A stretch of 64,000 nucleotides of DNA from Amycolatopsis albispora (lineage in GTDB: Bacteria; Actinomycetota; Actinomycetes; Mycobacteriales; Pseudonocardiaceae). The notes under the pieces are model-generated. The model was not told where the DNA came from, searched no databases, and saw only the letters and a program-made list of their open reading frames with translations. The stretch is from NCBI RefSeq assembly GCF_003312875.1, contig NZ_CP015163.1, forward strand, positions 2,976,001 to 3,040,000. Reading direction: 5' to 3'. This document shows, piece after piece, positions 1 to 64,000 of this stretch. Every line of letters starts with the position of its first letter. The first letter of the stretch is position 1. The position numbers and the translations under genes are program-made.

Positions 1-412
1 GGCCCGGCTCGAAGGCGGAACTGCCGGCGGCCACCCGGCGCAACGCGGCCACCAGGTCGGTGAACAACCCGGTTTTCACCAGCAGCCCGGCCCCGCCCGC
101 GGCCACCACCCTGGCCGCCATGTTCGTGGTCGCCTCGCCGGTGAGCACCAGCACCTGGCTGTGCGGGGACTGCTCGCGGAACCGCGGCAGCGCGTCGATC
201 CCGTCGCCGTCGGGCAGGCGCCGGTCCAGCACCACCACGTCCGGCCGGTGCGCGCGGGTGAGCGCCAGCCCCGATTCCACCGACTGCGCCGAGGCGACCA
301 GGTCGATGTCGGGCACGTCGGCGAAGGCGATCTCCAGTGCTTCGGCGACCATGCTGTGGTCCTCCACGAGCACCACCCGGAGCGGCCGCGCACTTCCCGG
401 CTCAGGCACCAT
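1..412 (-). CDS. Response regulator, receiver domain (partial, runs off the left edge)
   Basis: The gene starts at ATG 412 on the minus strand and continues beyond base 1, so only about 137 N-terminal residues are visible. They form a CheY-like receiver: an acidic pair in VEDHS (E17, D18), the phospho-acceptor Asp63 in VVVLDRRLPDG, a Thr in VLVLTGE and the conserved Lys in GLLVKTG. NarL/LuxR-type regulators have this kind of receiver with a C-terminal HTH, but the output domain lies outside the window, so the subfamily is inference. It is divergent from the DNA ligase gene, with about 100 bases between the starts. Confidence 0.85.
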   Translation of the reverse strand, partial: MVPEPGSARPLRVVLVEDHSMVAEALEIAFADVPDIDLVASAQSVESGLALTRAHRPDVVVLDRRLPDGDGIDALPRFREQSPHSQVLVLTGEATTNMAARVVAAGGAGLLVKTGLFTDLVAALRRVAAGSSAFEPG

Positions 413-513
413 CCGCCCGCCTCCCGTCGCTGTGCACGGGTAGATATGCCACGCCGGGGTGGAAAAAGCCAGACCGGCCACCCCGGCGGACGCCGTCCAG
501 CAGAATGACGCGC

Positions 514-1578
514 ATGTCGCTGACGATGCCGGTCAAGCCCATGCTCGCCAAGCCGGCCAAGTCCATCCCGGACTCGGGCGGGCTGCTGTTCGAGCCGAAG
601 TGGGACGGTTTCCGCTGCCTGGTCTTCCGCGACGGCGCCGAGCTGACCCTGCAGTCGCGCACCGGGAAACCGCTGAACCGGTACTTCCCCGAGGTGCTCG
701 AAGCGCTCGCGGGCATCCTGCCGGAGCAGGTGGTGCTCGACGGTGAGCTGGTCATCGGCCGCGGCGGCAGGCTCGACTTCGACGCGCTGACCGAGCGCAT
801 CCACCCCGCCGCGAGCCGCGTCGAGCTGCTCTCGCAGGAGACGCCGGCCCAGTTCGTCGCCTTCGACCTGCTGGAGCTGAACGGCGAGTCGCTGCTGGAC
901 GAGCCGACCGAGCGCCGTCGCGCCCGGCTGGAGCAGCTGCCCGGTGTGTTCATCACCCCGGCCACCACCGATCCGGCGGTGGCGCGGCACTGGTTCGAGC
1001 TGTTCGAGGGTGCCGGGCTGGACGGTGTGATCGGCAAGCCGCTGGACGCCGCCTACGAGCCGGGCAAGCGGCTCATGCTCAAGTACAAGCACTCGCGCAC
1101 CGCGGACTGCGTGCTGGCCGGGCTGCGCTGGCACGTCGACGGCGAGCCGGGCGAAATGGTCGGCTCGTTCCTGCTGGGTCTCTACGACGAGCACGGCGTG
1201 CTGCACCACGTCGGCGTGGTGGGTTCCTTCCCGGTGACACGGCGGCGTGAACTGGCCGAGGAACTGGCGCCGCTGATCACCGACGGCCCGCACCCGTGGC
1301 TCGGCGACGCCGTGGTGCCGGGGCAGCGGCTGCCCGGTTCGGTCAACCGCTGGCGTGCGGGGGAGCAACCGTGGGTGCCGCTGCGGCTGGAGCGCGTGGT
1401 CGAGGTCGGCTACGAGCACACCGAGGGCGGGCACCCGGCGCGGTTCCGGCACACCGCGCAGTTCGCCCGCTGGCGGCCGGACCGCGAACCGTCCTCGTGC
1501 GACTACGCGCAGCTCGAAGAGCCGGCCAGGTACGACCTGGACGCGGTGTTCCGCGGTGAGGTCAGGCGGGTCGGCTGA
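514..1578 (+). CDS. ligC: ATP-dependent DNA ligase, LigC-type
   Basis: This encodes a 354-residue ATP-dependent DNA ligase, the length of the stand-alone actinobacterial LigC enzymes that act in DNA repair beside LigD and Ku. Motif I is visible as EPKWDG with the adenylated Lys at residue 29. Further motifs follow: DGELV around residue 77, the FVAFDLLELNG block, and LKYKHSRTADCVLAG starting the OB-fold half. No polymerase or nuclease domain is attached, which separates it from full-length LigD. Three in-frame ATGs lie close together (505, 514, 526). I chose 514 because LigC proteins begin only a few residues before the P-MLA motif. A stand-alone LigD-type polymerase lies 3 kb away on the other strand; no Ku gene is in the window. 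Confidence 0.88.
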   Translation: MSLTMPVKPMLAKPAKSIPDSGGLLFEPKWDGFRCLVFRDGAELTLQSRTGKPLNRYFPEVLEALAGILPEQVVLDGELVIGRGGRLDFDALTERIHPAASRVELLSQETPAQFVAFDLLELNGESLLDEPTERRRARLEQLPGVFITPATTDPAVARHWFELFEGAGLDGVIGKPLDAAYEPGKRLMLKYKHSRTADCVLAGLRWHVDGEPGEMVGSFLLGLYDEHGVLHHVGVVGSFPVTRRRELAEELAPLITDGPHPWLGDAVVPGQRLPGSVNRWRAGEQPWVPLRLERVVEVGYEHTEGGHPARFRHTAQFARWRPDREPSSCDYAQLEEPARYDLDAVFRGEVRRVG

Positions 1579-1651
1579 CCTGCTCACCCGGGCCATACCC
1601 GGGGCATGCGAAGCTCGGTGGGACGAATGGGTTCGGGTGAGGAGTAGCAGT

Positions 1652-3205
1652 TTGACGCGCCGGGTTGTCCTCGCACTCGCGGTCGTGATGTGCACCGTGG
1701 CGGGTGCGTGCACCGCCGGGCCGTCCAACCGGCCGCCCGTGGTGGAGAACGACGGCCCGCTGCCGCCGGTCTCCCCCGCCACCGGCCCGCCCGCCACGCC
1801 CCCGCTGCCGCCGCTGGAGGAGCCGCGCGAGAACGGGGTCGAGTGGAAGGACTGCGCCGCCGACACCGGCAAGCGGCTCGGCGGCCAGCCGGTCCCGGCG
1901 AACCTGCAGGTCAGCTGCGGCCGGGTGTCCACACCGCTGGACGCGCCCGAACTGCCCGGCCGCGGCATTCTCCGGATCGACCTGCTCAAGGCGGGCACCG
2001 GCCCGGTCCCGCTGGTGGTGCTCAACGACATCGACGGTGAGCCGGGCACGCTCTACGCGCTGCGCCTGGCCCAGTCGCTGCCGCCCGAGCTGCTGCAGCG
2101 GTTCTCGCTGATCGGCGTGGACCGGCGCGGCAGCGGGCAGTCCGATCCGGTGCGCTGCATCCCGGCCGAGGTGCGCGGCGAGCTGATCGGCTTCGACCCG
2201 GCGCAGGAGTCGGTCGAACCGCTGCTGGACGCCGCGCGGCAGGCCGGTCAGCAGTGCGGCATCACCATGGAGGACGACCAGGGCGCCTTCGACAGCTGGC
2301 GGACCGCGGGCGATCTCGACGAGATCCGCTCGCAGCTGGGCCTGTCCAAGCTGAACGCGCTGGCCAGGGGCGAGGGTTCGCAGGTGCTCGGCGCCTACGC
2401 GGTCCGGTTCACCGACAAGGTGGGCCGGTTCGTGCTGGACGGCGCGCCCGACCCGTCACCGGACGTGGCTTCCGTGCACGACGCGCAGGCCGCCGGTGGG
2501 GAGGCCGCGCTGGCGGCGTTCGGTGCCGACTGCGCGCAGCGCGGCTGCGCGCTCGGCGGTGACGCCAAGACGGTGGTCGCCGGGTTGCTGGACCAGCTGC
2601 GCGTCACCGGCCAGCCGACCGGGGACGGCACCCTGCTCAGCCCCGGCCTCGCCATGCACGCCATCAACGCGGGACTGGCGCAGCGCCAGCGGTGGCCGGA
2701 ACTGGCCGACGCGATCGCCGCGGCCCGGTCCGGTGACGGCACGAAACTGGCCGCCTTCGCCGATCCGCTGCGAATGGACGACAGCGTCAACCCGACCCGG
2801 CTCGACAGCGGCATCGCCACCCGGTGCAACGACACCACGGTGCGGCTGTCCGCCGACCAGATCGACACGATCAGCCGCGACCTGCGTGGCCGGTACCCGG
2901 TGTACGGCGGGTTTGTCACCCAGCGGCTGGCGTGGTGCAGCCCGTGGCCGGTGCCGACGCAGGCGCTGCCGCCGCTGAGCAAGCCGGGGGTGCCGCCGGT
3001 GCTGCTGGTGAGCACCGCCGGTGATCCGCTGACCTCGGAGCAGGGCACCACGCGGGCCGCCGAGCAGATGCCCAGCGGGGTGCGGATCGGCTGGCAGGGC
3101 GCCGGGCACGGCGCGGTCGGCGCGTCCGCGTGCGTCGGCGAAAAGGTCCGCGACTTCCTGATCGACGCCAAGATCCCGAACGACGGCACGCTCTGCCCGG
3201 CCTGA
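1652..3205 (+). CDS. Secreted TAP-like alpha/beta-hydrolase fold lipoprotein lacking the nucleophile
   Basis: This is a 517-residue protein with a lipoprotein signal: basic start, hydrophobic stretch and lipobox VAGAC (Cys around residue 19). It resembles actinobacterial tripeptidyl-aminopeptidase-type (TAP) exported hydrolases, with the oxyanion-region motif GVDRRGSGQSD and a C-terminal TAP domain. The acid and His of the triad are present: Asp458 in AGDPLTS and His486 in GAGHGAVG. The nucleophile elbow, normally G-x-S-x-G followed by an aligned YA, reads A-R-G-E-G, so the Ser position is Gly240 (GGC, one base from AGC). The enzyme is therefore probably not a classical serine hydrolase. TTG 1652 was chosen because GAGGAG precedes it at the right spacing; GTG 1637 is an alternative. 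Its last bases are included in a downstream duplication. Confidence 0.8.
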   Translation: MTRRVVLALAVVMCTVAGACTAGPSNRPPVVENDGPLPPVSPATGPPATPPLPPLEEPRENGVEWKDCAADTGKRLGGQPVPANLQVSCGRVSTPLDAPELPGRGILRIDLLKAGTGPVPLVVLNDIDGEPGTLYALRLAQSLPPELLQRFSLIGVDRRGSGQSDPVRCIPAEVRGELIGFDPAQESVEPLLDAARQAGQQCGITMEDDQGAFDSWRTAGDLDEIRSQLGLSKLNALARGEGSQVLGAYAVRFTDKVGRFVLDGAPDPSPDVASVHDAQAAGGEAALAAFGADCAQRGCALGGDAKTVVAGLLDQLRVTGQPTGDGTLLSPGLAMHAINAGLAQRQRWPELADAIAAARSGDGTKLAAFADPLRMDDSVNPTRLDSGIATRCNDTTVRLSADQIDTISRDLRGRYPVYGGFVTQRLAWCSPWPVPTQALPPLSKPGVPPVLLVSTAGDPLTSEQGTTRAAEQMPSGVRIGWQGAGHGAVGASACVGEKVRDFLIDAKIPNDGTLCPA

Positions 3206-3554
3206 GTGTTTTCAGGGCAGCTGCACGGTCGCCAGAACCGGACGGTGATCCGACGCCACCCGCTCCACCGGAATCCGCGTAGTAACCGGGGCCAGCGTGC
3301 TCAACACATAATCCAGCCGCCGACCGGGCACGTCCGCCGGGAACGTGGCCCCATCAACACCGGTGGACGGCACGCTCTGCCCGGCCTGAGTGTTTCTCAC
3401 GGCAACTGCACGGTCGCCAGAACCGGACGGTGATCCGACGCCACCCGCTCCACCGGAATCCGCGTGGTAACCGGGGCCAGCGTGCTCAACACATAATCCA
3501 GCCGCCGATCGGGCGCGTCCGCCGGGAACGTGGCTCCGTCAACACCAGTGGGCG
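3182..3554. repeat. Imperfect tandem duplication of about 185 bp across a convergent gene junction
   Basis: Unit 1 (3182-3365) and unit 2 (3366 to about 3554) are near-identical direct repeats offset by 184-185 bases. Each unit begins with the 3' tail of the TAP-like gene (GACGGCACGCTC...TGAGTGTTT) and continues with the antisense 3' end of the endonuclease/phosphatase gene. About a dozen substitutions and one small indel separate the copies, so the duplication is not brand new. The hydrolase ends in unit 1 and the intact phosphatase gene ends in unit 2, leaving a spare fragment of each between them. Confidence 0.9.
3212..3365 (-). pseudogene. Duplicated C-terminal fragment of the endonuclease/exonuclease/phosphatase gene
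   Basis: The minus strand of the first repeat unit encodes the last 50 or so residues of the neighbouring phosphatase-family protein, including the conserved ASDHRPV active-site segment and the same C-terminal ATVQLP before the stop. It has no start signal or catalytic N-terminal half of its own. It lies downstream of the intact gene's stop codon, so it would not be translated with it. It is a by-product of the tandem duplication and not a separate gene. Confidence 0.85.
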
Positions 3555-4191
3555 GCAGCTTGTCGAACAGCGGCCGCAGCTCCGCCGCCGACGGCCCGGC
3601 GTTCAGATCGCCCGCCAGCACGCCCGGCCCCAGCACCCGCAGCATGTCGCCCACCTGCGTGGTGCGCACCGCGGGATCCGGCCGGTGGTCCAGGTGCGTG
3701 ACGAAGAACCGCAGCACGCGCCCGCACACCTCCAGTTCCGCCTCGGCGAAGCCCGGCATCGGCCCGAGCGGCGTCGCGTCCACTGTGGACAGCCGGGTGA
3801 TGGTGTGGTTGACCGCCCGCCGGATCGGGAAGCGGCTGAGCACCGCGACGCCGTAACGCCGCCGCTCCGCGCGCCCCGGCTCGGGATCCTTGTCGTAGAT
3901 GGGCGCGAAGAACAGCTCCATCCCGGTGCGCCGCGCCAGCTCGGCGGCCTGGTCGGCGTACCCGCTGCGGGCCGACCAGTGCACGTCGACCTCCTGCAGC
4001 CCGACCACGTCCGCCCGCGAACCGGTGATCACCCCGGCGGTGCGTGCCAGGTCGAGCCTGCCGTCCATGCCGATGCCGGAGTGGATGTTGAAGGTCAGCA
4101 CCCGCAGCGCGGCGCCGGACGCGGCCGCCGCCGGGACCGCGGCCACCACCAGCAGGAACGCGGTCAACAGCGCCTCGGCCCGGCGGTTCAC
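3397..4191 (-). CDS. Secreted endonuclease/exonuclease/phosphatase family protein
   Basis: This is a 264-residue exported metal-dependent phosphoesterase of the DNase I/sphingomyelinase fold. An N-terminal signal peptide with a hydrophobic stretch ends near AAAASG. Family motifs follow: LTFNIHSG (Asn metal ligand), GLQEVD (catalytic Glu), FVTHLDH, AGDLNAGP (Asp/Asn pair) and the C-terminal ASDHRPV with the Asp-His dyad. The start is GTG 4191, which shares GTGA with the stop of the LigD-type polymerase, so the two are translationally coupled. The substrate cannot be read from sequence; DNA, a phospholipid or an inositol phosphate are all possible. The last third of the gene has been duplicated downstream. 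Confidence 0.85.
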   Translation of the reverse strand: MNRRAEALLTAFLLVVAAVPAAAASGAALRVLTFNIHSGIGMDGRLDLARTAGVITGSRADVVGLQEVDVHWSARSGYADQAAELARRTGMELFFAPIYDKDPEPGRAERRRYGVAVLSRFPIRRAVNHTITRLSTVDATPLGPMPGFAEAELEVCGRVLRFFVTHLDHRPDPAVRTTQVGDMLRVLGPGVLAGDLNAGPSAAELRPLFDKLPPTGVDGATFPADAPDRRLDYVLSTLAPVTTRIPVERVASDHRPVLATVQLP

Positions 4192-5210
4192 TTCGGCCGG
4201 TCCCGGTCCTTGCTCGGCTGCACGCGCTTGGGCTCCCCCGGCATTTTCGGATAGTCGGGCGGATACGGCATTTCCGCCTGCCCGGTGTCGCGCTCGTCGC
4301 GGTCGTACCACTCGAGCAGCGTCTCCAGGCCGAACGCCTCGTCGTCCAACCCGGCGTGCGCGTCGCCGTGCTCGGCCAGCCACGACGGCACGGTCAGCAC
4401 GTCGAACTCGTCCGGGTCGGCCTCGGCCAGCTGGTCCCAGGTCAGCGGCGTGGACACGGTGGCACGCGGGGTGCCGCGCACCGACCACGACGAGGCGACA
4501 GTCCGGTCCCGCGCGGCCTGGTTGTAGTCGATGAACACCCGGCCGCCGCGTTCCTCCTTCCACCACGAGATGGTCGCCAGCTCCGGCACGCGCCGCTCCA
4601 CCTCGCGGCCGAGCGCGATGACCGCGTGCCGCACGGCGATGAAGTCCCACTCGGGCCGGATCCGCACCAGCACGTGCACGCCGCGGCCACCGGAGGTCTT
4701 CGGGTAGCCGGTCAGCCCGGCGTCGGCCAGCACCTCGCGCACCGTCCCGGCGACACGCACGGCGTCGGCGAAGCGCGCTTCCTCCGGCGGGTCCACGTCG
4801 ATGCGCAACTCGTCCGGGTGGTCCACGTCGGGGCGTCGCACCGGCCACGGGTGGAAGTCGAAGGTGCCCAGGTTCGCCGCCCAGGCGAAGACCGCGGGCT
4901 CGGTCGGGCAGACCTCCTCGGCGGTCCGGCCGGACGGGAAGGTGATCTTCACGCGGTCCACCCAGCCGGGTGCGCCCTTGGGCACGCGCTTGGCGTAGAA
5001 CAGCTCGCCGGTCACGCCGTCCGGATAACGCTTGAGCGTGGTCGGCCGCTCGCCGATCGCGCGCAGCAGCGGCTCGCCGACGGCCAGGTAGTACTCCACC
5101 ACCTGCCGCTTGGTGATGCCGCGCTCGGGGAAGTACACCTTGTCCGGGCTGGACACCCGTACCGTGCGCTCGCCCACCTGGTACTCGACTGGGTCACCGT
5201 GTTTGGCCAC
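4188..5210 (-). CDS. ligD: LigD-type DNA polymerase/primase (PolDom), non-homologous end joining
   Basis: This 340-residue protein matches the polymerase domain of LigD as a stand-alone protein. Members of this archaeo-eukaryotic primase family fill gaps and add nucleotides at broken ends during Ku-dependent end joining. Visible motifs are SSPDKVYFPERGITK near the N-terminus, the catalytic Asp pair in RIDVDPP, the phosphate-binding SGGRGVHV and the third acidic residue in FIDYNQAARDRT. The start is GTG 5210, four bases after the GNAT stop. It overlaps the secreted phosphatase gene by GTGA, so the three genes form one operon. The Lys/Pro-rich C-terminus has no nuclease or ligase domain. LigC on the opposite strand could supply ligation. 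Confidence 0.9.
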   Translation of the reverse strand: MAKHGDPVEYQVGERTVRVSSPDKVYFPERGITKRQVVEYYLAVGEPLLRAIGERPTTLKRYPDGVTGELFYAKRVPKGAPGWVDRVKITFPSGRTAEEVCPTEPAVFAWAANLGTFDFHPWPVRRPDVDHPDELRIDVDPPEEARFADAVRVAGTVREVLADAGLTGYPKTSGGRGVHVLVRIRPEWDFIAVRHAVIALGREVERRVPELATISWWKEERGGRVFIDYNQAARDRTVASSWSVRGTPRATVSTPLTWDQLAEADPDEFDVLTVPSWLAEHGDAHAGLDDEAFGLETLLEWYDRDERDTGQAEMPYPPDYPKMPGEPKRVQPSKDRDRPK

Positions 5211-5214
5211 GCGC

Positions 5215-5772
5215 CTAACCTAGTCGCGGATCGCTCTCCAGGACGGACATCTGAACCGCGTCGTGCCATTCGCCGTCCCAGTGCAGCGCGTCGCGGAGCA
5301 CGCCTTCGGCGACGAACCCGCACTTCTCGTAGACCCGCCGCGCCCGCGGGTTGAAGTCGTAGACCTCCAGCCCGATGCGGTGCAGGCCGACCACGTCCAG
5401 CCCGAACGCGACCAGCAGCCGGGTCGCCTCGGTGCCGTACCCGCGGCCGAAGGCGTGCCCGCCGAGCGCGATCCGGAAGTCCATCGACCGGTTGTCCTCG
5501 TCCAGGTCCATCAGCACGACCTCACCCAGGTACACGCCGTCGGTGTTGCGCACCACCGCGTAGTCCGCGCGGTCGTGCGCCCCCGGCCTGCCCTTGAGGT
5601 AGTCGTGGACCTGCTCACGGGTGAAGACGCCGTGCGTACCGGTCAGCCGCCGGGTTTCGGGGTCCTGGAGCACGGCCCACGCGCCGTCGAGAAAGGTTTC
5701 GTCGAGTTGCCGCAGGGTCACCAGCTCACCGGGCAGGCCGGGCTGGTCACGCAGCGCCGCGAGATTCAGCAC
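5215..5772 (-). CDS. GNAT family N-acetyltransferase (RimJ/RimL-like)
   Basis: This is a 185-residue acetyltransferase of the RimJ/RimL-like GNAT group. The acetyl-CoA binding loop is visible as HAFGRGYGTEATRLL, followed by the typical LEVYDFNPRARRVYEKCGF segment and a closing DALHWDGEWHDAVQMSVL. Such enzymes acetylate the N-termini of ribosomal proteins or detoxify amines; the acceptor here is unknown. GTG 5772 is preferred because the protein then begins just before the GELVTLRQL strand. An ATG at 5829 is possible but overlaps the divergent VTT gene start. It is the first gene of the operon with the LigD-type polymerase and the secreted phosphatase. Confidence 0.85.
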   Translation of the reverse strand: MLNLAALRDQPGLPGELVTLRQLDETFLDGAWAVLQDPETRRLTGTHGVFTREQVHDYLKGRPGAHDRADYAVVRNTDGVYLGEVVLMDLDEDNRSMDFRIALGGHAFGRGYGTEATRLLVAFGLDVVGLHRIGLEVYDFNPRARRVYEKCGFVAEGVLRDALHWDGEWHDAVQMSVLESDPRLG

Positions 5773-5827
5773 CCCGCCACTGGACCACGTGCGGGCACCC
5801 GCCGTCACCCCGATTACCGTGGGTGCC

Positions 5828-6490
5828 ATGACCGGCCGGACCAAACTGATCGTGGCGCTGGTGCTGTTCGCGGCACTGGTCGCGGTCGCGCTCGTGGTCG
5901 ACGTCCCGGCGCCGGCCGAGCTGCGTGCCTGGGCGACCGGCGCCGGCTGGATCGCGCCGGTGCTGCTGCTCGGCGCGTATTCGGTGCTGACCGTGGCGCC
6001 GATCCCCCGCACCAGCTTCAACGTGGTCTCCGGCCTGCTGCTCGGCAACGTGCTCGGCATCGGGGTGGCCCTGCTCGCCACGGTGCTCTCGGCCGCGCTC
6101 GGCTTCGGGCTGGCCAGGGTGCTCGGCCGCGAATGGGTGGCCGGGCACCTCGAACGCGGCCGCTTCCGCGCGCTGGACGCCCGGCTGGCCGACGGCGGGG
6201 TGCTCGCGGTGGCTTCGCTGCGGATGATCCCGTTTGTCCCGTTCGCCCCGATGAGCTGGGCGTGCGGTGTGCTGTCGGTCCGGTTCTGGCCGTACCTGGT
6301 GGGCACCGCGCTCGGCAGCCTGCCCGGCACCGTGCTGGTGGTGCTGGTCGGCGACGCCCTCACCGGCACCACACATCCGGCCCTGTTGGCTTGCTTCGCG
6401 GGGCTCGCGCTCATCGGCGCGGCCGGGCTGTACCGCGTGATCCGGCGCACAAAACCGGAATCCGCCGCACCCGCGCCCGCGGTGTCGTGA
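5828..6490 (+). CDS. TVP38/TMEM64 family (VTT domain) membrane protein
   Basis: This is a 220-residue integral membrane protein of the VTT/DedA-like class. It starts with a hydrophobic helix (LIVALVLFAALVAVALVV) and has the family signatures RTSFNVVSGLLLGN (re-entrant loop) and the long helix pair around RMIPFVPFAPMSWACGVL, then SLPGTVLVVLVG. Members are linked to lipid scrambling or undecaprenyl-phosphate recycling in bacteria; a specific role here is not established. ATG 5828 overlaps the outermost possible start of the divergent acetyltransferase gene, so the two likely share a compact promoter region. Confidence 0.85.
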   Translation: MTGRTKLIVALVLFAALVAVALVVDVPAPAELRAWATGAGWIAPVLLLGAYSVLTVAPIPRTSFNVVSGLLLGNVLGIGVALLATVLSAALGFGLARVLGREWVAGHLERGRFRALDARLADGGVLAVASLRMIPFVPFAPMSWACGVLSVRFWPYLVGTALGSLPGTVLVVLVGDALTGTTHPALLACFAGLALIGAAGLYRVIRRTKPESAAPAPAVS

Positions 6491-6578
6491 CAGCGCCGCC
6501 CACCGCGCCCGCTACACTCGAACGGGTGCGCTGAGCGGTCGCTCGCGCCGAGCCAGCCAGCATGCGCCGTCGTCTTCC

Positions 6579-6611
6579 GAGGAGTAGTTGCCATCGACAC
6601 CGGTCAGTTGA
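6579..6611 (+). promoter_or_regulatory. Leader with strong Shine-Dalgarno and 7-codon mini-ORF ahead of the kinase
   Basis: GAGGAG at 6579-6584 is well placed for TTG 6588. That codon opens a frame of only seven codons ending at TGA 6609-6611, which overlaps the kinase TTG 6608 as TTGA. In the kinase frame the only codon at ideal Shine-Dalgarno spacing is ATC 6593, a very rare start. So the kinase is either reached by coupling through the mini-ORF or starts at a non-canonical codon. Which one is used cannot be decided from sequence. Confidence 0.45.
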
Positions 6612-8260
6612 TCGCAGGGCACTACCGCCTGGTCGAGCACATTGGCAGCGGCGCCATGGGCGTGGTGTGGCGGGCCATCGACGAGCGGCTCGAGCGCTCG
6701 GTCGCGGTCAAGCAGATCCTCGCCCAGCCCGGCCTGTCCGAGGCCGAGCGGATCAACTCCAGGCAGCGCGCGATGCGCGAGGCGAAGAACGCCGCGCGCT
6801 TCCAGCACCCGAACGCCATCGTGGTGTTCGACATCGCCCAGCACGACGGCGACCCCTGCCTGATCATGGAGTACCTGCCGTCGCGCAGCCTGGCCGCGGT
6901 GCTCGCGGAGAACCCCACGCTGCCGCTGCCCCAGGTGGCGCGGATCGGCGAGCAGGTGGCCGCGGCGCTGGTGGCCGCGCACCGGGCGGGCATCGTGCAC
7001 CGCGACGTCAAGCCGGGCAACATCCTGATCGACGACGCCGGCACCACCAAGATCACCGACTTCGGCATCTCGCGGGCCGCCGGTGACCTCACGCTCACCC
7101 AGACCGGGCTGATCGGCGGCACGCCCGCCTACCTGGCGCCCGAGCTGGCCCGCGGTGCCGACCCGTCACCGGGGTCGGACGTGTTCGCGCTCGGCGCCAC
7201 GCTCTACCACGCGCTGGAGGGCGTCGCGCCCTACGGCAACTCCACGAACCAGCTCGCGCTGCTGTACAAGGCGGCCAACGGCAAGGTCGAGCCGCCACGC
7301 AAGTCCGGCGCGGCCACCGCGCTGCTGATGAGCATGCTGCAGGTCGAACCGGAGGAACGGCCGAGCATGCCCGAGGCCCGCGAGCGGCTCGCCGCACTGG
7401 CCAGGGGCGAGGGCGACACACGCGCGGCCGCGGTCTCCCCGGCGCTCGGTGTCGCCGGAGGCGGCCGACAGCCCGCCACGCCCGCCGGGGGCAACCCGGT
7501 TTCGCGCACCCCGTGGGCACGCACCGACAAGGCGCCCGGGGTGCCCGCCGCGGTACCGGTCGCCGCGCCGAAGCCGGTCAACCCGACCTCGTCGTTCCCG
7601 CCGCAGAGACCGGCGGCGGCGCCGCAGCAGACCGCCGCCGCACCCCAGCAGGCCCCGGCCGCCCCGCCCGCGCTCAGCTCCGGGCGGACCCCGGCCCAGC
7701 AGTCCGAAGCCAAGCGCAAGGCGCTCATGCTCGGCGCCGGTGGCGCCGCGGTGCTGGTGGTCGCCGTAGTGGTGCTCATCGTGCTGTCCACCAGCGGTGA
7801 CGACGGGTCCGGTGACACCGCGCAGGGCGCCCCGCCCCCCACCAGCCAGTCGCAGGCCCCCGCCGAGTCCTCGGCCCCGCCCAGCTCGGCCAAGCCGTCG
7901 CAGCAGAACACCACCAGCTCCGGCAAGGTCGAATGGGGACCGGCCGGGCAGAAGGTGATCGACTTCTACAACCTGCCCGGTGGTGCGGCCGCGTCCTGGG
8001 CCATGCTGACCCCGGCCGGGCAGGCCGACTACGGCAGCGCCGCGGCCTTCGAGCAGTACTGGCAGCAGTTCAAGTCGGTCAGCTCCAAGGGCGCCACCGC
8101 CTACAAGCGGGCGAACAACGAGGACGGCTCGGTCGACATCAAGGTCACCGTGAGCCACAGCGGCGGCTCGGTGGAGAAGGTGGTCCGGGTGGTCGCGGTG
8201 AATGGCCAGCTCTACGTCGACACGAACACCAAGCTCGACGGCGCCGCCCCGCAGCAGTGA
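6608..8260 (+). CDS. Membrane Ser/Thr protein kinase (PknB/Hanks type) with extracytoplasmic domain
   Basis: This is a 550-residue transmembrane kinase. Kinase domain (residues 1 to about 265): Gly-rich loop GSGAMG, Lys35 in AVKQ, catalytic loop HRDVKPGN with Asp133, DFG at residues 151-153 and YLAPE. A Pro/Ala/Gln-rich linker (about 290-365) leads to one membrane helix (about 375-395, LVVAVVVLIVL). After a Ser/Pro-rich spacer comes a C-terminal extracellular domain of about 100 residues that looks like an NTF2-like/DUF4878-type sensor fold (inference). There are no PASTA repeats, so it is not the cell-wall-sensing PknB itself. TTG 6608 lacks a good ribosome site of its own; see the leader entry. 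It ends one base before the convergent amidohydrolase stop. Confidence 0.9.
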   Translation: MIAGHYRLVEHIGSGAMGVVWRAIDERLERSVAVKQILAQPGLSEAERINSRQRAMREAKNAARFQHPNAIVVFDIAQHDGDPCLIMEYLPSRSLAAVLAENPTLPLPQVARIGEQVAAALVAAHRAGIVHRDVKPGNILIDDAGTTKITDFGISRAAGDLTLTQTGLIGGTPAYLAPELARGADPSPGSDVFALGATLYHALEGVAPYGNSTNQLALLYKAANGKVEPPRKSGAATALLMSMLQVEPEERPSMPEARERLAALARGEGDTRAAAVSPALGVAGGGRQPATPAGGNPVSRTPWARTDKAPGVPAAVPVAAPKPVNPTSSFPPQRPAAAPQQTAAAPQQAPAAPPALSSGRTPAQQSEAKRKALMLGAGGAAVLVVAVVVLIVLSTSGDDGSGDTAQGAPPPTSQSQAPAESSAPPSSAKPSQQNTTSSGKVEWGPAGQKVIDFYNLPGGAAASWAMLTPAGQADYGSAAAFEQYWQQFKSVSSKGATAYKRANNEDGSVDIKVTVSHSGGSVEKVVRVVAVNGQLYVDTNTKLDGAAPQQ

Positions 8261-8261
8261 G

Positions 8262-9365
8262 TCAGCTGGTGAAGTAGACGCGCCGCGCGTTGTCCCCGGC
8301 CACCATCCGCCGGAACCGCCCGGCGTCCGCTTCGGTCCACGATCCGGCTTCGACACCGCCGGTCAGCACCTCGTCCAAGGCGCGCCGGAACAGCGTGGCC
8401 GCGAGGAAGTACAGCTCCGGCAGGCCGAAGGCGTCGGAGCTGTAGAGCACCTTCCCGAACGGCGCCAGCTCGGTGAGTTCCGCGAGCAGCGCGCCGGCGC
8501 GGTCGCCGAGATTGTGCGCGGCGAGTCCGATGTCGACGAACACCGTGCCGAACACCTGCGCCAGGTAACCCGCTTCCCGGTGGAACGGGTAGTTGTGCAG
8601 CAGCAGCAACGGAATCCCGGTCGGCTGCAGTGCCCGCAGCAACGGCATGAGCAGCAACGGATCGGCGTCACGCAGGTTCAGGTCGGGGTCGCCGAGGCCG
8701 ATGTGGAACTGCACGGGCAGCCCGAGGTCCACTCCGCACCAGATGGCGAACCGGTGCAGCACCTCGTCCGCGACCCGGCCCTGCCCCGCGCGCAGGAACC
8801 GCCCGGCGGCAGCGGTGACCTCGGCCGGGCTGGGGCGTTCCGGGGCGAGGTCCAGTCCGGTCCGGTACGCGGCGACAGATTTCACGCCGACCGCGTTTTC
8901 CGTGCGCGCGGCCAGCCTGTCGCGGAAGGACGCGGCGAAACCGGCGGCGGACACACCGTCGGCGAGCACCTGCTCGGCGACCTGTTCCAACCGGACGATC
9001 TCGTGCGCGGGCGCGTCCGCGAGCGCACCGAGATCCGCCAGGCCCAGCAGCGGTTCCGGCTCGAACCCGGTGTCCACCAGCAACGCGCTCAGCCCGGCCG
9101 CGCCGAGGAACCGCCTGCCGACCTCGGTGTGGCCCAGTTCGGTTCGCCGGCGGAGGTATTCGTCAGCGGGTGCGTGGGTTTCCAGGTCCAGCACCGGCGC
9201 GCACCACCGGCGGACGGCCAGCCCGATGCGTGAGTCGAACAGCGAACCGCCCAGCGTGCCCGGCTCGGGCGCCTCGGTGAGCAGGGCTTCGAAGGCGTGC
9301 CGGTCCAGGTCGCGCCGCACCACCGAGTGGCAGTGGTGGTCGACCAGCGGAAGTTCGGGCTCCAT
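8262..9365 (-). CDS. Amidohydrolase-2 family protein (FluG N-terminal-like)
   Basis: This is a 367-residue metal-dependent amidohydrolase (TIM-barrel). The first metal motif is DHHCHS at residues 9-14. Later metal or catalytic positions sit in VQFHIGLGD, LLHNYPFHREAGYLA and LYSSDAFGLPE. This is the half that precedes the glutamine-synthetase-like domain in fungal FluG. Here the two halves are separate divergent genes with 92 bases between them. The natural substrate is unknown; a role in breaking or making a gamma-glutamyl compound is plausible from the partner (inference). The start is ATG 9365. Confidence 0.85.
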   Translation of the reverse strand: MEPELPLVDHHCHSVVRRDLDRHAFEALLTEAPEPGTLGGSLFDSRIGLAVRRWCAPVLDLETHAPADEYLRRRTELGHTEVGRRFLGAAGLSALLVDTGFEPEPLLGLADLGALADAPAHEIVRLEQVAEQVLADGVSAAGFAASFRDRLAARTENAVGVKSVAAYRTGLDLAPERPSPAEVTAAAGRFLRAGQGRVADEVLHRFAIWCGVDLGLPVQFHIGLGDPDLNLRDADPLLLMPLLRALQPTGIPLLLLHNYPFHREAGYLAQVFGTVFVDIGLAAHNLGDRAGALLAELTELAPFGKVLYSSDAFGLPELYFLAATLFRRALDEVLTGGVEAGSWTEADAGRFRRMVAGDNARRVYFTS

Positions 9366-9457
9366 CTGTCCTCTCTCGACCGGATAGCGGACGACAAAGT
9401 TGATCGTTCACGCGAAACTGATGCTCTGTCCAGACCGCGGCTGAAGGGGTTTGAGGG

Positions 9458-10819
9458 ATGGACCAGCACGATCGCGAAGCGCGTGCCGGACAGGCCAGGC
9501 CGCTCGCCGCGGCGCTCGGCGAGCGCGGGGTCGCCGCCGTCGCGGTGACCTGGGTGGACACCAGCGGCATCACCCGCGTCAAGGCGGTCCCGGTGCCGCG
9601 GCTCGAGCACGCCGCCGCCTGGGGCATCGGCGCGTCGCCGGTGTTCGACGCCTTCCTGGTCGACGATTCCGCGGTGACCGGCCGGTTCGCCGGCGGCCCG
9701 GCGGGTGACCTGCGGCTGCACCCCGACCTGGACCGGCTGACCGTGCTGGCCGCACAACCGGGCTGGGCCTGGGCGCCCGCCGACCGCTACCAGCAGGACG
9801 GCACACCACACCCGGGCGATTCGCGGCTCCTCGCGCGCCAGGCCGTCGCCCGGCTCGCCGAACTCGGCCTGACCGCGCGGCTGGCCTTCGAGGTCGAATG
9901 GTGCGTGTCCCTCGGTGACGGTGACGAGTTCGTCCCGGCGAGTCCGGGCCCGGCCTACGGCATGTCCAGGATCGCCGACCTGTCCGGTTACCTGCACGAA
10001 CTGCTGGAGGCGCTGAGCGCGCAGGGCGTGGCCGTCGAGCAGTTGCACCCCGAATACGCCGCCGGTCAGTTCGAGGTGTCGGTGGCGGCAACGGACCCGG
10101 TGGGCGCGGCGGACCTGCTGGTACTGGTGCGCGAGACCATTCGCGCGGTCGGCCGGCGACACGGCCTGCGCACCACCTTCGCGCCGAAGGTGGTGGCGGG
10201 CGGGGTCGGCAACGGCGGGCACGTGCACCTGAGCCTGTGGCGTGACGGCACCAACCTGATGGCCGACGGCGACGGCTGGCACGGGCTCACCGAGCTGGCC
10301 GAGGCCTTCGCGGGCGGCATCCTGGACCGGCTGCCCGGCCTGCTCGCCATCGGCGCGCCGTCGGTGGCCAGCTACCTGCGGCTGGTGCCGTCGCACTGGG
10401 CCGGTCCGTTCCGCTGCTGGGGCTGGGAGAACCGCGAAGCCGCGCTGCGCCTGGTTTCCGGGGAGTCCGGCCACGGCCAGCGCGCGGCGAACCTGGAGGT
10501 CAAGGCGTTCGACGGGGCCGCGAACCCGTACCTGGTGGTGGCCGCGCTGCTCGCCGCGGGCTCCACCGGCATCGCCGAGCAGGCGGCGCTGCCCGAGCCG
10601 ATCCAGGTCGACCCGGCCACCCTGCCCGAGGACACCGTGCAACGCCTGCCGGACAACCTCAGCGCGGCGGTCACCGCCTTCGAAGCGGACCCGGCGCTGC
10701 GCAAGGCGCTCGGCGAGGAACTGGTGGACACCGTGATCACCGTGCGTCGCGGCGAGGTCGCCTTGTTCGGCGGCCTCTCCGCCGAAGAAGTCGTGGCGCG
10801 CACCCGATGGCGCTACTGA
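9458..10819 (+). CDS. Glutamine synthetase-like protein (type III / gamma-glutamyl-ligase-like, FluG C-terminal-like)
   Basis: This is a 453-residue glutamine-synthetase-fold protein. Motifs: the N-terminal beta-grasp region around WVDTSGITRVKAV, the metal ligands in AFEVEW and the EYAAGQFEVS stretch, the ATP-binding GGVGNGGHVHLSLW, and the Arg-containing SYLRLVPSHWAGPF and CWGWENREAALRL. It differs from housekeeping GlnA by lacking the adenylylation loop Tyr, so it probably ligates an amine other than ammonia to glutamate. ATG 9458 is preceded by GAGGG. It is divergent from the amidohydrolase. Its 3' end lies close to, or overlaps, the small membrane protein gene. Confidence 0.87.
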   Translation: MDQHDREARAGQARPLAAALGERGVAAVAVTWVDTSGITRVKAVPVPRLEHAAAWGIGASPVFDAFLVDDSAVTGRFAGGPAGDLRLHPDLDRLTVLAAQPGWAWAPADRYQQDGTPHPGDSRLLARQAVARLAELGLTARLAFEVEWCVSLGDGDEFVPASPGPAYGMSRIADLSGYLHELLEALSAQGVAVEQLHPEYAAGQFEVSVAATDPVGAADLLVLVRETIRAVGRRHGLRTTFAPKVVAGGVGNGGHVHLSLWRDGTNLMADGDGWHGLTELAEAFAGGILDRLPGLLAIGAPSVASYLRLVPSHWAGPFRCWGWENREAALRLVSGESGHGQRAANLEVKAFDGAANPYLVVAALLAAGSTGIAEQAALPEPIQVDPATLPEDTVQRLPDNLSAAVTAFEADPALRKALGEELVDTVITVRRGEVALFGGLSAEEVVARTRWRY

Positions 10820-10836
10820 CGCGATACCGTGAAGCC

Positions 10837-11154
10837 ATGGCCGCTGCCAAGAACAGCACCGGCAGGTCGGACGACGAGCCGAACCCCCGGTTCCACGAAG
10901 ACCTCGTCGGGCTGGACCCGGCGGATCCGGAAGCCCAGGAGTTCGCCCGCCATCTCGACCGGATCGAGCGCTGCGGGCCCGCCTTCACCGTGGAGGCCTC
11001 GCTGGACGGGGTGGCCGAGTTCGCCGACTCCAGCCGCCGCGCCGGTGGTTTGCGCTGGTGGACGGCGGTGGCCGTGGTGTGCCTCATCCTGATCGGCGTG
11101 ATCGTCGCCTCGTGGGACATCGTGCTGCGGACGCTGGCCTGGCTCGCCGAGTAA
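10837..11154 (+). CDS. Small single-helix membrane protein, function unknown
   Basis: This is a protein of about 105 residues with an acidic N-terminal half (PRFHEDLVGLDPADPEAQEF) and one C-terminal membrane helix (TAVAVVCLILIGVIVASWDIVL) followed by a short tail. No family is recognised. ATG 10837 is preferred. ATG 10807 would overlap the glutamine-synthetase-like gene by 13 bases and is also possible. It ends two bases before the start region of msrB, so it may be co-transcribed with it. Confidence 0.6.
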   Translation: MAAAKNSTGRSDDEPNPRFHEDLVGLDPADPEAQEFARHLDRIERCGPAFTVEASLDGVAEFADSSRRAGGLRWWTAVAVVCLILIGVIVASWDIVLRTLAWLAE

Positions 11155-11173
11155 CGTGGGTGGTGTGAAAGGT

Positions 11174-11596
11174 ATGAAGCCCGTTGTCGGCGCGACTCCC
11201 CGCGTGGTGAAGTCCGAGCAGGAGTGGCGGGAGCAGCTCGGCCCCGAGGAGTACGCGGTGCTGCGTGAGGCAGGCACCGAACGCCCGTTCACCGGCGAGT
11301 ACACCGACACCAAGACCACCGGCGTCTACGAGTGCCGCGCCTGCGGCGCCGAGTTGTTCCGCAGCGACACCAAGTTCGAAAGCCACTGCGGCTGGCCGTC
11401 GTTCTACGACCCCGCCGATTCCGACGCGGTGCTGCTGCGTGAGGACCGCACCATGGGCATGGTCCGCATCGAGGTGCTGTGCGCGTCGTGCCACAGCCAC
11501 CTCGGGCACGTGTTCGAGGGCGAGGGCTACGACACGCCGACCGACCAGCGGTACTGCATCAACTCGATCTCGCTGAAACTGGTGCCCAAGCCGTAA
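11174..11596 (+). CDS. msrB: Peptide-methionine (R)-S-oxide reductase MsrB
   Basis: This is a 140-residue methionine sulfoxide reductase B, repairing oxidised methionine (R epimer) in proteins with thioredoxin as reductant. The two zinc CxxC pairs are CRAC and CASC, with the conserved ESHCGWPSF between them. The catalytic Cys lies in RYCINSISL at the C-terminus. ATG 11174 is preferred over GTG 11156 because the family begins directly with a short stretch before EWREQL and a purine-rich GAAAGG lies just upstream. The next gene downstream is the first of the three TIGR04222-type genes. Confidence 0.95.
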   Translation: MKPVVGATPRVVKSEQEWREQLGPEEYAVLREAGTERPFTGEYTDTKTTGVYECRACGAELFRSDTKFESHCGWPSFYDPADSDAVLLREDRTMGMVRIEVLCASCHSHLGHVFEGEGYDTPTDQRYCINSISLKLVPKP

Positions 11597-11667
11597 CCCG
11601 TTCCGGGGACAGCCGCCTCCCCCGCCCGATACCGTGACGCGCACGCTTCGGGTGGGAGGGGCACCGA

Positions 11668-12570
11668 ATGGCTGATCCGTGGGGGCTGTCCGGCCCGGTT
11701 TTCCTGATCATCTACGCCTGCTGCCTGGCCGTACCGACCGTGGTGCTGGCCTCCGGGCTGGTGCGGCTCCGCTCGGGCACCGCCGGCGCGGGGCAGGGCC
11801 CGCTCGACGCGGTCCAGGCCGCGTTCCTGCGCGGCGGCCCGCGACGCGCGGCCGAGACGGTGCTGGCCGGGCTGATCGAGCGCGGCCTGCTGCGGGCGGA
11901 TTCCTCGGGCACCCTGCGCCACACCGGCGGCGCCGGCGCGAACCCGCTGGAACAGCAGGTGCTGGCGAGCACGAGCGGCGCGGGCGGTCGCACGCCACTG
12001 ACGCTGGTCACCGGGCTCGGCCGCTCCGGTGCCATGCAGGCGCTGCGGGCCGACCTGGTCGCCAAGGGACTGCTGGTCGACGCCCGGCGGCGGCGTGCGG
12101 TGTGCTTCACCGCGCTCGGGCTGTACGGCCTCGTGCTGCTGCTCGGCCTGTTCCGGATCGCGGTCGGAGTCGCCGGGCAGTTCCCGGTCGGCTACCTGAC
12201 GCTGATGGTGGTCGCCGCGCTGGCCGGCCTGATCACCACGTCGACGCTGCTGGTGCGCGGCGGTGACCAGCCGACGCAGGAAGGCAGGCGGACGCACACG
12301 GCCACCTTCCCCGGAGCGCCGGGAAAGGTGGCCGCTCACGGCCTTTCGTCGTACCCGGACCACAAGATCCGCAAGGCACTGCGGTACAGCATGGCCCTGC
12401 CCCGGCGGCGGCGGTCGAATTCTTCGTGCGGAAGCTATGCCGGTGGTGCCATGGTGAGTGGTACGGGTTGCGCGTCGGCCGGCAGCGGCTGCTCGTCGTC
12501 GTCCTCGTCGGGTGGTGGCAGCAGTTGCGGAGGCGGCGGCGGTTGCGGTGGTGGTGGCGGAGGAGGCTGA
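11668..12570 (+). CDS. TIGR04222-type membrane protein 1 with Cys/Gly-rich C-terminal tail
   Basis: This is a 300-residue member of the family I remember as TIGR04222 (near_uncomplex). Order: start MADPWGLSGPVFL running into a membrane helix, a winged-helix-like cytoplasmic part (GGPRRAAETVLAGLIERGLL), a second hydrophobic block (about residues 150-205), a linker with the conserved GLSSYPD motif, and a low-complexity tail. The tail carries five cysteines in Ser/Gly context and ends CGGGGGGG. The tail could be a substrate for the DUF692 enzyme three genes downstream (inference). GGGAGGGG precedes ATG 11668. The next gene starts three bases after the stop. Confidence 0.82.
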   Translation: MADPWGLSGPVFLIIYACCLAVPTVVLASGLVRLRSGTAGAGQGPLDAVQAAFLRGGPRRAAETVLAGLIERGLLRADSSGTLRHTGGAGANPLEQQVLASTSGAGGRTPLTLVTGLGRSGAMQALRADLVAKGLLVDARRRRAVCFTALGLYGLVLLLGLFRIAVGVAGQFPVGYLTLMVVAALAGLITTSTLLVRGGDQPTQEGRRTHTATFPGAPGKVAAHGLSSYPDHKIRKALRYSMALPRRRRSNSSCGSYAGGAMVSGTGCASAGSGCSSSSSSGGGSSCGGGGGCGGGGGGG

Positions 12571-12573
12571 GCG

Positions 12574-13494
12574 ATGGACGAGACCTGGGGCCTGACCGGA
12601 TCCGGTTTCCTCGGGCTGTACCTGGCCCTCTTGGTGGTTCCGGGGCTGCTCGGCGCGCTGGTCACGCTGGCCGTCCGGCAGCTGCGGCTGCACGGCTCCG
12701 CACCGGACGATTCGCCGTTGCCGACCGACTACCACGTCGCCTACCTGGCCCGCGGTCCGCTGCGTGCGGTCGAAACGGCCATCGCCGCCCTGGTCGACCG
12801 CGGCAGCCTGCGGGCGGAAAGCGGCGGGCGCGTCACCTCGGTCGGCGGTGAGCCGGAGGACGACCTCGAGCGCGTCATCTTCGAGACCGGTTATCTCGGC
12901 ACGACCACGAACGAAGCCGCGGTCGCCGCGCTGAAGTCACCGGAGCTGACCGAGATCCGGCGTGATCTCGAACTCCGCCGGCTGATCGAGCCGGAGTTGC
13001 CCACGCACGTGATCTGGCTCGGGGTCACCGTGCTCTACGGCCTGGTCACGCTGTTCGGCCTGGTGCGCTGGTTCGCGGTGGTCACCACGAGCACACCGAT
13101 CGGTTTCCTCAGCTTCCTGATCTTCGTCGCGGCCGGTGCCGCCTTCGCCGCGCTGGCCCCGGCCCGCCGGCGGCCGCGGTTGCTCAAAACCGAGCTGGGC
13201 AAGCAGGTGCTGCGCGCGTCACGGCAGAACCTGACCGGCGTGACGCGTGAGGTCGCGCTGAACGGCGGCCTGTCAGCCTATCCGGATCCCGAGGTCGCGC
13301 CGGTGCTGGAGCTGAAGTTCAACCGCTCGCGTCGACGCTACCCGGGGACCAGCAGCGCCGGGGTGATCGCCGGAACGCTGCTCGCGGGCGCGTTCGGGCA
13401 CGGGGTGCCCGGCGACAGCGGCGCCGGGGACGGCGGTGGCTGCGGTTCCGGCTGCGGTGGCGGTTGTGGTGGTGGCGGAGGCGGCGGCAGCTGA
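12574..13494 (+). CDS. TIGR04222-type membrane protein 2 with Cys/Gly-rich C-terminal tail
   Basis: This is a 306-residue paralogue of the preceding protein: start MDETWGLTGSGFLGLY, the same RGPLRAVETAIAALVDRGSL segment, a hydrophobic pair near residues 145-205, the GGLSAYPDPE motif and a tail with three evenly spaced cysteines (GCGSGCGGGC followed by glycines). The ribosome site GGAGG lies inside the glycine codons at the end of the upstream gene, so translation is probably coupled. Its N-terminal part is much more divergent from its paralogues than the tail chemistry is. Confidence 0.82.
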   Translation: MDETWGLTGSGFLGLYLALLVVPGLLGALVTLAVRQLRLHGSAPDDSPLPTDYHVAYLARGPLRAVETAIAALVDRGSLRAESGGRVTSVGGEPEDDLERVIFETGYLGTTTNEAAVAALKSPELTEIRRDLELRRLIEPELPTHVIWLGVTVLYGLVTLFGLVRWFAVVTTSTPIGFLSFLIFVAAGAAFAALAPARRRPRLLKTELGKQVLRASRQNLTGVTREVALNGGLSAYPDPEVAPVLELKFNRSRRRYPGTSSAGVIAGTLLAGAFGHGVPGDSGAGDGGGCGSGCGGGCGGGGGGGS

Positions 13495-13573
13495 TGCCGG
13501 TGGAATTACGGCCAGAACTGTCGGTGCACTGACCTAGGCTCCGGACAGGTTCGATTCGGTGGGAGGCCGAGTG

Positions 13574-14476
13574 ATGAAAGACCCATGGGGCATCTCGGGT
13601 CCGGGGTTCATCGTGGGGTACCTGTGCCTGCTGGCCGCACCACTGGTGATCGCGCTCGTCGGCCGCATCGTGCTCGCTTTCACCGGGAAGCGGGCGGCCA
13701 CCGCGTACGTGCCCGGCAACGTGTACGAGGTGGCGTTCCTGGCCGGTGGGCACGACCGGGTCGTCGAGACCGCCGTGGCGTCGCTGCTCGAGCGCGGGGT
13801 GTTCCGCGCGGACAGCACGGGGCGGGTGAGCGCCGCCGGTGCGGTGCCGTCCGATCCGGTGGAGCAGGCGGTGTACCGGGTGGTCGCGCGCCGCGGCACC
13901 ACGCGGATGCCCGACCTGCGCCGCGAACTGCGCTCGGCGGCGGTGCTTCGCGGCATGGCCAAGCATCTCACCGACGCCGGGCTGATCCGGCCCATCGGCG
14001 GGCGCGTGGTCCTGCGGCGGATGGTGTTCTCGCTGTACCTGCTGGTGCTGGGCATCGGCGTGGTGCGGCTGATCAGCGGTATCGCGCTGGACCGGCCGGT
14101 GGGTGTGCTGATCTTCCTGCTGATCATCGCCGCGGTGGCCACGTTCATCGCCTCACGGGTGGCCAAGGCGGCGCCCATGGTGCGGCCGACCGCGCAGGGC
14201 TCGGTGCAGCTGGCGAGCGCGCGGAAGGCGCAGTCGCAGCGGCATTCCACGCGGTCGGGCGGCCCGCACCGGTCGTCCGCGGCGGTGCCGATCCTCGCCG
14301 GTGCCGCGGGCGCGGTCGCGCTGGGCGGCATGATGATGTATCCGGACGAGGAACTGCGGACGGCGCTGGCCGCTCCTCCCGCGGGCGGTTCGTCCGGTGG
14401 GGACGGTGGCGGCTCGTCCTGCAGCGGTGGTTCGTCCGGGTGCGGTGGTGGCTGCGGCGGGGGTTGTGGTGGCTGA
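13574..14476 (+). CDS. TIGR04222-type membrane protein 3 with Cys/Gly-rich C-terminal tail
   Basis: This is a 300-residue third paralogue: start MKDPWGISGPGFIVGY, a GGHDRVVETAVASLLERGVF winged-helix-like segment, hydrophobic blocks near 155-200 and 240-260, the MMMYPDEEL motif and a tail with four cysteines ending GCGGGCGGGCGG. GGGAGG at 13561-13566 fits ATG 13574. The stop codon overlaps the DUF692 gene start, so this protein is the one translationally coupled to the enzyme. That makes it the first choice as its substrate. About 79 non-coding bases separate it from paralogue 2, leaving room for its own promoter. Confidence 0.83.
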   Translation: MKDPWGISGPGFIVGYLCLLAAPLVIALVGRIVLAFTGKRAATAYVPGNVYEVAFLAGGHDRVVETAVASLLERGVFRADSTGRVSAAGAVPSDPVEQAVYRVVARRGTTRMPDLRRELRSAAVLRGMAKHLTDAGLIRPIGGRVVLRRMVFSLYLLVLGIGVVRLISGIALDRPVGVLIFLLIIAAVATFIASRVAKAAPMVRPTAQGSVQLASARKAQSQRHSTRSGGPHRSSAAVPILAGAAGAVALGGMMMYPDEELRTALAAPPAGGSSGGDGGGSSCSGGSSGCGGGCGGGCGG

Positions 14477-15278
14477 GCTGCCCCGGTTCGGCGTCGGGAT
14501 CGGCTGGCGGCCGGAGCTGGACCTGACGGTGCCGCGCCTGCCCGGGGTCGACTGGGTGGAGGTGGTCGCGGAGAACCTCCAGCCCGGCGCGCTCCCGGCG
14601 ACGCTGACCGCGCTGCGCGATCGCGGCATGCCGGTGCTGCCGCACGCGGTGTCGCTTTCGCTGGGTGGCGCCGAGGAACTGGACACCCGGCGGGTCGAGC
14701 ACCTGGCCGAGCTGACCGAGGCGCTGGGGGCGCCGGTGGCGAGCGACCACGTGTGCTTCGTGCGCGCGGGCGGGCTGGACGCGGGTCACCTGATCCCGTT
14801 GCCGCGTACGCGCGAGGCGCTGGACGTGCTGGTGGACAACGTGAAGCTGGCGCAGTCGATCCTCGGGGTGCCGTTCGCGCTGGAGAACATCGCGGCGCTG
14901 CTGGAGTGGCCCGATCCGGAGCTCAGCGAGGCGCGGTTCCTGGCCGAGCTGACCGATCGCACCGGCTGCCTGCTGATCGTGGACGTGGCGAACCTGTACG
15001 CCAACGCCCGGAACCTGGGCAGCGACCCCGTGTCCTTTTTGGACGAAATCCCCCTGGACCGGCTCGCCTACGTACACGTGGCCGGCGGCGAAGAACACCA
15101 CGGCATCTACCACGACACACACGCCCACGCCGTGCCACCACCGGTACTGGACCTACTCGGCGAGCTACGGTCCAGAGTGGACCCACCCGGCGTCCTCCTA
15201 GAACGCGATGACGCCTACCCCACCGATGCCGAACTGGCCGCGGAACTGGCCGCCATCCGCGCCGTAATCGAGCCATGA
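14469..15278 (+). CDS. DUF692 family (MNIO, multinuclear non-haem iron) enzyme
   Basis: This is a 269-residue TIM-barrel enzyme of the DUF692/MbnB-like class. Known members use two or three irons to modify cysteines or other residues in ribosomally made peptides. Likely metal ligands are visible: His59 in LPHAVSLSLGG, His94 in SDHVCFV, Glu139 in LENIA, Asp172 in DVANLYANARN, His203 in VHVAGG and the HDTHAH cluster (215-220). GTG 14469 (or 14466) overlaps the stop of the third TIGR04222-type gene by 8 bases, indicating coupling. Codon use in the last 250 bases drifts to A-ending codons. The next intact gene encodes its probable partner protein, after the duplicated-junction array. Confidence 0.88.
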   Translation: MAELPRFGVGIGWRPELDLTVPRLPGVDWVEVVAENLQPGALPATLTALRDRGMPVLPHAVSLSLGGAEELDTRRVEHLAELTEALGAPVASDHVCFVRAGGLDAGHLIPLPRTREALDVLVDNVKLAQSILGVPFALENIAALLEWPDPELSEARFLAELTDRTGCLLIVDVANLYANARNLGSDPVSFLDEIPLDRLAYVHVAGGEEHHGIYHDTHAHAVPPPVLDLLGELRSRVDPPGVLLERDDAYPTDAELAAELAAIRAVIEP

Positions 15279-15747
15279 GCCGGAAACAGCGGTCCGCCCG
15301 CTATACGCACCACGCACCACGCACCCGACGGTACCCACCCCACCAGCCGCAACCCACACAGCGGTCAAGCCATGAGCCGGGACCAGCGGGCCACCCGCTA
15401 CGCGCACCACACGCCGACGCCACCCCGCCAACCGGCTTCAACGCGCGCCAGGCAAACGTCAAGCCACAATCGCAAGCGGCCCACCGGCATGCCACTGAAA
15501 CACAACAAAACCCACGCCACCAACGCCGACCTAACCGCAACCCACACGGCGATCAGCCCATGAACCGAGCACTAACCGCAATCCGCACGGTGGCCGAGCC
15601 ATGAGCCAGCAACAGCGGGCAGCCCACTACGCGCACCACGCGCCCACGGCACCCCACCCCACCCACCGCAATCCACACGGCGATCAGCCCATGAACCGAG
15701 CACTAACCGCAATCCGCACGGTGGTCGAGCCATGAGCCGCGAACACC
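15255..15747 (+). repeat. Array of decayed copies of the DUF692-partner gene junction
   Basis: Six related units start near 15255, 15347, 15535, 15576, 15666 and 15707. Each looks like the end of the DUF692 gene (A-I-R-T-V-x-E-P then TGA) followed by ATGAGCC, the start of the partner gene. After the ATG, units 2 and 4 keep CAGCGGGC..CGC/CACTACGCGCACCAC. Unit 2 retains a decayed match to the partner's PPPGF motif. Units 3-4 and 5-6 form a near-perfect repeat of about 72 bases offset by 131. The frames are short or scrambled, so only the first DUF692 end and the last partner start are functional. The strand is unusually rich in C and A and poor in G. Confidence 0.8.
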
Positions 15748-16079
15748 TGGCGGCGCAGCAAGCGGACCTACTGCGTGCACTACTCGCCGACGGCACTCCC
15801 CCACCCGGCTTCGACACCGACCGGGTGGCCGTCGAGGTGCGGGCGCTGCGCGCCAAGCGCCGCCGGGTCGTCGCCTACCTGCGGCCCGACCTGGCGCAGG
15901 AGCTGGACGACAGGTTCACGCCCCTGTTCGACGAGTACGCGGCCGCGCACCCCCGTGAAGAAGGCGTCCGGATGCGGCAGGACGCGGAAAACTTCGCGAA
16001 CTGGCTCACCGCGAAGGGCGAGCTGAAGCCACCGCGCTGGTGGCGGCGGTTACCAGGACGGGCGATCCGAGCCCGGTAG
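15732..16079 (+). CDS. Probable MNIO partner protein (SCO6045-like)
   Basis: This is a 115-residue basic, helical protein: QQADLLRALLADGTPPPGFD, then VRALRAKRRRVVAYLRPDL and a C-terminal FANWLTAKGELKPPRWWRRLPG. The layout (helix, PPGFD turn, Arg-rich helix) is what I remember of the SCO6045-like domain found beside, or fused to, DUF692 proteins in actinomycetes. It may recruit the substrate, as DUF2063-type partners do for other DUF692 enzymes (inference). ATG 15732 follows the last copy of the duplicated junction. The 3' end overlaps the convergent CoA-transferase gene by 30 bases. Confidence 0.7.
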   Translation: MSREHLAAQQADLLRALLADGTPPPGFDTDRVAVEVRALRAKRRRVVAYLRPDLAQELDDRFTPLFDEYAAAHPREEGVRMRQDAENFANWLTAKGELKPPRWWRRLPGRAIRAR

Positions 16080-17387
16080 CCGGGTACCTTCCGTCCACTG
16101 TGGATTCGCACCGGGCACCGGGACGTAGGTCAGTTCGCCATAGGCGCTGGGCAGCGTCGCCAGCAGGTCGTCCACCTGGTAGCCGGTGTCGGTGATTTCG
16201 CGGCGCCCCAGGGATTCCAGCCATTCCGCGGTGTGCGCGAGCGCCACCTGCCCACGCCAGCCGCCGCCATCGGTGGCGGCGCGGCGCACCGCGGTCATCA
16301 CCGTCGCCGCGGCGAGCCAGCCGGTCGCGTGGTCGAGCGCCTGCGCGGGCAGCGGGCGGGGATGATCAAGCCCGGCGTGCGCGGCGATGCCGGTGGCCAG
16401 CTGCACCAGGCTGTCGAAGCCGCGCCGGTTGCGCCACGGGCCGTGCCAGCCGTACGCGGACAGGTCGAGCGTGATCAGGCCAGGGAACTCGTAGGCCAGT
16501 TCCTCCGGCGAGAAGCCCCAGCGGGCCAGCGCGCCGGGACGGAACGACTGCACGAACACGTCCGCCCTGGCCAGCAGCTTGCGCAGCCGCGCACGACCGG
16601 CGTCCTGCGTGAGATCGGTGAAGGCAGAACGCTTCCCGAGCCCGGTGTCCATCCACAGTGGATCGATCCGCGGCAGGTGGGCGGCGCCGATGTGCAGCAC
16701 GTCGGCGCCGTGCGCGGCGAGCACTCGCCCCGCCACCGGCCCGGCGATGACGTGGGTCAGTTCGAGCACGCGGACCCCGCCGAGCGGGCGGTCCGACTCG
16801 AACAGCCGCTTCGGCAGCGCGTCGCCGGTCTGGCGCAGCTCGACCAGCGGCTGTCCCGCGACGGCTTCGCCCTGCGGGTGGTTCAGCCAGTCCTGGCGGG
16901 TGCGCAGCAACGCGGCCGCCCCACCGGCCGCGATCACCGCCTCCTGCACCTCGCGGGCGCGGCGCTTGGCGACCGCCTCGGTGACCGCCTCGCGGGTAGC
17001 GGCGGTGCCGAGCCCCCAGCAGACGGCGGCGACGTGGCGGGGGTAGTTGCAGTGCAGCCGGACCCACCCGTCGGTGGCGAGGTAGTCGCCGGTCAACGGC
17101 GCCCACAGCTCGCCGGGGACCTGGCCGTCCACCCGGAGGTGGCGCTCACTGTGGAACGAAGCCACCGCATGCCGCAGGTCAACCGCGACCGGCGGCGGCT
17201 CGATCCCCCGCACCCGAAGCAACTCACCCGCGGCGAGCGTCGCGACCCCGACACTGGCCGCCGCGGCGGCCGCCACCCGGAACGGCCCGGGCAGCACGGA
17301 CTCCTCGCCCCCGACCGCCACCGCCCCCGGCGGCAGGCTTTCCCCGCTGACCTGCCGCCACACCGCGGCGAGTTCTTCTTCGATCAC
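16050..17387 (-). CDS. CaiB/BaiF family (class III) CoA-transferase
   Basis: This is a 445-residue class III CoA-transferase. Such enzymes move CoA between carboxylic acids through an Asp-linked intermediate. Visible are GGVRVLELTHVIAGPVAGRVLAAHGADVLHI, the WMDTGLGKRSAFTDL block, ARADVFVQSFRPGALARWGFSPEEL and GFDSLVQLATGIA. The N-terminal 190 residues are an extra domain of the kind seen in two-domain members. Substrate acids are not predictable. GTG 17387 lies six bases after the stop of the coiled-coil gene, so the two are co-transcribed. Its 3' end overlaps the convergent partner-protein gene. Confidence 0.87.
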   Translation of the reverse strand: MIEEELAAVWRQVSGESLPPGAVAVGGEESVLPGPFRVAAAAAASVGVATLAAGELLRVRGIEPPPVAVDLRHAVASFHSERHLRVDGQVPGELWAPLTGDYLATDGWVRLHCNYPRHVAAVCWGLGTAATREAVTEAVAKRRAREVQEAVIAAGGAAALLRTRQDWLNHPQGEAVAGQPLVELRQTGDALPKRLFESDRPLGGVRVLELTHVIAGPVAGRVLAAHGADVLHIGAAHLPRIDPLWMDTGLGKRSAFTDLTQDAGRARLRKLLARADVFVQSFRPGALARWGFSPEELAYEFPGLITLDLSAYGWHGPWRNRRGFDSLVQLATGIAAHAGLDHPRPLPAQALDHATGWLAAATVMTAVRRAATDGGGWRGQVALAHTAEWLESLGRREITDTGYQVDDLLATLPSAYGELTYVPVPGANPQWTEGTRLPGSDRPSW

Positions 17388-17393
17388 GTTCCC

Positions 17394-18038
17394 TCAGTTG
17401 CTCTCGGGCCGCTGCCCGCTCAACAGCTCGATGATCTGCCTCAACTGCTCGCCCTGGCTGTCGAGCTTGGCTCCGTGACTGTCGAGCTTGACCCCTTGGC
17501 TATCGATCTTGGCACCTTGGCTGTCGAGCTTGGCCGCCTGGCTGTCGAGCATGGCGCCTTGCCTATCGAGCATGGCCCCTTGACTGTCGATCTTGGCCGC
17601 CTGACCGCTGAGCATCAGCGACTGGGCGTCCAGGCGAACCTTGATGTTCTCGAACTCGATGTCATGCCCGTCCAGCCGGGTTTCGATCCGGCCGAACCGA
17701 GCGTCGTACTCGCCGAGTCGGGTATCCAAGCCATCCAGCCGGGTGTCGATTCGGTTCAGGCGGGTGTCGATGGTGTCGAACCGGGTCTCGTGGTGGGCGA
17801 GCGCCTCGGTGTGTGCTTCCAGCGTGGCCTGCATCCGGCTCAGCTGAGCACCGTGGTCATGCTGCACTTCGAGGACCGACGCCACCTTCGTGTCGATGGC
17901 GTCGACCCTCGTGTCGATGCCATCGATCCGCTTGTCGATGACGTCGACTCTCTTGTTCGTGTCGTCGAGGAGTTCGTACACGTCGTCGACGTCGTGGCGC
18001 AGTTGCTTCTGCTTCCGGTTGATCTCGGGGAAAGACAT
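17394..18038 (-). CDS. Coiled-coil protein with LDSQGA heptad repeats, function unknown
   Basis: This is a 214-residue protein that is almost entirely coiled coil. The first 130 residues alternate IDxRVDxIDT-type heptads. Residues about 150-200 are seven-residue repeats of the type (K/M)LDSQGA, with hydrophobic residues every seventh position. No signal peptide or membrane helix is seen. Such trimer-like repeats also occur in phage tail fibres and autotransporter stalks, but nothing nearby supports that here. ATG 18038 is preceded by a GGTAAGGTGG stretch. It is probably co-transcribed with the CoA-transferase. Confidence 0.75.
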   Translation of the reverse strand: MSFPEINRKQKQLRHDVDDVYELLDDTNKRVDVIDKRIDGIDTRVDAIDTKVASVLEVQHDHGAQLSRMQATLEAHTEALAHHETRFDTIDTRLNRIDTRLDGLDTRLGEYDARFGRIETRLDGHDIEFENIKVRLDAQSLMLSGQAAKIDSQGAMLDRQGAMLDSQAAKLDSQGAKIDSQGVKLDSHGAKLDSQGEQLRQIIELLSGQRPESN

Positions 18039-18088
18039 GTGGGCCACCTTACCGCCGTCGTTGCCAAGTGGCCTATGCCACCCCGTCG

Positions 18089-18781
18089 CTACGGCAGGTT
18101 CTGGATGAGCTCCGCCGGCGGCACCCGCGTGCCGGTGTAGAAGGGGATCTCCTCCCGCACGTGCAGCCGCGCCTCCGTGCCGCGCAGGTGCCGCATCAGG
18201 TCGACGATCCGGTGCAGCTCGTCCGCCTCGAAGGCCAGGATCCATTCGTAGTCACCCAGCGCGAACGAAGCGACCGTGTTCGCTCGCACGTCCGGGTAGT
18301 CCCGCGCCTCCTTGCCGTGGTCGGCGAGCATCTTGCGACGCTCCTCGTCCGGCAGCAGGTACCACTCGTACGACCGCACGAACGGGTACACGCACACGTA
18401 CTTCCGCGGCTCCTCCCCCGCCAGGAACGCCGGGATGTGGCTGCGGTTGAACTCCGCGGGCCGGTGCAGCGCGACCTGGCTCCACACCGGCACCGAAGCC
18501 CGCCCGAGCGGGGTCCGCCGGAACCCGGTGTAGGCGGCCTGCACCTGCTCGATCTCCTCGGCGTGCCACCAGATCAGGTAGTCCGCGTCGGCGCGGAGGC
18601 CGGCGACGTCGTACACCCCGCGCACCACCACGCCCTTGCTCTCGAGACCGTCGAGGAACTCGGCGGTCTCGCGCGCGGCGGGGCCGCGGTCCTCGGGCAG
18701 CCGGCCCGGTTCGGCCCGGAACACCGACCAGGCGGTGTAGCGAATGGTGTCGTTGAGCTCGTTGTAGTTCAGCCGCGCCAT
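18089..18781 (-). CDS. hemQ: Coproheme decarboxylase HemQ (chlorite dismutase-like)
   Basis: This is a 230-residue protein of the chlorite-dismutase superfamily. In actinobacteria it oxidatively decarboxylates iron-coproporphyrin to haem b, the last step of the coproporphyrin-dependent pathway. It has the family blocks [50 protein letters not shown] (the His next to the haem) and [13 protein letters not shown]. It lacks the distal Arg context of true chlorite dismutases, as expected for HemQ. ATG 18781 overlaps the end of hemY by 13 bases, so the two are coupled. Confidence 0.95.
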
Positions 18782-20193
18782 GCGTCCATCTTCGCAAACT
18801 CCGCCAGCCTCGCGGCGGCGGCGTCCGCGGTGGCGACGCAGGCGGGAATGCCGACACCACGCAGCGTGGCCCCCGCCACTTCCAGGCCGGGCAGCCCGGC
18901 CACGGCACGGTCGATCGACGCGACCAGCTCGGTGTGCCCGGCGCCGTACTGCGGCAGCCCGCCACCCCAGCGGGTGACCACGGTGTCCACCGGTTCGGCC
19001 CGCACCCCGGTCAGTTCGGCGAGGTCGTCGAGCACCAGCCGCACCAGTTCGTCGTCGTCGGCGTGCAGCGCGCCCGGCTCGCGGAACCGGCCGACCGACC
19101 CGCGCAGCAGCACCACGCCGTCGTCGCCGGTGTGATGCGCCCACTTCCTGGCCGAGAAGGTGAACGCCTTGACCGCGAACGGCCTGCCGTCCGCGCGCCG
19201 CTCCGACGCCCCGACCAGCACTCCCGACGCGTCCGGCAGCTCGGTGCCCGGCGGCAGCGCCAGCCCGATCACCGCCATCGACGCCAGTTCGACCTGCCCG
19301 AACGCCGACGACGCCGCGGGCGCGACGCCGTCGAGCAGCCGCCGGGCGGCCGGGGCCGGCACCGCCAGCAGCACCGCGTCGAAGTCCACAGTGGACTCTT
19401 CCGGCGCGTGGGCGGGGGCGGCGGCACCGACGACCAGGCGCCAGCCGGCGGGCAGGCGATGCAGTTCACGAACCGTCGTCCCGGTGCGGACCTCGGCGCC
19501 CGACGCCGCGGCGAGCCGGTCGATCAGGGTGCCGAGTCCGGAGCTGAGCGTGCCGAACACCGGCGCGCCGCTCGGCGATGCGGGCACCAGCGACGCGGCG
19601 GCTTCGGTCAGTGTGGCCGCTCCCCGGTCGAGCGCACCGGCCAGGCCCGGCATGGTCGCGCGCAGTCCGAGCCCGTCCGCTCCCCCGGCGTAGACCCCGC
19701 CGAGCAGCGGGTCGACCAGGCGGTCCACCAACTCGTCACCGAAGCGCGACCGCAGCAGCCTGCCCAGGGGCACGTCACCCTCGGGCAACACGACCGGCGG
19801 CAACGCGGCTTCGGCGGCCACCGCCGCCAGCCCGTCCGGAGACAGCACCCCGGCCACCGCGTCGGCGCTCGCGGGCACGCCCATCACCGTGCCCGGCGGC
19901 AGCTGCCTCGCCTGCGCGCCCGCGCGCACGGTCGCCCGTGCCCCGGTCGGGTGGACCACGTCGAGCCCCAGTTCCCGCGCCAGCGCCACCGCTTCGGGAC
20001 GGCGGGCGAGAAAGGCTTCGGCGCCGAGGTCGAACGGCCGTCCCGCCAGCGTGCCGGTGCGCAGCTTGCCGCCGATCACCCCGGTCGACTCGAACACGGT
20101 CAGCTCGGCCCCGGCACCGAGCAGGCGGCGCAGCCGGTAGGCCGCAGCGAACCCGGAGACGCCACCGCCGACCACGGCGATCCTGGTGACCAT
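18769..20193 (-). CDS. hemY: Coproporphyrinogen III / protoporphyrinogen oxidase HemY (CgoX)
   Basis: This is a 474-residue FAD-dependent oxidase. The N-terminal dinucleotide-binding motif is [15 protein letters not shown], followed by [12 protein letters not shown] and [16 protein letters not shown]. Near the C-terminus is the [16 protein letters not shown] segment and a second FAD-contacting GVGIPAC stretch. In actinobacteria this enzyme oxidises coproporphyrinogen III to coproporphyrin III. It sits between hemE and hemQ in a tight minus-strand operon: four bases separate it from hemE and it overlaps hemQ by 13. Confidence 0.94.
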
Positions 20194-20196
20194 CGG

Positions 20197-21276
20197 TTAC
20201 AGCGAGTGCACGAGTTCGACCACCCGGGTGATCACTTCGGGGTCGGTGTCGGGCAGCACGCCGTGTCCCAGGTTGAAGATGTGCGCGGCGGCCGCGCGGC
20301 CCTCCTCGGCGATCCGGCGCACCTCGGCCTCGAGCACCGGCCACGAGCCGAACAGCAGCGCCGGGTCCAGGTTGCCCTGCACCACCGGCGCCGAACCGGG
20401 CCGGGTGGCGGTCAGCCGTCGGACGGCCTCGTCGAGCGGCACGCGCCAGTCGACCCCGACCACGTCGGGACCGGCGTCGCGCAGGTCGGACAGCAGTTCC
20501 CCGGTGCCGACGCCGAAGTGGATCCGCGGCACGCCCGAGTCGGCCACCCCGGCGAACACCTTCGCCGAATGCGGCAGCACGAACTCGCGGTAGTCACGCG
20601 GCGAGAGCGCCCCCGCCCACGAGTCGAACAGCTGGATCGCGTCGACCCCGGCGGCGATCTGCACCCGCAGGAAGCCGAGCGCGATGTCGGCGAGCTTGTC
20701 CGCCAGCGCGTGCCAGACCTCCGGCTCGGAGTGCATCAGCGCCTTGGTGCGCTCGTGGTTGCGGCTCGGCCCGCCCTCGATCAGGTAGGACGCCAGCGTG
20801 AACGGCGCGCCGGCGAACCCGATCAGCGGGGTTTCGCCGAGCCGCTCGACCAGCAGCCGCACGCCCTCGGCAACCGGGACCACCTGCTCGGCGTCCAGCT
20901 CGGGCAGCGCGGCGACCGCGGCGGCGTCACGCACCGGCGACGCCACGACCGGGCCGGTGCCCGCGACGATGTCGATGTCCACACCCGCCGCCTTCAGCGG
21001 CACCACGATGTCGCTGAACAGGATCGCCGCGTCCACGCCGTGCCGCCGCACCGGCTGCAGGGTGATCTCCGCGAGCATCTCCGGGTCGAAGCAGGCGTCG
21101 AGCATCGCGGTGCCCGCGCGCAGCTCGCGGTACTCGGGCAGCGAACGACCGGCCTGCCGCATGAACCACACCGGCAGGCGGCTGGGCCGCTCACCCCGCG
21201 CGGCCAGCAGGAACGGGGCATCGGGCAGCGCGCGGCGCGCGGTGGCGCTCGCGGGCGCTGAAGCAGAGGAAGACAT
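20197..21276 (-). CDS. hemE: Uroporphyrinogen decarboxylase HemE
   Basis: This is a 359-residue decarboxylase that turns uroporphyrinogen III into coproporphyrinogen III. The signature [15 protein letters not shown] is at about residues 34-48. The substrate-binding [38 protein letters not shown] and [11 protein letters not shown] blocks all follow in the right order. It is the first gene of the haem operon hemE-hemY-hemQ. A 99-base divergent spacer separates it from the DUF3000 gene. Confidence 0.97.
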
Positions 21277-21375
21277 CGGTTACATCGTGCCACGCAGGAG
21301 GTCAGGGCCGATTTCCAGGCACCTGACGGCGCGTCCGCCAGCTCAGCGGGCACTTTCCGGCCTACAGTCCAGAGC

Positions 21376-21939
21376 GTGACCGCGATGACGCATGCGCCAG
21401 ACCTCTTCCGCGAGGCGGTGGCGGCACTGGGTTCGGTGCGCGCCCGTCCGGAGGTGGTTCTCGAGCCGATGCGCGCCCCGCAGCGCCTCGCCCCCTGGGC
21501 GTACGCGCTCAGCTGCGAGGTCACCGGCCCTGCCGACGTGCTCGCGTCGGGCAGGCTGGTGCTGCTGCACGACCCGGACGGCCAGGAGGGCTGGAACGGG
21601 GTGCTGCGCATGGTGGTCTACGTCCGTGCCGAACTCGACCGCGAGCTGGCCACCGACCCGTTCCTGCCCGCCGTCGGCTGGTCGTGGCTGACCGACGCGC
21701 TGGAGGCCACCGGCGCCGGGTACACCGCGCTCGGCGGCACGGTCACCGAAACCTCGTCGGCCCGCTTCGGCGACATCGCCGGGCCCGCCCGCACCGACGA
21801 CCTCGAGCTGCGGGCGTCCTGGACGCCGGACGACGCGGGCCTGCGCCCGCACGGCGAGGCGTTCGTGCAGCTGATGTCCAGCGTCGTCGGCCTACCGCCG
21901 GTGGGCGTGTCCTTGTTCGAACAACGCTCGGGTTCCTAG
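21376..21939 (+). CDS. DUF3000 family protein
   Basis: This is a 187-residue conserved actinobacterial protein of unknown function. It is recognised as DUF3000 from its MRAPQRLAPWAYALSCEV, GRLVLLHDPDGQEGWNG and LRPHGEAFVQLMSSVVGLPP segments and from its position between hemE and RNase D, a neighbourhood conserved in mycobacteria and streptomycetes as I remember it. GTG 21376 is used; ATG 21385 is an alternative. Its TAG stop lies in a CTAG (21936-21939) that also supplies the stop of the convergent spermidine-synthase-like gene. Confidence 0.85.
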   Translation: MTAMTHAPDLFREAVAALGSVRARPEVVLEPMRAPQRLAPWAYALSCEVTGPADVLASGRLVLLHDPDGQEGWNGVLRMVVYVRAELDRELATDPFLPAVGWSWLTDALEATGAGYTALGGTVTETSSARFGDIAGPARTDDLELRASWTPDDAGLRPHGEAFVQLMSSVVGLPPVGVSLFEQRSGS

Positions 21940-23504
21940 TAGGCGCGCCATTCGTCCTTCGCGTAGTCGAGCACCCGGGGCTGCATCAACGAGGACGAAG
22001 GCACGTCCGGGATGCGCCGTCGATCCACCGGGAAGACGGCGGACGCGCGCAGCGATTCGGTATCCAGCGCACGCAACGGCGGCGCGGCGGGCGAAAGCGC
22101 GAGTTCGGGCTCGCTGTTCACCGCGGCCAGGTGGAAGCCCCAGTCCCCGAAGCTCGGCACCGACATGTAGTAAGGCACCGTGCGCAGGCCGACCTCCCGC
22201 AGCGACGACTCGACACACCAGTAGGAGCGCGGCGCGAAGTACGGTGATCCGGCCTGCACGACCAGCCGTCCGCCGTCGGCCATCGCCCGCCGGACCAGCG
22301 CGTAGAACTCGACCGAGTACAGCTTCGCGGTCGCCGTGGAGTCGGGATCGGGCATGTCGACGATGATCGAGTCGTACCGCGCGGCGTTCTCGCGCAGCCA
22401 GGTGAACGCGTCGGCGTTGACCACCTGGACCCGCGGATCGTTGAACGCGCCCCGGTTCATCGCCTGCAGTTCGGGCTGGGACCTGGCCAGCCGCACCACT
22501 TCGGGGTCCAGCTCGACCAGCGTCACGTTCCGGACGTCCGGGTAGCGCAGCACTTCACGCAGCCCGAGGCCGTCGCCGCCGCCCAGGATCAGCACGCTCT
22601 CGTGGCGACCGGCGAGCACCGGGTGCACGAGCGCCTCGTGGTAGCGGTACTCGTCGACCGAGCTGAACTGCAGGTCGCCGTTGAGGTAGAAGCGCACGTC
22701 CGGCGGTCCGCTCAGGTTGACCGACTCGGTGATCACGATCTCCTGGTACGGCGTGCGTTCGGCGTGCACGACGGGGTCGGCGTAGAGGGCCTGCCGCGCG
22801 GACAGTTCGAACTGCCCGGCGAAGGCGAAGGTCGCGGTGAGCACCACGGTCACGCCGACCGCCGCCACCGCGAGGATGGCCTGCGTCCGCCGCCGCAGCC
22901 GCTTGCGGAACACGGTGAGCACCAGGCCCAGCCCGGCGATCGCGTTCACCGCGCCGACCAGCAGCGCACCGCGGATCTGGCCGAACACCGGCAGCAGCAG
23001 GAACGGGAAAGCCAGCCCGCCGAGCAGCGCGCCGACGTAGTCCGCGGCGAACAGGTCGGCCACCGCGCTGCCCGCGTCCTGCTTGCGGATCCGCTGCAGC
23101 AGCGCCATCAGCAGCGGGATCTCGGCGCCGATCAGCATGCCCAGCAGCAGCGCGATCACCACCAGCGCGGGCACGTACAGGCTCAGCCAGGCGTAGGCGG
23201 CGTAGAGCAGCAGCACGCTGAGCCCGCCGAGCAACGCCAGCGCGATTTCGATGCCCGCGAACGCGGCCTCGGCGCGGCGCTGGAGCGGCTTGGCCAGCAA
23301 CGCGCCGACGCCCATCGCAAAAACCATCACCGACAGCACGATCGAGGCCTGCCCGACGGTGTCGCCGATCAGGTAGCTGCCGAGCGCGACCAGCGCGAGT
23401 TCGTAGACCAGGCCGCAGGCCGCGCAGATGAAAACGGCGAGCAGGACCGCGGCCCTGGCCAGGCGCGTGCGGGGCGCCCGAATGCTCTCTTGGGTGGCGG
23501 TCAC
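21936..23504 (-). CDS. Membrane-anchored spermidine synthase-like protein
   Basis: This is a 522-residue protein. The N-terminal 220 residues contain about six or seven membrane helices. The C-terminal half is a spermidine-synthase-type Rossmann domain: FYLNGDLQFSSVDEYRYHEALVHP, the nucleotide motif ILGGGDGLGLREVL, VELDPEVV and IVDMPDPDS. Such fused proteins are thought to modify a small molecule or peptide at the membrane, but the reaction is unproven. GTG 23504 overlaps the DUF350 stop as GTGA. It is the last gene of the DUF4178-DUF4247-DUF350 operon. Confidence 0.87.
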   Translation of the reverse strand: MTATQESIRAPRTRLARAAVLLAVFICAACGLVYELALVALGSYLIGDTVGQASIVLSVMVFAMGVGALLAKPLQRRAEAAFAGIEIALALLGGLSVLLLYAAYAWLSLYVPALVVIALLLGMLIGAEIPLLMALLQRIRKQDAGSAVADLFAADYVGALLGGLAFPFLLLPVFGQIRGALLVGAVNAIAGLGLVLTVFRKRLRRRTQAILAVAAVGVTVVLTATFAFAGQFELSARQALYADPVVHAERTPYQEIVITESVNLSGPPDVRFYLNGDLQFSSVDEYRYHEALVHPVLAGRHESVLILGGGDGLGLREVLRYPDVRNVTLVELDPEVVRLARSQPELQAMNRGAFNDPRVQVVNADAFTWLRENAARYDSIIVDMPDPDSTATAKLYSVEFYALVRRAMADGGRLVVQAGSPYFAPRSYWCVESSLREVGLRTVPYYMSVPSFGDWGFHLAAVNSEPELALSPAAPPLRALDTESLRASAVFPVDRRRIPDVPSSSLMQPRVLDYAKDEWRAY

Positions 23505-23923
23505 GTGATGGCGGCGGCGATGATCGCGCTCACCGCGACGTGCACCGCGGCCGAGACCCACACCGCCGGGTGCGGTTCGGGGCGGGCCAGGATCTCGCCG
23601 AGCTTGCCCGGGGTGGCGAGGTCCAGCAGCACGAACGCGATGGACATCAGCGCCAGCCCGGCCAGGCCGAAGACCACGGTGGACATCAGGCCGGTGACCA
23701 GGTCGCTGTCGCTGGTGATGATCGCCGTGGTGACGATGACGCCGACGCCGAGCAGCCCGGACGCCAGCAGCACCGACGCGTTGCGGTTGCCCTGCACCCA
23801 GATCAGCTCGCGGAGCTTGCCGGGCGTGGCGAGATCGACCAGCACGAAGCCGAGCGCCATCAGGATGGTGCCGACCGCGCCGTAGGCCAGCGTGGCCAGC
23901 AGGCCGAGAACGAGTTCGGACAT
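23501..23923 (-). CDS. DUF350 family membrane protein
   Basis: This is a 140-residue protein with four membrane helices arranged as an internal duplication. The two halves share the motif (I/V)LMxx.FVL(V/L)DLATPGKL, seen at GFVLVDLATPGKL and AFVLLDLATPGKL. DUF350 proteins (YjfL-like) recur beside spermidine-synthase-like and DUF4178 genes and are of unknown function. It is coupled to the downstream gene by a GTGA overlap and lies 44 bases downstream of the Pro/Gln-rich membrane protein gene. Confidence 0.88.
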   Translation of the reverse strand: MSELVLGLLATLAYGAVGTILMALGFVLVDLATPGKLRELIWVQGNRNASVLLASGLLGVGVIVTTAIITSDSDLVTGLMSTVVFGLAGLALMSIAFVLLDLATPGKLGEILARPEPHPAVWVSAAVHVAVSAIIAAAIT

Positions 23924-23967
23924 GGTCGCCTTTCAGTGCTTATCGGTGCTTGGGTTGGGGTTCAGCG

Positions 23968-25161
23968 TCAGCGGCCGGATGGTGGCCAGGGCTGTTGGGG
24001 GTGAGGCGGGTACGGGGGCTGCTGGGGATACGCCTGCCCACCCCACCCCGGCTGCTGCCCGGCATGACCGGGCTGGCCTGACTGACCGGGCGGGCTCGGC
24101 TGGCCTGACTGCGGTGACTGCCCCGAGTGCCCCGGCTGCGTGGCCTGGCCCGGCTGCCCAGGCTGGCCCGACTGCCCGGGTTGGCCCGGCTGCCCCTGCT
24201 GCCCGGGCTGCGATGGCTGGCCCTGGTGCCCTGGGTGGCCAGGCTGCGGTTGCCCCGGCTGGCCCTGGTGCCCGGGCTGCGTTGAGTGGCCCGGTTGCCC
24301 CGGCTGACTCTGCTGGCCGGGTTGCGGAGGCTGGCCCTGCTGGCCGGAGCGCGGCGGGTAGCCCGGCGGTTGCTGGCCTGGCTGCGGCCCGGCAGGCGCC
24401 GAACCCGCGTTCTTCTTTCGTGCCCGCGAACGCATCCAGAAGCCCAGCACTACGCACACCACGATCCCCACACCGAGCCCGGACAAAGTGAGCGTCGTGC
24501 TCAGTGGGAAGTCCGAACTGCCCGCCCGCCCCAGTGGCCGCGGGGTGGGCCGGTCCGCCGGGGGTGGGGTGGGCACCGCCTGCAGCGCGCCCGACTCGAC
24601 CATCAGCAGCGGCAGCCCGAGCGCCGCGTGCCCGGTGCCGCCCACCGGGTCCTCCACCAGCGCCGGGCCGTTCACCCCGAGCCGCGCGAAGTCGTCCTCG
24701 CGGGGCAGCTTCGTGAACTCGGGCGAGCCAGCCGCCGACACCCGGACGCCGTCCGGTGATTCGGAGCTGTCGGTGCTGTACCCGACGGCCACCCGTGTCT
24801 CCAGCCAGCGCGGGCAGGTGTTCGCCGCGACGCCCGGCCCCCGGCTCGAGCCGAGCTGCACCTTCTTCGTCGAACCGTCCTCCAGGCTCCACCCGAAGCA
24901 GATGCCGTACGCCTTCTCCAGCTCGGCGAGCCCCTGGGTCAGCTCCTCCTGCGCGGCCGGGCTGAATGCGGGCAGCAACCCACCGCCGTACCTGGTGCCG
25001 TCGGAATACGAAGTCGTGTCGGCGTTGTGGAACTTGCCGGGGTCCGGCGGCGCCGCACCACCGACCTCGCTGAACACGCCCCACGCCACCCCGGCCACGA
25101 TCAGCGCGACCAGGAACCAGGCGCAGCCCTTGCCCGGCTTCTTCGGTTCGGTCTGGCTCAT
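23968..25161 (-). CDS. Membrane protein with long Pro/Gly/Gln repeat tail
   Basis: This is a 397-residue protein. Order: a short polar start, membrane helix 1 ([15 protein letters not shown]), an extracytoplasmic domain of about 180 residues with two cysteines, a second helix near residue 230 ([13 protein letters not shown]), a basic stop and about 145 residues of imperfect QPGQPGH/QPGQQGQ repeats ending [16 protein letters not shown]. The tail should face the cytoplasm and be disordered. No family is recognised. It overlaps the DUF4247 stop by four bases (ATGA) and so belongs to the same operon. The repeat DNA may vary in length between strains. Confidence 0.75.
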
Positions 25162-25586
25162 TTGCCCGCCCCCGGTCCGCGGCCGCGGAAGTCACCGCCG
25201 TGCGTGGAGGTCCAGCCCCAGTACCCGCTGGTGTGCCCGTAGCGCCGGTAGGCCCGGTCCACGTCCATCACCTGGATGGTCGAGCCGGTCCCCCGCGGGG
25301 TGATGACCACGGCATCCGATGAATACCGCAGGTAGATGCCCGAATTGTCGGCCGACTGCGCCAGCGGCTTCCAGTCGGTGACGATCAGCGTCGACACCGC
25401 GCTCGGCTTCTCACCCGAGGTGTAGGAGCGCACGTCGGTGTCGAAGTCCTGCGAGGTGTCGCGGTCGAACTCGTTGTCCACGAAGTTCGCCACGCTCGTC
25501 CCGCCGAAGAACAGCAGGTTCACCGCGATGATCAGCGCGATCACCGCCAGCACCCCGCCCAGCACGAACCACAGCCGGTATTTCAC
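25158..25586 (-). CDS. DUF4247 family membrane protein
   Basis: This is a 142-residue protein with one N-terminal helix ([23 protein letters not shown]) and an extracytoplasmic domain. It ends with the Gly/Tyr/Trp segment [13 protein letters not shown] and [10 protein letters not shown]. The family assignment rests on this C-terminal signature and on the context with DUF4178 and DUF350, with which DUF4247 commonly travels (from memory). It lies 27 bases downstream of the DUF4178 gene and overlaps the Pro/Gln-rich gene by ATGA. The function is unknown. Confidence 0.78.
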
Positions 25587-25613
25587 GTCGTCCTCTTCCC
25601 CAGTCCGCCCCGG

Positions 25614-26222
25614 TCAGCCCGCCGGCGGGTAGATCCGCACCTCGTACCGCGACAGCACTTCACCGCGGCTGACCTCCCACTTCCCGCTCTGGCCGTAGGA
25701 CTCCAGCGACAGCCGGGCGTCGTCACCGGCGGCGTAGTCCTGGTAGTGCACGGTCCCGCCGGAGTCGAGGCCGGTGGTGCCCTCGGCGGTGAAGGTGGCG
25801 GTGCCGGACTCCTGGTGGCGGTAGGTCCGGCCGTCCAGCTCGATGGTCTTGCCCGGGGTGACCGTCACGTCGGTCAGGGCGGTGAACAGCACCAGCTCCA
25901 GCTCCGGGTCCTCTTCCACGGACAGCCAGAACCGGCGGCCCGCGGCGTTCTCCAGCAGGTGCTCGGTCCACGACCAGCCGTCCTCGGTCAGCCGCAGCGT
26001 GCCGCGCACGGCGTAGGACTCACCGCGGATTTCGGCGATCGCCCCGGGGCCCAGCGTCCGCGGATCCCCGCGCACCGCGTCCACGTCACCGGAGCCGAAC
26101 GGGTCGGCGCGTGGTGCTTCGGCCTTCGGCGCGGACCGGCCGCGGCGGGCCAGGAGCACCCCGACCACCACCAGCGCGGCCAGCACCAGGACGAGCAGCA
26201 CCACAATGAGCACGTCAGCCAT
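25614..26222 (-). CDS. DUF4178 domain membrane protein, first gene of the operon
   Basis: This is a 202-residue protein with one N-terminal membrane helix (VLIVVLLVLVLAALVVVGVLL) and a mostly beta cytoplasmic domain. It has the family's GAIAEIRGESYAVRGTLRLTEDGWSWTEHLLE and RFWLSVEEDPELELVLF segments. DUF4178 proteins are of unknown function and co-occur with DUF350 and spermidine-synthase-like genes. ATG 26222 is the leftmost gene start of a five-gene minus-strand operon ending at 21936. The promoter should lie in the 650-base spacer upstream. Confidence 0.85.
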   Translation of the reverse strand: MADVLIVVLLVLVLAALVVVGVLLARRGRSAPKAEAPRADPFGSGDVDAVRGDPRTLGPGAIAEIRGESYAVRGTLRLTEDGWSWTEHLLENAAGRRFWLSVEEDPELELVLFTALTDVTVTPGKTIELDGRTYRHQESGTATFTAEGTTGLDSGGTVHYQDYAAGDDARLSLESYGQSGKWEVSRGEVLSRYEVRIYPPAG

Positions 26223-26870
26223 TCGTGTGAAACCCCCATTACGCCCGGCTACCGGAATCTCGTCGAACCGGTCATCGCCCGGCGGACCGCGCACACTCTA
26301 ACCAGCCGCCCGGATCGATGTGGGCGGTTTGCCCGGAGAGGCTCGCGGGTCTCCCCCGCGGGGGTTCGGCGGATGGGGGACGGCACCGGCGGCCAGGCGC
26401 CGGAATCCCGCAGTCCGTCACACAGCGGATGCGCGATGTGACTGTTATGTCCGGAAAACACGCGTTCATCCGGTTGTCCACCGGACAACTGGGACCCGGT
26501 GGTCCGGTCGGCCAGACCGCGCGTGCCTCCCCCGACCGGCCGTAGCGGAGGCCCCGGAGTACCCGCGAGAGTGTTCCTCTGCGGATGCACGTAGCGAATG
26601 CACGCCCATCCGGGTGGCAGCAACCTCTGTTCATCGCCGGTCTTCAGGCATCTGTTAGCCAGATGCGCATTACTACCCCGATCGTGTGACGACGATGCCA
26701 TGGAGTGACGACTCGATCCAGATCCGTACCCGTTCGATCCCCCCACTGACCCTCTCGGGCGGCTAGAGTGCCTTCGACGACACCACTTTCGGTCTAAAGC
26801 TGGCGCGGCTGATTGGCCGAAAGTCCCGGTGCCGGTCGGGGGGCACGACCGACTCCAGGGAGGTAGTGAC
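26223..26870. other. Long intergenic region between two divergent units
   Basis: About 650 bases have no convincing gene. The region is less GC-rich than its surroundings near 26430-26480 and 26640-26700. Two inverted repeats are visible: GTTGTCC/GGACAAC at 26473-26489 with a 3-base loop, and ACTTTCGG/CCGAAAGT at 26785-26792 and 26817-26824, just upstream of the response-regulator gene. It must carry the promoters for the DUF4178 operon (minus) and the response regulator (plus). I cannot assign -35/-10 elements with confidence. Confidence 0.5.
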
Positions 26871-27587
26871 GTGGCTGCCGTCGGCTTATCTCAGGCCGTC
26901 CGTTCCACGCCAGCCGGTGCATTGCCGGCGAGCATGGTTCCGCACCCGCGGGAAGAACTTTTTTCCGTACTGGTGGTCGATGACCACCCGTTGTTGAGGG
27001 AGGCAATCGCAGCAAGACTCGCACAGATGGGTGCGGGCACCGTTCACGAGGCCGCCACGGTGGCCGAGGCGAGGGCGAGGGCGACGGCCACCGGGCCGTG
27101 CGACCTGGCCATCCTCGATCTCGGCCTGCCCGATGGCAGCGGCATCGAGCTGGTCACGGAACTCCGTAGCCATGGCTGGCCTCGCGTGGTGGTGCTCGCG
27201 TCCTCGGACGATCCGTACGCGGTGCGTTCGGCGTTCCAGGCGGGCGCCCAGGCATACCTGCTGAAGTCCGCGTCGCCGGTGGTGGTCACCGACGGCGTGC
27301 GCAGGGTGCTCGAGGGCGGCGTCTACGCCGATCCGAGCGTCGCTCCCGTCCTGGCCACCGGCACCAGGGTCGCCGGCACCGACAACACCCCGCGCGAGCT
27401 GTCCGCTCGCGAGGTGGAGGTGCTGCAGCTCGTCGCCGACGGCCAGTCCAACAAGGAAATCGGTGAGGAGCTCAGCCTCTCCGCGCTCACGGTGAAGTCC
27501 CACCTGTCGCGGATCGGCCGCAAGCTCGGCACCGGTGACCGGGCGCAGATGGTCGCACTGGCCATGCGCGCGGGCGTCATCCGCTAG
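26871..27587 (+). CDS. LuxR/NarL-family response regulator
   Basis: This is a 238-residue regulator. The receiver has the acidic pair in VVDDHPLLREAI, the phospho-acceptor Asp in LAILDLGLPDGSG, Ser in VLASSDD and Lys in YLLKSAS, so a complete phosphorylation pocket. The C-terminal LuxR HTH is LSAREVEVLQLVADGQSNKEIGE with TVKSHLSRIGRKL. No kinase gene is adjacent. Its place between DUF3000 and RNase D matches where I remember the sporulation regulator whiI in Streptomyces, so orthology is possible but unproven. GTG 26871 fits the GGAGG at 26859-26863. A strong hairpin follows the gene. Confidence 0.9.
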   Translation: MAAVGLSQAVRSTPAGALPASMVPHPREELFSVLVVDDHPLLREAIAARLAQMGAGTVHEAATVAEARARATATGPCDLAILDLGLPDGSGIELVTELRSHGWPRVVVLASSDDPYAVRSAFQAGAQAYLLKSASPVVVTDGVRRVLEGGVYADPSVAPVLATGTRVAGTDNTPRELSAREVEVLQLVADGQSNKEIGEELSLSALTVKSHLSRIGRKLGTGDRAQMVALAMRAGVIR

Positions 27588-27599
27588 TCAGGCACACTG

Positions 27600-27635
27600 C
27601 GGTAAGGGCCGGCCAGGCGCGGCCGGCCCTTACCG
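27600..27635 (+). terminator. 15-bp perfect hairpin after the response regulator
   Basis: CGGTAAGGGCCGGCC (27600-27614) pairs with GGCCGGCCCTTACCG (27621-27635) around a 6-base loop. It sits 13 bases after the response-regulator stop and 12 bases before the RNase D start. No T-run follows, as usual for high-GC actinobacterial terminators. It could also work as an attenuator for RNase D. Confidence 0.75.
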
Positions 27636-27647
27636 TAGGGTCATGGG

Positions 27648-28904
27648 GTGGATACCGCTGATCAGGACGGCGCGACGCCCGGTTCGCCGGACTCGCCGGC
27701 GCCGATTCCGCTGAGGGAACCGGCCGAAGGGACCCCCGGGGTCATCGCGGACCCGGAGGCGCTGGCACACGCCTGCGCCCGGATCGCCGAAGGCACCGGC
27801 GCGATCGCGGTGGACACCGAGCGGGCCTCCGGTTACCGCTACTGGCCCAAGGCCTACCTGGTGCAGTTGCGCCGGGAGGGCGTGGGCTCCTTCCTCGTCG
27901 ACCCCATCCCGCTGAGCGGGCAGCTGGGGCCGCTCGCCGACGTGCTCAACGGCGCCGAATGGGTGCTGCACGCGGCTTCCCAGGACCTGCCCTGCCTCGC
28001 CGAGCTTGACCTGCGCCCGACCGCCCTGTTCGACACCGAGCTGGCCGGGCGGCTGGCCGGGTACGACCGGGTCGCGCTCGGCACGCTGGTCGAGCGGCTG
28101 CTCGGCTACCAGCTGGAGAAGGGGCACAGCGCGGCCGACTGGTCCCGCCGCCCGCTGCCGGTCGACTGGCTGAACTACGCCGCGCTGGACGTCGAACTGC
28201 TGATCCCGCTGCGCGAGAAGCTCGAAGCCGAACTCGAAGCACAGGGCAAGCTCGACTGGGCGCGGCAGGAGTTCGAGGCGGTCCGCACCGCTCCCCCGCC
28301 CCCACCGAGGGCCGAACCGTGGCGCCGGGTCTCCGGCATCCACAAGATCCGCTCCCCGCGTGGCCTGGCCGCGGTCAGGGAGTTCTGGCAGATCCGCGAC
28401 GAGATGGCGCGCAAGCGCGACCGGGCACCCAGCCGGGTGCTGCCGGACAGCGCGATCGTCAGCGCGGTGCTCGCCGATCCGAAGACCACCGCCGAACTGC
28501 AGGCGCTGCCGGTGTTCAGCGGGCGCGTCCAGCGCAAGTTCGCCTCGACCTGGCTGCGGCCGCTGCAGGTGGCGCGTGCGCTGCCCAAGTCGGAGCTGCC
28601 GCTGCCCGCCCAGCCCACCGACGGCCCGCCGCCGCCGAACCGCTGGGCCGACAAGGACCCGGACGCCGCGGCCCGGCTGTCCGCGGCGCGGGCCGCGCTC
28701 ACCGCGCTGGCCGAGCACCACCGGCTGCCGGTGGAGAACCTGCTGCTGCCCGAGCTGGTCCGCCGCACCTGCTGGCGGCCGCCGGAGAACCGCGACGAGG
28801 CCGGGGTGGCCGAGGTGCTGCGTGCGGGCGGGGCCCGTCCGTGGCAGCTCGAGCTGACCGTGCCCGCGCTGGTGAAGGCGCTGGCGGCCACGGCCGAGAA
28901 CTAG
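27648..28904 (+). CDS. rnd: Ribonuclease D-like 3'-5' exoribonuclease with HRDC domain
   Basis: This is a 418-residue RNase D-type enzyme of RNA maturation. The DEDD exonuclease motifs are AVDTERASGYRY (Exo I), LHAASQDLPCLAEL (Exo II) and LPVDWLNYAALDVELL (Exo III). An HRDC domain follows (RSPRGLAAVREFWQIRDEMARKRDRAPSRVLPD) and a second HRDC-like part near the end. The start is GTG 27648. The stop codon TAG at 28902-28904 lies in the CTAG target of an IS481-type element, and the insertion left the coding sequence unchanged. Confidence 0.92.
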   Translation: MDTADQDGATPGSPDSPAPIPLREPAEGTPGVIADPEALAHACARIAEGTGAIAVDTERASGYRYWPKAYLVQLRREGVGSFLVDPIPLSGQLGPLADVLNGAEWVLHAASQDLPCLAELDLRPTALFDTELAGRLAGYDRVALGTLVERLLGYQLEKGHSAADWSRRPLPVDWLNYAALDVELLIPLREKLEAELEAQGKLDWARQEFEAVRTAPPPPPRAEPWRRVSGIHKIRSPRGLAAVREFWQIRDEMARKRDRAPSRVLPDSAIVSAVLADPKTTAELQALPVFSGRVQRKFASTWLRPLQVARALPKSELPLPAQPTDGPPPPNRWADKDPDAAARLSAARAALTALAEHHRLPVENLLLPELVRRTCWRPPENRDEAGVAEVLRAGGARPWQLELTVPALVKALAATAEN

Positions 28905-30004
28905 GTGTACTGCCCCGGGAGGTTGCGAACGTGGGGACACGTAGTCGGATGATCTTGGTATGAGGGAGGGCCTCCGGGTTCGGTGTGGATTGCGACATCT
29001 GCACCAAGCCCACGGAGGCCCTCGTGACCCACGCTAACGCACCCTTGACCCCGGTAGGCAGGCTGCCTGGCTCGTTGTGTCGTGGACGATCAGTGGCCGC
29101 TGCGGCGGGCCGCGGAGCGGTTCCAGGTCTCGGTGTCCACCGCGCGGCGGTGGGCTGGCCGATACCGCGCCGAGGGCGAGGCGGGCATGATCGACCGGTC
29201 CTCACGCCCGCATTCCAGCCCGCGCAGAACCCCGACGCGCACCGAGCGGCGGATCATCAAGGTCCGGGTGTTGCGGCGGTGGGGGCCGGCGCGGATCGCG
29301 TTCTTCCTGCGCCTGGTGCCTTCCACCGTGCATCGGGTACTGGCCCGGTTCGGCCTGGCGCGGCTGGCCCATCTCGACCGGGCCACCGGCCGCCCGATCC
29401 GCCGCTACGAACGCGCCACCCCCGGCGAACTGGTGCACGTGGACATCAAGAAGCTGGGCAACATCCCCCACGGCGGCGGGCACCGGGTACTCGGGCGCGC
29501 CCACTCCCGGCGCAACGCCCGCGCCACCACCACCGAACGCCGCAACAACCGGGCACCGATCGGCTACAGCTACCTGCACAACGCCCTCGACGACCACTCC
29601 CGGCTCGTCTACAGCGAAATCCTGCCCGACGAGAGGAAAGACACCGCGGTGGCGTTCTGGCTCCGCGCTCAGACCTTCTTCGCCGCCCACGGCATCACCG
29701 TCGAGCGGGTCCTGACCGATAACGGCTCCTGCTACACATCCCGCGCCTGGCGCGACACCCTCGCCACTGCCGGCATCAGCCACAAACGCACCCGCCCCTA
29801 CCGACCCCAGGCCAACGGCAAAGTCGAACGCTTCAACCGCACCCTGCTCGACGAATGGGCCTACGCCCGCCCCTACCAGTCAGAACAAGCACGACGTGAC
29901 GCGTTCCCCGGCTGGCTACACACCTACAATCACCACCGCGGCCACACCGCACTCGGCGGCCACCCACCCGCCAGCCGCGTTCCCAACCTCCCGGGGCAGT
30001 ACAC
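28905..30004 (+). mobile_element. IS481-family insertion sequence with CTAG target duplication
   Basis: The element is 1,100 bp. Terminal inverted repeats of 27 bases begin GTGTACTGCCCCGGGAGG at both ends, with one mismatch. Both ends are flanked by CTAG (28901-28904 and 30005-30008), matching the NCTAGN preference known for IS481 of Bordetella. One transposase gene fills the element. A hairpin (28966-28976 with 29013-29023) lies just before the GTG 29024. The insertion split a CTAG that had served as the stop of both RNase D (+) and the TetR gene (-). Confidence 0.92.
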
Positions 30005-30008
30005 CTAG
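29024..30008 (+). pseudogene. IS481-family transposase, frameshifted near its 5' end
   Basis: The DDE transposase has an N-terminal HTH, RRAAERFQVSVSTARRWAGRY, catalytic blocks VHVDIKKLG, VLTDNGSCYTS and GKVERFNRTLLDEWAY, and ends GQYT. The natural N-terminus (VTHANAPLTPVGRL) is read from GTG 29024 in one frame, while the continuation (LARCVVDDQWP) is in another. About two bases are missing near 29065. A shorter protein of 308 residues from GTG 29082 could still be made. The TAG stop (30006-30008) is supplied by the target duplication, not by the element. Confidence 0.85.
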
Positions 30009-30685
30009 ACGCGCGAGCACTCGAGGGCGGCGGCTTCGAGCAACGCCAGGCCCGCCGCCCGCACCGAACCGCTCGCGCCCGGCAGGCCCGCCAGGCGCAG
30101 CACGGCGTCGGCGCCGTGGCGCGCGTGGGCTTCCACGTCCAGCCGCGGGTTGTCACGGCGAGCCGACGCGACGCTTTCCACCAGGCCGAACGCCAGGCTG
30201 GTGCAGATGTCCAGCGACGCCGGTTCCGCCCCGGCCTCGGCGATCAGCGCGCGGTAGCAGTCCTTCAGCTCGGCGCGCGCGGCCCGGAAGCCGGTCAGGT
30301 TCAGCGCCTTGACCTCGGGCAGCAGGCACAGCACCCCGAGGTTGTGCCGGGCGGTGCCGAGCAGGCGGATGTCGGAGTAGCTCAGCGCCCACAGCCGGAC
30401 CTCGGCCGGGGCCAGCTCCCCCAGCAGTTCCCTGGCCACCGCCAGCGACGGGTCCACCGTCTCCGCGAGCAGCGCGGCGAGCAGGTCCTCCTTCGCCGGG
30501 AAGTGGTAGTAGAGCGAGGCCTGCCGCAGCCCGGCCAGTTCCGCGATCGCGCGGGTGGTCGTGGCCGTGTACCCGGCCGTGGTGAACAGCTCGGCGGCCG
30601 CGTCGAGCACGGCCTCGCGCGCGTCGTGCCTGCTCGCCGCGACGCCGTTGGCCCGCGGTCTGCCCACTCTGCCCGTGTTCCGCAC
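30005..30685 (-). CDS. TetR-family transcriptional regulator
   Basis: This is a 226-residue repressor-type protein with an N-terminal TetR HTH: REAVLDAAAELFTTAGYTATTTRAIAELAGLRQASLYYHFPAKEDLLAALL. The C-terminal ligand domain is unassigned. GTG 30685 gives a standard N-terminus with a Gly-Arg-Pro-Arg stretch; upstream starts are possible. It is divergent from the chitinase gene, with 134 bases between them, and may share its control region. Its TAG stop (30007-30005) lies in the right-hand CTAG copy of the IS481 insertion. Before insertion it overlapped the RNase D stop. Confidence 0.88.
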   Translation of the reverse strand: MRNTGRVGRPRANGVAASRHDAREAVLDAAAELFTTAGYTATTTRAIAELAGLRQASLYYHFPAKEDLLAALLAETVDPSLAVARELLGELAPAEVRLWALSYSDIRLLGTARHNLGVLCLLPEVKALNLTGFRAARAELKDCYRALIAEAGAEPASLDICTSLAFGLVESVASARRDNPRLDVEAHARHGADAVLRLAGLPGASGSVRAAGLALLEAAALECSRV

Positions 30686-30737
30686 GCTGGAATGGTGCCA
30701 GGTGCCGCGCGGGTGGGCTGGATCGACCCAGTTGAAC

Positions 30738-30791
30738 AATGGTCTATACCTATCACCGGTCGCCCGCTAGCGTGGAATGGTCTGGACCACT
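30738..30791 (+). promoter_or_regulatory. Two DasR/dre-like palindromes upstream of the chitinase
   Basis: AATGGTCTGGACCACT (30776-30791) and AATGGTCTATACCTAT (30738-30753) both resemble the actinomycete dre/chitinase operator (TGGTCTAGACCA type), bound by the GlcNAc-responsive repressor DasR. They are 38 bases apart, and the nearer one lies 29 bases before the chitinase ATG. Repression lifted by amino sugars is the expected behaviour. The regulator itself is not in this window. Confidence 0.6.
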
Positions 30792-30819
30792 ATCCCGTCC
30801 TCGCGCAAAGGATCAGGCC

Positions 30820-33072
30820 ATGCGGCACACCCCACGCCGATTGCTCAGCGCACTGCTGTCCTTCCTGCTGGCGATCACGGTTTCGGCGGCGCTCGGCAGA
30901 CCCGCGGCCGCCGCCAGCCCGCTGACCGCCGCGTTCACCCTCACCGGCACCACCGGCGAGTACCAGGTGACCAACACCGGGTCCACCGCCGTCTCCGGCT
31001 GGACGATCACCTTCCGGCTGCCCGCCGGGGTCACCGCCACCAGCGGCCAGCACGGCACCGTCACCCAGCACGGCACCGAGGTCACCCTGGCCCCGGCGCA
31101 CTACATCAACACGCTGCAGCCCGGGAAATCCACCTATCCGTACAGCCCGACGTTCCAGCTCAGCGCGGCGGCCACCCCGACCGCGTGCCGGATCGCGAAC
31201 GCCAACTGCGACGGCTCCCCCGACACCCCGCCGTCGGCACCTTCGAACGTGCAGGCCACGGTGAAAACGACGAAGTCGGTGACGCTCACCTGGACCGCGT
31301 CGGCGCCGGGTTCGCTGCCCGTGGCGGGTTACGACGTGTTCAACGGCAACACCAAGGCCACCACGGTCACCAGCCCCACCGCGACGATCACCGGGCTGAC
31401 TCCGAACACCGGCTACTCGTTCACCGTCGTCGCGAAGGACACCGCCGGGCTCGCCTCCCCCGCGTCCGCACCGCTGGCCGTGCGCACGAACAACCCGGCC
31501 GACGACACCCTGGCCCCGAGCGCGCCGGGCAACCTGCACACCACCGGAACCGACGCGGGCAGCGTCTCGCTGGCGTGGACCGCGAGCACCGACAACACCG
31601 GCGTGGCCGCCTACGACGTCTACCGCGGCACCGCGCTGGCCGCCACGGTGACCACCACCAGCGCCAAGATCAGCGGGCTGACACCGTCCACTTCGTACAG
31701 TTTCTCGGTGCGTGCCCGCGACGGCTACGACAACACCTCGGCACCGAGCAACACGGTCACCGCGAAAACCGGCGACATCGTCGGCGGGTACGCGAAGATC
31801 GGCTACTTCGTGCAGTGGGGCATCTACGGCCGCCAGTTCTTCGTGCGCAACCTCGACACCAACGGCGCGGCGGCGAAGCTGACCCACCTGAACTACGCCT
31901 TCGGCAACATCGATCCGGTGAACCTGACCTGCCTGCAGGGCGTCACCAAGGGCACCACGCCGAACCCGCAGGACCCGAACCAGGGCGACGGCGCCGGTGA
32001 CGCCGAGGCTGATTACAGCCGCCCGATGTCGGCGGCGCAGTCGGTCGACGGCGTGGCCGACACCGGCTGGGAGAAGCTGCGCGGCAACTACAACCAGCTC
32101 AAGAAGCTCAAGGCGAAGCACCCCCACCTGAAGGTGCTCATCTCGCTCGGCGGCTGGACCTATTCGAAGTACTTCTCCGACGTGGCCGCCACCGACGCCG
32201 CGCGCAAGAAGTTCGTCGCCTCCTGCCTGGACATCTATCTCAAGGGCAATCTGCCGGTCTACAACGGCGCCGGCGGGCCGGGCACCGCGGCGGGCATCTT
32301 CGACGGCATCGACCTCGACTGGGAATGGCCCGGCGCGGAAGGCCATCCCGGCAACCACGTCAGCCCGGCGGACAAGGTGAACAACACCCTGCTGATCAAC
32401 GAGTTCCGCCGGCAGATGGACGAACTCGGCGCGCAGCACGGCAAGCGCTACCAGCTGACCGCGTTCACCCCGGCCGACCCGGCGAAGATCGAGGCGGGCT
32501 GGGAACTGGGCCCGGTGGCGAACTCGCTGGACATCTTCAACGTGCAGGGCTACGACTTCCACGGCGCGGGCAGCGACAACTCGTGGGAGCCGAACCGCAC
32601 CGGGCACCAGGGCAACCTGTACACCGACCCCGACGACCCGTACAACTTCCACTTCAGCGTGGAGAACGCGATCAAGCCGTACCTCGACGCCGGGGTGAAC
32701 CCGCGCAAGCTGACCGTCGGGCTGGCCTTCTACGGCCGCGGCTGGCAGGGCGTGACCGACGGCGGCAAGGCCGGTGAGTGGCAGGCGGCCAACGGCGCGG
32801 CGCCGGGGCAGTTCGCCGAGGAAGCGGGCACACGAGGTTATTCGAACCTGGTGGCGAGCGTGCCGAACTGCATCGTGCACCACGACGAGGCCGCGGTGGC
32901 GACCTCGTGCTTCACCGGCAACGGCGGGCAGTGGTGGACCTTCGACGACGCGTGGTCCATCGGGAAGAAAACCGCCTGGATCAAGGAGAAGGGCCTGCTC
33001 GGCGCGATGATCTGGGAGATGTCCGGTGACACCGGCGTGCTGATGAGCGCCACCCACAACGGCCTGCGCTGA
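30820..33072 (+). CDS. Secreted GH18 chitinase with CBM2-like and two fibronectin III domains
   Basis: This is a 750-residue exported chitinase. Order: a Tat/Sec-like signal (start MRHTPRRLLSALLSFLL, to about residue 35), a CBM2-like module (about 38-130), two Fn3 domains (about 145-230 and 240-335; TGLTPNTGYSFTVVAKD and SGLTPSTSYSFSVRARD) and a GH18 catalytic domain (about 340-745). The GH18 signature DGIDLDWEW places the acid at Glu502, and SLGGWTYSKYF is the second barrel motif. It hydrolyses chitin outside the cell. A perfect hairpin follows the stop. Upstream dre-like sites suggest control by amino sugars. Confidence 0.95.
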   Translation: MRHTPRRLLSALLSFLLAITVSAALGRPAAAASPLTAAFTLTGTTGEYQVTNTGSTAVSGWTITFRLPAGVTATSGQHGTVTQHGTEVTLAPAHYINTLQPGKSTYPYSPTFQLSAAATPTACRIANANCDGSPDTPPSAPSNVQATVKTTKSVTLTWTASAPGSLPVAGYDVFNGNTKATTVTSPTATITGLTPNTGYSFTVVAKDTAGLASPASAPLAVRTNNPADDTLAPSAPGNLHTTGTDAGSVSLAWTASTDNTGVAAYDVYRGTALAATVTTTSAKISGLTPSTSYSFSVRARDGYDNTSAPSNTVTAKTGDIVGGYAKIGYFVQWGIYGRQFFVRNLDTNGAAAKLTHLNYAFGNIDPVNLTCLQGVTKGTTPNPQDPNQGDGAGDAEADYSRPMSAAQSVDGVADTGWEKLRGNYNQLKKLKAKHPHLKVLISLGGWTYSKYFSDVAATDAARKKFVASCLDIYLKGNLPVYNGAGGPGTAAGIFDGIDLDWEWPGAEGHPGNHVSPADKVNNTLLINEFRRQMDELGAQHGKRYQLTAFTPADPAKIEAGWELGPVANSLDIFNVQGYDFHGAGSDNSWEPNRTGHQGNLYTDPDDPYNFHFSVENAIKPYLDAGVNPRKLTVGLAFYGRGWQGVTDGGKAGEWQAANGAAPGQFAEEAGTRGYSNLVASVPNCIVHHDEAAVATSCFTGNGGQWWTFDDAWSIGKKTAWIKEKGLLGAMIWEMSGDTGVLMSATHNGLR

Positions 33073-33100
33073 CGTGGTGTCCACCACTCGACTGGACCAC

Positions 33101-33130
33101 AGCGCTGGTTACCGACGGGTAACCAGCGCT
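33101..33130 (+). terminator. 13-bp perfect hairpin after the chitinase
   Basis: AGCGCTGGTTACC (33101-33113) pairs exactly with GGTAACCAGCGCT (33118-33130) around the loop GACG. It starts 29 bases after the chitinase stop and ends 45 bases before fadA, so it separates the two transcription units. Confidence 0.85.
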
Positions 33131-33174
33131 ATGGTCGCGGGTATCCGAACACCCGATCCGAGTGAGGAGCACCC

Positions 33175-34380
33175 GTGTCAGCACGAGCAGTGCGCAACGT
33201 GGCATTTGTCGAGGGGGTGCGCACGCCGTTCGGCAAGGCCGGAGACAAGGGCATCTACGCGGGTACCCGCGCCGACGACCTGGTGGTCAAGGTCATCAGG
33301 GAACTGCTGCGGCGCCATCCGGAACTGCCGCCAGAGCGTGTGGACGAAGTCGCCATCGCGGCCACCACGCAGACCGGGGACCAGGGGCTGACCATCGGCC
33401 GCACCGCGGCGCTGCTGGCCGGGCTGCCGAAGTCGGTGCCCGGCTTCGCCATCGACCGCATGTGCGCCGGCGCGATGACCGCGGTCACCACCACCGCCAG
33501 CGGCATCGGCTTCGGTGCCTACGACATCGCCATCGCCGGCGGGGTCGAGCACATGGGCCGCCACCCGATGGGCGAGGGCGTGGACCCGAACCCGCGCATC
33601 ATCGCCGACAAGCTGGTCGACCCGACCGCGCTGGTGATGGGCCAGACCGCGGAGAACGTGCACGACCGCTACCCCGAGATCACCAAGCAGCGCACCGACG
33701 CCTACGCCGCGCGCAGCCAGGAGCGCTACGCCGACGCGGTGAAGGCGGGCAAGATCGGCCCCGAGCTGGTGCCGGTCGCCACCCGCCACGCCGAGCTGGG
33801 CTGGGGCCTGGCCACCGAGGACGAGCCGCCGCGTCCCGGCACCACCGTCGAGCAGCTCGCCGGGCTGAAGACCCCGTTCCGGCCGCACGGCCGGGTCACC
33901 GCGGGCAACGCCGCCGGGCTGAACGACGGCGCCACCGGCGCCATCCTGGCCGCCGAGGACGTGGCCGAGGAACTGGGCCTGCCGGTCGGCATGCGGCTGG
34001 TCAGCTACGCGTTCGCCGGTGTCGAGCCCGAGGTGATGGGCATCGGCCCGGTGCCGGCCACCGAGAAGCTGCTCGCCCGCACCGGACTGTCCATTTCGGA
34101 CATCGGCCTGTTCGAGATCAACGAGGCCTTCGCCGTGCAGGTGCTGGCCTTCCTCGACCACTTCGGCATCGCCGAGGACGACCCGCGGGTCAACCAGTGG
34201 GGTGGCGCGATCGCCTGCGGGCACCCGCTGGCCTCGTCCGGCGTCCGGCTGATGACGCAGCTGTCGCGGCAGTTCGCCGAGCGGCCGGACGTGCGCTACG
34301 GCCTGACCACCATGTGCATCGGCATCGGCATGGGCGGCACGGTCATCTGGGAGAACCCGGCTTGGGAGGGGAACAAGTGA
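33175..34380 (+). CDS. fadA: Acetyl-CoA C-acyltransferase (thiolase), beta-oxidation FadA
   Basis: This is a 401-residue thiolase. It cleaves 3-ketoacyl-CoA with CoA in the last step of beta-oxidation. The nucleophilic Cys97 is in IDRMCAGAM. The C-terminal catalytic blocks are NEAFAVQ, GGAIACGHPLASSGVR and TTMCIGIGMGGTVIWE with the second Cys. GTG 33175 follows GAGGAG at a good distance. The last bases GTGA also start fadB, so the two subunits are made together. Confidence 0.95.
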   Translation: MSARAVRNVAFVEGVRTPFGKAGDKGIYAGTRADDLVVKVIRELLRRHPELPPERVDEVAIAATTQTGDQGLTIGRTAALLAGLPKSVPGFAIDRMCAGAMTAVTTTASGIGFGAYDIAIAGGVEHMGRHPMGEGVDPNPRIIADKLVDPTALVMGQTAENVHDRYPEITKQRTDAYAARSQERYADAVKAGKIGPELVPVATRHAELGWGLATEDEPPRPGTTVEQLAGLKTPFRPHGRVTAGNAAGLNDGATGAILAAEDVAEELGLPVGMRLVSYAFAGVEPEVMGIGPVPATEKLLARTGLSISDIGLFEINEAFAVQVLAFLDHFGIAEDDPRVNQWGGAIACGHPLASSGVRLMTQLSRQFAERPDVRYGLTTMCIGIGMGGTVIWENPAWEGNK

Positions 34381-36485
34381 TTTCCGCAGCAGAGGCCGAG
34401 GCGGCCTTCCCCGACGAGGTGGTGACCCGCGCGGTCACCCGGCTGATCACCGTGCCGGGCCTGGCCGGCCAGGTCGCGCTGATCACCATCGACAACGGCC
34501 ACGACCACACCCGGCCGTCCACCTTCGGCCCGCAGAGCCTGGTCAGCCTGAACGCGGCGATCGACGAGGCGTTCGCGGCCGAGCCGGTGGCCATCGCGGT
34601 GACCGGCAAGCCGTTCATCTTCGCCGTCGGCGCGGACCTGTCCGGCGTGGAGCAGATCGCCGGGCGCGACCTGGCGCTGCAGATCGCGCAGACCGGGCAC
34701 GACGTGTTCCGGCGGCTCACCGAGTCGAAGATCCCGACCTTCGCCTTCGTCAACGGCGCGGTGATGGGCGGCGGGCTCGAGCTGGCGTTGTCGTGCCACT
34801 ACCGCACGCTGGCGGAGAACACCGCGGCGATCGCCTTTCCCGAGGTCTTCCTCGGCCTGTTCCCCGGCTGGGGCGGCACGCAGCTGCTGCCGAACCTGAT
34901 CGGGCCGGACGCGGCGGTCACCGTGATCATCGAGAACGCGCTGAGCCAGAACAAGATGCTCAAGCCCGCGCAGGCCGCGGAACTGGGCATCGTGGACGAG
35001 CTCTTCGGTTCGGCGGACTACCTGGAGCAGTCGCTGCTGTGGCTGGCGAAGGTGGTGCGCGGTGAGCTCACCCCGCCGCGTCGCGAGATCGACCGCGGTG
35101 CCGGGTGGGACGCCGCCATCGCCCGCGCGAAGTCCATTGTGGACGGCAAGACGCGCGGCGCGTCGCCCGGCGCGAACAAGGCCGTGGAACTGCTGGAACT
35201 GGCGCGGGCCAACGATCTCGACCGCGGGTACGCGGCGGAGACCGAGGCGCTGGCCGACGTGCTGATGACCGACACGCTGCGGGCCGGGCTGTACTCGTTC
35301 AACCTGGTCAACAAGCGCGCCAAGCGACCGGCCGGGGCGCCGGACAAGTCGCTGGCGCGGCCGGTGAACAAGGTCGGCATCGTCGGTGCCGGGCTGATGG
35401 CCAGCCAGCTGGCGCTGCTGTTCGTGCGGCGGCTGAAGGTGCCGGTGGTGCTCACCGACATCGACCAGGAGCGGGTGGACTCCGGTGTCGGCTACGTGCA
35501 CGGCGAGATCGACAAGCTGCTGGCCAAGAAGCGGGTTTCGCCCGATGCGGCGAACCGGCTCAAGGCGCTGGTGTCCGGCTCGCTGGACAAGGCGGCCTTC
35601 GCCGACGCGGACTTCGTCATCGAGGCGGTGTTCGAGGAACTCGGCGTCAAGCAGCAGGTTTTCGCCGAGGTCGAAGAGCACGTGAAGCCGGAGGCGATCC
35701 TGGCGACGAACACCTCGTCGCTGTCGATCACCGAGATGGCGTCGAAGCTGCGGCACCCGGAGCGGGTGGTGGGCTTCCACTTCTTCAACCCGGTCGCGGT
35801 GCTGCCGCTGCTGGAGATCGTGCGCGGCGAGCGGACCGACGACGCCTCGCTGGCCACCGCGTTCGCGGTCGGCAAGCAGCTGAAGAAGTCGAGCGTGCTG
35901 GTCTCGGACGCGCCCGCGTTCGTGGTCAACCGGCTGCTCACCCGCTTCCTCGGCGAGGTGCTGGCGGCGGTCGACGAGGGCACGCCGTTCGAGGTGGCCG
36001 ACCGCGCGCTGGACCCGCTGGGGCTGCCGATGTCGCCGCTGACGCTGCTGCAGCTGGTCGGCCCGCCGGTCGCGCTGCACGTGGCGGAGACGATGCACCG
36101 CGCGTTCCCGGACCGGTTCGGGGTGAGCCAGAACCTGGCGAAGTTCGTCGAGGCACGCAAGTCCGCGGTGTGGCAGTGGGACGACAAGGGCAACGCCACC
36201 GTCGATCCCGAGGTCGTCGCGTTGTGGGAGCAGGGCGATCGTCCGTCCACTGAGGAGCAGCTGCGGGAGCGGGCGCTGTCGGTGCTGGCCGAGGAGGTGC
36301 GAATCATGCTCGACGAGGGTGTGGTCGCCGAGGCGCAGGACATCGACCTGTGCCTGATCCTCGGTGCGGGCTGGCCGTTCTGGCTCGGCGGCATCACGCC
36401 GTACCTGGACCGGAGCGGGGTCTCGGAGAAGGTGAACGGGAAGCCGTTCCTGGCTCCGGGCGTGGCTTCGGTGCCGACCGCGTAG
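34377..36485 (+). CDS. fadB: Beta-oxidation multifunctional enzyme FadB (enoyl-CoA hydratase / 3-hydroxyacyl-CoA dehydrogenase)
   Basis: This is a 702-residue fusion. The N-terminal crotonase domain has FIFAVGADLSGVEQIAG and GAVMGGGLELALSCHYR (oxyanion hole and catalytic region). The NAD-binding dehydrogenase domain begins KVGIVGAGLMASQLALLF, with LATNTSSLSITEMA and GFHFFNPVAVLPLLEIVRG. The 3-hydroxyacyl-CoA dehydrogenase C-domain follows (DAPAFVVNRLLTRFL). It hydrates enoyl-CoA and oxidises the 3-hydroxyacyl product. GTG 34377 overlaps the fadA stop. A 16-bp palindrome lies just downstream. Confidence 0.94.
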   Translation: MISAAEAEAAFPDEVVTRAVTRLITVPGLAGQVALITIDNGHDHTRPSTFGPQSLVSLNAAIDEAFAAEPVAIAVTGKPFIFAVGADLSGVEQIAGRDLALQIAQTGHDVFRRLTESKIPTFAFVNGAVMGGGLELALSCHYRTLAENTAAIAFPEVFLGLFPGWGGTQLLPNLIGPDAAVTVIIENALSQNKMLKPAQAAELGIVDELFGSADYLEQSLLWLAKVVRGELTPPRREIDRGAGWDAAIARAKSIVDGKTRGASPGANKAVELLELARANDLDRGYAAETEALADVLMTDTLRAGLYSFNLVNKRAKRPAGAPDKSLARPVNKVGIVGAGLMASQLALLFVRRLKVPVVLTDIDQERVDSGVGYVHGEIDKLLAKKRVSPDAANRLKALVSGSLDKAAFADADFVIEAVFEELGVKQQVFAEVEEHVKPEAILATNTSSLSITEMASKLRHPERVVGFHFFNPVAVLPLLEIVRGERTDDASLATAFAVGKQLKKSSVLVSDAPAFVVNRLLTRFLGEVLAAVDEGTPFEVADRALDPLGLPMSPLTLLQLVGPPVALHVAETMHRAFPDRFGVSQNLAKFVEARKSAVWQWDDKGNATVDPEVVALWEQGDRPSTEEQLRERALSVLAEEVRIMLDEGVVAEAQDIDLCLILGAGWPFWLGGITPYLDRSGVSEKVNGKPFLAPGVASVPTA

Positions 36486-36495
36486 CTCCGGATGG

Positions 36496-36531
36496 CCTAC
36501 TACGCGATGTCATACGACGTCGCGTAGTAGG
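36496..36531 (+). terminator. 16-bp palindrome after fadB (terminator or operator)
   Basis: CCTACTACGCGATGTC (36496-36511) pairs with GACGTCGCGTAGTAGG (36516-36531) around ATAC, with one wobble position. It lies 10 bases after the fadB stop and 35 before the next gene. The high symmetry and AT-containing core would also suit a regulator binding site for the small membrane protein gene. Confidence 0.6.
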
Positions 36532-36566
36532 CTGTGCTCCGGCGGGAGCGAAGGAGTTGTGTGCGG

Positions 36567-36914
36567 ATGAACGTGCTGTACAGCACCCTGGTGGTGCTGC
36601 ACCTGGTGGGCATGGCCGGGATCCTCGGCGGGGTGGCCGGGGAACTGATCGCCAAGCGGACCGGGGTGCCGACCCTGGTGCTGCACAGCTCGGGCCTGCA
36701 GGTGCTGACCGGCGCGGCGCTGGTCGGCATCGCGTCGAGCGGCCTGGTCGCGGTGGAGCCGAACAACGTCAAGGTCGCGGTGAAACTGGTCATCGCGCTG
36801 GCGGTGCTGGTGGTCGCTTTCGAGGCGCACAAACCGGGGAAGCTGCCCAAGGCCGGGTTGCCGGTGGTCGGCGGGCTGGCCCTGCTGAACGTCGGCGTCG
36901 CCGTTTACTGGTGA
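36567..36914 (+). CDS. Small integral membrane protein, function unknown
   Basis: This is a 115-residue protein with about four hydrophobic helices (LYSTLVVLHLVGMAGILGG; LQVLTGAALVGIASSGLVAV; VKVAVKLVIALAVLVVAF; GLALLNVGVAVYW) and few charged residues. Its length and pattern resemble small actinobacterial membrane proteins annotated only as hypothetical. ATG 36567 is used. The ribosome site AAGGAG at 36551-36556 is a little far, so GTG 36561 is an alternative. A cluster of palindromic repeats begins just downstream. Confidence 0.7.
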   Translation: MNVLYSTLVVLHLVGMAGILGGVAGELIAKRTGVPTLVLHSSGLQVLTGAALVGIASSGLVAVEPNNVKVAVKLVIALAVLVVAFEAHKPGKLPKAGLPVVGGLALLNVGVAVYW

Positions 36915-36945
36915 GGCGGCCGGGTCCGCTTTCCCGCGGCACCTG

Positions 36946-37304
36946 AGGCGCGTACCCGGCTCTCGGCGCGGACACGAATGTGGCTTTCGGGGCGGGAAAC
37001 GCTCCGAAAGCCACATTCGTGTTCTGCTGGCCGAGAAGGGGCCGAGGGCCGCTTGCTGCCGGAGCCGGGTGCGGTCCGATGTCACGAATGTGGCTTTCGT
37101 GACGCGGTCAGAACAGTGCGAAGCTCCGTTGAGGGTGGCGGTGGGCGACGGGCGGGCGTCTCGAATGTGGCTTTCGTGACGCGGAACGCCTCGAATGTGG
37201 CTTTCGTGACGTGAGGACTTGAGGCGCGTACCCGGCTCCCGGAGCGGACACGAATGTGGCTTTCGGAGCGGAAAATGCCCCGAAAGCCACATTCATTCGT
37301 GTCC
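36946..37304. repeat. Cluster of five GAATGTGGCTTTCG palindromic repeats
   Basis: Five copies of a repeat with core CGAATGTGGCTTTCG occur in a gene-free region. Two are full hairpins: arms 36972-36990/37004-37022 and 37246-37266/37280-37304, the latter with a 4-base ATTC duplication. Three are half units at 37081-37104, 37161-37181 and 37191-37211, the last two spaced exactly 30 bases. The two full copies share about 30 bases of identical left flank (GGCGCGTACCCGGCTC...), so one arose from the other by local duplication. Related copies lie near 53.3 and 63.8 kb. The region 36915-37354 holds no gene. Confidence 0.88.
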
Positions 37305-37354
37305 GGTGGGCCCGGCGTCCAAGCCGGGGCACGCAGGGTGGGCAGACCCGTAGG

Positions 37355-39001
37355 TCAGCCGTCGCCCAGGGGGTTGAGTTTGGCGGGGTCGCCGTCGAAG
37401 GCGAACAGCAGGAGGTCCGCCATGCCGAACCGGCCCTCCGCCGTGCCAAAGCGCGGGCGCCAGGCCGGTTCCCGCAGGATCGAGTACCGCGCGGCGTCCA
37501 TGCATCGGCTGAACACCTCGGCCACGATCGTGGCCCCGACGGCACCGAGCTTCCCGCCGTGCACCTCCGCCTCGCGCAGGATGTAGAACCACAGCGGCGT
37601 CCTGGCGACCAGCGCCTCCCGGTGCTCCTCGCTCAGCGCCGCCAGGTTCGCGCCCTGCCCGTCACCGGACAGCAGCTCGTCCCCGGTGAGCTCCTTCACC
37701 CCGAAGAACGCGGCCATCTGCTGCCCCGACGCCAGTTTCACCATGTTCGCCCGGATCAGGTTGCGGTAGGCCAGGTTCCGCTGGATGTCGTCCGGCGCCA
37801 GGTTCTGCCCGCGGCCGTCGAAGGTGCCCGCGGGCAGCGTGGCGAGCGGGTTGGTGAGCAGCGTGTCGATCCGCCGCGCGACGTTGCCCTCCCCTTCCGG
37901 CACACCGAGATCCGGCCGCCCCGCGCCGGGGAAGTCGTGCAGCCGCCGCCAGTCCACGATCCAGTTGGTCGGCAACCGCAGGAAGGTGCCCGCGTTCGGG
38001 TCGTCGAGATCGGCCGGGTTCCCGGTCGGCGACAACGTGCCCGAGGTGCCGCTGAAGATGAACAACTGCAGCATGGTGGCGATCCCAGCGGGCGCGCCCG
38101 CCCGGAAGAACCGGTTCCACTGGTAGGTGGCGCGCGCCATGCTGTGCCCGAGCCGGAAGGCCGCCACGGAGAACTCGATCGGCATGGTCGCCGCGTCGTG
38201 CGCGTCCGGCGCGGGCTCGAAGAACCGCCGCCCGTTCGTGAACACCTCGGTGACCACGGCCGGGTCGGCGATGCGCGGCAGGTAGTCGGTGCGCAGCAGC
38301 CACTGGTAGTGCCGCACCACTTCGGCCCTGGCCCGCTCGAACAGCTGCGCCGGCGGCACGCCCTCGGCGGCCAGCACGTCGGCCACCTTGTTGTGGAAGT
38401 GGATGAACGCCAGGTGCGTCTGCGCCACGGCCAGGTTCTCGTCGTTGCGCGCGTCCGGGATGACCGCCGAGCGCTCCTCGGCCTTGGTCTCCCCGGTGCC
38501 CTTGCGCGGCAGGTCGAACCCGGTGCGGTTGGTGTTCGCCCCGTCCAGCGGCACCGCCGCGGTGGTGCCCACCTTCAGGTGCACGCCGTCGGTGTAGAGG
38601 TGCCTGTCCCGCTCGGGGCCGCGGCCGTAGAGCGCGTCCAGGTCGAGCGCGGGCGAGCGCCCGGCGATCAGGTCCTCCAGCGAGACGTCCTCACCGAAGT
38701 CCACCGCGGTGCGGTCGAGGGTGAGGTCGTGGTCGACGAACTGGCCGAGATAGGTGAACCCGGCGGGCACCGGCTCCACCGGCGCCGCGCCCGAGGTGTC
38801 CTGCTCCACCGTCATCGCCGCGGCCAGCTCCTGGGCGAGCGCGGGATCCACCTGCTCCCCCACCGGGCCCAGCCGCGAGAACCGGAACCGGCGCAGTTCC
38901 GAGCGGGCGGACGGGCGGCTGCTGACCGGATTGCGCTCGGCGTCGAAGGAAAGATCACCTTCACCGACCACGTAATAGCTTTCCCGAGAATGTCTGTGCA
39001 T
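37355..39001 (-). CDS. Animal-type haem peroxidase family protein
   Basis: This is a 548-residue protein of the peroxidase-cyclooxygenase superfamily. The distal His is in LGQFVDHDLTLD and the proximal His in VAAFRLGHSMARATYQWN. The Arg-containing NDENLAVAQTHLAFIHFHNK segment is typical. No signal peptide is seen. Bacterial members oxidise halides or organic substrates with peroxide; the substrate here is unknown. ATG 39001 follows GAGGGGG at a suitable distance. An earlier in-frame ATG 39025 is less likely. It stands alone, with palindromic repeats downstream. Confidence 0.9.
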   Translation of the reverse strand: MHRHSRESYYVVGEGDLSFDAERNPVSSRPSARSELRRFRFSRLGPVGEQVDPALAQELAAAMTVEQDTSGAAPVEPVPAGFTYLGQFVDHDLTLDRTAVDFGEDVSLEDLIAGRSPALDLDALYGRGPERDRHLYTDGVHLKVGTTAAVPLDGANTNRTGFDLPRKGTGETKAEERSAVIPDARNDENLAVAQTHLAFIHFHNKVADVLAAEGVPPAQLFERARAEVVRHYQWLLRTDYLPRIADPAVVTEVFTNGRRFFEPAPDAHDAATMPIEFSVAAFRLGHSMARATYQWNRFFRAGAPAGIATMLQLFIFSGTSGTLSPTGNPADLDDPNAGTFLRLPTNWIVDWRRLHDFPGAGRPDLGVPEGEGNVARRIDTLLTNPLATLPAGTFDGRGQNLAPDDIQRNLAYRNLIRANMVKLASGQQMAAFFGVKELTGDELLSGDGQGANLAALSEEHREALVARTPLWFYILREAEVHGGKLGAVGATIVAEVFSRCMDAARYSILREPAWRPRFGTAEGRFGMADLLLFAFDGDPAKLNPLGDG

Positions 39002-39084
39002 GATCAGAATCCCCCTCGGATTCATCGCAGCGGCATCTCCCCAATGCCGACTGCGACCGACCTTACCACCATTGGGCGAGCGGG

Positions 39085-40113
39085 TTAGCCCGCTGAATGG
39101 AAGACAACGGGAATTCTCAGGAAGCGGCCGAGGTCGTCCACTTCGGCACTCAACGCGGAGCGCAGGCAGCCGGGCAGTTCGCCGAACGGCTCGACCCGCA
39201 CCTCCAGCACACCTTTTTTCCTTTCCTGGCGCCAGGTTCCGACCACCCGGCCGTTCACCAGCACCGCGGGCATGATGAACCCGCCACCGGCCTGGATGCG
39301 CCGGTCGTGCTCGGCCGGAACGGCGAGTTCGCGACTTCGGTAACCGAGCAGATACGTATCGAAATGACCGAGCAAACGCACCGAGAAATCATCCACGACG
39401 GCCACTTCGGAATGATCGGCATCGGCGAAACCGGCACGCGCCTGCCGCAGCGTCAGCCCGGACCAGGCCGCGAAATCCTCGGCGGTCGCCGGAGCATAGG
39501 CGGCCAGATAACGCGACGCCAGCCGCGCCAGCGCCTCGTCTTCCCGCAGTGTCTCAAATGGACCGACCCACTCCGGGAACAACGCGTACGTCGGCTCGTC
39601 ACCGGCATCCGCGCCCCGGCAGATCACCCCGGTCATCGCGGCGTACGCGAGCAGGTGCGCGGGCGCCTGCGACTTCGGGTCCAGCACCACCCCGTGCGCC
39701 GCTAGTTCAGCGACGATCTCGTTGCGCGGCAAGGACTTCCCGGCGAGCACGGCCCGCAGCGCGGCGACCCCGCGCGCGGCGACCTCGTCGTCCAGCCCGA
39801 GCTGGCGTCGGCGTCCCCGGCCCGCCGCGGCGAACCGCGGCCCGAGCAGCCCGACGATCCACGCGGCGTCCTCGGCGGCCAGCATGTGCAGCGTGCCGCG
39901 CATCGCCCAGGTCCGGACCACCGCACCCGAAGCACACGCGGTGTCCACATCGGACGCCGTCAGCCCGGCGGACCGCACGCGCACCCCCAGCCGGTTGGCC
40001 CGGATGTCCTGCGCCTGCAGGGCGACCACCTGGCGCACGACCTCGGCCACGCCGTCCGCCCGCGGCCCGGCGAGCAGTTGCGCGTGCGCACGGGCGAGCG
40101 GCACGTCGGTCAC
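39085..40113 (-). CDS. AlkZ-like winged-helix DNA-binding protein (HTH_42)
   Basis: This is a 342-residue protein of the winged-helix DUF1006/HTH_42 family, which includes the AlkZ-type glycosylases that unhook DNA interstrand crosslinks. The catalytic Q-x-Q motif of that family is visible as ALQAQD (residues 31-36). TWAMRGTLHMLAAEDAAWIVGLL, FPEWVGPFETLRE and FDTYLLGYRSRELAVP are further family blocks. Activity is inferred from the motif only. GTG 40113 overlaps the histidine-kinase stop as GTGA, so it is the third gene of the regulator-kinase-AlkZ operon. Confidence 0.82.
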   Translation of the reverse strand: MTDVPLARAHAQLLAGPRADGVAEVVRQVVALQAQDIRANRLGVRVRSAGLTASDVDTACASGAVVRTWAMRGTLHMLAAEDAAWIVGLLGPRFAAAGRGRRRQLGLDDEVAARGVAALRAVLAGKSLPRNEIVAELAAHGVVLDPKSQAPAHLLAYAAMTGVICRGADAGDEPTYALFPEWVGPFETLREDEALARLASRYLAAYAPATAEDFAAWSGLTLRQARAGFADADHSEVAVVDDFSVRLLGHFDTYLLGYRSRELAVPAEHDRRIQAGGGFIMPAVLVNGRVVGTWRQERKKGVLEVRVEPFGELPGCLRSALSAEVDDLGRFLRIPVVFHSAG

Positions 40114-41267
40114 GTGGGCACCCCGGTCCCGGTCAGCGCGGGCAGGTGCACGGTCACCGAAAGCCCGCCGCCCACCACGGGTTCCGCCGAAACCACGCCG
40201 CCGTGCGCCTGCACCGCGGCACGCACGATCGACAACCCGAGCCCGGCGCCGGTCCGCGCCGTGCGCGCCACGCCCTCCCGGCGGAACGGCTCGAACAACT
40301 CGGACACCGTCGCCGGATCGACCAGCCCGCCCGAAGACCGCACCCGCAGCGTGGTCCACCGCGAACCCGGCTGGGTGACCGCCTCGATCCAGCCGCCGTC
40401 GACGTTGTGGCGCACCGCGTTCTCCAGCAGGTTCCCGGCGATCCGCTCCAGCAGCGCCGGGTCGCCGATCGAGTACGACGGCACCAGCTGGAAGTCGGTG
40501 CGCAGCTGGCGCCGCTCGGCCTCCCGGTACACCCCGTTCCACGCGGTGTCGACCACCGCCGCCAGGTCCACCGGCTCGGTCGGGCCGACCCCGGCGCCGT
40601 CCGTGCGCGCGAGCAGCAGCAGCGAGCTGACCAGCTGCTCGGCGCGTTCGGTGGCGTCGCGGACCACCCCGGCCATGCGGCGCAGCTCCGCCTCGTCGGC
40701 CTGGTCGTCGGCGAGCGTGACGTCCAGTTCCGTGCGGATCACCGACAGCGGGGTGCGCAGTTCGTGGCTGGCGTTGGCGACGAACCGGCGTTGCGTGTCG
40801 AACGCGGCCTGCAGCCGGTCGAGCATCGCGTCCAGGGTCGCGCCCAGCTCACCGAGTTCGTCGCGCGCGTTGCGCACGCCGATCCGCTCCCCCATCGACT
40901 CGACCGACAACCGCCGCGCGGTGCTGGTCATCTCACGCAACGGCCGCAGCACGCGCGAAGTCAGCGTCCACGCCAGCACCGCCGTCGCCGCCACCACGCA
41001 GCAGAACGCGACCGCGCCGACCACCAGCACCTTGTTCCGCGCGTGCTCGCGCAGGTGCGCGGTCAGCACCGAGGAGTCCACGTTCACGCCGTCGACGCGC
41101 ACCTTGGTGCCCGGCGGCAGCTCGGGCACCGCGGCCACCGAGTCACCGACCAGCGACCACGCCAGGTAGAGCAGCACGAGGCTGACCGCGGCGGACAGCG
41201 CGGTCGACAGCAGCGTGATCCGGGCGCGCAGGCTCCGCGCCGGGATCAGCTGGAGGTGCCGGTTCAC
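40110..41267 (-). CDS. Sensor histidine kinase (HAMP, HisKA, HATPase)
   Basis: This is a 385-residue membrane kinase: helix 1 (LLSTALSAAVSLVLLYLAW), a short extracytoplasmic loop of about 50 residues, helix 2 (VLVVGAVAFCCVVAATAVLAW), a HAMP linker, a HisKA domain with the phospho-His in ANASHELRTPLSVIRTELD, and an ATPase with the N box NLLENAVRHN and G box RTGAGLGLSIVRAAVQAHGG. It phosphorylates the regulator encoded just upstream, whose stop overlaps its start (GTGA). It also overlaps the downstream AlkZ-like gene. Confidence 0.94.
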   Translation of the reverse strand: MNRHLQLIPARSLRARITLLSTALSAAVSLVLLYLAWSLVGDSVAAVPELPPGTKVRVDGVNVDSSVLTAHLREHARNKVLVVGAVAFCCVVAATAVLAWTLTSRVLRPLREMTSTARRLSVESMGERIGVRNARDELGELGATLDAMLDRLQAAFDTQRRFVANASHELRTPLSVIRTELDVTLADDQADEAELRRMAGVVRDATERAEQLVSSLLLLARTDGAGVGPTEPVDLAAVVDTAWNGVYREAERRQLRTDFQLVPSYSIGDPALLERIAGNLLENAVRHNVDGGWIEAVTQPGSRWTTLRVRSSGGLVDPATVSELFEPFRREGVARTARTGAGLGLSIVRAAVQAHGGVVSAEPVVGGGLSVTVHLPALTGTGVPT

Positions 41268-41935
41268 CCGTGACCGGCACCGGGTACCCGGTAGCCAGAT
41301 CCCACCACGGTCTCGATGATCCCAGGTTCGCCCAGCTTCTTGCGCAGGGTCATCACGGTGACCCGGACGGTCGTGGTGAACGGGTCGGCGTTCTCGTCCC
41401 AGACCCGCTCCAGCAGTTCCTCGCTGCTGACCACCGAACCACCGGCGGAGAGCAGCACCTCCAGCACGCCGAACTCCTTGCGGGTCAGCTCCACCGGCCC
41501 GCCGGCGCGGCTGACCGTGCGCTTGGCCGGGTCGAGCCGGACGTCGCCGGCGGTGAGCAGCGGCGGCGCGGCCGGGGTGGCGCGCCTGCCCAGTGCCCGC
41601 ACCCTGGCGACGAGTTCGGGGAAGGCGAACGGCTTGGCGAGGTAGTCGTCGGCGCCGAGCGACAGCCCGGCCACCCTGTCCTCCACCGTGCCGCTGGCGG
41701 TCAGCATCAGCACCCTGGTCAGCTCACCGGACTCGACGATCTCCTTGCACAGCTCGTCGCCGGACATGCCGGGCAGGTCGCGGTCGAGCAGGACCACGTC
41801 GTACCGGGTGATGGTGGACTTCTCGTGGCCCTCGTCGCCGGTGAAGGCGACGTCGACCGCCATGCCCTCGCGGCGCAGGCCTCTGGCGATGGCCTCGGCG
41901 AGGGGTTCTTCGTCTTCGACTACCAGAATCCGCAC
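41264..41935 (-). CDS. OmpR/PhoB-family response regulator
   Basis: This is a 223-residue regulator. The receiver has VVEDEEPLAEAI, phospho-Asp in VVLLDRDLPGMSGDELC, Thr in LMLTASG and Lys in DDYLAKPFAFPEL. The winged-helix output domain contains VELTRKEFGVLEVLLSAGGSVVSSEELLERVW and the closing VVGSGYRVP. GTG 41935 gives the usual MRILVVEDEE start; an upstream GTG 41953 is possible. It is the first gene of the operon with the histidine kinase and the AlkZ-like protein. Confidence 0.94.
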   Translation of the reverse strand: MRILVVEDEEPLAEAIARGLRREGMAVDVAFTGDEGHEKSTITRYDVVLLDRDLPGMSGDELCKEIVESGELTRVLMLTASGTVEDRVAGLSLGADDYLAKPFAFPELVARVRALGRRATPAAPPLLTAGDVRLDPAKRTVSRAGGPVELTRKEFGVLEVLLSAGGSVVSSEELLERVWDENADPFTTTVRVTVMTLRKKLGEPGIIETVVGSGYRVPGAGHG

Positions 41936-41987
41936 GGATACACAATCCCACACGATCCTGAGAGTGACCTGATCGGACAGAGACGCC

Positions 41988-43484
41988 TCACGAGCCGGCC
42001 CAGCGCAACGCGAACCACAGCTCCATCCGGGTTTCCGGGTCGGCGAGATCGACCCCGAGCACGCGTTCCACCCTGGCGATCCGGTGCCGCACGCTGTTGC
42101 GGTGCACGCCCAGCGCGGACGCGGTCCGGTCCCAGCCGCCGTGGTGGGCCAGCCAGGTGCGCAGGGTGTCGAGCAGGCCGTCGTCGCCCAGCGCCCGCAG
42201 CGGCGCGAGCGTGCGCTCGGCGTAGTCGGCGGCGTGGCCCGGCGGCACCAGCGCGGCCAGCCCGCTGCCGTCGGCCAGCACCGGGCGGCCGAGCACCAGC
42301 GCGCGCTGCTCCAGGGCGGCCAGTTCGGCGGCGGTGTCGGGCAGGCGCTCGACCGGGTGCGGTGCGCTCACCACGACCAGCCAGCCCGCGGCGAGCAGTT
42401 CCTCGCGGGCACGCGCGTCCGGCGGGGTGCGGACGACCGCGGTGAACCGGGGGCCCGGTTTCAGCTCCACCAGCGGGGTGTCGAGCCGGGTGCGCAGCCA
42501 GTCGTACCCGGCGGCGACGTCACCGGGACCGGCTCCGTGCGCGAACCCGGCGACCACGCGGTAGTCGCCCTCGCCGAGCAGTTCGGCCAGCGGGGCCGCG
42601 GGCGGGTGTTCCGCGAGCACCAGCGCGGTGACCGCGGCCCCGAGCCCGGCGGTGTCCGAGCCGGCGCGGCTGGCCAGCCCGAACAGGGCCGCGCCGACCG
42701 CCACGATCGCCCGGTCGGTGCCGTCGAACCGCGCCCGCCTGCCGACCACCACCAGGTGTGACGCAGTGGCCTGCGGATACACCGGCTGGGCGACCACGAA
42801 GGTGCCGTCCGGCAGTTCCGTGGTGGCGCTGCGGATGCCCGACCCGCCCCGCAGCCGGGCGAACAACTCCCCCAGCTCCGGGGGGAACGGCGACGGCACC
42901 TCGTGCTCGGCGGCCAGCACGTCGTTCTTCCCGACCAGCGCCACCCAGCCGGACACGTGCTTGGCCAGCCCGCGCGCCAGCTCGGCCAGCCCACCGGCGG
43001 CGGCCCTGGTCAGCGCCTCACGCGCCTGGGTGATCCGCCGCTGCTCGCGCTGCGCCGCCTCGGCCAGCGCGACCGCGACCACCCGGTTCACCGCGATGAA
43101 CGGCGTCCGCACCCCGATCACCAGCAGCGGCAGGCCGGCGCGGGCGCAGGCGCGGCGCAGGGGTTCCGGCAGTTGCTCGTGCATCGGCGGGGTGATGCCG
43201 AAGCCGAGCGCGGTGATGCCCGCGGCACGCAGCCCGCGCACGTACCGGTCCACCTCGGCCTGCTCGGCCGGCAGGTTCACGCCCGCGGTGAGCAGCAGTT
43301 CCTCGCCGAGGAGGTACGGCGACGGGTCACGCAGCTCGCACACGTGCGCCCAGCGGACCGGCAGGTCGAGCGCGCCCGGCCGCAGCGTCTCGCGGACCAC
43401 CTCCACGGCCAGCTCCGAGTTGCCGACAACCGCCCGTAACGGAATGTTCACCGGAGTGCCGAAGGTTTCCGCGTTCCTGGCCAT
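41988..43484 (-). CDS. PucR-family transcriptional regulator
   Basis: This is a 498-residue regulator with an N-terminal PucR sensor domain (ELRDPSPYLLGEELLLTAGVNLP, AGITALGFGI) and a C-terminal HTH_30 domain: TLRTWLAHHGGWDRTASALGVHRNSVRHRIARVERVLG. PucR proteins typically activate purine, amine or amino-acid catabolism in response to the substrate. It is divergent from the symporter-ureohydrolase-decarboxylase-dehydrogenase operon, with about 100 bases between, and is very probably its regulator. ATG 43484 is used; GTG 43493 is in frame. Confidence 0.9.
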   Translation of the reverse strand: MARNAETFGTPVNIPLRAVVGNSELAVEVVRETLRPGALDLPVRWAHVCELRDPSPYLLGEELLLTAGVNLPAEQAEVDRYVRGLRAAGITALGFGITPPMHEQLPEPLRRACARAGLPLLVIGVRTPFIAVNRVVAVALAEAAQREQRRITQAREALTRAAAGGLAELARGLAKHVSGWVALVGKNDVLAAEHEVPSPFPPELGELFARLRGGSGIRSATTELPDGTFVVAQPVYPQATASHLVVVGRRARFDGTDRAIVAVGAALFGLASRAGSDTAGLGAAVTALVLAEHPPAAPLAELLGEGDYRVVAGFAHGAGPGDVAAGYDWLRTRLDTPLVELKPGPRFTAVVRTPPDARAREELLAAGWLVVVSAPHPVERLPDTAAELAALEQRALVLGRPVLADGSGLAALVPPGHAADYAERTLAPLRALGDDGLLDTLRTWLAHHGGWDRTASALGVHRNSVRHRIARVERVLGVDLADPETRMELWFALRWAGS

Positions 43485-43586
43485 AATGACCACAGATTAC
43501 TCGAAACTGGGACAGAACATCCCGTTCAGGCGATCGGAATCCGGTCCTACGGTGACCCGGACACGCCCCCGTCCGAGGAGGAACCC

Positions 43587-45041
43587 ATGGTCGCCGACTA
43601 TGTGGTGATCGCGCTCTACATCGCCGGCATGCTCGGCATCGGCTGGTACGGCCTGCGCCTGGCCAAGACCAAGAGCGACTACCTGGTGGCAGGCAGGCGG
43701 CTCGGCTGGTTCATGTACTCGGGCACGATGTCGGCGGTGGTGCTGGGCGGCGCGTCCACCGTCGGCGGCGTCAAGCTCGGCTACACCTGGGGCATCTCCG
43801 GCGCCTGGCTGGTGGTCTCGATCGGCCTCGGCATCCTGGTGCTGCACGCGTTGTTCGCGCGGCGCCTGGTGAAGCTGAAGGTCTACACCGTCAGCGAGAT
43901 GCTCGACCTGCGGTACGGCGGGAAGTCCGCATCGACCATCTCGGGCATCGTGATGTGGGCGTACACGCTGATGCTCACGGTCACCTCCACGCTCGCCTTC
44001 GCCACCGTGTTCAAGGTGCTGCTGGACATCCCGGAGTGGACCGGCATCGCCATCGGCGGCGGCATCGTGGTGCTCTACTCGGTGCTCGGCGGCATGTGGT
44101 CGATCACGCTGACCGACATCGCGCAGTTCGTCATCAAGACCATCGGCATCCTGCTGGTGCTGCTGCCGGTCTCGGTCGGCGCGGCGGGCGGCTTCGGCGG
44201 CATGGCCGAGCGGCTCGACGCCAGCTTCTTCGACTTCACCAGCATCGGCACCGGCTCGATCATCACCTATGTGCTGACCTACGGCTTCGGCCTGCTGATC
44301 GGCCAGGACATCTGGCAGCGCGTGTTCACCGCGCGGACCCCGCGCGTGGCGACCAGCGGCGGCATCGGCTCCGGCGTGTACTGCCTGATCTACGGCCTCG
44401 CGGGCGCGTTGATCGGGGCCGCGGCGAAGGTCCTCTACCCGACGCTCGCCAGCGCGCAGGACGCCTTCGCCACGATCGTGGCCGACCTGCTGCCCGCCGG
44501 GGTCCGCGGGCTGGTGCTGGCCGCGGCGCTGTCGGCGATGATGTCCACCGCCAGCGGCGCGCTGATCGCCTGCTCCACGGTGAGCACCACCGACCTCCTG
44601 GGCAAGCTGCGCGGCCGGACGGCGCCGTCGGGCGAGGAGGCCGAGGTGAGCAAGAACCGGGTCACCACGCTGGTGCTCGGGCTGGTCGCGATCGGCATCG
44701 CCATGGTGGTCACCGACGTGGTGGCCGCGCTGACCATCGCCTACAACATCCTGGTCGGCGGCCTGCTGGTGGCGATCATCGGCGGGCTGTTCTTCAAACG
44801 CGGCACCCGGCAGGGCGCGGTCGCCTCGATGGCCGTCGGCGCGCTGGCCGCGATCGTGCTGATGATCGTCGACGGCATGGCCGCGAACTCGCCGATCTAC
44901 TGGGGTCTCGGCAGCAGCCTGCTGGTCTACCTGGTGGTCAGCCTGGCCACCCCGCCCACTTCGCCCGCGGTGCTGGACCGCTGGTCGAACCGCCTGGCCG
45001 GCCGCGAAACCGCGGCAGCAGAAAAGGAGTTCACGCAGTGA
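43587..45041 (+). CDS. Sodium:solute symporter family transporter
   Basis: This is a 484-residue membrane protein with about 13 hydrophobic helices and the SSS family hallmarks: [30 protein letters not shown] near the N-terminus, [19 protein letters not shown], and [12 protein letters not shown] with the later [19 protein letters not shown] sodium-site segment. It should import the substrate of the operon, most likely arginine-derived guanidino compounds or a related amine (inference). GAGGAGGAA precedes ATG 43587. It overlaps the ureohydrolase start by GTGA. Confidence 0.9.
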
Positions 45042-45991
45042 GTGCGCAGTCCCCGATCGGTCCCGTCGACTCGTCCAAGGTGCCGAGGTTCGCCGGGTTC
45101 GCCACCTTCGCCCGGCTGCCGCGCGCCGACCAGGTCGAGCGCGCCGACGTCGCCGTGGTCGGGGTGCCGTTCGACGCCGGGGTGTCCTACCGGCCGGGCG
45201 CGCGGTTCGGCCCGGCGGCCCTGCGGGAGGCCAGCCGCCTGCTCCGGCCGTACCACCCGGAGCTGGACGTCTCGCCGTTCGCCGCCGCGCAGGTGGTCGA
45301 CGCCGGGGACATCGCGATCAACCCGTTCAACATCGGGGAGGCGATCGAAACCCTGCAGCACGAGGCCGAAGCGCTCACCGCGGACGGCACGAAGCTGGTC
45401 ACCGTCGGCGGTGACCACACCATCGCGCTGCCGCTGCTGCGCGCGGCCGCGAAGAAGCACGGACCGGTGGCGCTGCTGCACTTCGACGCGCACCTGGACA
45501 CCTGGGACACCTACTTCGGCGAGCCGTACACGCACGGCACCCCGTTCCGGCGGGCGTCCGAGGAGGGCATTCTCGACACCAGCGCGCTGTCGCATGTGGG
45601 CACTCGCGGTCCGCTGTACGGCAAGCGGGATCTGGAGGAGGACCGCCGGCTCGGCTTCGGCATCGTCACCTCCGGCGACGTGCTGCGGCGTGGTGTCACC
45701 GAAACCGTGGACGCGCTGCGCCAGCGGATCGGCGACCGCCCGCTGTACGTGTCCATCGACATCGACGTGCTCGACCCGGCGCACGCCCCCGGCACCGGCA
45801 CGCCCGAAGCCGGTGGCATGACCAGCCGTGAGCTGCTGGAGATCGTGCGCGGGCTGCGCGGGCTGAACCTGATCGGCGGGGACGTGGTCGAGCTGGCCCC
45901 GGCCTACGACCACGCCGAGATCACCGCCATCGCCGCCTCGCACGTGGCCTACGACCTGGTCAGCCTGCTCGCGCTCGGGAAGTCCGCATGA
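45038..45991 (+). CDS. Ureohydrolase, agmatinase / guanidinobutyrase-type
   Basis: This is a 317-residue arginase-family enzyme. The manganese motifs are [28 protein letters not shown] and [22 protein letters not shown], typical of agmatinase or guanidinobutyrase and not arginase. It releases urea from a guanidino compound. With the TPP enzyme and aldehyde dehydrogenase downstream, 4-guanidinobutyrate (giving GABA and urea) is the most coherent substrate (inference); agmatine is the alternative. It is coupled by GTGA to the symporter and by ATGA to the TPP-enzyme gene. Confidence 0.88.
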
Positions 45992-47637
45992 GGATCGGCG
46001 GCGACCTGGTGGTCGAGACGCTGCGGGCGCTCGGCGCGGACACCGTCTTCGGGCTGCCCGGCCAGCACGCGCTCGGCCTGTTCGAGGCGCTGCGCCGGGC
46101 CCCCGAACTGCGGCTGATCGGCGCGCGGGTGGAGAACAATCTCGCCTTCGCCGCCGACGGCCACGCCCGTGCCCGGCTCACCGCGCAGCCCGGCGGACCG
46201 GTGCCGGTGACCCCGATGATCGTCTCCACCGGACCGGGTGCGCTGCTGACGTTGGCTTCACTGCAGGAATCCCGGGCGTCCTCGGTGCCGGTGCTCGGCA
46301 TTTCCAGCCAGGTCCCGGCGGCCGGGCTCGGCGGCGGGCGGCACGGTTACCTGCACGAACTCCCGGACCAGGCGGCGAGTTTCCGCGACGTGGTGAAGTC
46401 GGTGCACGTGGTGCGCACGGCCAGCCAGATCCCGGGCGCGCTGCGCGAGGCGTGGGAGTCGGCGGCGACCGTGCCGTACGGCCCAGTGTGGGTGGAGATC
46501 CCGCAGGACGTGCTGCTGGCCCCGGCCGCCCTGCCGCCGATCACGTCGGTCACCGCCACGCCGAAGCCACTGGCGCCGCTGCCCGAACTGACCGCCGAAG
46601 CCGCGCGGTTGCTGGGTTCCGCGCGCAACCCGGTCATTCTCGCGGGCGGCGGGGTGGTCCGCTCGGGCGCGCAGGCGGAACTGCGCGCACTGGCCGAACT
46701 GGTCCGCGCGCCGGTGCTGTCCTCCTTCGGCGGCAAGGGATCCATCGCCTGGGACCACCCGCTGTCCGGGCAGTCCTGGCTGGAGGACTGGCATTCCACC
46801 GAGTTCCTGGCCGGCGCGGACGTGCTGCTGGTGCTCGGCTCCGGGCTCGGTGAGCTGACCAGCAACTACCACCGGTTCACCCCGCGGGGCCGGATGATCC
46901 AGATCGAGGCGGACGCCGGGAAGCTGGAGTCCAACCACCCCGCGCTGGGCATTCACGCCGACGTCCGGCTCGCGCTCACCGCGTTGCTGGAGGCGGCCCC
47001 GGCGCGGGAAGCCGACGGGCGGGCCGAAGCCGCCGTCGCCGAGTTGCTGGCCAAGGTTCGTGCCCGGATCGGTGCGCAGTCGCTCGACCTGGAACAGCGG
47101 GTGCTCGCCGAGGTCCGCGCGGCGCTGCCCGAAGGCACCCCGAGCTTCTGGGACATGACCGTGCTCGGTTACTGGGCCTGGTCGGCCTGGAACGCCGACG
47201 GCGCCCCGATCCACACCGCGCAGGGCGCGGGCGGGCTGGGTTACGGCCTGCCCGGCGCGCTCGGGGCGGCCGCCGCGCGGCGTGGCCCGGTGCTGGCCGT
47301 GTCCGGTGACGGCGGGGCGATGTACGGCATCGCGGAACTCGCCTCCGCCGCGCAGCACGGCCTGGACGTCACCTGGCTGGTCGTGGACGACGGTGGTTAC
47401 GGCATTCTCCGCGAGTACATGACCGGCGCCTTCGGCCAGGCACACGCCACCGAACTGGCCCGGCCGGACTTCGTCGCGCTGGCGAAGGCGTTCGGCGTGC
47501 CAGCAACCTTGTCCACTGTGGACGGCCTGCGCGCCGACCTGGCGAAGGCGCTGGCCACACCGGGCCCGAGCGTGGTGGTGCTGCCCGCGCTGCTGCGCAT
47601 GTTCGAACCCACCCACCTCGACCACCCTGAGCAGTGA
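45988..47637 (+). CDS. Thiamine-diphosphate enzyme, possible 2-ketoarginine decarboxylase (AruI-like)
   Basis: This is a 549-residue enzyme of the acetolactate-synthase/benzoylformate-decarboxylase superfamily. N-terminal: [20 protein letters not shown] with Glu in [18 protein letters not shown]. Central: the domain around [16 protein letters not shown]-terminal: the TPP/Mg motif [19 protein letters not shown] followed by [12 protein letters not shown]. Its length and neighbours fit AruI, which decarboxylates 2-ketoarginine to 4-guanidinobutyraldehyde. That assignment is inference; a catabolic synthase is possible. It starts in the stop of the ureohydrolase gene (ATGA). Confidence 0.8.
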
Positions 47638-47645
47638 GGGATCGC

Positions 47646-49040
47646 ATGAACTTCGTCGACGGCAAGGAAGTCCCCGCGACGGGCGGGCGCACGCTGGAGC
47701 TGACCGATCCCGCCACCGGCGAGATGTCCGGCACCAGCCCGTTGTCGGAACAGTCCGATGTGGACGCCGCGCTCGAGTCGGCGCGGCGTGCGTTCCGCGC
47801 CTGGCGCCGCAGCACCCCGGCGCAACGGCAGCTGGCCCTGCTGAAGATCGCCGACGCGCTGGAGTCCCGCGCCGAGGAGTTCGCCGACGCGGAGGTCCGC
47901 GAAACCGGCAAGATCCGGCGCGTGGTGCTCGAAGAGGAGGTCCCGGAAAGCGTGAGCGCACTGCGGTTCTTCGCCGGAGCCGCGCGTCAGCTGGACGGCA
48001 CCGCGTCGGCGGAGTACCTGCCCGGGCACACCTCGTCGATCCGGCGTGAGCCGGTGGGCGTGTGCGCGCAGATCGCGCCGTGGAACTACCCGCTGATGAT
48101 GGGCGTCTGGAAGATCGCGCCCGCGCTCGCCGCCGGGAACACCGTGGTGCTCAAGCCCGCCGAGACCACGCCGGGCACGGCGGTGCTGCTGGCGAAGGTG
48201 GCCGCCGAGTTCCTGCCAGCCGGGGCGTTCAACGTGATCTGCGGGGACCGCGACACCGGCCGCGCACTGGTCCGCCACCCGATCCCGGAACTGGTGTCGA
48301 TCACCGGGTCCACCCGGGCCGGGATCGACGTGGCCACCGTCGCCGCCGCCGACCTCAAGCGCACGCACCTCGAACTCGGTGGCAACGCGCCACTTCTGGT
48401 GTTCGAGGACGTGAACCTGGAAGAAACCGCCGAGGGCATCGTGGGCGCCGCCTTCTACAACGCGGGGCAGGACTGCACCGCGGGCAGCCGCGTGCTGGTG
48501 CACGAGTCGATCCACGACGAGTTCACCGCCGTGCTCACCAAGGCCGCCGCGGCGCACCGGCCGGGCACCCACTTCGGCCCGCTGAACAGCGCGGCGCAAC
48601 TGGACCGGGTGCGCGGGCTGATCGACCGGCTGCCCGCGCACGCCACCGTGCACACCGGCGGCACCAGCCCCGCCGGTGCCGGGTTCTACTTCGAGCCGAC
48701 GGTGGTTTCCGGGCTGGCACAGGACGACGAGATCGTGCAGGAGGAGATCTTCGGGCCGGTGATCACCGTGCAGCGCTTCGGAAACGAGGCCGAAGCGGTC
48801 GAACTGGCCAACGGTGTGCCGTACGGGCTGGCGTCCTCGGTGTGGACGAACGACCACGCGCGGGCCGTGCGGGTCTCCGGCGAACTGGACTTCGGCTGCG
48901 TGTGGATCAACACGCACGGGCCGCTGGCCGCGGAAATGCCACACGGCGGATTCGGCCATTCGGGCCACGGCAAGGATCTTTCGGCCTATTCCTTCGCCGA
49001 GTACACGCGCGTCAAGCACGTGATGACGCGTTACGAATAG
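47646..49040 (+). CDS. Aldehyde dehydrogenase, probable 4-guanidinobutyraldehyde/aminobutyraldehyde type
   Basis: This is a 464-residue NAD(P)-dependent aldehyde dehydrogenase. The substrate/NAD motif is IAPWNYPLMMGVWKIAPALAAGNTVVLKPAE, the general base Glu is in THLELGGNAP and the nucleophilic Cys in NAGQDCTAGSR. The C-terminal EEIFGPVITV is also present. The closest functional class from the blocks is aminobutyraldehyde/betaine-aldehyde dehydrogenase. In this operon it should oxidise the decarboxylase product to 4-guanidinobutyrate, the substrate of the ureohydrolase (inference). GAGGG just before ATG 47646 favours it over GTG 47634. It converges closely with the next gene. Confidence 0.9.
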   Translation: MNFVDGKEVPATGGRTLELTDPATGEMSGTSPLSEQSDVDAALESARRAFRAWRRSTPAQRQLALLKIADALESRAEEFADAEVRETGKIRRVVLEEEVPESVSALRFFAGAARQLDGTASAEYLPGHTSSIRREPVGVCAQIAPWNYPLMMGVWKIAPALAAGNTVVLKPAETTPGTAVLLAKVAAEFLPAGAFNVICGDRDTGRALVRHPIPELVSITGSTRAGIDVATVAAADLKRTHLELGGNAPLLVFEDVNLEETAEGIVGAAFYNAGQDCTAGSRVLVHESIHDEFTAVLTKAAAAHRPGTHFGPLNSAAQLDRVRGLIDRLPAHATVHTGGTSPAGAGFYFEPTVVSGLAQDDEIVQEEIFGPVITVQRFGNEAEAVELANGVPYGLASSVWTNDHARAVRVSGELDFGCVWINTHGPLAAEMPHGGFGHSGHGKDLSAYSFAEYTRVKHVMTRYE

Positions 49041-49051
49041 CTACGAACAGC

Positions 49052-49477
49052 TCAGAGCGCGGCCCACGACGGCCACCACGGCGGATGTCCCCCGGCACAA
49101 CCGGGAGCCACCTGCTCCGGCGACCACACCGCCATGCTGATCCAGACCGACGCGGCCACCAGCACCGCGGTCAGCAGCAGGCAGGCCACCACCCCGGCGA
49201 ACCGCGCCGCGGCGGTGTCCCCGTCGAGGAACAAGGGGAACAGCCCGGCGTAGAGCAGCGTGAACGCCAGGAAGTTGACCGCCCACAGCACCGGCTGCAC
49301 GGAGAACACCAGCAGCCCGGAGTTCTCGAACGCGGACATGCCGACCACGCACTGGTCACGGGCCGAGGACAGCAGGTAGAGGTCCAGCCAGGACACGCCG
49401 GTGCCCAGCCCGGCACCGGCCACGCCGAGCGCGACCACCGTGCGGGACGGACCTGCCACCACCAGCTGCCGGGTCAC
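49052..49477 (-). CDS. Small membrane protein of unknown function
   Basis: This is a 141-residue protein with about four hydrophobic helices (VVALGVAGAGLGTGVSWL; GLLVFSVQPVLWAVNFLAFTLLYAGLF; FAGVVACLLLTAVLVAASVWISMAVW) and a Cys-containing, Trp-rich C-terminus. No family is recognised. GTG 49477 has only a weak ribosome site. It converges with the aldehyde dehydrogenase gene (11 bases) and diverges from the permease gene (54 bases). Confidence 0.6.
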   Translation of the reverse strand: MTRQLVVAGPSRTVVALGVAGAGLGTGVSWLDLYLLSSARDQCVVGMSAFENSGLLVFSVQPVLWAVNFLAFTLLYAGLFPLFLDGDTAAARFAGVVACLLLTAVLVAASVWISMAVWSPEQVAPGCAGGHPPWWPSWAAL

Positions 49478-49531
49478 CGTTCCACTGTGACAGCGGCGAA
49501 TAACGCGCAGACAACAAAGGACGGGTGCGGT

Positions 49532-51004
49532 ATGCCCACAACACAGCCCAAGACAGAGCCCAAGACACAGCCCAGGACACCGCCCGGGATCACCACCGTC
49601 GAGCACAACGGCATCGCGCCGATCCCGGTCGCGGAGCAGACTTCCCGACCGCGCGACCTGTTCCGGCTCGCCTTCGGTGGCGCGAACACCTTCGCCACCA
49701 TCATTCTCGGCACGCTGCCGATCGCCTACGGGCTGGGTTTCTGGGCCGCCGCCGCGGCGACGGTGACCGGGGTGCTCGCCGGCGCCTGCGTGCTCGCGCC
49801 GATGGGCTTGTTCGGCCCGGTGACCAGGACGAACAACGCGGTGTCCTCCGGCGCGCACTTCGGGGTGGTCGGCCGGTGCGTCGGCTCGTTCCTGTCGTTG
49901 CTGACCGCGATCACCTTCTTCGCGATCTCGGTGTGGGTCAGCGGGGACGCGGTCGCCGGTGCCGCGCAACGGTTGTTCGGCGTCGATGGCGGCGCGGTGC
50001 TGCGTGGCGTCGCGTACGGCGTGATCGCGGTGGCCACGCTGGTCGTGTGCATCTACGGGTACCGGTTCATGTTGCTGATCAACCGGATCGCGGTCAGCCT
50101 CGGCACGATCATCATGCTGCTCGGGGTTTTCGCATATGGTGGGAAGTTCGACCCGTCGTTCGCGGGTACCGGCGAGTACGCGCTCGGCACGTTCTGGCCG
50201 ACGTGGATTCTCGCCGCGCTGACCGTGATGGCGAACCCGATCTCGTTCGGCGCCTTCCTCGGTGACTGGTCGCGGTACATCCCGGCCACGCACAGCCGCC
50301 GTTCCCTGCTGGCGGCGCCGTTCCTGGCGCAGGTGGCCACGCTGCTGCCGTTCGGCTTCGGCATCGCCACCGCCACCCTGGTCACCGACGCGGGCGACTA
50401 CATCGCCGGGCTGACCGCGATTTCCCCGCTGTGGTACGCCATTCCGCTGATCGTGGTGGCGCTGATCGGCGGCTTGTCCACCGGTACCACCGCGTTGTAC
50501 GGCACCGGGCTGGACTTCAGCTCCATCTTCGTGCGGTTGAGCCGCGTGCAGGCGACGCTGCTGATCGGCTCGCTCTCGGTGGTGTTCATCTTCGTCGGCA
50601 ACTTCGCGCTGGACATGGTGTCGAGCATCAACGCCTTCGCCACGCTGATCGTGCTGTGCACGTCGCCGTGGATGGTGATCATGATGATCGGCTACCTGGT
50701 CCGGCGCGGTTACTACGATCCGGTGGACCTGCAGGTGTTCAACGAGGGCAGGCGCGGCGGGCGGTACTGGTTCACCCGCGGCGTGAACTGGCGGGCGATG
50801 GCGGCGTGGCTCCCGGCGACCACGCTCGGCCTGCTCACCGCGAACACGCCGATGATCGCCGGGCCCCTGCGCGAGATCGCGGGCGGGGTGGACATCAGCC
50901 TGCCGGTCACCCTGCTCACCGCCGCCGTCGCCTACCCGGTGCTGCTACGGGTGTTCCCGGAACCCGCCGAAGTCCACGGCCCTGCACAGCCCGCATTCGC
51001 CTAG
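49532..51004 (+). CDS. NCS1 family purine/cytosine permease (CodB-like)
   Basis: This is a 490-residue transporter with about 12 helices. NCS1 hallmarks are visible: FRLAFGGANTFATIILGTLPIAYGLGFW, GPVTRTNNAVSSGAHFGVVGR, WILAALTVMANPISFGAFLGDWSRYIP and the SINAFATLIVLC helix. It imports a nucleobase or related heterocycle by cation symport; the exact substrate is not predictable. GG-rich AAAGGACGGG precedes ATG 49532. The TAG stop at 51002-51004 lies in the CTAG target of an IS982-type element. Originally a palindromic repeat began directly after it. Confidence 0.88.
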   Translation: MPTTQPKTEPKTQPRTPPGITTVEHNGIAPIPVAEQTSRPRDLFRLAFGGANTFATIILGTLPIAYGLGFWAAAAATVTGVLAGACVLAPMGLFGPVTRTNNAVSSGAHFGVVGRCVGSFLSLLTAITFFAISVWVSGDAVAGAAQRLFGVDGGAVLRGVAYGVIAVATLVVCIYGYRFMLLINRIAVSLGTIIMLLGVFAYGGKFDPSFAGTGEYALGTFWPTWILAALTVMANPISFGAFLGDWSRYIPATHSRRSLLAAPFLAQVATLLPFGFGIATATLVTDAGDYIAGLTAISPLWYAIPLIVVALIGGLSTGTTALYGTGLDFSSIFVRLSRVQATLLIGSLSVVFIFVGNFALDMVSSINAFATLIVLCTSPWMVIMMIGYLVRRGYYDPVDLQVFNEGRRGGRYWFTRGVNWRAMAAWLPATTLGLLTANTPMIAGPLREIAGGVDISLPVTLLTAAVAYPVLLRVFPEPAEVHGPAQPAFA

Positions 51005-51980
51005 ACGAGTAATGCGTAAGTCGGGGTGGTAGCCGGGGAAGGACGAAGGGTGTTCAAGATCCGTTTGTGACGACAGACCTGAACACCCTTCTGACCGCAC
51101 TCTACGTCAGGATCGACGACCACCTCGCGAGCAGGCGCCGCCTGGGCAGACCGCCCAGGCTGACCGACGCCGAGCTGGTCACCCTCGCGGTGGGCCAGGC
51201 ATTGCTCGGGTTCACCTCCGAAGCCCGCTGGCTGCGGTTCGTACCCGCCCGTATGCCCGGCGCCTTTCCGTTCCTGCCTGGACAGCCCGGCTACAACCGC
51301 CGCCTGCGTGCCGCGTTGCCACTGATCAAGCAGGTGATGCGCTGGCTGGCGGCGGACACCGACCTGTGGACCGACACGACCTGGATCGTCGACTCCACCC
51401 CGGTGGAGTGCGGCCGCTCCCGGCCAACGGCCAAGCGTTCGGACCTGGCGGGCTGGGCGAAATACGGCTTCTGCCGTTCGCACTCCCGCTGGTTCTGGGG
51501 CCTGCGCCTGCACCTGGTCTGCACCCCGGCCGGGCTTCCGGTCACCTGGGCACTGGCCGATCCGAAGATCGACGAGCGGCAGGTGCTCATGGCCCTGTGC
51601 GACCATGAACCCCACCTACTCGGCGAACGTCCCGGCCTGCTGATCATCGCCGATAAGGGCTACGTCTCCCGTGAGCTGGACCGGTTCCTGCACGAGCGTG
51701 GGATCCGGCTGATCCGCCCGTCCTACCGCAACCGCACACCACATCCCGGCGAACCGCTGCTCAAGTCCATCCGCCAGCTCATCGAGTCGGTCAACGACAC
51801 ACTCAAAGGTCAACTAAACCTCGAACAACACGGTGGGCGCACCATCGAGGGCGTCGGCGTCCGCATCGCCCAACGACTACTCGCGCTGACCGCCGCCATC
51901 TGGCACAACCGCGCCACCGGCCAACCCGTCACCCGATCCCTTACCGCCTACGACCACTGACCGACTTACGCATTACTCGT
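51005..51980 (+). mobile_element. IS982-family insertion sequence
   Basis: The element is 976 bp with perfect 20-base terminal inverted repeats, ACGAGTAATGCGTAAGTCGG at 51005-51024 and its complement at 51961-51980. CTAG flanks both ends (51001-51004 and 51981-51984) and is the likely target duplication. It holds one intact transposase gene whose stop abuts the right repeat. It lies 16 bases from the IS110-type element, so two insertions are nested in the same permease terminator region. Confidence 0.92.
51067..51960 (+). CDS. IS982-family transposase
   Basis: This is a 297-residue DDE transposase, intact. The N-terminal region is TTDLNTLLTALYVRIDDHL and RLTDAELVTLAVGQALLGF. The catalytic acidic blocks are TTWIVDSTPVECGRSRP, LLIIADKGYVSRELD and LIESVNDTLKGQLNLEQHGGRT with the final Glu. 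The start is GTG 51067 and the stop is at the inner edge of the right terminal repeat. Nothing suggests inactivation, so the element could be mobile. Confidence 0.93.
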   Translation: MTTDLNTLLTALYVRIDDHLASRRRLGRPPRLTDAELVTLAVGQALLGFTSEARWLRFVPARMPGAFPFLPGQPGYNRRLRAALPLIKQVMRWLAADTDLWTDTTWIVDSTPVECGRSRPTAKRSDLAGWAKYGFCRSHSRWFWGLRLHLVCTPAGLPVTWALADPKIDERQVLMALCDHEPHLLGERPGLLIIADKGYVSRELDRFLHERGIRLIRPSYRNRTPHPGEPLLKSIRQLIESVNDTLKGQLNLEQHGGRTIEGVGVRIAQRLLALTAAIWHNRATGQPVTRSLTAYDH

Positions 51981-52007
51981 CTAGGTGTCACGAATGAAGC
52001 TTCTATG

Positions 52008-53030
52008 TCAAGTGAGGTCGGTGGTGAGTGCTCGGTAGATGGTGTTGGCGAGGTGGCGTTTGAGGGCGCGGAGGGCGGCTTTGGTGGTGGCGTGGGGGTG
52101 GTGTTTGGTCCAGTTGTCGCGGTAGGTGCGGGCGGGTGGGTGGTGGGTGAGTTGGGTGATGGCGATGCGGTGGAGGCAGGTGTTGAGTTGGCGGTTGCCG
52201 CCGCGGTTGAGGCGGTAGTGGGGTTTGTTGGCTGTCCAGGTGGGGATGGGTGCGGTGCCGGTGTGCATGGCGTAGGCGGCGGGTGAGCGGAAGCGGGTGA
52301 TGCCGGCGGTTTCGCCGATGATTTTCGCGGCGAGGACGGTGCTGACGCCGGTGATGGCCAGCAGGGTGGGGGCCAGGGGCTGGACTCGGGTGCGGAGTTG
52401 GTGTTCGAGCTGGGTGATCTGCTGGGTCAGGGTGGTGATCTCGGTGAGCAGGTCCAGGGCGAGGTCGCGGCGGACGCTGGCGGGCAGGGTGGACAGGGCG
52501 GTGGTGAGGGTGTGCTGGGCGCGGGGCCCGGTCAGGCGGGGGTGGGTCTGGTCCAGGGCGGGGTCGAGGTCGTGCAGGTGCCAGCGCAGTTGGTTGATGC
52601 TGGCGGTGCGGCGGTTGACCAGGCGTTCGCGCCGGTCGGAGAGCAGGCGCAGGTCCAGGGCGGTCTGGTCCAGGTGTGCGGTGGGCAGGTCGGGTTCGCG
52701 CAGGGCGGCGCGGGCGATGGCCAGGGCGTCGATCGGGTCGGATTTACCGCGGGTGCGGGCGCTGGCGCGGCAGGCGGCCATCAGTGTGGGTGGGACCCAG
52801 ACCACGGTGGCGCCGGTGCCGATCAGGGTGCGGACCAGTCGCCCGGCCACGCCGCGGCCGTCTTCGACCGCCCAGCGCGGCCCGGTGCCGAACTGGGTGG
52901 CCCAGGACCGCAGCCGCAGCAGCCCGTCGGGGTCGGCGGTCACGGTTTTCTGCCCCAGGCGGCGGCCGGTCTGATCGACCGCGACCGCGGTGTGGCTGGA
53001 CTTGTGCGGATCGATGCCAATGACCACCAT
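52008..53030 (-). CDS. IS110-family transposase (DEDD/RuvC-like plus Tnp_20)
   Basis: This is a 340-residue recombinase. The N-terminal RuvC-like DEDD domain has VVIGIDPHKSSHTAVAVD, WAVEDGRG and the pair in GKSDPIDALAIARAAL. A coiled-coil middle follows. The C-terminal Tnp_20 domain has LLAITGVSTVLAAKIIGE and HYRLNRGGNRQLNTCLHRIA. Where relatives usually have a Ser-Gly just before this block (API..WSGN type, from memory), this copy reads TAPIPTWTANKPH, so the catalytic Ser may be Thr. ATG 53030 is used; GTG 53036 is in frame. The upstream non-coding end probably encodes the bridge RNA. Confidence 0.9.
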   Translation of the reverse strand: MVVIGIDPHKSSHTAVAVDQTGRRLGQKTVTADPDGLLRLRSWATQFGTGPRWAVEDGRGVAGRLVRTLIGTGATVVWVPPTLMAACRASARTRGKSDPIDALAIARAALREPDLPTAHLDQTALDLRLLSDRRERLVNRRTASINQLRWHLHDLDPALDQTHPRLTGPRAQHTLTTALSTLPASVRRDLALDLLTEITTLTQQITQLEHQLRTRVQPLAPTLLAITGVSTVLAAKIIGETAGITRFRSPAAYAMHTGTAPIPTWTANKPHYRLNRGGNRQLNTCLHRIAITQLTHHPPARTYRDNWTKHHPHATTKAALRALKRHLANTIYRALTTDLT

Positions 53031-53094
53031 GGACACCGCGTGTGTTCCTTCCCTAGCCGGAGAACATGCGTCTTTTCCGGGCCGGGCTGGTCGG

Positions 53095-53245
53095 ACACAC
53101 CTCAGTCGAGGTTGATGGCGTATGCCCACGCTTCTATCAAGTCAGGCCAGCCAGGCCCGGACCTTGATCACGCTGGACAATTCGTTCGCAAGCCAGCAAC
53201 GGCAGTGGCTTTCAGAGTCACCACGCGATCAAGACCGGACCCTAA
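53095..53245 (-). ncRNA. Candidate IS110 bridge RNA with readable target and donor guides
   Basis: This is non-coding DNA between the element's left end and the transposase, read on the minus strand. Four short guides appear in the order expected from IS621. The left-target guide GAAAGCCAC (53213-53205) equals the flank at 53292-53285 plus one core base. The right-target guide ACGAAT (53185-53180) is complementary to the other flank at 51990-51995. The left-donor guide ATAGAAGC (53137-53130) equals the element end at 52006-51999. The right-donor guide ACTGAG (53106-53101) is complementary to the element end at 53284-53279. A GCC/GGC mini-hairpin separates the two target guides. Exact RNA ends are not known. 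Confidence 0.62.
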
Positions 53246-53284
53246 CCGCCCACCACGAGCGGCCACACCAACCCTGACACTGAG

Positions 53285-53330
53285 TGGCTTTCGAGACGTT
53301 TCGCGTCTCGAAAGCCACATTCGTGACACC
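53285..53330. repeat. Palindromic repeat (27-bp arms) split by the IS110 element
   Basis: The right arm, CGTCTCGAAAGCCACATTCG plus GTGACACC-type end, spans 53304-53330. The left arm is broken: its outer 12 bases are at 51985-51996 and the rest at 53285-53298. Rejoined, the arms of 27 bases match perfectly around the loop TTTCG. In the ancestral sequence it began directly after the permease stop codon, so it probably served as its terminator. Confidence 0.88.
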
Positions 53331-53333
53331 GGC

Positions 53334-53590
53334 CCGGGTGGCGGATCTGCACCTGGGTGGCGGCGTCCGGGATGAGGGCGGCATCGGCGAAGTCGCCTTC
53401 CCGGGCCTCGCCGGTGCGGTAGTCCAGGCGCGCGCCCTTCGCGGCGACCACCCAGCCCTGCCCGTCCGGCAGCCGCAGGCGGACCGGCAGCGCCGCGGCC
53501 GGATCCACCGGGTCACCCGGCAGCACGGGCCGCGTCGAGCAGCGGGGCCTCGGCGACGCGGCGCGACCGGCGGCTGGTCACCAATGCGAG
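53334..53590 (-). pseudogene. Possible remnant of a protein gene, unknown function
   Basis: One minus-strand frame reads like real protein over about 65 residues: LPVRLRLPDGQGWVVAAKG, LDYRTGEAREGDFADAALIPDAATQVQIRHPG. It then runs into the palindromic repeat. Upstream the continuation (RRVAEAPLLDAAR) is in a different frame, suggesting a frameshift. No start signal or family is recognised. It may be the decayed end of a gene once next to dxs. Chance coding in high-GC DNA is the alternative. Confidence 0.3.
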
Positions 53591-53677
53591 GTCGCGCCGA
53601 TCGCTGGACTGAGGGCTTTCGAGGCCGCCCACGGCCTCGAAAGCCCGAGGGAAGCGATCGGATCCAAGCGACCTCGC
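53586..53677. repeat. Three-segment long palindrome
   Basis: Nested inverted repeats form a 92-base structure: GCGAGGTCGC (53586-53595) with GCGACCTCGC (53668-53677), CCGATCGCT (53597-53605) with AGCGATCGG (53653-53661), and a perfect inner stem GGGCTTTCGAGGCCG (53613-53627) with its complement (53632-53646) around CCCA. The inner GGCTTTCGAG is shared with the GAATGTGGCTTTCGAG repeat family. The stretch 53678-53816 upstream of dxs's 3' end holds nothing I can assign. Confidence 0.75.
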
Positions 53678-53816
53678 CGCCGCGCCGGAGGCGCGGCAGA
53701 ATCACGGGTGCAGACGAACCGCTCGAACTCTCCCGTGTCCTTCACCGAACCCCCTTGGTGGTGTCTTCGTCAGGCATCACACCGGGGAGCGCGGAAAGGT
53801 TGAGCGAAGCCGCCGA

Positions 53817-55736
53817 TCAGTCCTGGGTGGACTTCACGGCGGGGTCCTGGGCGGGCGTGCCGACCAGGTTCGAGGCCCATTCGGTGACCCGCCGCGCCAC
53901 GTCCTGCGCGGTCAGGCCGACCTCGGCGAGCACCTCGTCCCGCGTGCCGTGCTCCAGGAACCGCTGCGGCACGGCCAGGTCCCGCACCGGCGTCGCGCAG
54001 TCGGCGTCGCGGAGGGCGGCGGCCAGCAGCGAGCCGAAGCCGCCGTGCCGCCCGTTGTCCTCCACGGTGACCACGAGCCGGTGCGCCTCGGCCAGCGCGG
54101 TCAGCTCACCGGGCACCGGCAGCACCCACCGCGGATCCACCACGGTGACACCGATGCCCTGGTCGGCCAGCCGGTCCGCGGCGGCCAGCCCCAGCTTCGC
54201 GAAGGCACCGACGGCGACCAGCAGCACGTCCGTCCCGGCCCCGCCGTCCGGGCGGCGCAGCACGTCGACCACGCCGAGCCGGTCCACCGCGGGCACCGAC
54301 TCGATCACGCCACCGCGGGAGAACCGGAGCGCGGTCGGCCCGTCGGACACGGCCACCGCCTCACGCAGCTCCTCACGCAGGGTGATCGCGTCCCGGGGCG
54401 CGGCCACCCGCATGCCGGGCACCAGGCCGAGCAGCGACAGGTCCCACATGCCGTGGTGGCTGGCGCCGTCCGGGCCGGTGATGCCGGCGCGGTCGAGCAC
54501 GAAGGTGACCGCCTGGCGGTGCAGCGCCACGTCCATCAGCACCTGGTCGAAGGCGCGGTTGAGGAAGGTCGCGTAGATGGCCACCACCGGGTGCATGCCG
54601 CCCATCGCCAGCCCGGCGGCCGAAGCCACCGCGTGCTGCTCGGCGATGCCGACGTCGTACCAGCGGTCCGGGTGCTTCTCGGCGAACTTGTGCAGTCCGG
54701 TCGAGCGCAGCATGGCCGCGGTGATCGCCACCACGTCCTCGCGCTCCTCGCCGATCGCGGCCAGCTCGTCGCCGAAGACCCCGGTCCAGCTCGGGCCCTT
54801 GACCGGCGGCAGCCCGGTCTCCGGGTCGAGCGGGTCGGTCTGGTGCATCTGGTCGTGCTCGTGGTTGACCGCCGGCGGGTAGCCGTGGCCCTTCTCGGTC
54901 ACCGCGTGCACGATCACCGGGCCGCCGAAGGCCTTCGCGCTGTGCAGCGCCTTCTCCAGCGCGGGCAGGTCGTGGCCGTCGACCGGGCCGACGTACTTGA
55001 GCCCGAGGTCGGCGAACATGCGCTGCGGGCTGACCGCGTCCTTGAGCCCGGCCTTGGCCGCGTGCAGCGCGGCGTAGATCGGCTTGCCCACGATCGGGGT
55101 GCGGCGCAGCAGCTCGCGGCCGCCGTCGAGCAGGCGCTCGTAGCCGGGGCGCAGCCGCAGCGAGGCCAGGTGCTCGGCGAGCCCGCCGATGGTCGGCGAG
55201 TAGGAGCGGCCGTTGTCGTTGACCACGATCACCACCGGCCGGTGCGGGGCGGCGGCGATGTTGTTCAGCGCCTCCCAGCACATGCCACCGGTCAGCGCGC
55301 CGTCGCCGACCACCGCCACCGCGTGCCTGCCCCCGCCGCCCAGCTCGAACGCCTTCGCCAGGCCGTCCACATAGGACAACGCGGCCGAGGCGTGGCTGTT
55401 CTCCACCAGGTCGTGCTCGCTCTCGGCGCGCGAGGGGTAGCCGGTCAGCCCGCCCTGCTGGCGCAGCCCGTCGAACTCCGGGTGCCTGCCGGTGACGATC
55501 TTGTGCACGTAGCTCTGGTGGCCGACGTCCCAGACGATCGCGTCCGACGGCGAGTCGAACACCCGGTGCAGCGCCATGGTCAGCTCGACCACACCCAGGT
55601 TGGGGCCCAGGTGACCACCGGTCCGGCACACCTTCTCGACCAGGAAGTCCCGGATCTCGCCGGCCAGCCGCGCCAGCTCGCCGTGCTCCATCCGCTTCAG
55701 GTCCGCCGGTCCGTGCACGGAATCCAGCAACGTCAC
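53817..55736 (-). CDS. dxs: 1-deoxy-D-xylulose-5-phosphate synthase Dxs
   Basis: This is a 639-residue TPP enzyme that condenses pyruvate and glyceraldehyde-3-phosphate, the first step of the MEP isoprenoid pathway. It has [18 protein letters not shown], the TPP motif [31 protein letters not shown], the [18 protein letters not shown] segment and the pyrimidine-domain [18 protein letters not shown] 55736 is preferred, with GAGGTGGAG upstream; in-frame upstream codons extend to 55823 without a start signal. In mycobacteria dxs directly follows RNase D; here about 25 kb of other genes lie between. Confidence 0.96.
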
Positions 55737-56029
55737 GCTCCACCTCGCCCGCTCGACAAGTCCGTCGACCGCCCAGTCTACGGAGCCCGCGGGCGGCCGG
55801 ATCCGCCACGCGGCTGGCATCACGTCCCGACCGGGTGATCAGGGCGCTGGCCTGCGGCGAAGCGAGTCACTTCATCTGGTCGTCAATGGTTGGAAACAAA
55901 CCATCAATATCGAAAGTATGTGAAGCGCCTCTCACTTGATCCGGTTGCTCTAGCCAGCCGGGTGGTCACTGCTCGTAGCGTGACCCGGCGAACAGCTCGA
56001 TCGATTCACACCTGGGGGTGAGCTCTACC
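55737..56029. other. Divergent intergenic region between dxs and the glycosyltransferase gene
   Basis: About 290 bases have no gene. An AT-richer stretch at 55880-55920 (GGAAACAAACCATCAATATC) stands out against the GC-rich background and is the likeliest promoter area. I cannot place -35/-10 elements reliably, and no riboswitch fold is evident. Confidence 0.4.
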
Positions 56030-57922
56030 GTGCCGATTCCCGCTGCTCGCGGATCGATGCCGGTGCTGGCACCGGCCGAGCACTGGCACCAGCAGACCTC
56101 GCGCGCGCTCCACGGCCCCACCGCGCACCGGCGGCCGCCGGTGGTCGCGGTGGTCCGGTTCGTCGAAGCACCGCGCATCGAATCCCGGTTCGGCCACAAG
56201 GGCGTGGACCGCGTGCTCGAAGAAGTCGCCTGGATGCTCCGGCCGGAGCTGTCCGACCAGGAGCAGCTCGCACCCGACGGGCACGGCGGCCTGGTGCTGA
56301 CCCTGCGCGGCGCGGCCGCCTGGCAGGTGCGCGCCCGGCTGGAGGGCATCTCGACCCGGCTGGCCAGGCTGCCCGTCCGCCTCGGCGACAACAACCTCGC
56401 GGTCACCCCGGTGATCGGCTGGGCCGACGCCGCCGACCGGCCCGCCTGCACCGACCCCGACCAGCTCGCCCAGCGCGCCACCGAGGCGGTCGAGCTGGCC
56501 ACCAGCCAGGTCGACCTGATCCCGCGCAAGTGGACCCCGGCGCCGCCCGCCCGGCACGCCAAGCGTGCCTCCGGCGGCCCGCTGCGCACCGTGCTCCAGG
56601 CGCTGGCCACCGTGCTGATCGGCGTGGTGGCGCCGTTCGCCGGGCTGGTGCTGGCCTACCGCGCGGGCGTCGACCTCGGCACGGCCGCCTACCTGGTGGT
56701 GACCATCTCGCTGGTGCTCACCGCGGTGGTGATCTGGGTGGAGAACCTGCACGCCCTGGACCCCGACCAGCCGCCGGACTCCCCCGCCTCCCCGCCGCCC
56801 GCCGCGTCCGCGATCATCCCGGCCTACCTGCCGAACGAGGCCGCGACCATCGTGGACACGCTGCAGGCGTTCCGGCGCCAGGAGTACGACGGCCCGCTGC
56901 AGATCATCCTGGCCTACAACACCCCGCACCCGCTGCCGGTCGAGGACGACCTGCGGGCGCTGGCCGCCGAGGACCCGCGGCTGGTGGTGATGCAGGTGCC
57001 GTACTCGACTTCCAAGGCGCAGAACGTCAACGCCGCGCTCGAGGTGGTCACCGGCGAGTTCGTCGGCGTGTTCGACGCCGACCACCACCCGGCGCCCAAC
57101 GCCTTCGACCGGGCCTGGCGGTGGATCTCCCACGGCGCGGACGTGGTGCAGGGCCACTGCGTGATCCGCAACGGCTCGGCGTCCTGGGTCTCGCGCACGG
57201 TGGCGGTGGAGTTCGAGTCGATCTACGCGGTCAGCCACCCCGGGCGCACCAAGCTGCACGGGTTCGGCATCTTCGGCGGCTCCAACGGTTTCTGGCGCAC
57301 CCAGGTGCTGCACGAAACCCGGATGCACGGCCAGATGCTGACCGAGGACATCGACTCCTCGATGCGCGTGCTGCTGGCCGGCCGGACCGTGCGCAACGAC
57401 CCGGCGCTGGTCAGCCGGGAACTGGCGCCCGCGACCCTGTCGGCGCTGTGGAAGCAGCGGATCCGCTGGGCGCAGGGCTGGTTCCAGGTCTCGCGGCGGC
57501 ATCTGCGCGCGGCGCTCAAGTCCGACGAACTGACCCTGCGCAACAAGCTCGGCATCACCTTCCTGCTCGGCTGGCGCGAGATCTTCCCGTGGCTGGCGCT
57601 GCAGATGATCCCGGTGATCGCGTTCATCGCCTGGCGCCAGGGCGGGATCACCGAAATGGACTGGTTCGTGCCCACCTTCGTGCTGTGCACGCTCTACACC
57701 TTTTCCGCCGGGCCGAGCCAGGTGCTGTTCGCCTGGCGGCTGGCCGCGCCCGAAGTGCGGCGGCACCAGCGCTGGTTCTGGGCCTATCTGGTGGTTTCAC
57801 TGTTCTTCTACACCGAATTCAAGAACCACGTCGCCAGGGTGGCGCAGCTGAAGGAACTCAGCGGGGAGCGCAAGTGGGCGATCACGCCGCGGCAGGTGCC
57901 GGTGCGGGGTGAGCGCGGATGA
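56030..57922 (+). CDS. Membrane glycosyltransferase 2 with degenerate GGDEF-like N-terminal domain
   Basis: This is a protein of about 630 residues. Residues about 35-170 have the layout of a diguanylate-cyclase domain (VVAVVRFVEAPRIESRFGHKG, then DGHGGLVLTL where GGDEF would be, and VTPVIGWADAADRPACTD), but the active motif is lost. Two membrane helices follow (about 190-240), then a processive GT2 domain: ASAIIPAYLPNEAATIVDT, VGVFDADHHP (DxD), LTEDIDSSMR and the Q-x-x-R-W motif QRIRWAQGW. More helices close the protein. It probably makes or exports a surface polysaccharide. GTG 56030 is preferred (GGGGGTGAG upstream); GTG 56018 is in frame. ATGA couples it to the acyltransferase gene. Confidence 0.85.
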   Translation: MPIPAARGSMPVLAPAEHWHQQTSRALHGPTAHRRPPVVAVVRFVEAPRIESRFGHKGVDRVLEEVAWMLRPELSDQEQLAPDGHGGLVLTLRGAAAWQVRARLEGISTRLARLPVRLGDNNLAVTPVIGWADAADRPACTDPDQLAQRATEAVELATSQVDLIPRKWTPAPPARHAKRASGGPLRTVLQALATVLIGVVAPFAGLVLAYRAGVDLGTAAYLVVTISLVLTAVVIWVENLHALDPDQPPDSPASPPPAASAIIPAYLPNEAATIVDTLQAFRRQEYDGPLQIILAYNTPHPLPVEDDLRALAAEDPRLVVMQVPYSTSKAQNVNAALEVVTGEFVGVFDADHHPAPNAFDRAWRWISHGADVVQGHCVIRNGSASWVSRTVAVEFESIYAVSHPGRTKLHGFGIFGGSNGFWRTQVLHETRMHGQMLTEDIDSSMRVLLAGRTVRNDPALVSRELAPATLSALWKQRIRWAQGWFQVSRRHLRAALKSDELTLRNKLGITFLLGWREIFPWLALQMIPVIAFIAWRQGGITEMDWFVPTFVLCTLYTFSAGPSQVLFAWRLAAPEVRRHQRWFWAYLVVSLFFYTEFKNHVARVAQLKELSGERKWAITPRQVPVRGERG

Positions 57923-59079
57923 AACAGCGGTACCAGCTCGACGTCTACCGGGCGCTCGCGGCGATGGCGGTCGCGGTGTTCCACGCCTACCAGTCCAACC
58001 GCACCGCGCACTGGCCGCTGGAAGGCACGGTGTGGCACGAAATCCTGCTCGCCACCGACCTGTTCGTGGCGATGTTCTTCGTGCTTTCCGGGTTCCTGCT
58101 CGGCATCCCGGTCGCGCGCGCCGCGCTGGGGCTGAGCGAACCGAGGCCGGCCAGGGTGTTCCTGGTCAAGCGCGTGGCCCGGCTGGTGCCGCTGTACTTC
58201 CTGGTGGTGCTGGTGGTCTGGACGATGACCAATCCGGAGTTCCCCGGCCAGTGGCGGGATCTGGTGCTGCACCTGACCTTCACGCACGTCTACAGCGACG
58301 ACTACATCTTCTGGACCAACGGCCCGGCCTGGTCGCTCGCCGACGAGATGCACTTCTACCTGCTGCTGGCCGTGCTCGGCCCGCTCGCCTACCGGTTGTG
58401 CGCCCGATTCGGTGGCACACGGGCGAAACTGGCCGTGCTGCTCACCGGCGCGGGCACGCTGGCCGCGCTCAGCCTCGGCTACAAAATCCTCGCGAAGTAC
58501 GTCTGGCAGGTGCCGCACGACCGGTGGTCGGTCTGGTTCGGCCCGCTGGCCAAACTGGACCTCTTCGCGATCGGCCTGCTGATGGCGGTGGCGTCGGCGG
58601 CCGGGTTCCGGCTCGCCGCGCGCTGGCAGCGCGCCGGTTTCGCGCTCACCGGCGCAGGACTGGTCTATCTCGCGCACACCGCGGACCTCTCCGAAGCGTT
58701 CGTGCACACCGTGGTCGGCCTCGGCTGCGCGCTGGTGATCACCAGCACCACGCTGACCACCGTCGCGCCACCGCGGTTGCTGAGCTGGCGGCCACTGGTC
58801 ACCATCGGCGTCGCCAGTTACAGCGTGTACCTGTGGCACGAACCGGTTCTGCGCGTGCTCGGTGCGAGCGGGCTGCTGCCCGATCGCGGGACCCCTACCG
58901 CGTTCGTGGTGACCGCGGTCTGCCTGCTGGTGGTGGTGATCCCGCTGGCGATGGTCAGCTACCAGGCGATCGAAAAGGTGGGCATGAAGCTCGCCGCCAC
59001 CATCGACGGCACGGGGCGGGCGCGGAACTATTACCCGGAACTCGACCGACTGTCCAACTGGGAGCCCGCACCGCGTTAG
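57919..59079 (+). CDS. Membrane acyltransferase (OafA/YrhL, acyltransferase-3 family)
   Basis: This is a 386-residue protein with about ten membrane helices and no SGNH domain. Acyltransferase-3 features: QLDVYRALAAMAVAVFHAYQS with the catalytic His near residue 22, FFVLSGFLLGIPVARAAL, VKRVARLVPLYFLVV and GPAWSLADEMHFYLLLAVL. It likely O-acylates the glycan made by the glycosyltransferase encoded just upstream (inference). The start ATG 57919 overlaps the glycosyltransferase stop as ATGA. Confidence 0.9.
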   Translation: MKQRYQLDVYRALAAMAVAVFHAYQSNRTAHWPLEGTVWHEILLATDLFVAMFFVLSGFLLGIPVARAALGLSEPRPARVFLVKRVARLVPLYFLVVLVVWTMTNPEFPGQWRDLVLHLTFTHVYSDDYIFWTNGPAWSLADEMHFYLLLAVLGPLAYRLCARFGGTRAKLAVLLTGAGTLAALSLGYKILAKYVWQVPHDRWSVWFGPLAKLDLFAIGLLMAVASAAGFRLAARWQRAGFALTGAGLVYLAHTADLSEAFVHTVVGLGCALVITSTTLTTVAPPRLLSWRPLVTIGVASYSVYLWHEPVLRVLGASGLLPDRGTPTAFVVTAVCLLVVVIPLAMVSYQAIEKVGMKLAATIDGTGRARNYYPELDRLSNWEPAPR

Positions 59080-59182
59080 CGAGATCACCCGGCCCGTCGC
59101 ACCCGGATGGCCAAACCGCCCGATCGGCGTAGGATTCCCCCTCGCACGCGCGCGAAACGGGACACAGGTCGAAAGAGGGCAG

Positions 59183-60661
59183 ATGGCGGACTTCTTCATC
59201 GGTGGGCAGTGGGTGGCCTCGGTCGCGGGGAAGACCAGGGAGATCCGGTGCCCGGCCAACGGTTCACTGGTCGCCGAGGTCGCGGAAGGCACGCGCGAGG
59301 ACACCGAGGCGGCCATCGCCGCCGCGCGCGACGCCTTCGACATCGGGCCGTGGCCGTCCACGCCGAGCTGGAAACGCGGTGACGTCCTGCTCCGGGTGGC
59401 CGAGCTGCTGGAGCGCGACAAGGCGAGCTTCGCTCGGGCCGAATCGCTCGACACCGGCAAGCGGCTGGTGGAGAGCGAATACGACATGGACGACATCGCC
59501 GCCTGCTTCCGCTACTTCGGCAAGCTCGCCGGGCAGGACAGCGGCCGGGTGGTGGACACCGGCAATCCGGACGCGATCAGCCGGATCACCTACGAGCCGG
59601 TGGGTGTCTGCGGGCTGATCACACCGTGGAACTACCCGCTGCTGCAGACCGCGTGGAAGGTGGCCCCGGCGCTGGCCGCGGGCAACACCTTCGTGCTCAA
59701 GCCGAGCGAGCTGACCCCGCACACCTCGATCATGCTGATGCGCCTGCTGATGGAGGCCGGCGTGCCGGACGGGGTGGCCAACCTGGTGCTGGGCGCGGGC
59801 CCGGAGGCGGGCGCGCCGCTGTCCGAGCACCCGGACGTGGACCTGGTCTCGTTCACCGGCGGGCTGGCCACCGGCCGGATCGTGGCGGCCGCCGCGGCGG
59901 CCACGGTCAAGAAGGTGGCGCTGGAACTCGGTGGCAAGAACCCGAACGTGGTCTTCGCCGACGCCGACTTCGACACCGCGGTCGACTTCGCGCTGACCGC
60001 GGTCTTCCTGCACTCGGGCCAGGTCTGCTCGGCGGGTGCCCGGCTGATCGTGCAGGAGGAGCTGCACGATCAGCTGGTCGACGAGATCGTCCGCCGCGCC
60101 GAGCTGATCCGGATCGGCGGCCCGTTCGATCCCGACGCCGAGACCGGCCCGCTGATCTCCGCGGCGCACCTGGCCAAGGTGGAGGACTACGTGGCCAAGG
60201 CGATCGCCGAGGGCGCCGTGCTGCGCACCGGCGGGAAGCGCCCCGAGGGCGAGAAGTACGCGGGCGGCCACTACTACCTGCCGACCGTGCTGGACAACGT
60301 GACGCAGGGCAGCTTCGCGGTCCGCGAGGAGTCCTTCGGCCCGGTGCTCACCGTGGAGACCTTCACCGACGAGGACGACGCGGTGCGCATCGCCAACGAC
60401 ACGCACTACGGCCTCGCGGGCGGGGTGTTCACCTCGGACGTGTCCAAGGCGCAGCGCGTGGCGAACCGGCTGCGGCACGGCACGATCTGGATCAACGACT
60501 ACCACCCGTACCTGCCGCAGGCCGAATGGGGCGGGTTCAAGCAGTCCGGCTTCGGCCGCGAACTCGGCCCGACCGGGCTCGCCGAATACCAGGAGGCCAA
60601 GCACATCTACCAGAACACCCGGCCAGGACCGCAGCACTGGTTCTCCGGCGGCCAAAGCTGA
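59183..60661 (+). CDS. Aldehyde dehydrogenase, betaine-aldehyde dehydrogenase-like
   Basis: This is a 492-residue NAD(P)-dependent aldehyde dehydrogenase. Motifs: GLITPWNYPLLQTAWKVAPALAAGNTFVLKPSE, SFTGGLATGRIV, general base in VALELGGKNPN, nucleophilic Cys in HSGQVCSAGARL and EESFGPVLTVE. The neighbouring permease and GMC oxidoreductase point to betaine aldehyde as substrate (choline to glycine betaine), though other amino-aldehydes are possible. ATG 59183 has a GAAAGAGG ribosome site. It is the first gene of a three-gene operon. Confidence 0.88.
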   Translation: MADFFIGGQWVASVAGKTREIRCPANGSLVAEVAEGTREDTEAAIAAARDAFDIGPWPSTPSWKRGDVLLRVAELLERDKASFARAESLDTGKRLVESEYDMDDIAACFRYFGKLAGQDSGRVVDTGNPDAISRITYEPVGVCGLITPWNYPLLQTAWKVAPALAAGNTFVLKPSELTPHTSIMLMRLLMEAGVPDGVANLVLGAGPEAGAPLSEHPDVDLVSFTGGLATGRIVAAAAAATVKKVALELGGKNPNVVFADADFDTAVDFALTAVFLHSGQVCSAGARLIVQEELHDQLVDEIVRRAELIRIGGPFDPDAETGPLISAAHLAKVEDYVAKAIAEGAVLRTGGKRPEGEKYAGGHYYLPTVLDNVTQGSFAVREESFGPVLTVETFTDEDDAVRIANDTHYGLAGGVFTSDVSKAQRVANRLRHGTIWINDYHPYLPQAEWGGFKQSGFGRELGPTGLAEYQEAKHIYQNTRPGPQHWFSGGQS

Positions 60662-60696
60662 ATCCCGTCCCCCACCCCACAGCGAAGGATGGTGCG

Positions 60697-62208
60697 ATGA
60701 GTCAGACCGACGACGGCCTGGCCGGTTTCGGCTACAAGCAGGAACTGGAAAGAACGCTCGGGAACTTCCACACCTTCGCCGCCGGCATCTCCTACATCTC
60801 CATCCTCACCGGCACCTTCCAGCTGTTCTACTTCGGCTTCAGCTTCGGCGGGCCCGCCTACTGGTGGTCGTGGCCGCTGGTGTTCGCCGGTCAGCTGATG
60901 GTGGCGCTGTCCTTCGCCGAGCTGGCCGCGCACTACCCGGTGGCCGGTTCGATCTACAACTGGTCGAAGCGGCTGGGCAGCCAGCACGTGGCCTGGCTGG
61001 CCGGCTGGATGATGCTGACCGCGTCGATCGTGACCATCGCGTCGGTGGCGCTGGCCTACCAGATCACGCTGCCGCAGATCCTGGACTTCTTCCAGTTCGC
61101 CGAGGACCCCGCGGTGAACGCGGTGATCCTGGGCACGGCGCTGATCGTGTTCACCACGGTGGTCAACGCGTGGGGTGTGCAGCTGATGGCGCGGATCAAC
61201 AGCGCCGGGGTGTTCATCGAGCTGATCGCCGCGGTGCTGCTGATCGTGCTGCTGGCGGCCAACATCACCCGCGGCCCGGAGGTGGTGATGGAGACGCAGG
61301 ACACCGGTGCCGGGCACAGCATGGGTTATCTCGGCGCGTTCCTGGTCGCCTCGCTCGCCTCGACGTACGTGATGTACGGCTTCGACACCGCCAGCTCGCT
61401 CGGCGAGGAGTCGCACAACCCGCGGCGCAACGCGCCGAAGGCCATCCTGCGCGCGCTGATCGCGTCGTTTGTCATCGGCGGGCTCATCCTGCTGTTCGCG
61501 CTGATGGCGGTCGGGGACATCAACAACCCGGAGATCGCCACCGGCGGGCTGCAGTTCATCGTGCTGGACGTGCTGGGCAGCACGGTCGGCAAGGTCTTCC
61601 TGGTCACCGTGGTCATCGCGATCACCGTGTGCAACCTGGCGGTCCAGTCGGCCGCCATCCGGATGATGTTCGCGATGGCACGTGACAACGCGCTGCCCGC
61701 CGGGTCGAAACTGGCCCGGATCTCGCCGAAGACCAAGACCCCGGTGATCCCGGCGGTGGTGACCGGCGTGCTGGCGGTGGTGATCCTGGTGGTCAACGTG
61801 GGCCAGCCGCAGATCTTCACGGTGATCACCAGCATCGGCATCATCATGATCTACATCGCCTACCTGCTGGTGACGGTGCCCATGCTGGTCAAGCGGTTCC
61901 GCGGGCAGTGGCCGCCGCCGGAAACGCCGGGGGTGAAGTACTTCTCGCTCGGCAAGCTCGGGCTGCCGGTGAACATTCTCGGGGTGCTGTGGGGAGCCGG
62001 GATCGTGGTGAACCTGGCCTGGCCGCGGCGTGAGGTCTACAACGCCACCGAGCCCTACCACTGGTACCTGGAATGGGGCGCGGTGCTCTTTGTCGGCGGG
62101 GTGGCCGTGGTCGGCTTCGCCTACTACTGGTTCCGGCTGCGCCACCACACCGGCATTCTCGACGACCACCGGGCGACCGACCCGGAGAAACAGGAGGAAA
62201 CCGCGTGA
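60697..62208 (+). CDS. APC superfamily amino acid/amine permease
   Basis: This is a 503-residue transporter with 12 helices. APC features: GFGYKQELERTLGNFHTFAAGISYISILTG at the start, the PVAGSIYNWSKRLGSQHVAWLAGW helix pair, and the regulatory segment YGFDTASSLGEESHNPRRNAPKAIL typical of the amino acid/choline group. It should bring in choline or a related amine for the flanking dehydrogenases (inference). ATG 60697 lies 35 bases after the aldehyde dehydrogenase stop. Its stop overlaps the GMC oxidoreductase start by GTGA. Confidence 0.88.
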   Translation: MSQTDDGLAGFGYKQELERTLGNFHTFAAGISYISILTGTFQLFYFGFSFGGPAYWWSWPLVFAGQLMVALSFAELAAHYPVAGSIYNWSKRLGSQHVAWLAGWMMLTASIVTIASVALAYQITLPQILDFFQFAEDPAVNAVILGTALIVFTTVVNAWGVQLMARINSAGVFIELIAAVLLIVLLAANITRGPEVVMETQDTGAGHSMGYLGAFLVASLASTYVMYGFDTASSLGEESHNPRRNAPKAILRALIASFVIGGLILLFALMAVGDINNPEIATGGLQFIVLDVLGSTVGKVFLVTVVIAITVCNLAVQSAAIRMMFAMARDNALPAGSKLARISPKTKTPVIPAVVTGVLAVVILVVNVGQPQIFTVITSIGIIMIYIAYLLVTVPMLVKRFRGQWPPPETPGVKYFSLGKLGLPVNILGVLWGAGIVVNLAWPRREVYNATEPYHWYLEWGAVLFVGGVAVVGFAYYWFRLRHHTGILDDHRATDPEKQEETA

Positions 62209-63758
62209 GCGAGGAGTTCGACTACGTCATCGTGGGCGGGGGGACCGCCGGTTCGGTGCTGGCGGCGCGCTTGTCGGAGGACTCGTCGGTCACCGTGTGC
62301 CTGCTCGAAGCCGGTCCGTCCGATGTGGACGATGACGCGATTCTGAAGCTGGACCGGTGGATGGCGTTGCTGGAGTCGGCCTATGACTGGGACTACCTGG
62401 TCGAGCCGCAGGACTCCGGCAACTCGTTCCTGCGCCACGCCAGGGCGAAGGTGCTCGGCGGGTGCTCCTCGCACAACTCGTGCATCGCGTTCTGGGCCCC
62501 GGCCGAGGACCTCGACGAATGGGCCTCGCTCGGCCTGCCCGGCTGGTCGGCGGCGGACATCTTCCCGCTGTACAAGGAACTCGAGACCAACGACGGGCCC
62601 GGCGAGCACCACGGCCGGTCCGGCCCGGTGACCATTCGCTCGGTGCCGCCGCACGACCCGGTCGGGGTGGCCCTGCTGGAGGCGTGCGAGCAGGCGGGGA
62701 TCCCGCGCACCGAATTCAACTCCGGCAAGACGGTGACGCACGGCGCGAACTGGTTCCAGATCAACGCCCGCGAGGACGGCACGCGGTCCTCGGCGTCGGT
62801 GTCGTACCTGCACCCGATCCTCGGCAAGCGGCCGAACCTGGAGGTCCGGACCGGGCTGCGGGCGAAGAAGCTGGTGTTCGACGGCAAGCGCTGCACCGGT
62901 GTCGAATACCAGGCGCCGGACCTGTTGCACAGCAGGGAAATCCGCGCGCGCCGCGAGGTGGTCCTGAGCGCGGGCGCGATCGACTCGCCGAAGCTGCTGA
63001 TGCTTTCCGGCATCGGGCCCGCCGAGCACCTGCGCGAGGTCGGCGTCGAGGTGCTGGTGGACTCGCCGGGCGTCGGCGAGAACCTGCAGGACCACCCCGA
63101 GGGCCTGGTCCAGTGGGACGCCAAGCAGCCGATGGTCACCGAATCCACGCAGTGGTGGGAAATCGGCATCTTCACCACCACCGAGCCGGGCCTGGACCGG
63201 CCGGACCTGATGTTCCACTACGGTTCGGTGCCGTTCGACCTGAACACCCTGCGGCACGGTTACCCGACCACGGAGAACGGCTTCTGCCTGACCCCGAACG
63301 TCACCCGCAGCCGCTCGACCGGCACGGTTCGCCTGCGCACCAGGGACTTCCGCGACCGGCCGAAGGTGGATCCGCGGTACTTCACCGATCCGCACGACAT
63401 GCGCGTGATGACCTACGGCGTGCGCCTGGCGCGGGAGATCGTGGCCCAGCCCGCCATGGCCGCGTACGCCGGTGCCGAACTCGCCCCGGGCGCCGAAGCC
63501 CAGACCGACGACGAGATCGCGGACTACCTGCGCAAGACGCACAACACCGTGTACCACCCGTCGTGCACGGTGAAAATGGGCGCCGCGGACGACCCGATGG
63601 CACCACTCGACGAACGCCTGCGGGTGCGCGGTGTCGACGGCCTCCGCGTCTGCGACGGCTCGGCCATGCCGTTCCTGGTCGCGGTGAACCCGTGCATCAC
63701 CACCATGGCCATCGGCGAACGCTGCGCCGACATGATCGCCGAAGACGCCAAGGCCTAG
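62205..63758 (+). CDS. GMC family oxidoreductase, choline dehydrogenase-like
   Basis: This is a 517-residue FAD-dependent alcohol oxidoreductase. The dinucleotide-binding motif is DYVIVGGGTAGSVLAARL. The FAD loop is KVLGGCSSHNSCIAFWA, GMC signature 2 is LSAGAIDSPKLLMLSGIG, and the catalytic His lies in NTVYHPSCTVKMG, with a second conserved site at VNPCITTMAIGERCADMI. With a betaine-aldehyde dehydrogenase-like partner and a permease, choline oxidation to glycine betaine is the most likely role, as osmoprotection or carbon/nitrogen use. Other alcohols are possible. It is coupled to the permease by GTGA. A 23-bp palindrome follows. Confidence 0.88.
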   Translation: MSEEFDYVIVGGGTAGSVLAARLSEDSSVTVCLLEAGPSDVDDDAILKLDRWMALLESAYDWDYLVEPQDSGNSFLRHARAKVLGGCSSHNSCIAFWAPAEDLDEWASLGLPGWSAADIFPLYKELETNDGPGEHHGRSGPVTIRSVPPHDPVGVALLEACEQAGIPRTEFNSGKTVTHGANWFQINAREDGTRSSASVSYLHPILGKRPNLEVRTGLRAKKLVFDGKRCTGVEYQAPDLLHSREIRARREVVLSAGAIDSPKLLMLSGIGPAEHLREVGVEVLVDSPGVGENLQDHPEGLVQWDAKQPMVTESTQWWEIGIFTTTEPGLDRPDLMFHYGSVPFDLNTLRHGYPTTENGFCLTPNVTRSRSTGTVRLRTRDFRDRPKVDPRYFTDPHDMRVMTYGVRLAREIVAQPAMAAYAGAELAPGAEAQTDDEIADYLRKTHNTVYHPSCTVKMGAADDPMAPLDERLRVRGVDGLRVCDGSAMPFLVAVNPCITTMAIGERCADMIAEDAKA

Positions 63759-63786
63759 GCGCCGCCCGCCGCTGATCCGACCCACC

Positions 63787-63839
63787 GTCACGAATGTGGC
63801 TTTCGAGACATCTGGCGTCTCGAAAGCCACATTCGTGAC
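63787..63839. repeat. GAATGTGGCTTTCGAGAC palindromic repeat (23-bp arms)
   Basis: Perfect arms at 63787-63809 and 63817-63839 surround the 7-base loop ATCTGGC. The sequence is nearly identical to the copy at 53.3 kb except in the loop. It lies 28 bases after the GMC oxidoreductase stop and would form a very stable hairpin, so it probably ends this operon's transcript. Confidence 0.88.
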
Positions 63840-63842
63840 ACG

Positions 63843-64000
63843 AGCCGCGAGCAAACGAGGCGCGAAGCGCGAGCCACCGCGAACACAAAGGCGAGCCGGG
63901 AGCAAACAGACACAAGGTGAGCCGGGAGCGCAAACCGAAGGACCGCCCAGAGCCCCCCTTCCCCACCCCGGTCCGCAGCCAAAAACACGGCGAAGAACCC
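63843..64000. other. Gene-free right edge
   Basis: This is a stretch of GAGCCGCGAGC/GAGCCGGGAGC-like imperfect repeats with A-rich patches. No coding region has a plausible start or protein-like composition on either strand. A gene may begin just beyond the window. Confidence 0.4.

Follow-up and report, generated by a model that had tools for sequence, protein, structure and literature searches.

What does an MNIO (DUF692) enzyme act on when it is encoded behind a row of genes for membrane proteins with cysteine-bearing tails? This question is raised by a locus in the window (the whole stretch of 64,000 nucleotides that was analysed), whose host, Amycolatopsis albispora, is a soil actinomycete. 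To our knowledge, the MNIO enzymes characterised so far act on peptides.

A recurrent three-part module

Table 1. Features of the locus, with positions in the window.
Feature	Positions	Strand	Evidence
MsrB (methionine-R-sulfoxide reductase), upstream neighbour	11156..11596	+	NCBIfam TIGR00357, 163.5 bits
TIGR04222 membrane protein 1, 300 aa, 5-Cys Gly/Ser/Cys tail (~12418-12567)	11668..12570	+	NCBIfam 112.9 bits
TIGR04222 membrane protein 2, 306 aa, 3-Cys tail (~13420-13491), end CGGGGGGGS	12574..13494	+	NCBIfam 95.2 bits
TIGR04222 membrane protein 3, MNIO-proximal, 300 aa, 4-Cys tail (~14390-14473), end CGGGCGGGCGG	13574..14476	+	NCBIfam 114 bits
MNIO (DUF692, PF05114) enzyme, 269 aa	14469..15278	+	Pfam 275.1 bits
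Gap, 453 bases, largely degenerate direct repeats	15279..15731	.	Repeat analysis, ORF list
Partner protein, 115 aa, PPGFD, PF26136, PME-type 2	15732..16079	+	Homologues, Pfam label of database entry

The three tandem membrane proteins with Gly/Ser/Cys tails that a sequence-only reading had described are borne out, with 5, 3, and 4 cysteines in the last 60 residues, the stretch in which cysteines were counted. All three exceed the NCBIfam TIGR04222 cut-off of 43 bits and combine hydrophobic segments with a low-complexity tail, which places them in the family; the tail, taken in that reading for their only common feature, is accompanied by an entire shared TIGR04222 domain. The third gene (start taken at ATG 13574, with GTG 13559 as an alternative) does overlap the MNIO gene by 8 bases, ending at 14476. 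The MNIO start was set at GTG 14469, with the PF05114 match beginning at residue 8, and another in-frame GTG lies upstream at 14397. The small PPGFD protein said to follow the enzyme is present, but it does not adjoin it directly: the intervening repeats (104 nt in four copies, spread over 15208-15768) echo the junction of the MNIO end and the partner start. Rfam gave nothing above the gathering score for positions 10000-17500, and PADLOC returned no match for the five locus proteins. MsrB was considered as a part of the module and rejected. It is a clustered neighbour in 15 loci, on the same strand and all in the window's own family f1 (18 loci), the only one in which this adjacency is conserved, and it probably stands outside the module.

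The arrangement at the locus is more than chance, because it recurs at 50 of the 59 MNIO matches found in 150 genomes of the order. These 50 are all among the 54 strong matches (>200 bits), with a TIGR04222 gene upstream on the same strand within 8 kb, and three of the four strong loci without one lie at contig edges; the survey of adjacency proposed earlier as a refuting test has therefore found the association. In a named set of 80 loci, TIGR04222 is present at 74 and a linked tail with at least three cysteines at 65. Enzyme, partner, and Cys-tailed TIGR04222 protein form a real, near-obligate, and conserved three-part module. Three candidate substrates for one enzyme, which had been singled out as notable, are nothing exceptional: arrays of two to four are common, being found beside the MNIO in 15 of 50 order loci.

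Among neighbouring genes of at least 80 codons, drawn by a simple frame chooser and grouped into clusters of which part were identified, no other gene occurs in more than six genera, versus 12–15 for MNIO and TIGR04222. Absences of TIGR04222 are soft, since at most 13, 17, or 52 candidates were scored per genome. Away from MNIO genes, 48 TIGR04222 places were recorded; the 38 stretches taken cover 40 of them, and the other eight are below the cut-off. Eleven stretches (L147-L157) have no match to the custom profile and stand outside the 29 unlinked proteins considered below; ten fall below the cut-off, and one, from the window's own genome, scored 43.1 bits. Of those 29, L120 is truncated at a contig edge ahead of its tail.

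The enzyme and its partner

The enzyme belongs to the MNIO family by its PF05114 score (cut-off 25), and no second MNIO was found in its 9.12 Mb genome. It aligns with the solved chains of TglH, DUF692, and MbnB. Residues H59, H94, E139, D172, N175, H203, D216, H218, and E245 are invariant across 16 aligned MNIO enzymes and match identical letters in 3bww, so that the residues of the multi-iron site, whose ligands they presumably are, are present. BufB is its best NCBIfam match (197.8, below the cut-off of 310), and the score against the HvfB profile is 158.1 (cut-off 360); with both scores below cut-off, and with 300-aa membrane proteins as candidate substrates, the locus falls outside the bufferin and oxazolin systems.

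The partner is encoded 3' of the MNIO gene, has no DUF2063 match at E values up to 1, and shows a moderate structural kinship to MbnC, its best solved structural match, all of which agrees with a PME-type 2 protein; PME-type 1 (DUF2063-RRE) partners are expected to reach ~250–260 aa, against 115 aa here. The label PF26136, a 'SCO6045-like C-terminal domain' going by the names of relatives, is attached to the database entry of the protein itself (P0001) and was not listed by our own Pfam scan of it, and the partner profile gave nothing convincing against PDB sequences (best E 0.074). A PF26136-like partner is found at all 54 strong MNIO loci of the order, 53 times inside the MNIO gene or at most 460 bases from it and once at 3.6 kb, and at 78 of the 80 named loci, the two misses being contig ends. 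Partner and MNIO are fused in one frame at 6 of 6, 26 of 30, and 23 of 80 loci in three samples, and in most of the Streptomyces loci read. The earlier proposal that the small protein serves as partner of the MNIO is very probably correct, since in Streptomyces the same domain occurs as a fusion with the MNIO.

Subsets of TIGR04222 proteins have already been proposed as MNIO substrates, with small 'PME-type 2' partners, in the available passages of Antoine et al. 2025 (PMC12452194), and the idea of the tail as a substrate is thus not new. The clusters described there resemble this one, with Gly/Ser/Cys-tailed TIGR04222 proteins beside the MNIO and PME-type 2 partners. One partner given in those passages is a 115-residue protein from Saccharothrix sp. 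NRRL B-16314, a strain whose locus (L297) contains a gene of the same family as the window's partner, with a product of 115 aa counted from the first ATG; judged by strain and length, the family therefore includes the published PME-type 2 model A. According to the same passages, at least 10% of TIGR04222 clusters have a partner, and many two-gene clusters apparently have none, whereas the partner is found here at 54 of 54 and 78 of 80 loci, with a different, MNIO-based denominator. The MNIO–partner fusion was not found in these passages. A literature search returned no experiment on the TIGR04222–MNIO group.

Bufferins, oxazolin, and captophorins, which depend on an MNIO with a PME-type 1 protein, share with this locus the Cys-Gly sites and the pairing of MNIO and partner. 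However, bufferin-type substrates are Sec-signal peptides served by DUF2063-RRE partners (available parts of PMC12452194 and PMC13419390), whereas the candidate substrates here are integral membrane proteins and the partner is a 4-helix protein without a DUF2063 match. A likeness to methanobactin biosynthesis lies in the alignment of the MNIO with MbnB and in the moderate match of its partner to MbnC.

Cysteine tails and the Streptomyces loci

In the order sample, the MNIO-proximal TIGR04222 protein holds a Cys tail at every one of 50 loci, and Cys tails follow a regular grammar: 51 of 63 finish in -CGG, 234 of 294 tail cysteines have a Gly directly after them, and the spacing between cysteines has its mode at six residues (101 of 232). 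Fewer than three tail cysteines are found in 12 of 75 linked proteins, five of which have none. Among the 29 unlinked proteins, six carry a Cys tail, all in genomes with an MNIO, while none was found in the seven genomes that have TIGR04222 above the cut-off but lack an MNIO. The counts overstate the independence of these controls, because the MNIO-less genomes hold a divergent form matching only half of the profile and a single tail-less orthologous group (L121-L130) accounts for ten of the 29 unlinked proteins. DUF2207 proteins served as a weak control, in which none of the 8 Gly/Ser-rich tails (7 of them from MNIO-less genomes) has three or more cysteines; the 30 loci gave 27 complete frames by the picking rule, many of them plainly wrong. 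In the window's own genome, nine DNA matches to a GGCGG-stop end were obtained, with a long frame only in TIGR04222 protein 3, and this search revealed no additional substrate family. In the AlphaFold model of protein 3 (mean pLDDT 85.9), three long helices are hydrophobic and the tail is modelled with low confidence. Foldseek found no solved relative of the model (best E 4.1), and a TIGR04222 profile search retrieved low-complexity sequences along with weak matches to winged-helix regulators (MarR-type, E 0.21 and 0.25).

On the other hand, a Streptomyces clade of 13 loci, supported by an SH-aLRT of 99 in a quick tree without bootstraps in which 10 of 84 rows lack a tail label, comprises 12 loci labelled tail-less and one without TIGR04222. 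On this tree, tail loss is one change. The clade retains the MNIO, the partner, and the metal-site positions, and since the enzyme is kept there without a linked Cys tail, the tail is not the sole reason for its retention; together with the 12 of 75 linked proteins poor in cysteine, this disfavours an exclusive pairing of enzyme and tail. The gene-order reading in Streptomyces covered 39 of 45 MNIO places, the rest being the strong second copies of G367 and G373 and four weak matches, and genome set g48 was taken to be Streptomyces on the basis of the named loci. Of the 30 genomes read, 16 combine the fusion with only tail-less TIGR04222 nearby. That such genomes would hold a Cys tail elsewhere was mostly not borne out: at least three tail cysteines occur in 4 of 20 unlinked stretches (L247, L249, L251, and L252), and an unlinked Cys tail in two of the nine tail-less genomes sampled (G363 and G347). 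Streptomyces loci that do have a linked Cys-tailed TIGR04222 gene include those of S. avidinii (L343) and S. virginiae (L367).

A candidate tailoring system and its alternatives

On balance, the module is probably one for protein tailoring, in which the MNIO and its PF26136 partner oxidise the tail cysteines of TIGR04222 proteins and the tails stay attached; judging from sequence, this in-place oxidation is likely. The MNIO and its PME-type 2 partner would bind the disordered C-terminal tails at Cys-Gly sites, and the cysteines would be oxidised, by analogy with related MNIOs most likely to 5-thiooxazoles, with a loss of 4 Da each. A characterised MNIO takes 4 Da off each Lys-Cys in EGKCG-type repeats, according to the available passages of PMC13097082. 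The modified tails would remain on their proteins as metal- or redox-active brushes tethered to the membrane, most likely facing the cytosol, where the enzyme also resides. The module may act in copper or oxidative stress.

The side of the membrane is where this proposal departs from the published one, since the available passages of Antoine et al. (PMC12452194) place the tail in the periplasm on the basis of predicted topology. Protein 1 has three hydrophobic segments (11-29, 144-162, and 178-196), and topology was computed for those Cys-tailed proteins whose pattern is regular (53 of 63 in the order, 56 of 106 in the named set). The density of Lys and Arg is 0.233 on the side of loop 1 and the region after the third segment, versus 0.065 on the opposite side, favouring an N-out/C-in orientation in 53 of 53 and 52 of 56 proteins, respectively (53 of 56 by plain count). 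A weak fourth hydrophobic segment, which could bring the tail outside as published, is present in 19 of 53 and 22 of 56 proteins, protein 3 included. However, proteins 1 and 2 lack it, and the model of protein 3 shows, beyond its three long helices, just an 8-residue helix at 244-251. Charge bias and model thus suggest that the tail is most likely cytosolic, and it is rather unlikely that modification takes place in the cytosol, ahead of insertion or in its course, with the tail then lying outside like a tethered bufferin.

Retention of the tail also has to be set against a leader-plus-core RiPP, in which the membrane part would be a large leader and the tail would be cleaved after modification and freed as a metallophore. 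A modified C-terminal core is normal in RiPPs, and the tails are repetitive and modelled with low confidence. Candidate release genes exist as well: in the Streptomyces loci L167, L170, and L171, a TAP-like alpha/beta hydrolase (PF08386) is encoded downstream, and 17 of the 54 loci of the order have an ABC-transporter-like gene. Identification of the hydrolase was limited to Streptomyces-type loci, though, two of which (L170 and L171) have no linked Cys tail, and the transporter cluster is confined to six genera and mostly faces away (14 of 17 on the opposite strand). No general release gene appeared among the neighbour clusters, part of which were identified, which is merely suggestive; such a pathway seems quite improbable. 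Alternatively, another gene product could be the true substrate, with TIGR04222 proteins as receptors or scaffolds whose cysteines bind metal or form disulfides unmodified. The Streptomyces clade, where the fusion persists beside tail-less TIGR04222 and the link survives without cysteine, speaks for this, but the invariably Cys-tailed proximal proteins of the order, the tail-less proteins of MNIO-less genomes, and the narrow distribution of every other clustered neighbour of at least 80 codons make it unlikely. Finally, a single base change separates Gly from Cys codons in GC-rich DNA, and the tails might be drift in low-complexity Gly/Ser sequence within a neighbourhood conserved for another reason. 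Their common -CGG ends, six-residue spacing, and constancy beside the MNIO, along with their absence from the weak DUF2207 control and from all seven MNIO-less genomes, already disfavour this explanation, which is highly improbable.

A broader form of the tailoring proposal is more tentative. The module may be a standing protein-modification system of actinomycetes and not a natural-product pathway, in which a two-part MNIO makes thiooxazole-type ligands in place at Cys-Gly sites of cytosol-facing tails, yielding an inner metal or redox buffer or sensor on one to four paralogous carriers, some of them distant and modified in trans. If this is right, two published claims would need correction, namely that the tail lies in the periplasm and that many clusters have no partner, and the MNIO family would move from natural-product chemistry towards the cell physiology of Amycolatopsis, Micromonospora, Streptomyces, and related actinomycetes.

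Distribution of the module and its partner protein

The feature in the window is real and belongs to a near-obligate three-part module. As described in the sequence-only reading, three Cys-tailed TIGR04222 membrane proteins, an overlapping MNIO gene (DUF692, PF05114) and a gene for a small protein are present, with 5, 3 and 4 cysteines in the tails of proteins 1, 2 and 3, and with the MNIO start overlapping the third TIGR04222 gene by 8 bases. This MNIO is the only one found across the 9.12-Mb genome, which homologues place near Amycolatopsis, and it keeps the residues aligning to the metal site of solved relatives, which we take to be metal ligands. The gap between MNIO and the small protein is the second largest in 54 loci (the largest is 3.6 kb, and the next below has 182 bases).

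Features of the module and its surroundings in the window
Feature	Position	Remarks
Small membrane-type protein	10807-11154	Adjoins MsrB; kept in five genera of f1, the window's own family (15 loci)
Three TIGR04222 membrane proteins, MNIO, 453-base gap, 115-aa protein	starting at 11668	In this order
Four degenerate 104-nt direct repeats	15208-15768	Echo the MNIO end and the partner start
Open reading frame	15275-15604	Contains ATPPTGFNA, resembling GTPPPGFDT of the partner

The same 150 genomes of Mycobacteriales were searched for both MNIO and TIGR04222. MNIOs were found in 55 genomes and TIGR04222 proteins over the cut-off in 59, with 52 genomes holding both the latter and an MNIO above 200 bits (strong MNIO). 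TIGR04222 lies within 8 kb of 50 of the 59 MNIO hits, every time upstream and on the same strand, and this adjacency at 50 of the 54 strong MNIOs bears out the association first seen in the window. Of the four strong MNIOs without TIGR04222, three (in genomes G080, G104 and G007) are bounded upstream by a contig edge, and the fourth is that of G069. Both TIGR04222 and the partner are missing from the loci of the five weak MNIOs, which are divergent. Since 15 of the 50 loci carry at least two TIGR04222 genes (two in seven, three in six and four in two), the three-gene array is not special, and the earlier view of three substrates for one enzyme as notable is not supported.

A profile of the 115-aa protein (PF26136), built on 35 homologues with the window's own included, finds a family member in all 54 strong MNIO loci of the order, inside or at most 460 bases from the MNIO gene in 53 and at 3.6 kb in the remaining one. 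In a named set of 80 loci picked by MNIO similarity, whose origin partly overlaps that of the order set (L326 and G137 lie in one contig stretch), the partner is found in 78, and in the other two the contig ends shortly past MNIO. This near-universal presence goes against the impression of many partnerless clusters conveyed by the available text of PMC12452194 (Antoine et al. 2025), where the class of PME-type 2 partners was defined. The partner from Saccharothrix sp. NRRL B-16314 (L297), of 115 aa counted from the first ATG, agrees in strain and length with the published PME-type 2 model A, as given in the accessible part of its source.

In Streptomyces, including genus g48 (inferred to be Streptomyces), the partner domain is mostly in one reading frame with MNIO: fusions were found in 6 of 6 cases in one sample and 26 of 30 in a second, two genomes being common to both. 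The named set holds 23 fusions among its 80 loci, all 23 within its 26 Streptomyces, and one further fusion (L104) is not from Streptomyces. Such natural fusion is strong evidence that both proteins act together; according to the available text of PMC13419390, an artificial HvfB-HvfC fusion imitated the active complex. The partner is predicted to form four helices (mean pLDDT 82.3), and the best solved match of this predicted structure is MbnC, the methanobactin MNIO partner; taken by itself, the score is moderate, given that the protein is helical. Presence in every strong MNIO locus and fusion in most Streptomyces loci both support the partner role proposed for the small protein.

Cys tails and their loss in Streptomyces

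Among the 75 MNIO-linked TIGR04222 proteins of the order set, 63 are Cys-tailed (at least three cysteines in the last 60 residues) and five have no cysteine there; the MNIO-proximal protein is Cys-tailed in all 50 loci. Only six of the 29 unlinked proteins are Cys-tailed, all from MNIO-bearing genomes; of these six, L145 lies close to a contig edge and could prove to be linked, and among the 29, L120 is cut ahead of the tail. No Cys tails were found in the seven genomes with TIGR04222 over the cut-off and without MNIO, whose TIGR04222 is a divergent form, as only about half of the profile is matched. Cys-tailed proteins at L131, L132, L133, L134 and L136 lie distant from the MNIO of their own genome and are possible trans substrates.

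The 63 Cys tails follow a common grammar: 51 end exactly in CGG, the most frequent spacing between cysteines is 6 (101 of the 232 intervals), and the residue after Cys is Gly in 234 of 294 cases, compared to 62% Gly elsewhere in the tail. For a characterised thiooxazole-forming MNIO, the available text of PMC13097082 reports substrate cysteines in EGKCG-type repeats and the loss of four H per site. The window's own genome also holds five identical 18-base matches (G000:C1:1327928, 3128256, 5447996, 5570816 and 7385990), possibly a repeated element, two of which (L158 and L160) close a 33-codon frame DGCGGGCGG-stop.

MNIO is present in 40 of 41 genomes of genus g48, with TIGR04222 at 36 of the 39 compared MNIO loci (of 45 MNIO places), downstream instead of upstream. 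The Streptomyces-type loci L167-L172, L210-L238 and L334-L367 likewise hold mostly fused MNIO-PF26136, with TIGR04222 downstream rather than upstream. TIGR04222 loci were read in 30 genomes: a linked Cys tail is present in 14, and the other 16 show just the tail-less form. The switch to this form takes one step on a tree of 84 MNIOs, within a Streptomyces clade (SH-aLRT 99). The tail-less clade, whose MNIO keeps its metal-site positions, counts against the simple model of an enzyme for linked Cys tails: its MNIO must have another task or work in trans. An unlinked Cys-tailed TIGR04222 protein was found in two of nine sampled genomes lacking a linked Cys tail.

Membrane side, neighbours and function

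TIGR04222 proteins exhibit three regular hydrophobic segments. The K/R density is 0.233 in the segment 1-2 and post-segment-3 flanks versus 0.065 on the opposite side, and the charge bias favours placing the short N terminus outside and the tail inside in all 53 testable proteins of the order set and in 52 of 56 from the named set. A weak fourth hydrophobic segment, which could put the tail on the outer side, is found in 19 of the 53 order-set proteins, including protein 3, whose AlphaFold model has long helices at 9-37, 141-171 and 177-199 and only an 8-residue helix (244-251) at this position. Between its first two long helices, the model places a folded part with a two-strand hairpin, which by our reading may resemble a winged helix. 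The tail is more likely cytosolic than outside; it would then share a compartment with MNIO, and modification could take place after membrane insertion.

Outside the module, the neighbour genes spread most widely in the order set are an ABC-transporter-like gene (at 17 of the 54 loci and in six genera, 14 on the opposite strand), MsrB and the small membrane protein, the last two in 15 loci each and only in family f1. The ABC-transporter-like gene lies about 3 kb downstream, and its 17 loci comprise 12 of genus g21 and five others. In Streptomyces-type loci, a TAP-like alpha/beta hydrolase (PF08386) is located downstream of the module at L167, L170 and L171, alongside a DUF4142 protein at L171, so that release of the tail is possible there; these neighbours occur with or without a Cys tail. 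Oxidation of the tail cysteines in place by MNIO and its partner is the best reading, and one we regard as reasonably probable.

As for its role, SCO6045 from S. coelicolor, which is probably the fused MNIO, judging by the name of its domain and by how the gene is built in Streptomyces, is 3.01-fold up upon H2O2 in the wild type and is tabulated with Cys-biosynthesis genes under HbpS-SenS-SenR (available text of PMC4991794). A further but weak hint at oxidative stress comes from the MsrB gene adjoining the module in the window. A metal or redox role of the module is a guess.

The available text of PMC12452194 gathers TIGR04222 proteins adjoining MNIOs, describes their Cys-bearing Gly/Ser tails and proposes subsets of them as MNIO substrates. 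The proposal of the sequence-only reading, that MNIO and partner modify the tails of the three membrane proteins in place, is therefore not new but already in print as a hypothesis, and the window locus belongs to a kind proposed there. In the literature searched, no experiments on the TIGR04222-MNIO group were found, and neither TIGR04222 together with DUF692 nor MNIO in an Actinomycetota, transmembrane, Cys-rich context was found outside that paper. What is new here is the near-universal partner and its fusion to MNIO, the dependence of Cys tails on MNIO and their grammar, the conflict between the topology and the published periplasmic placement, and the single loss of the Cys tail in Streptomyces.
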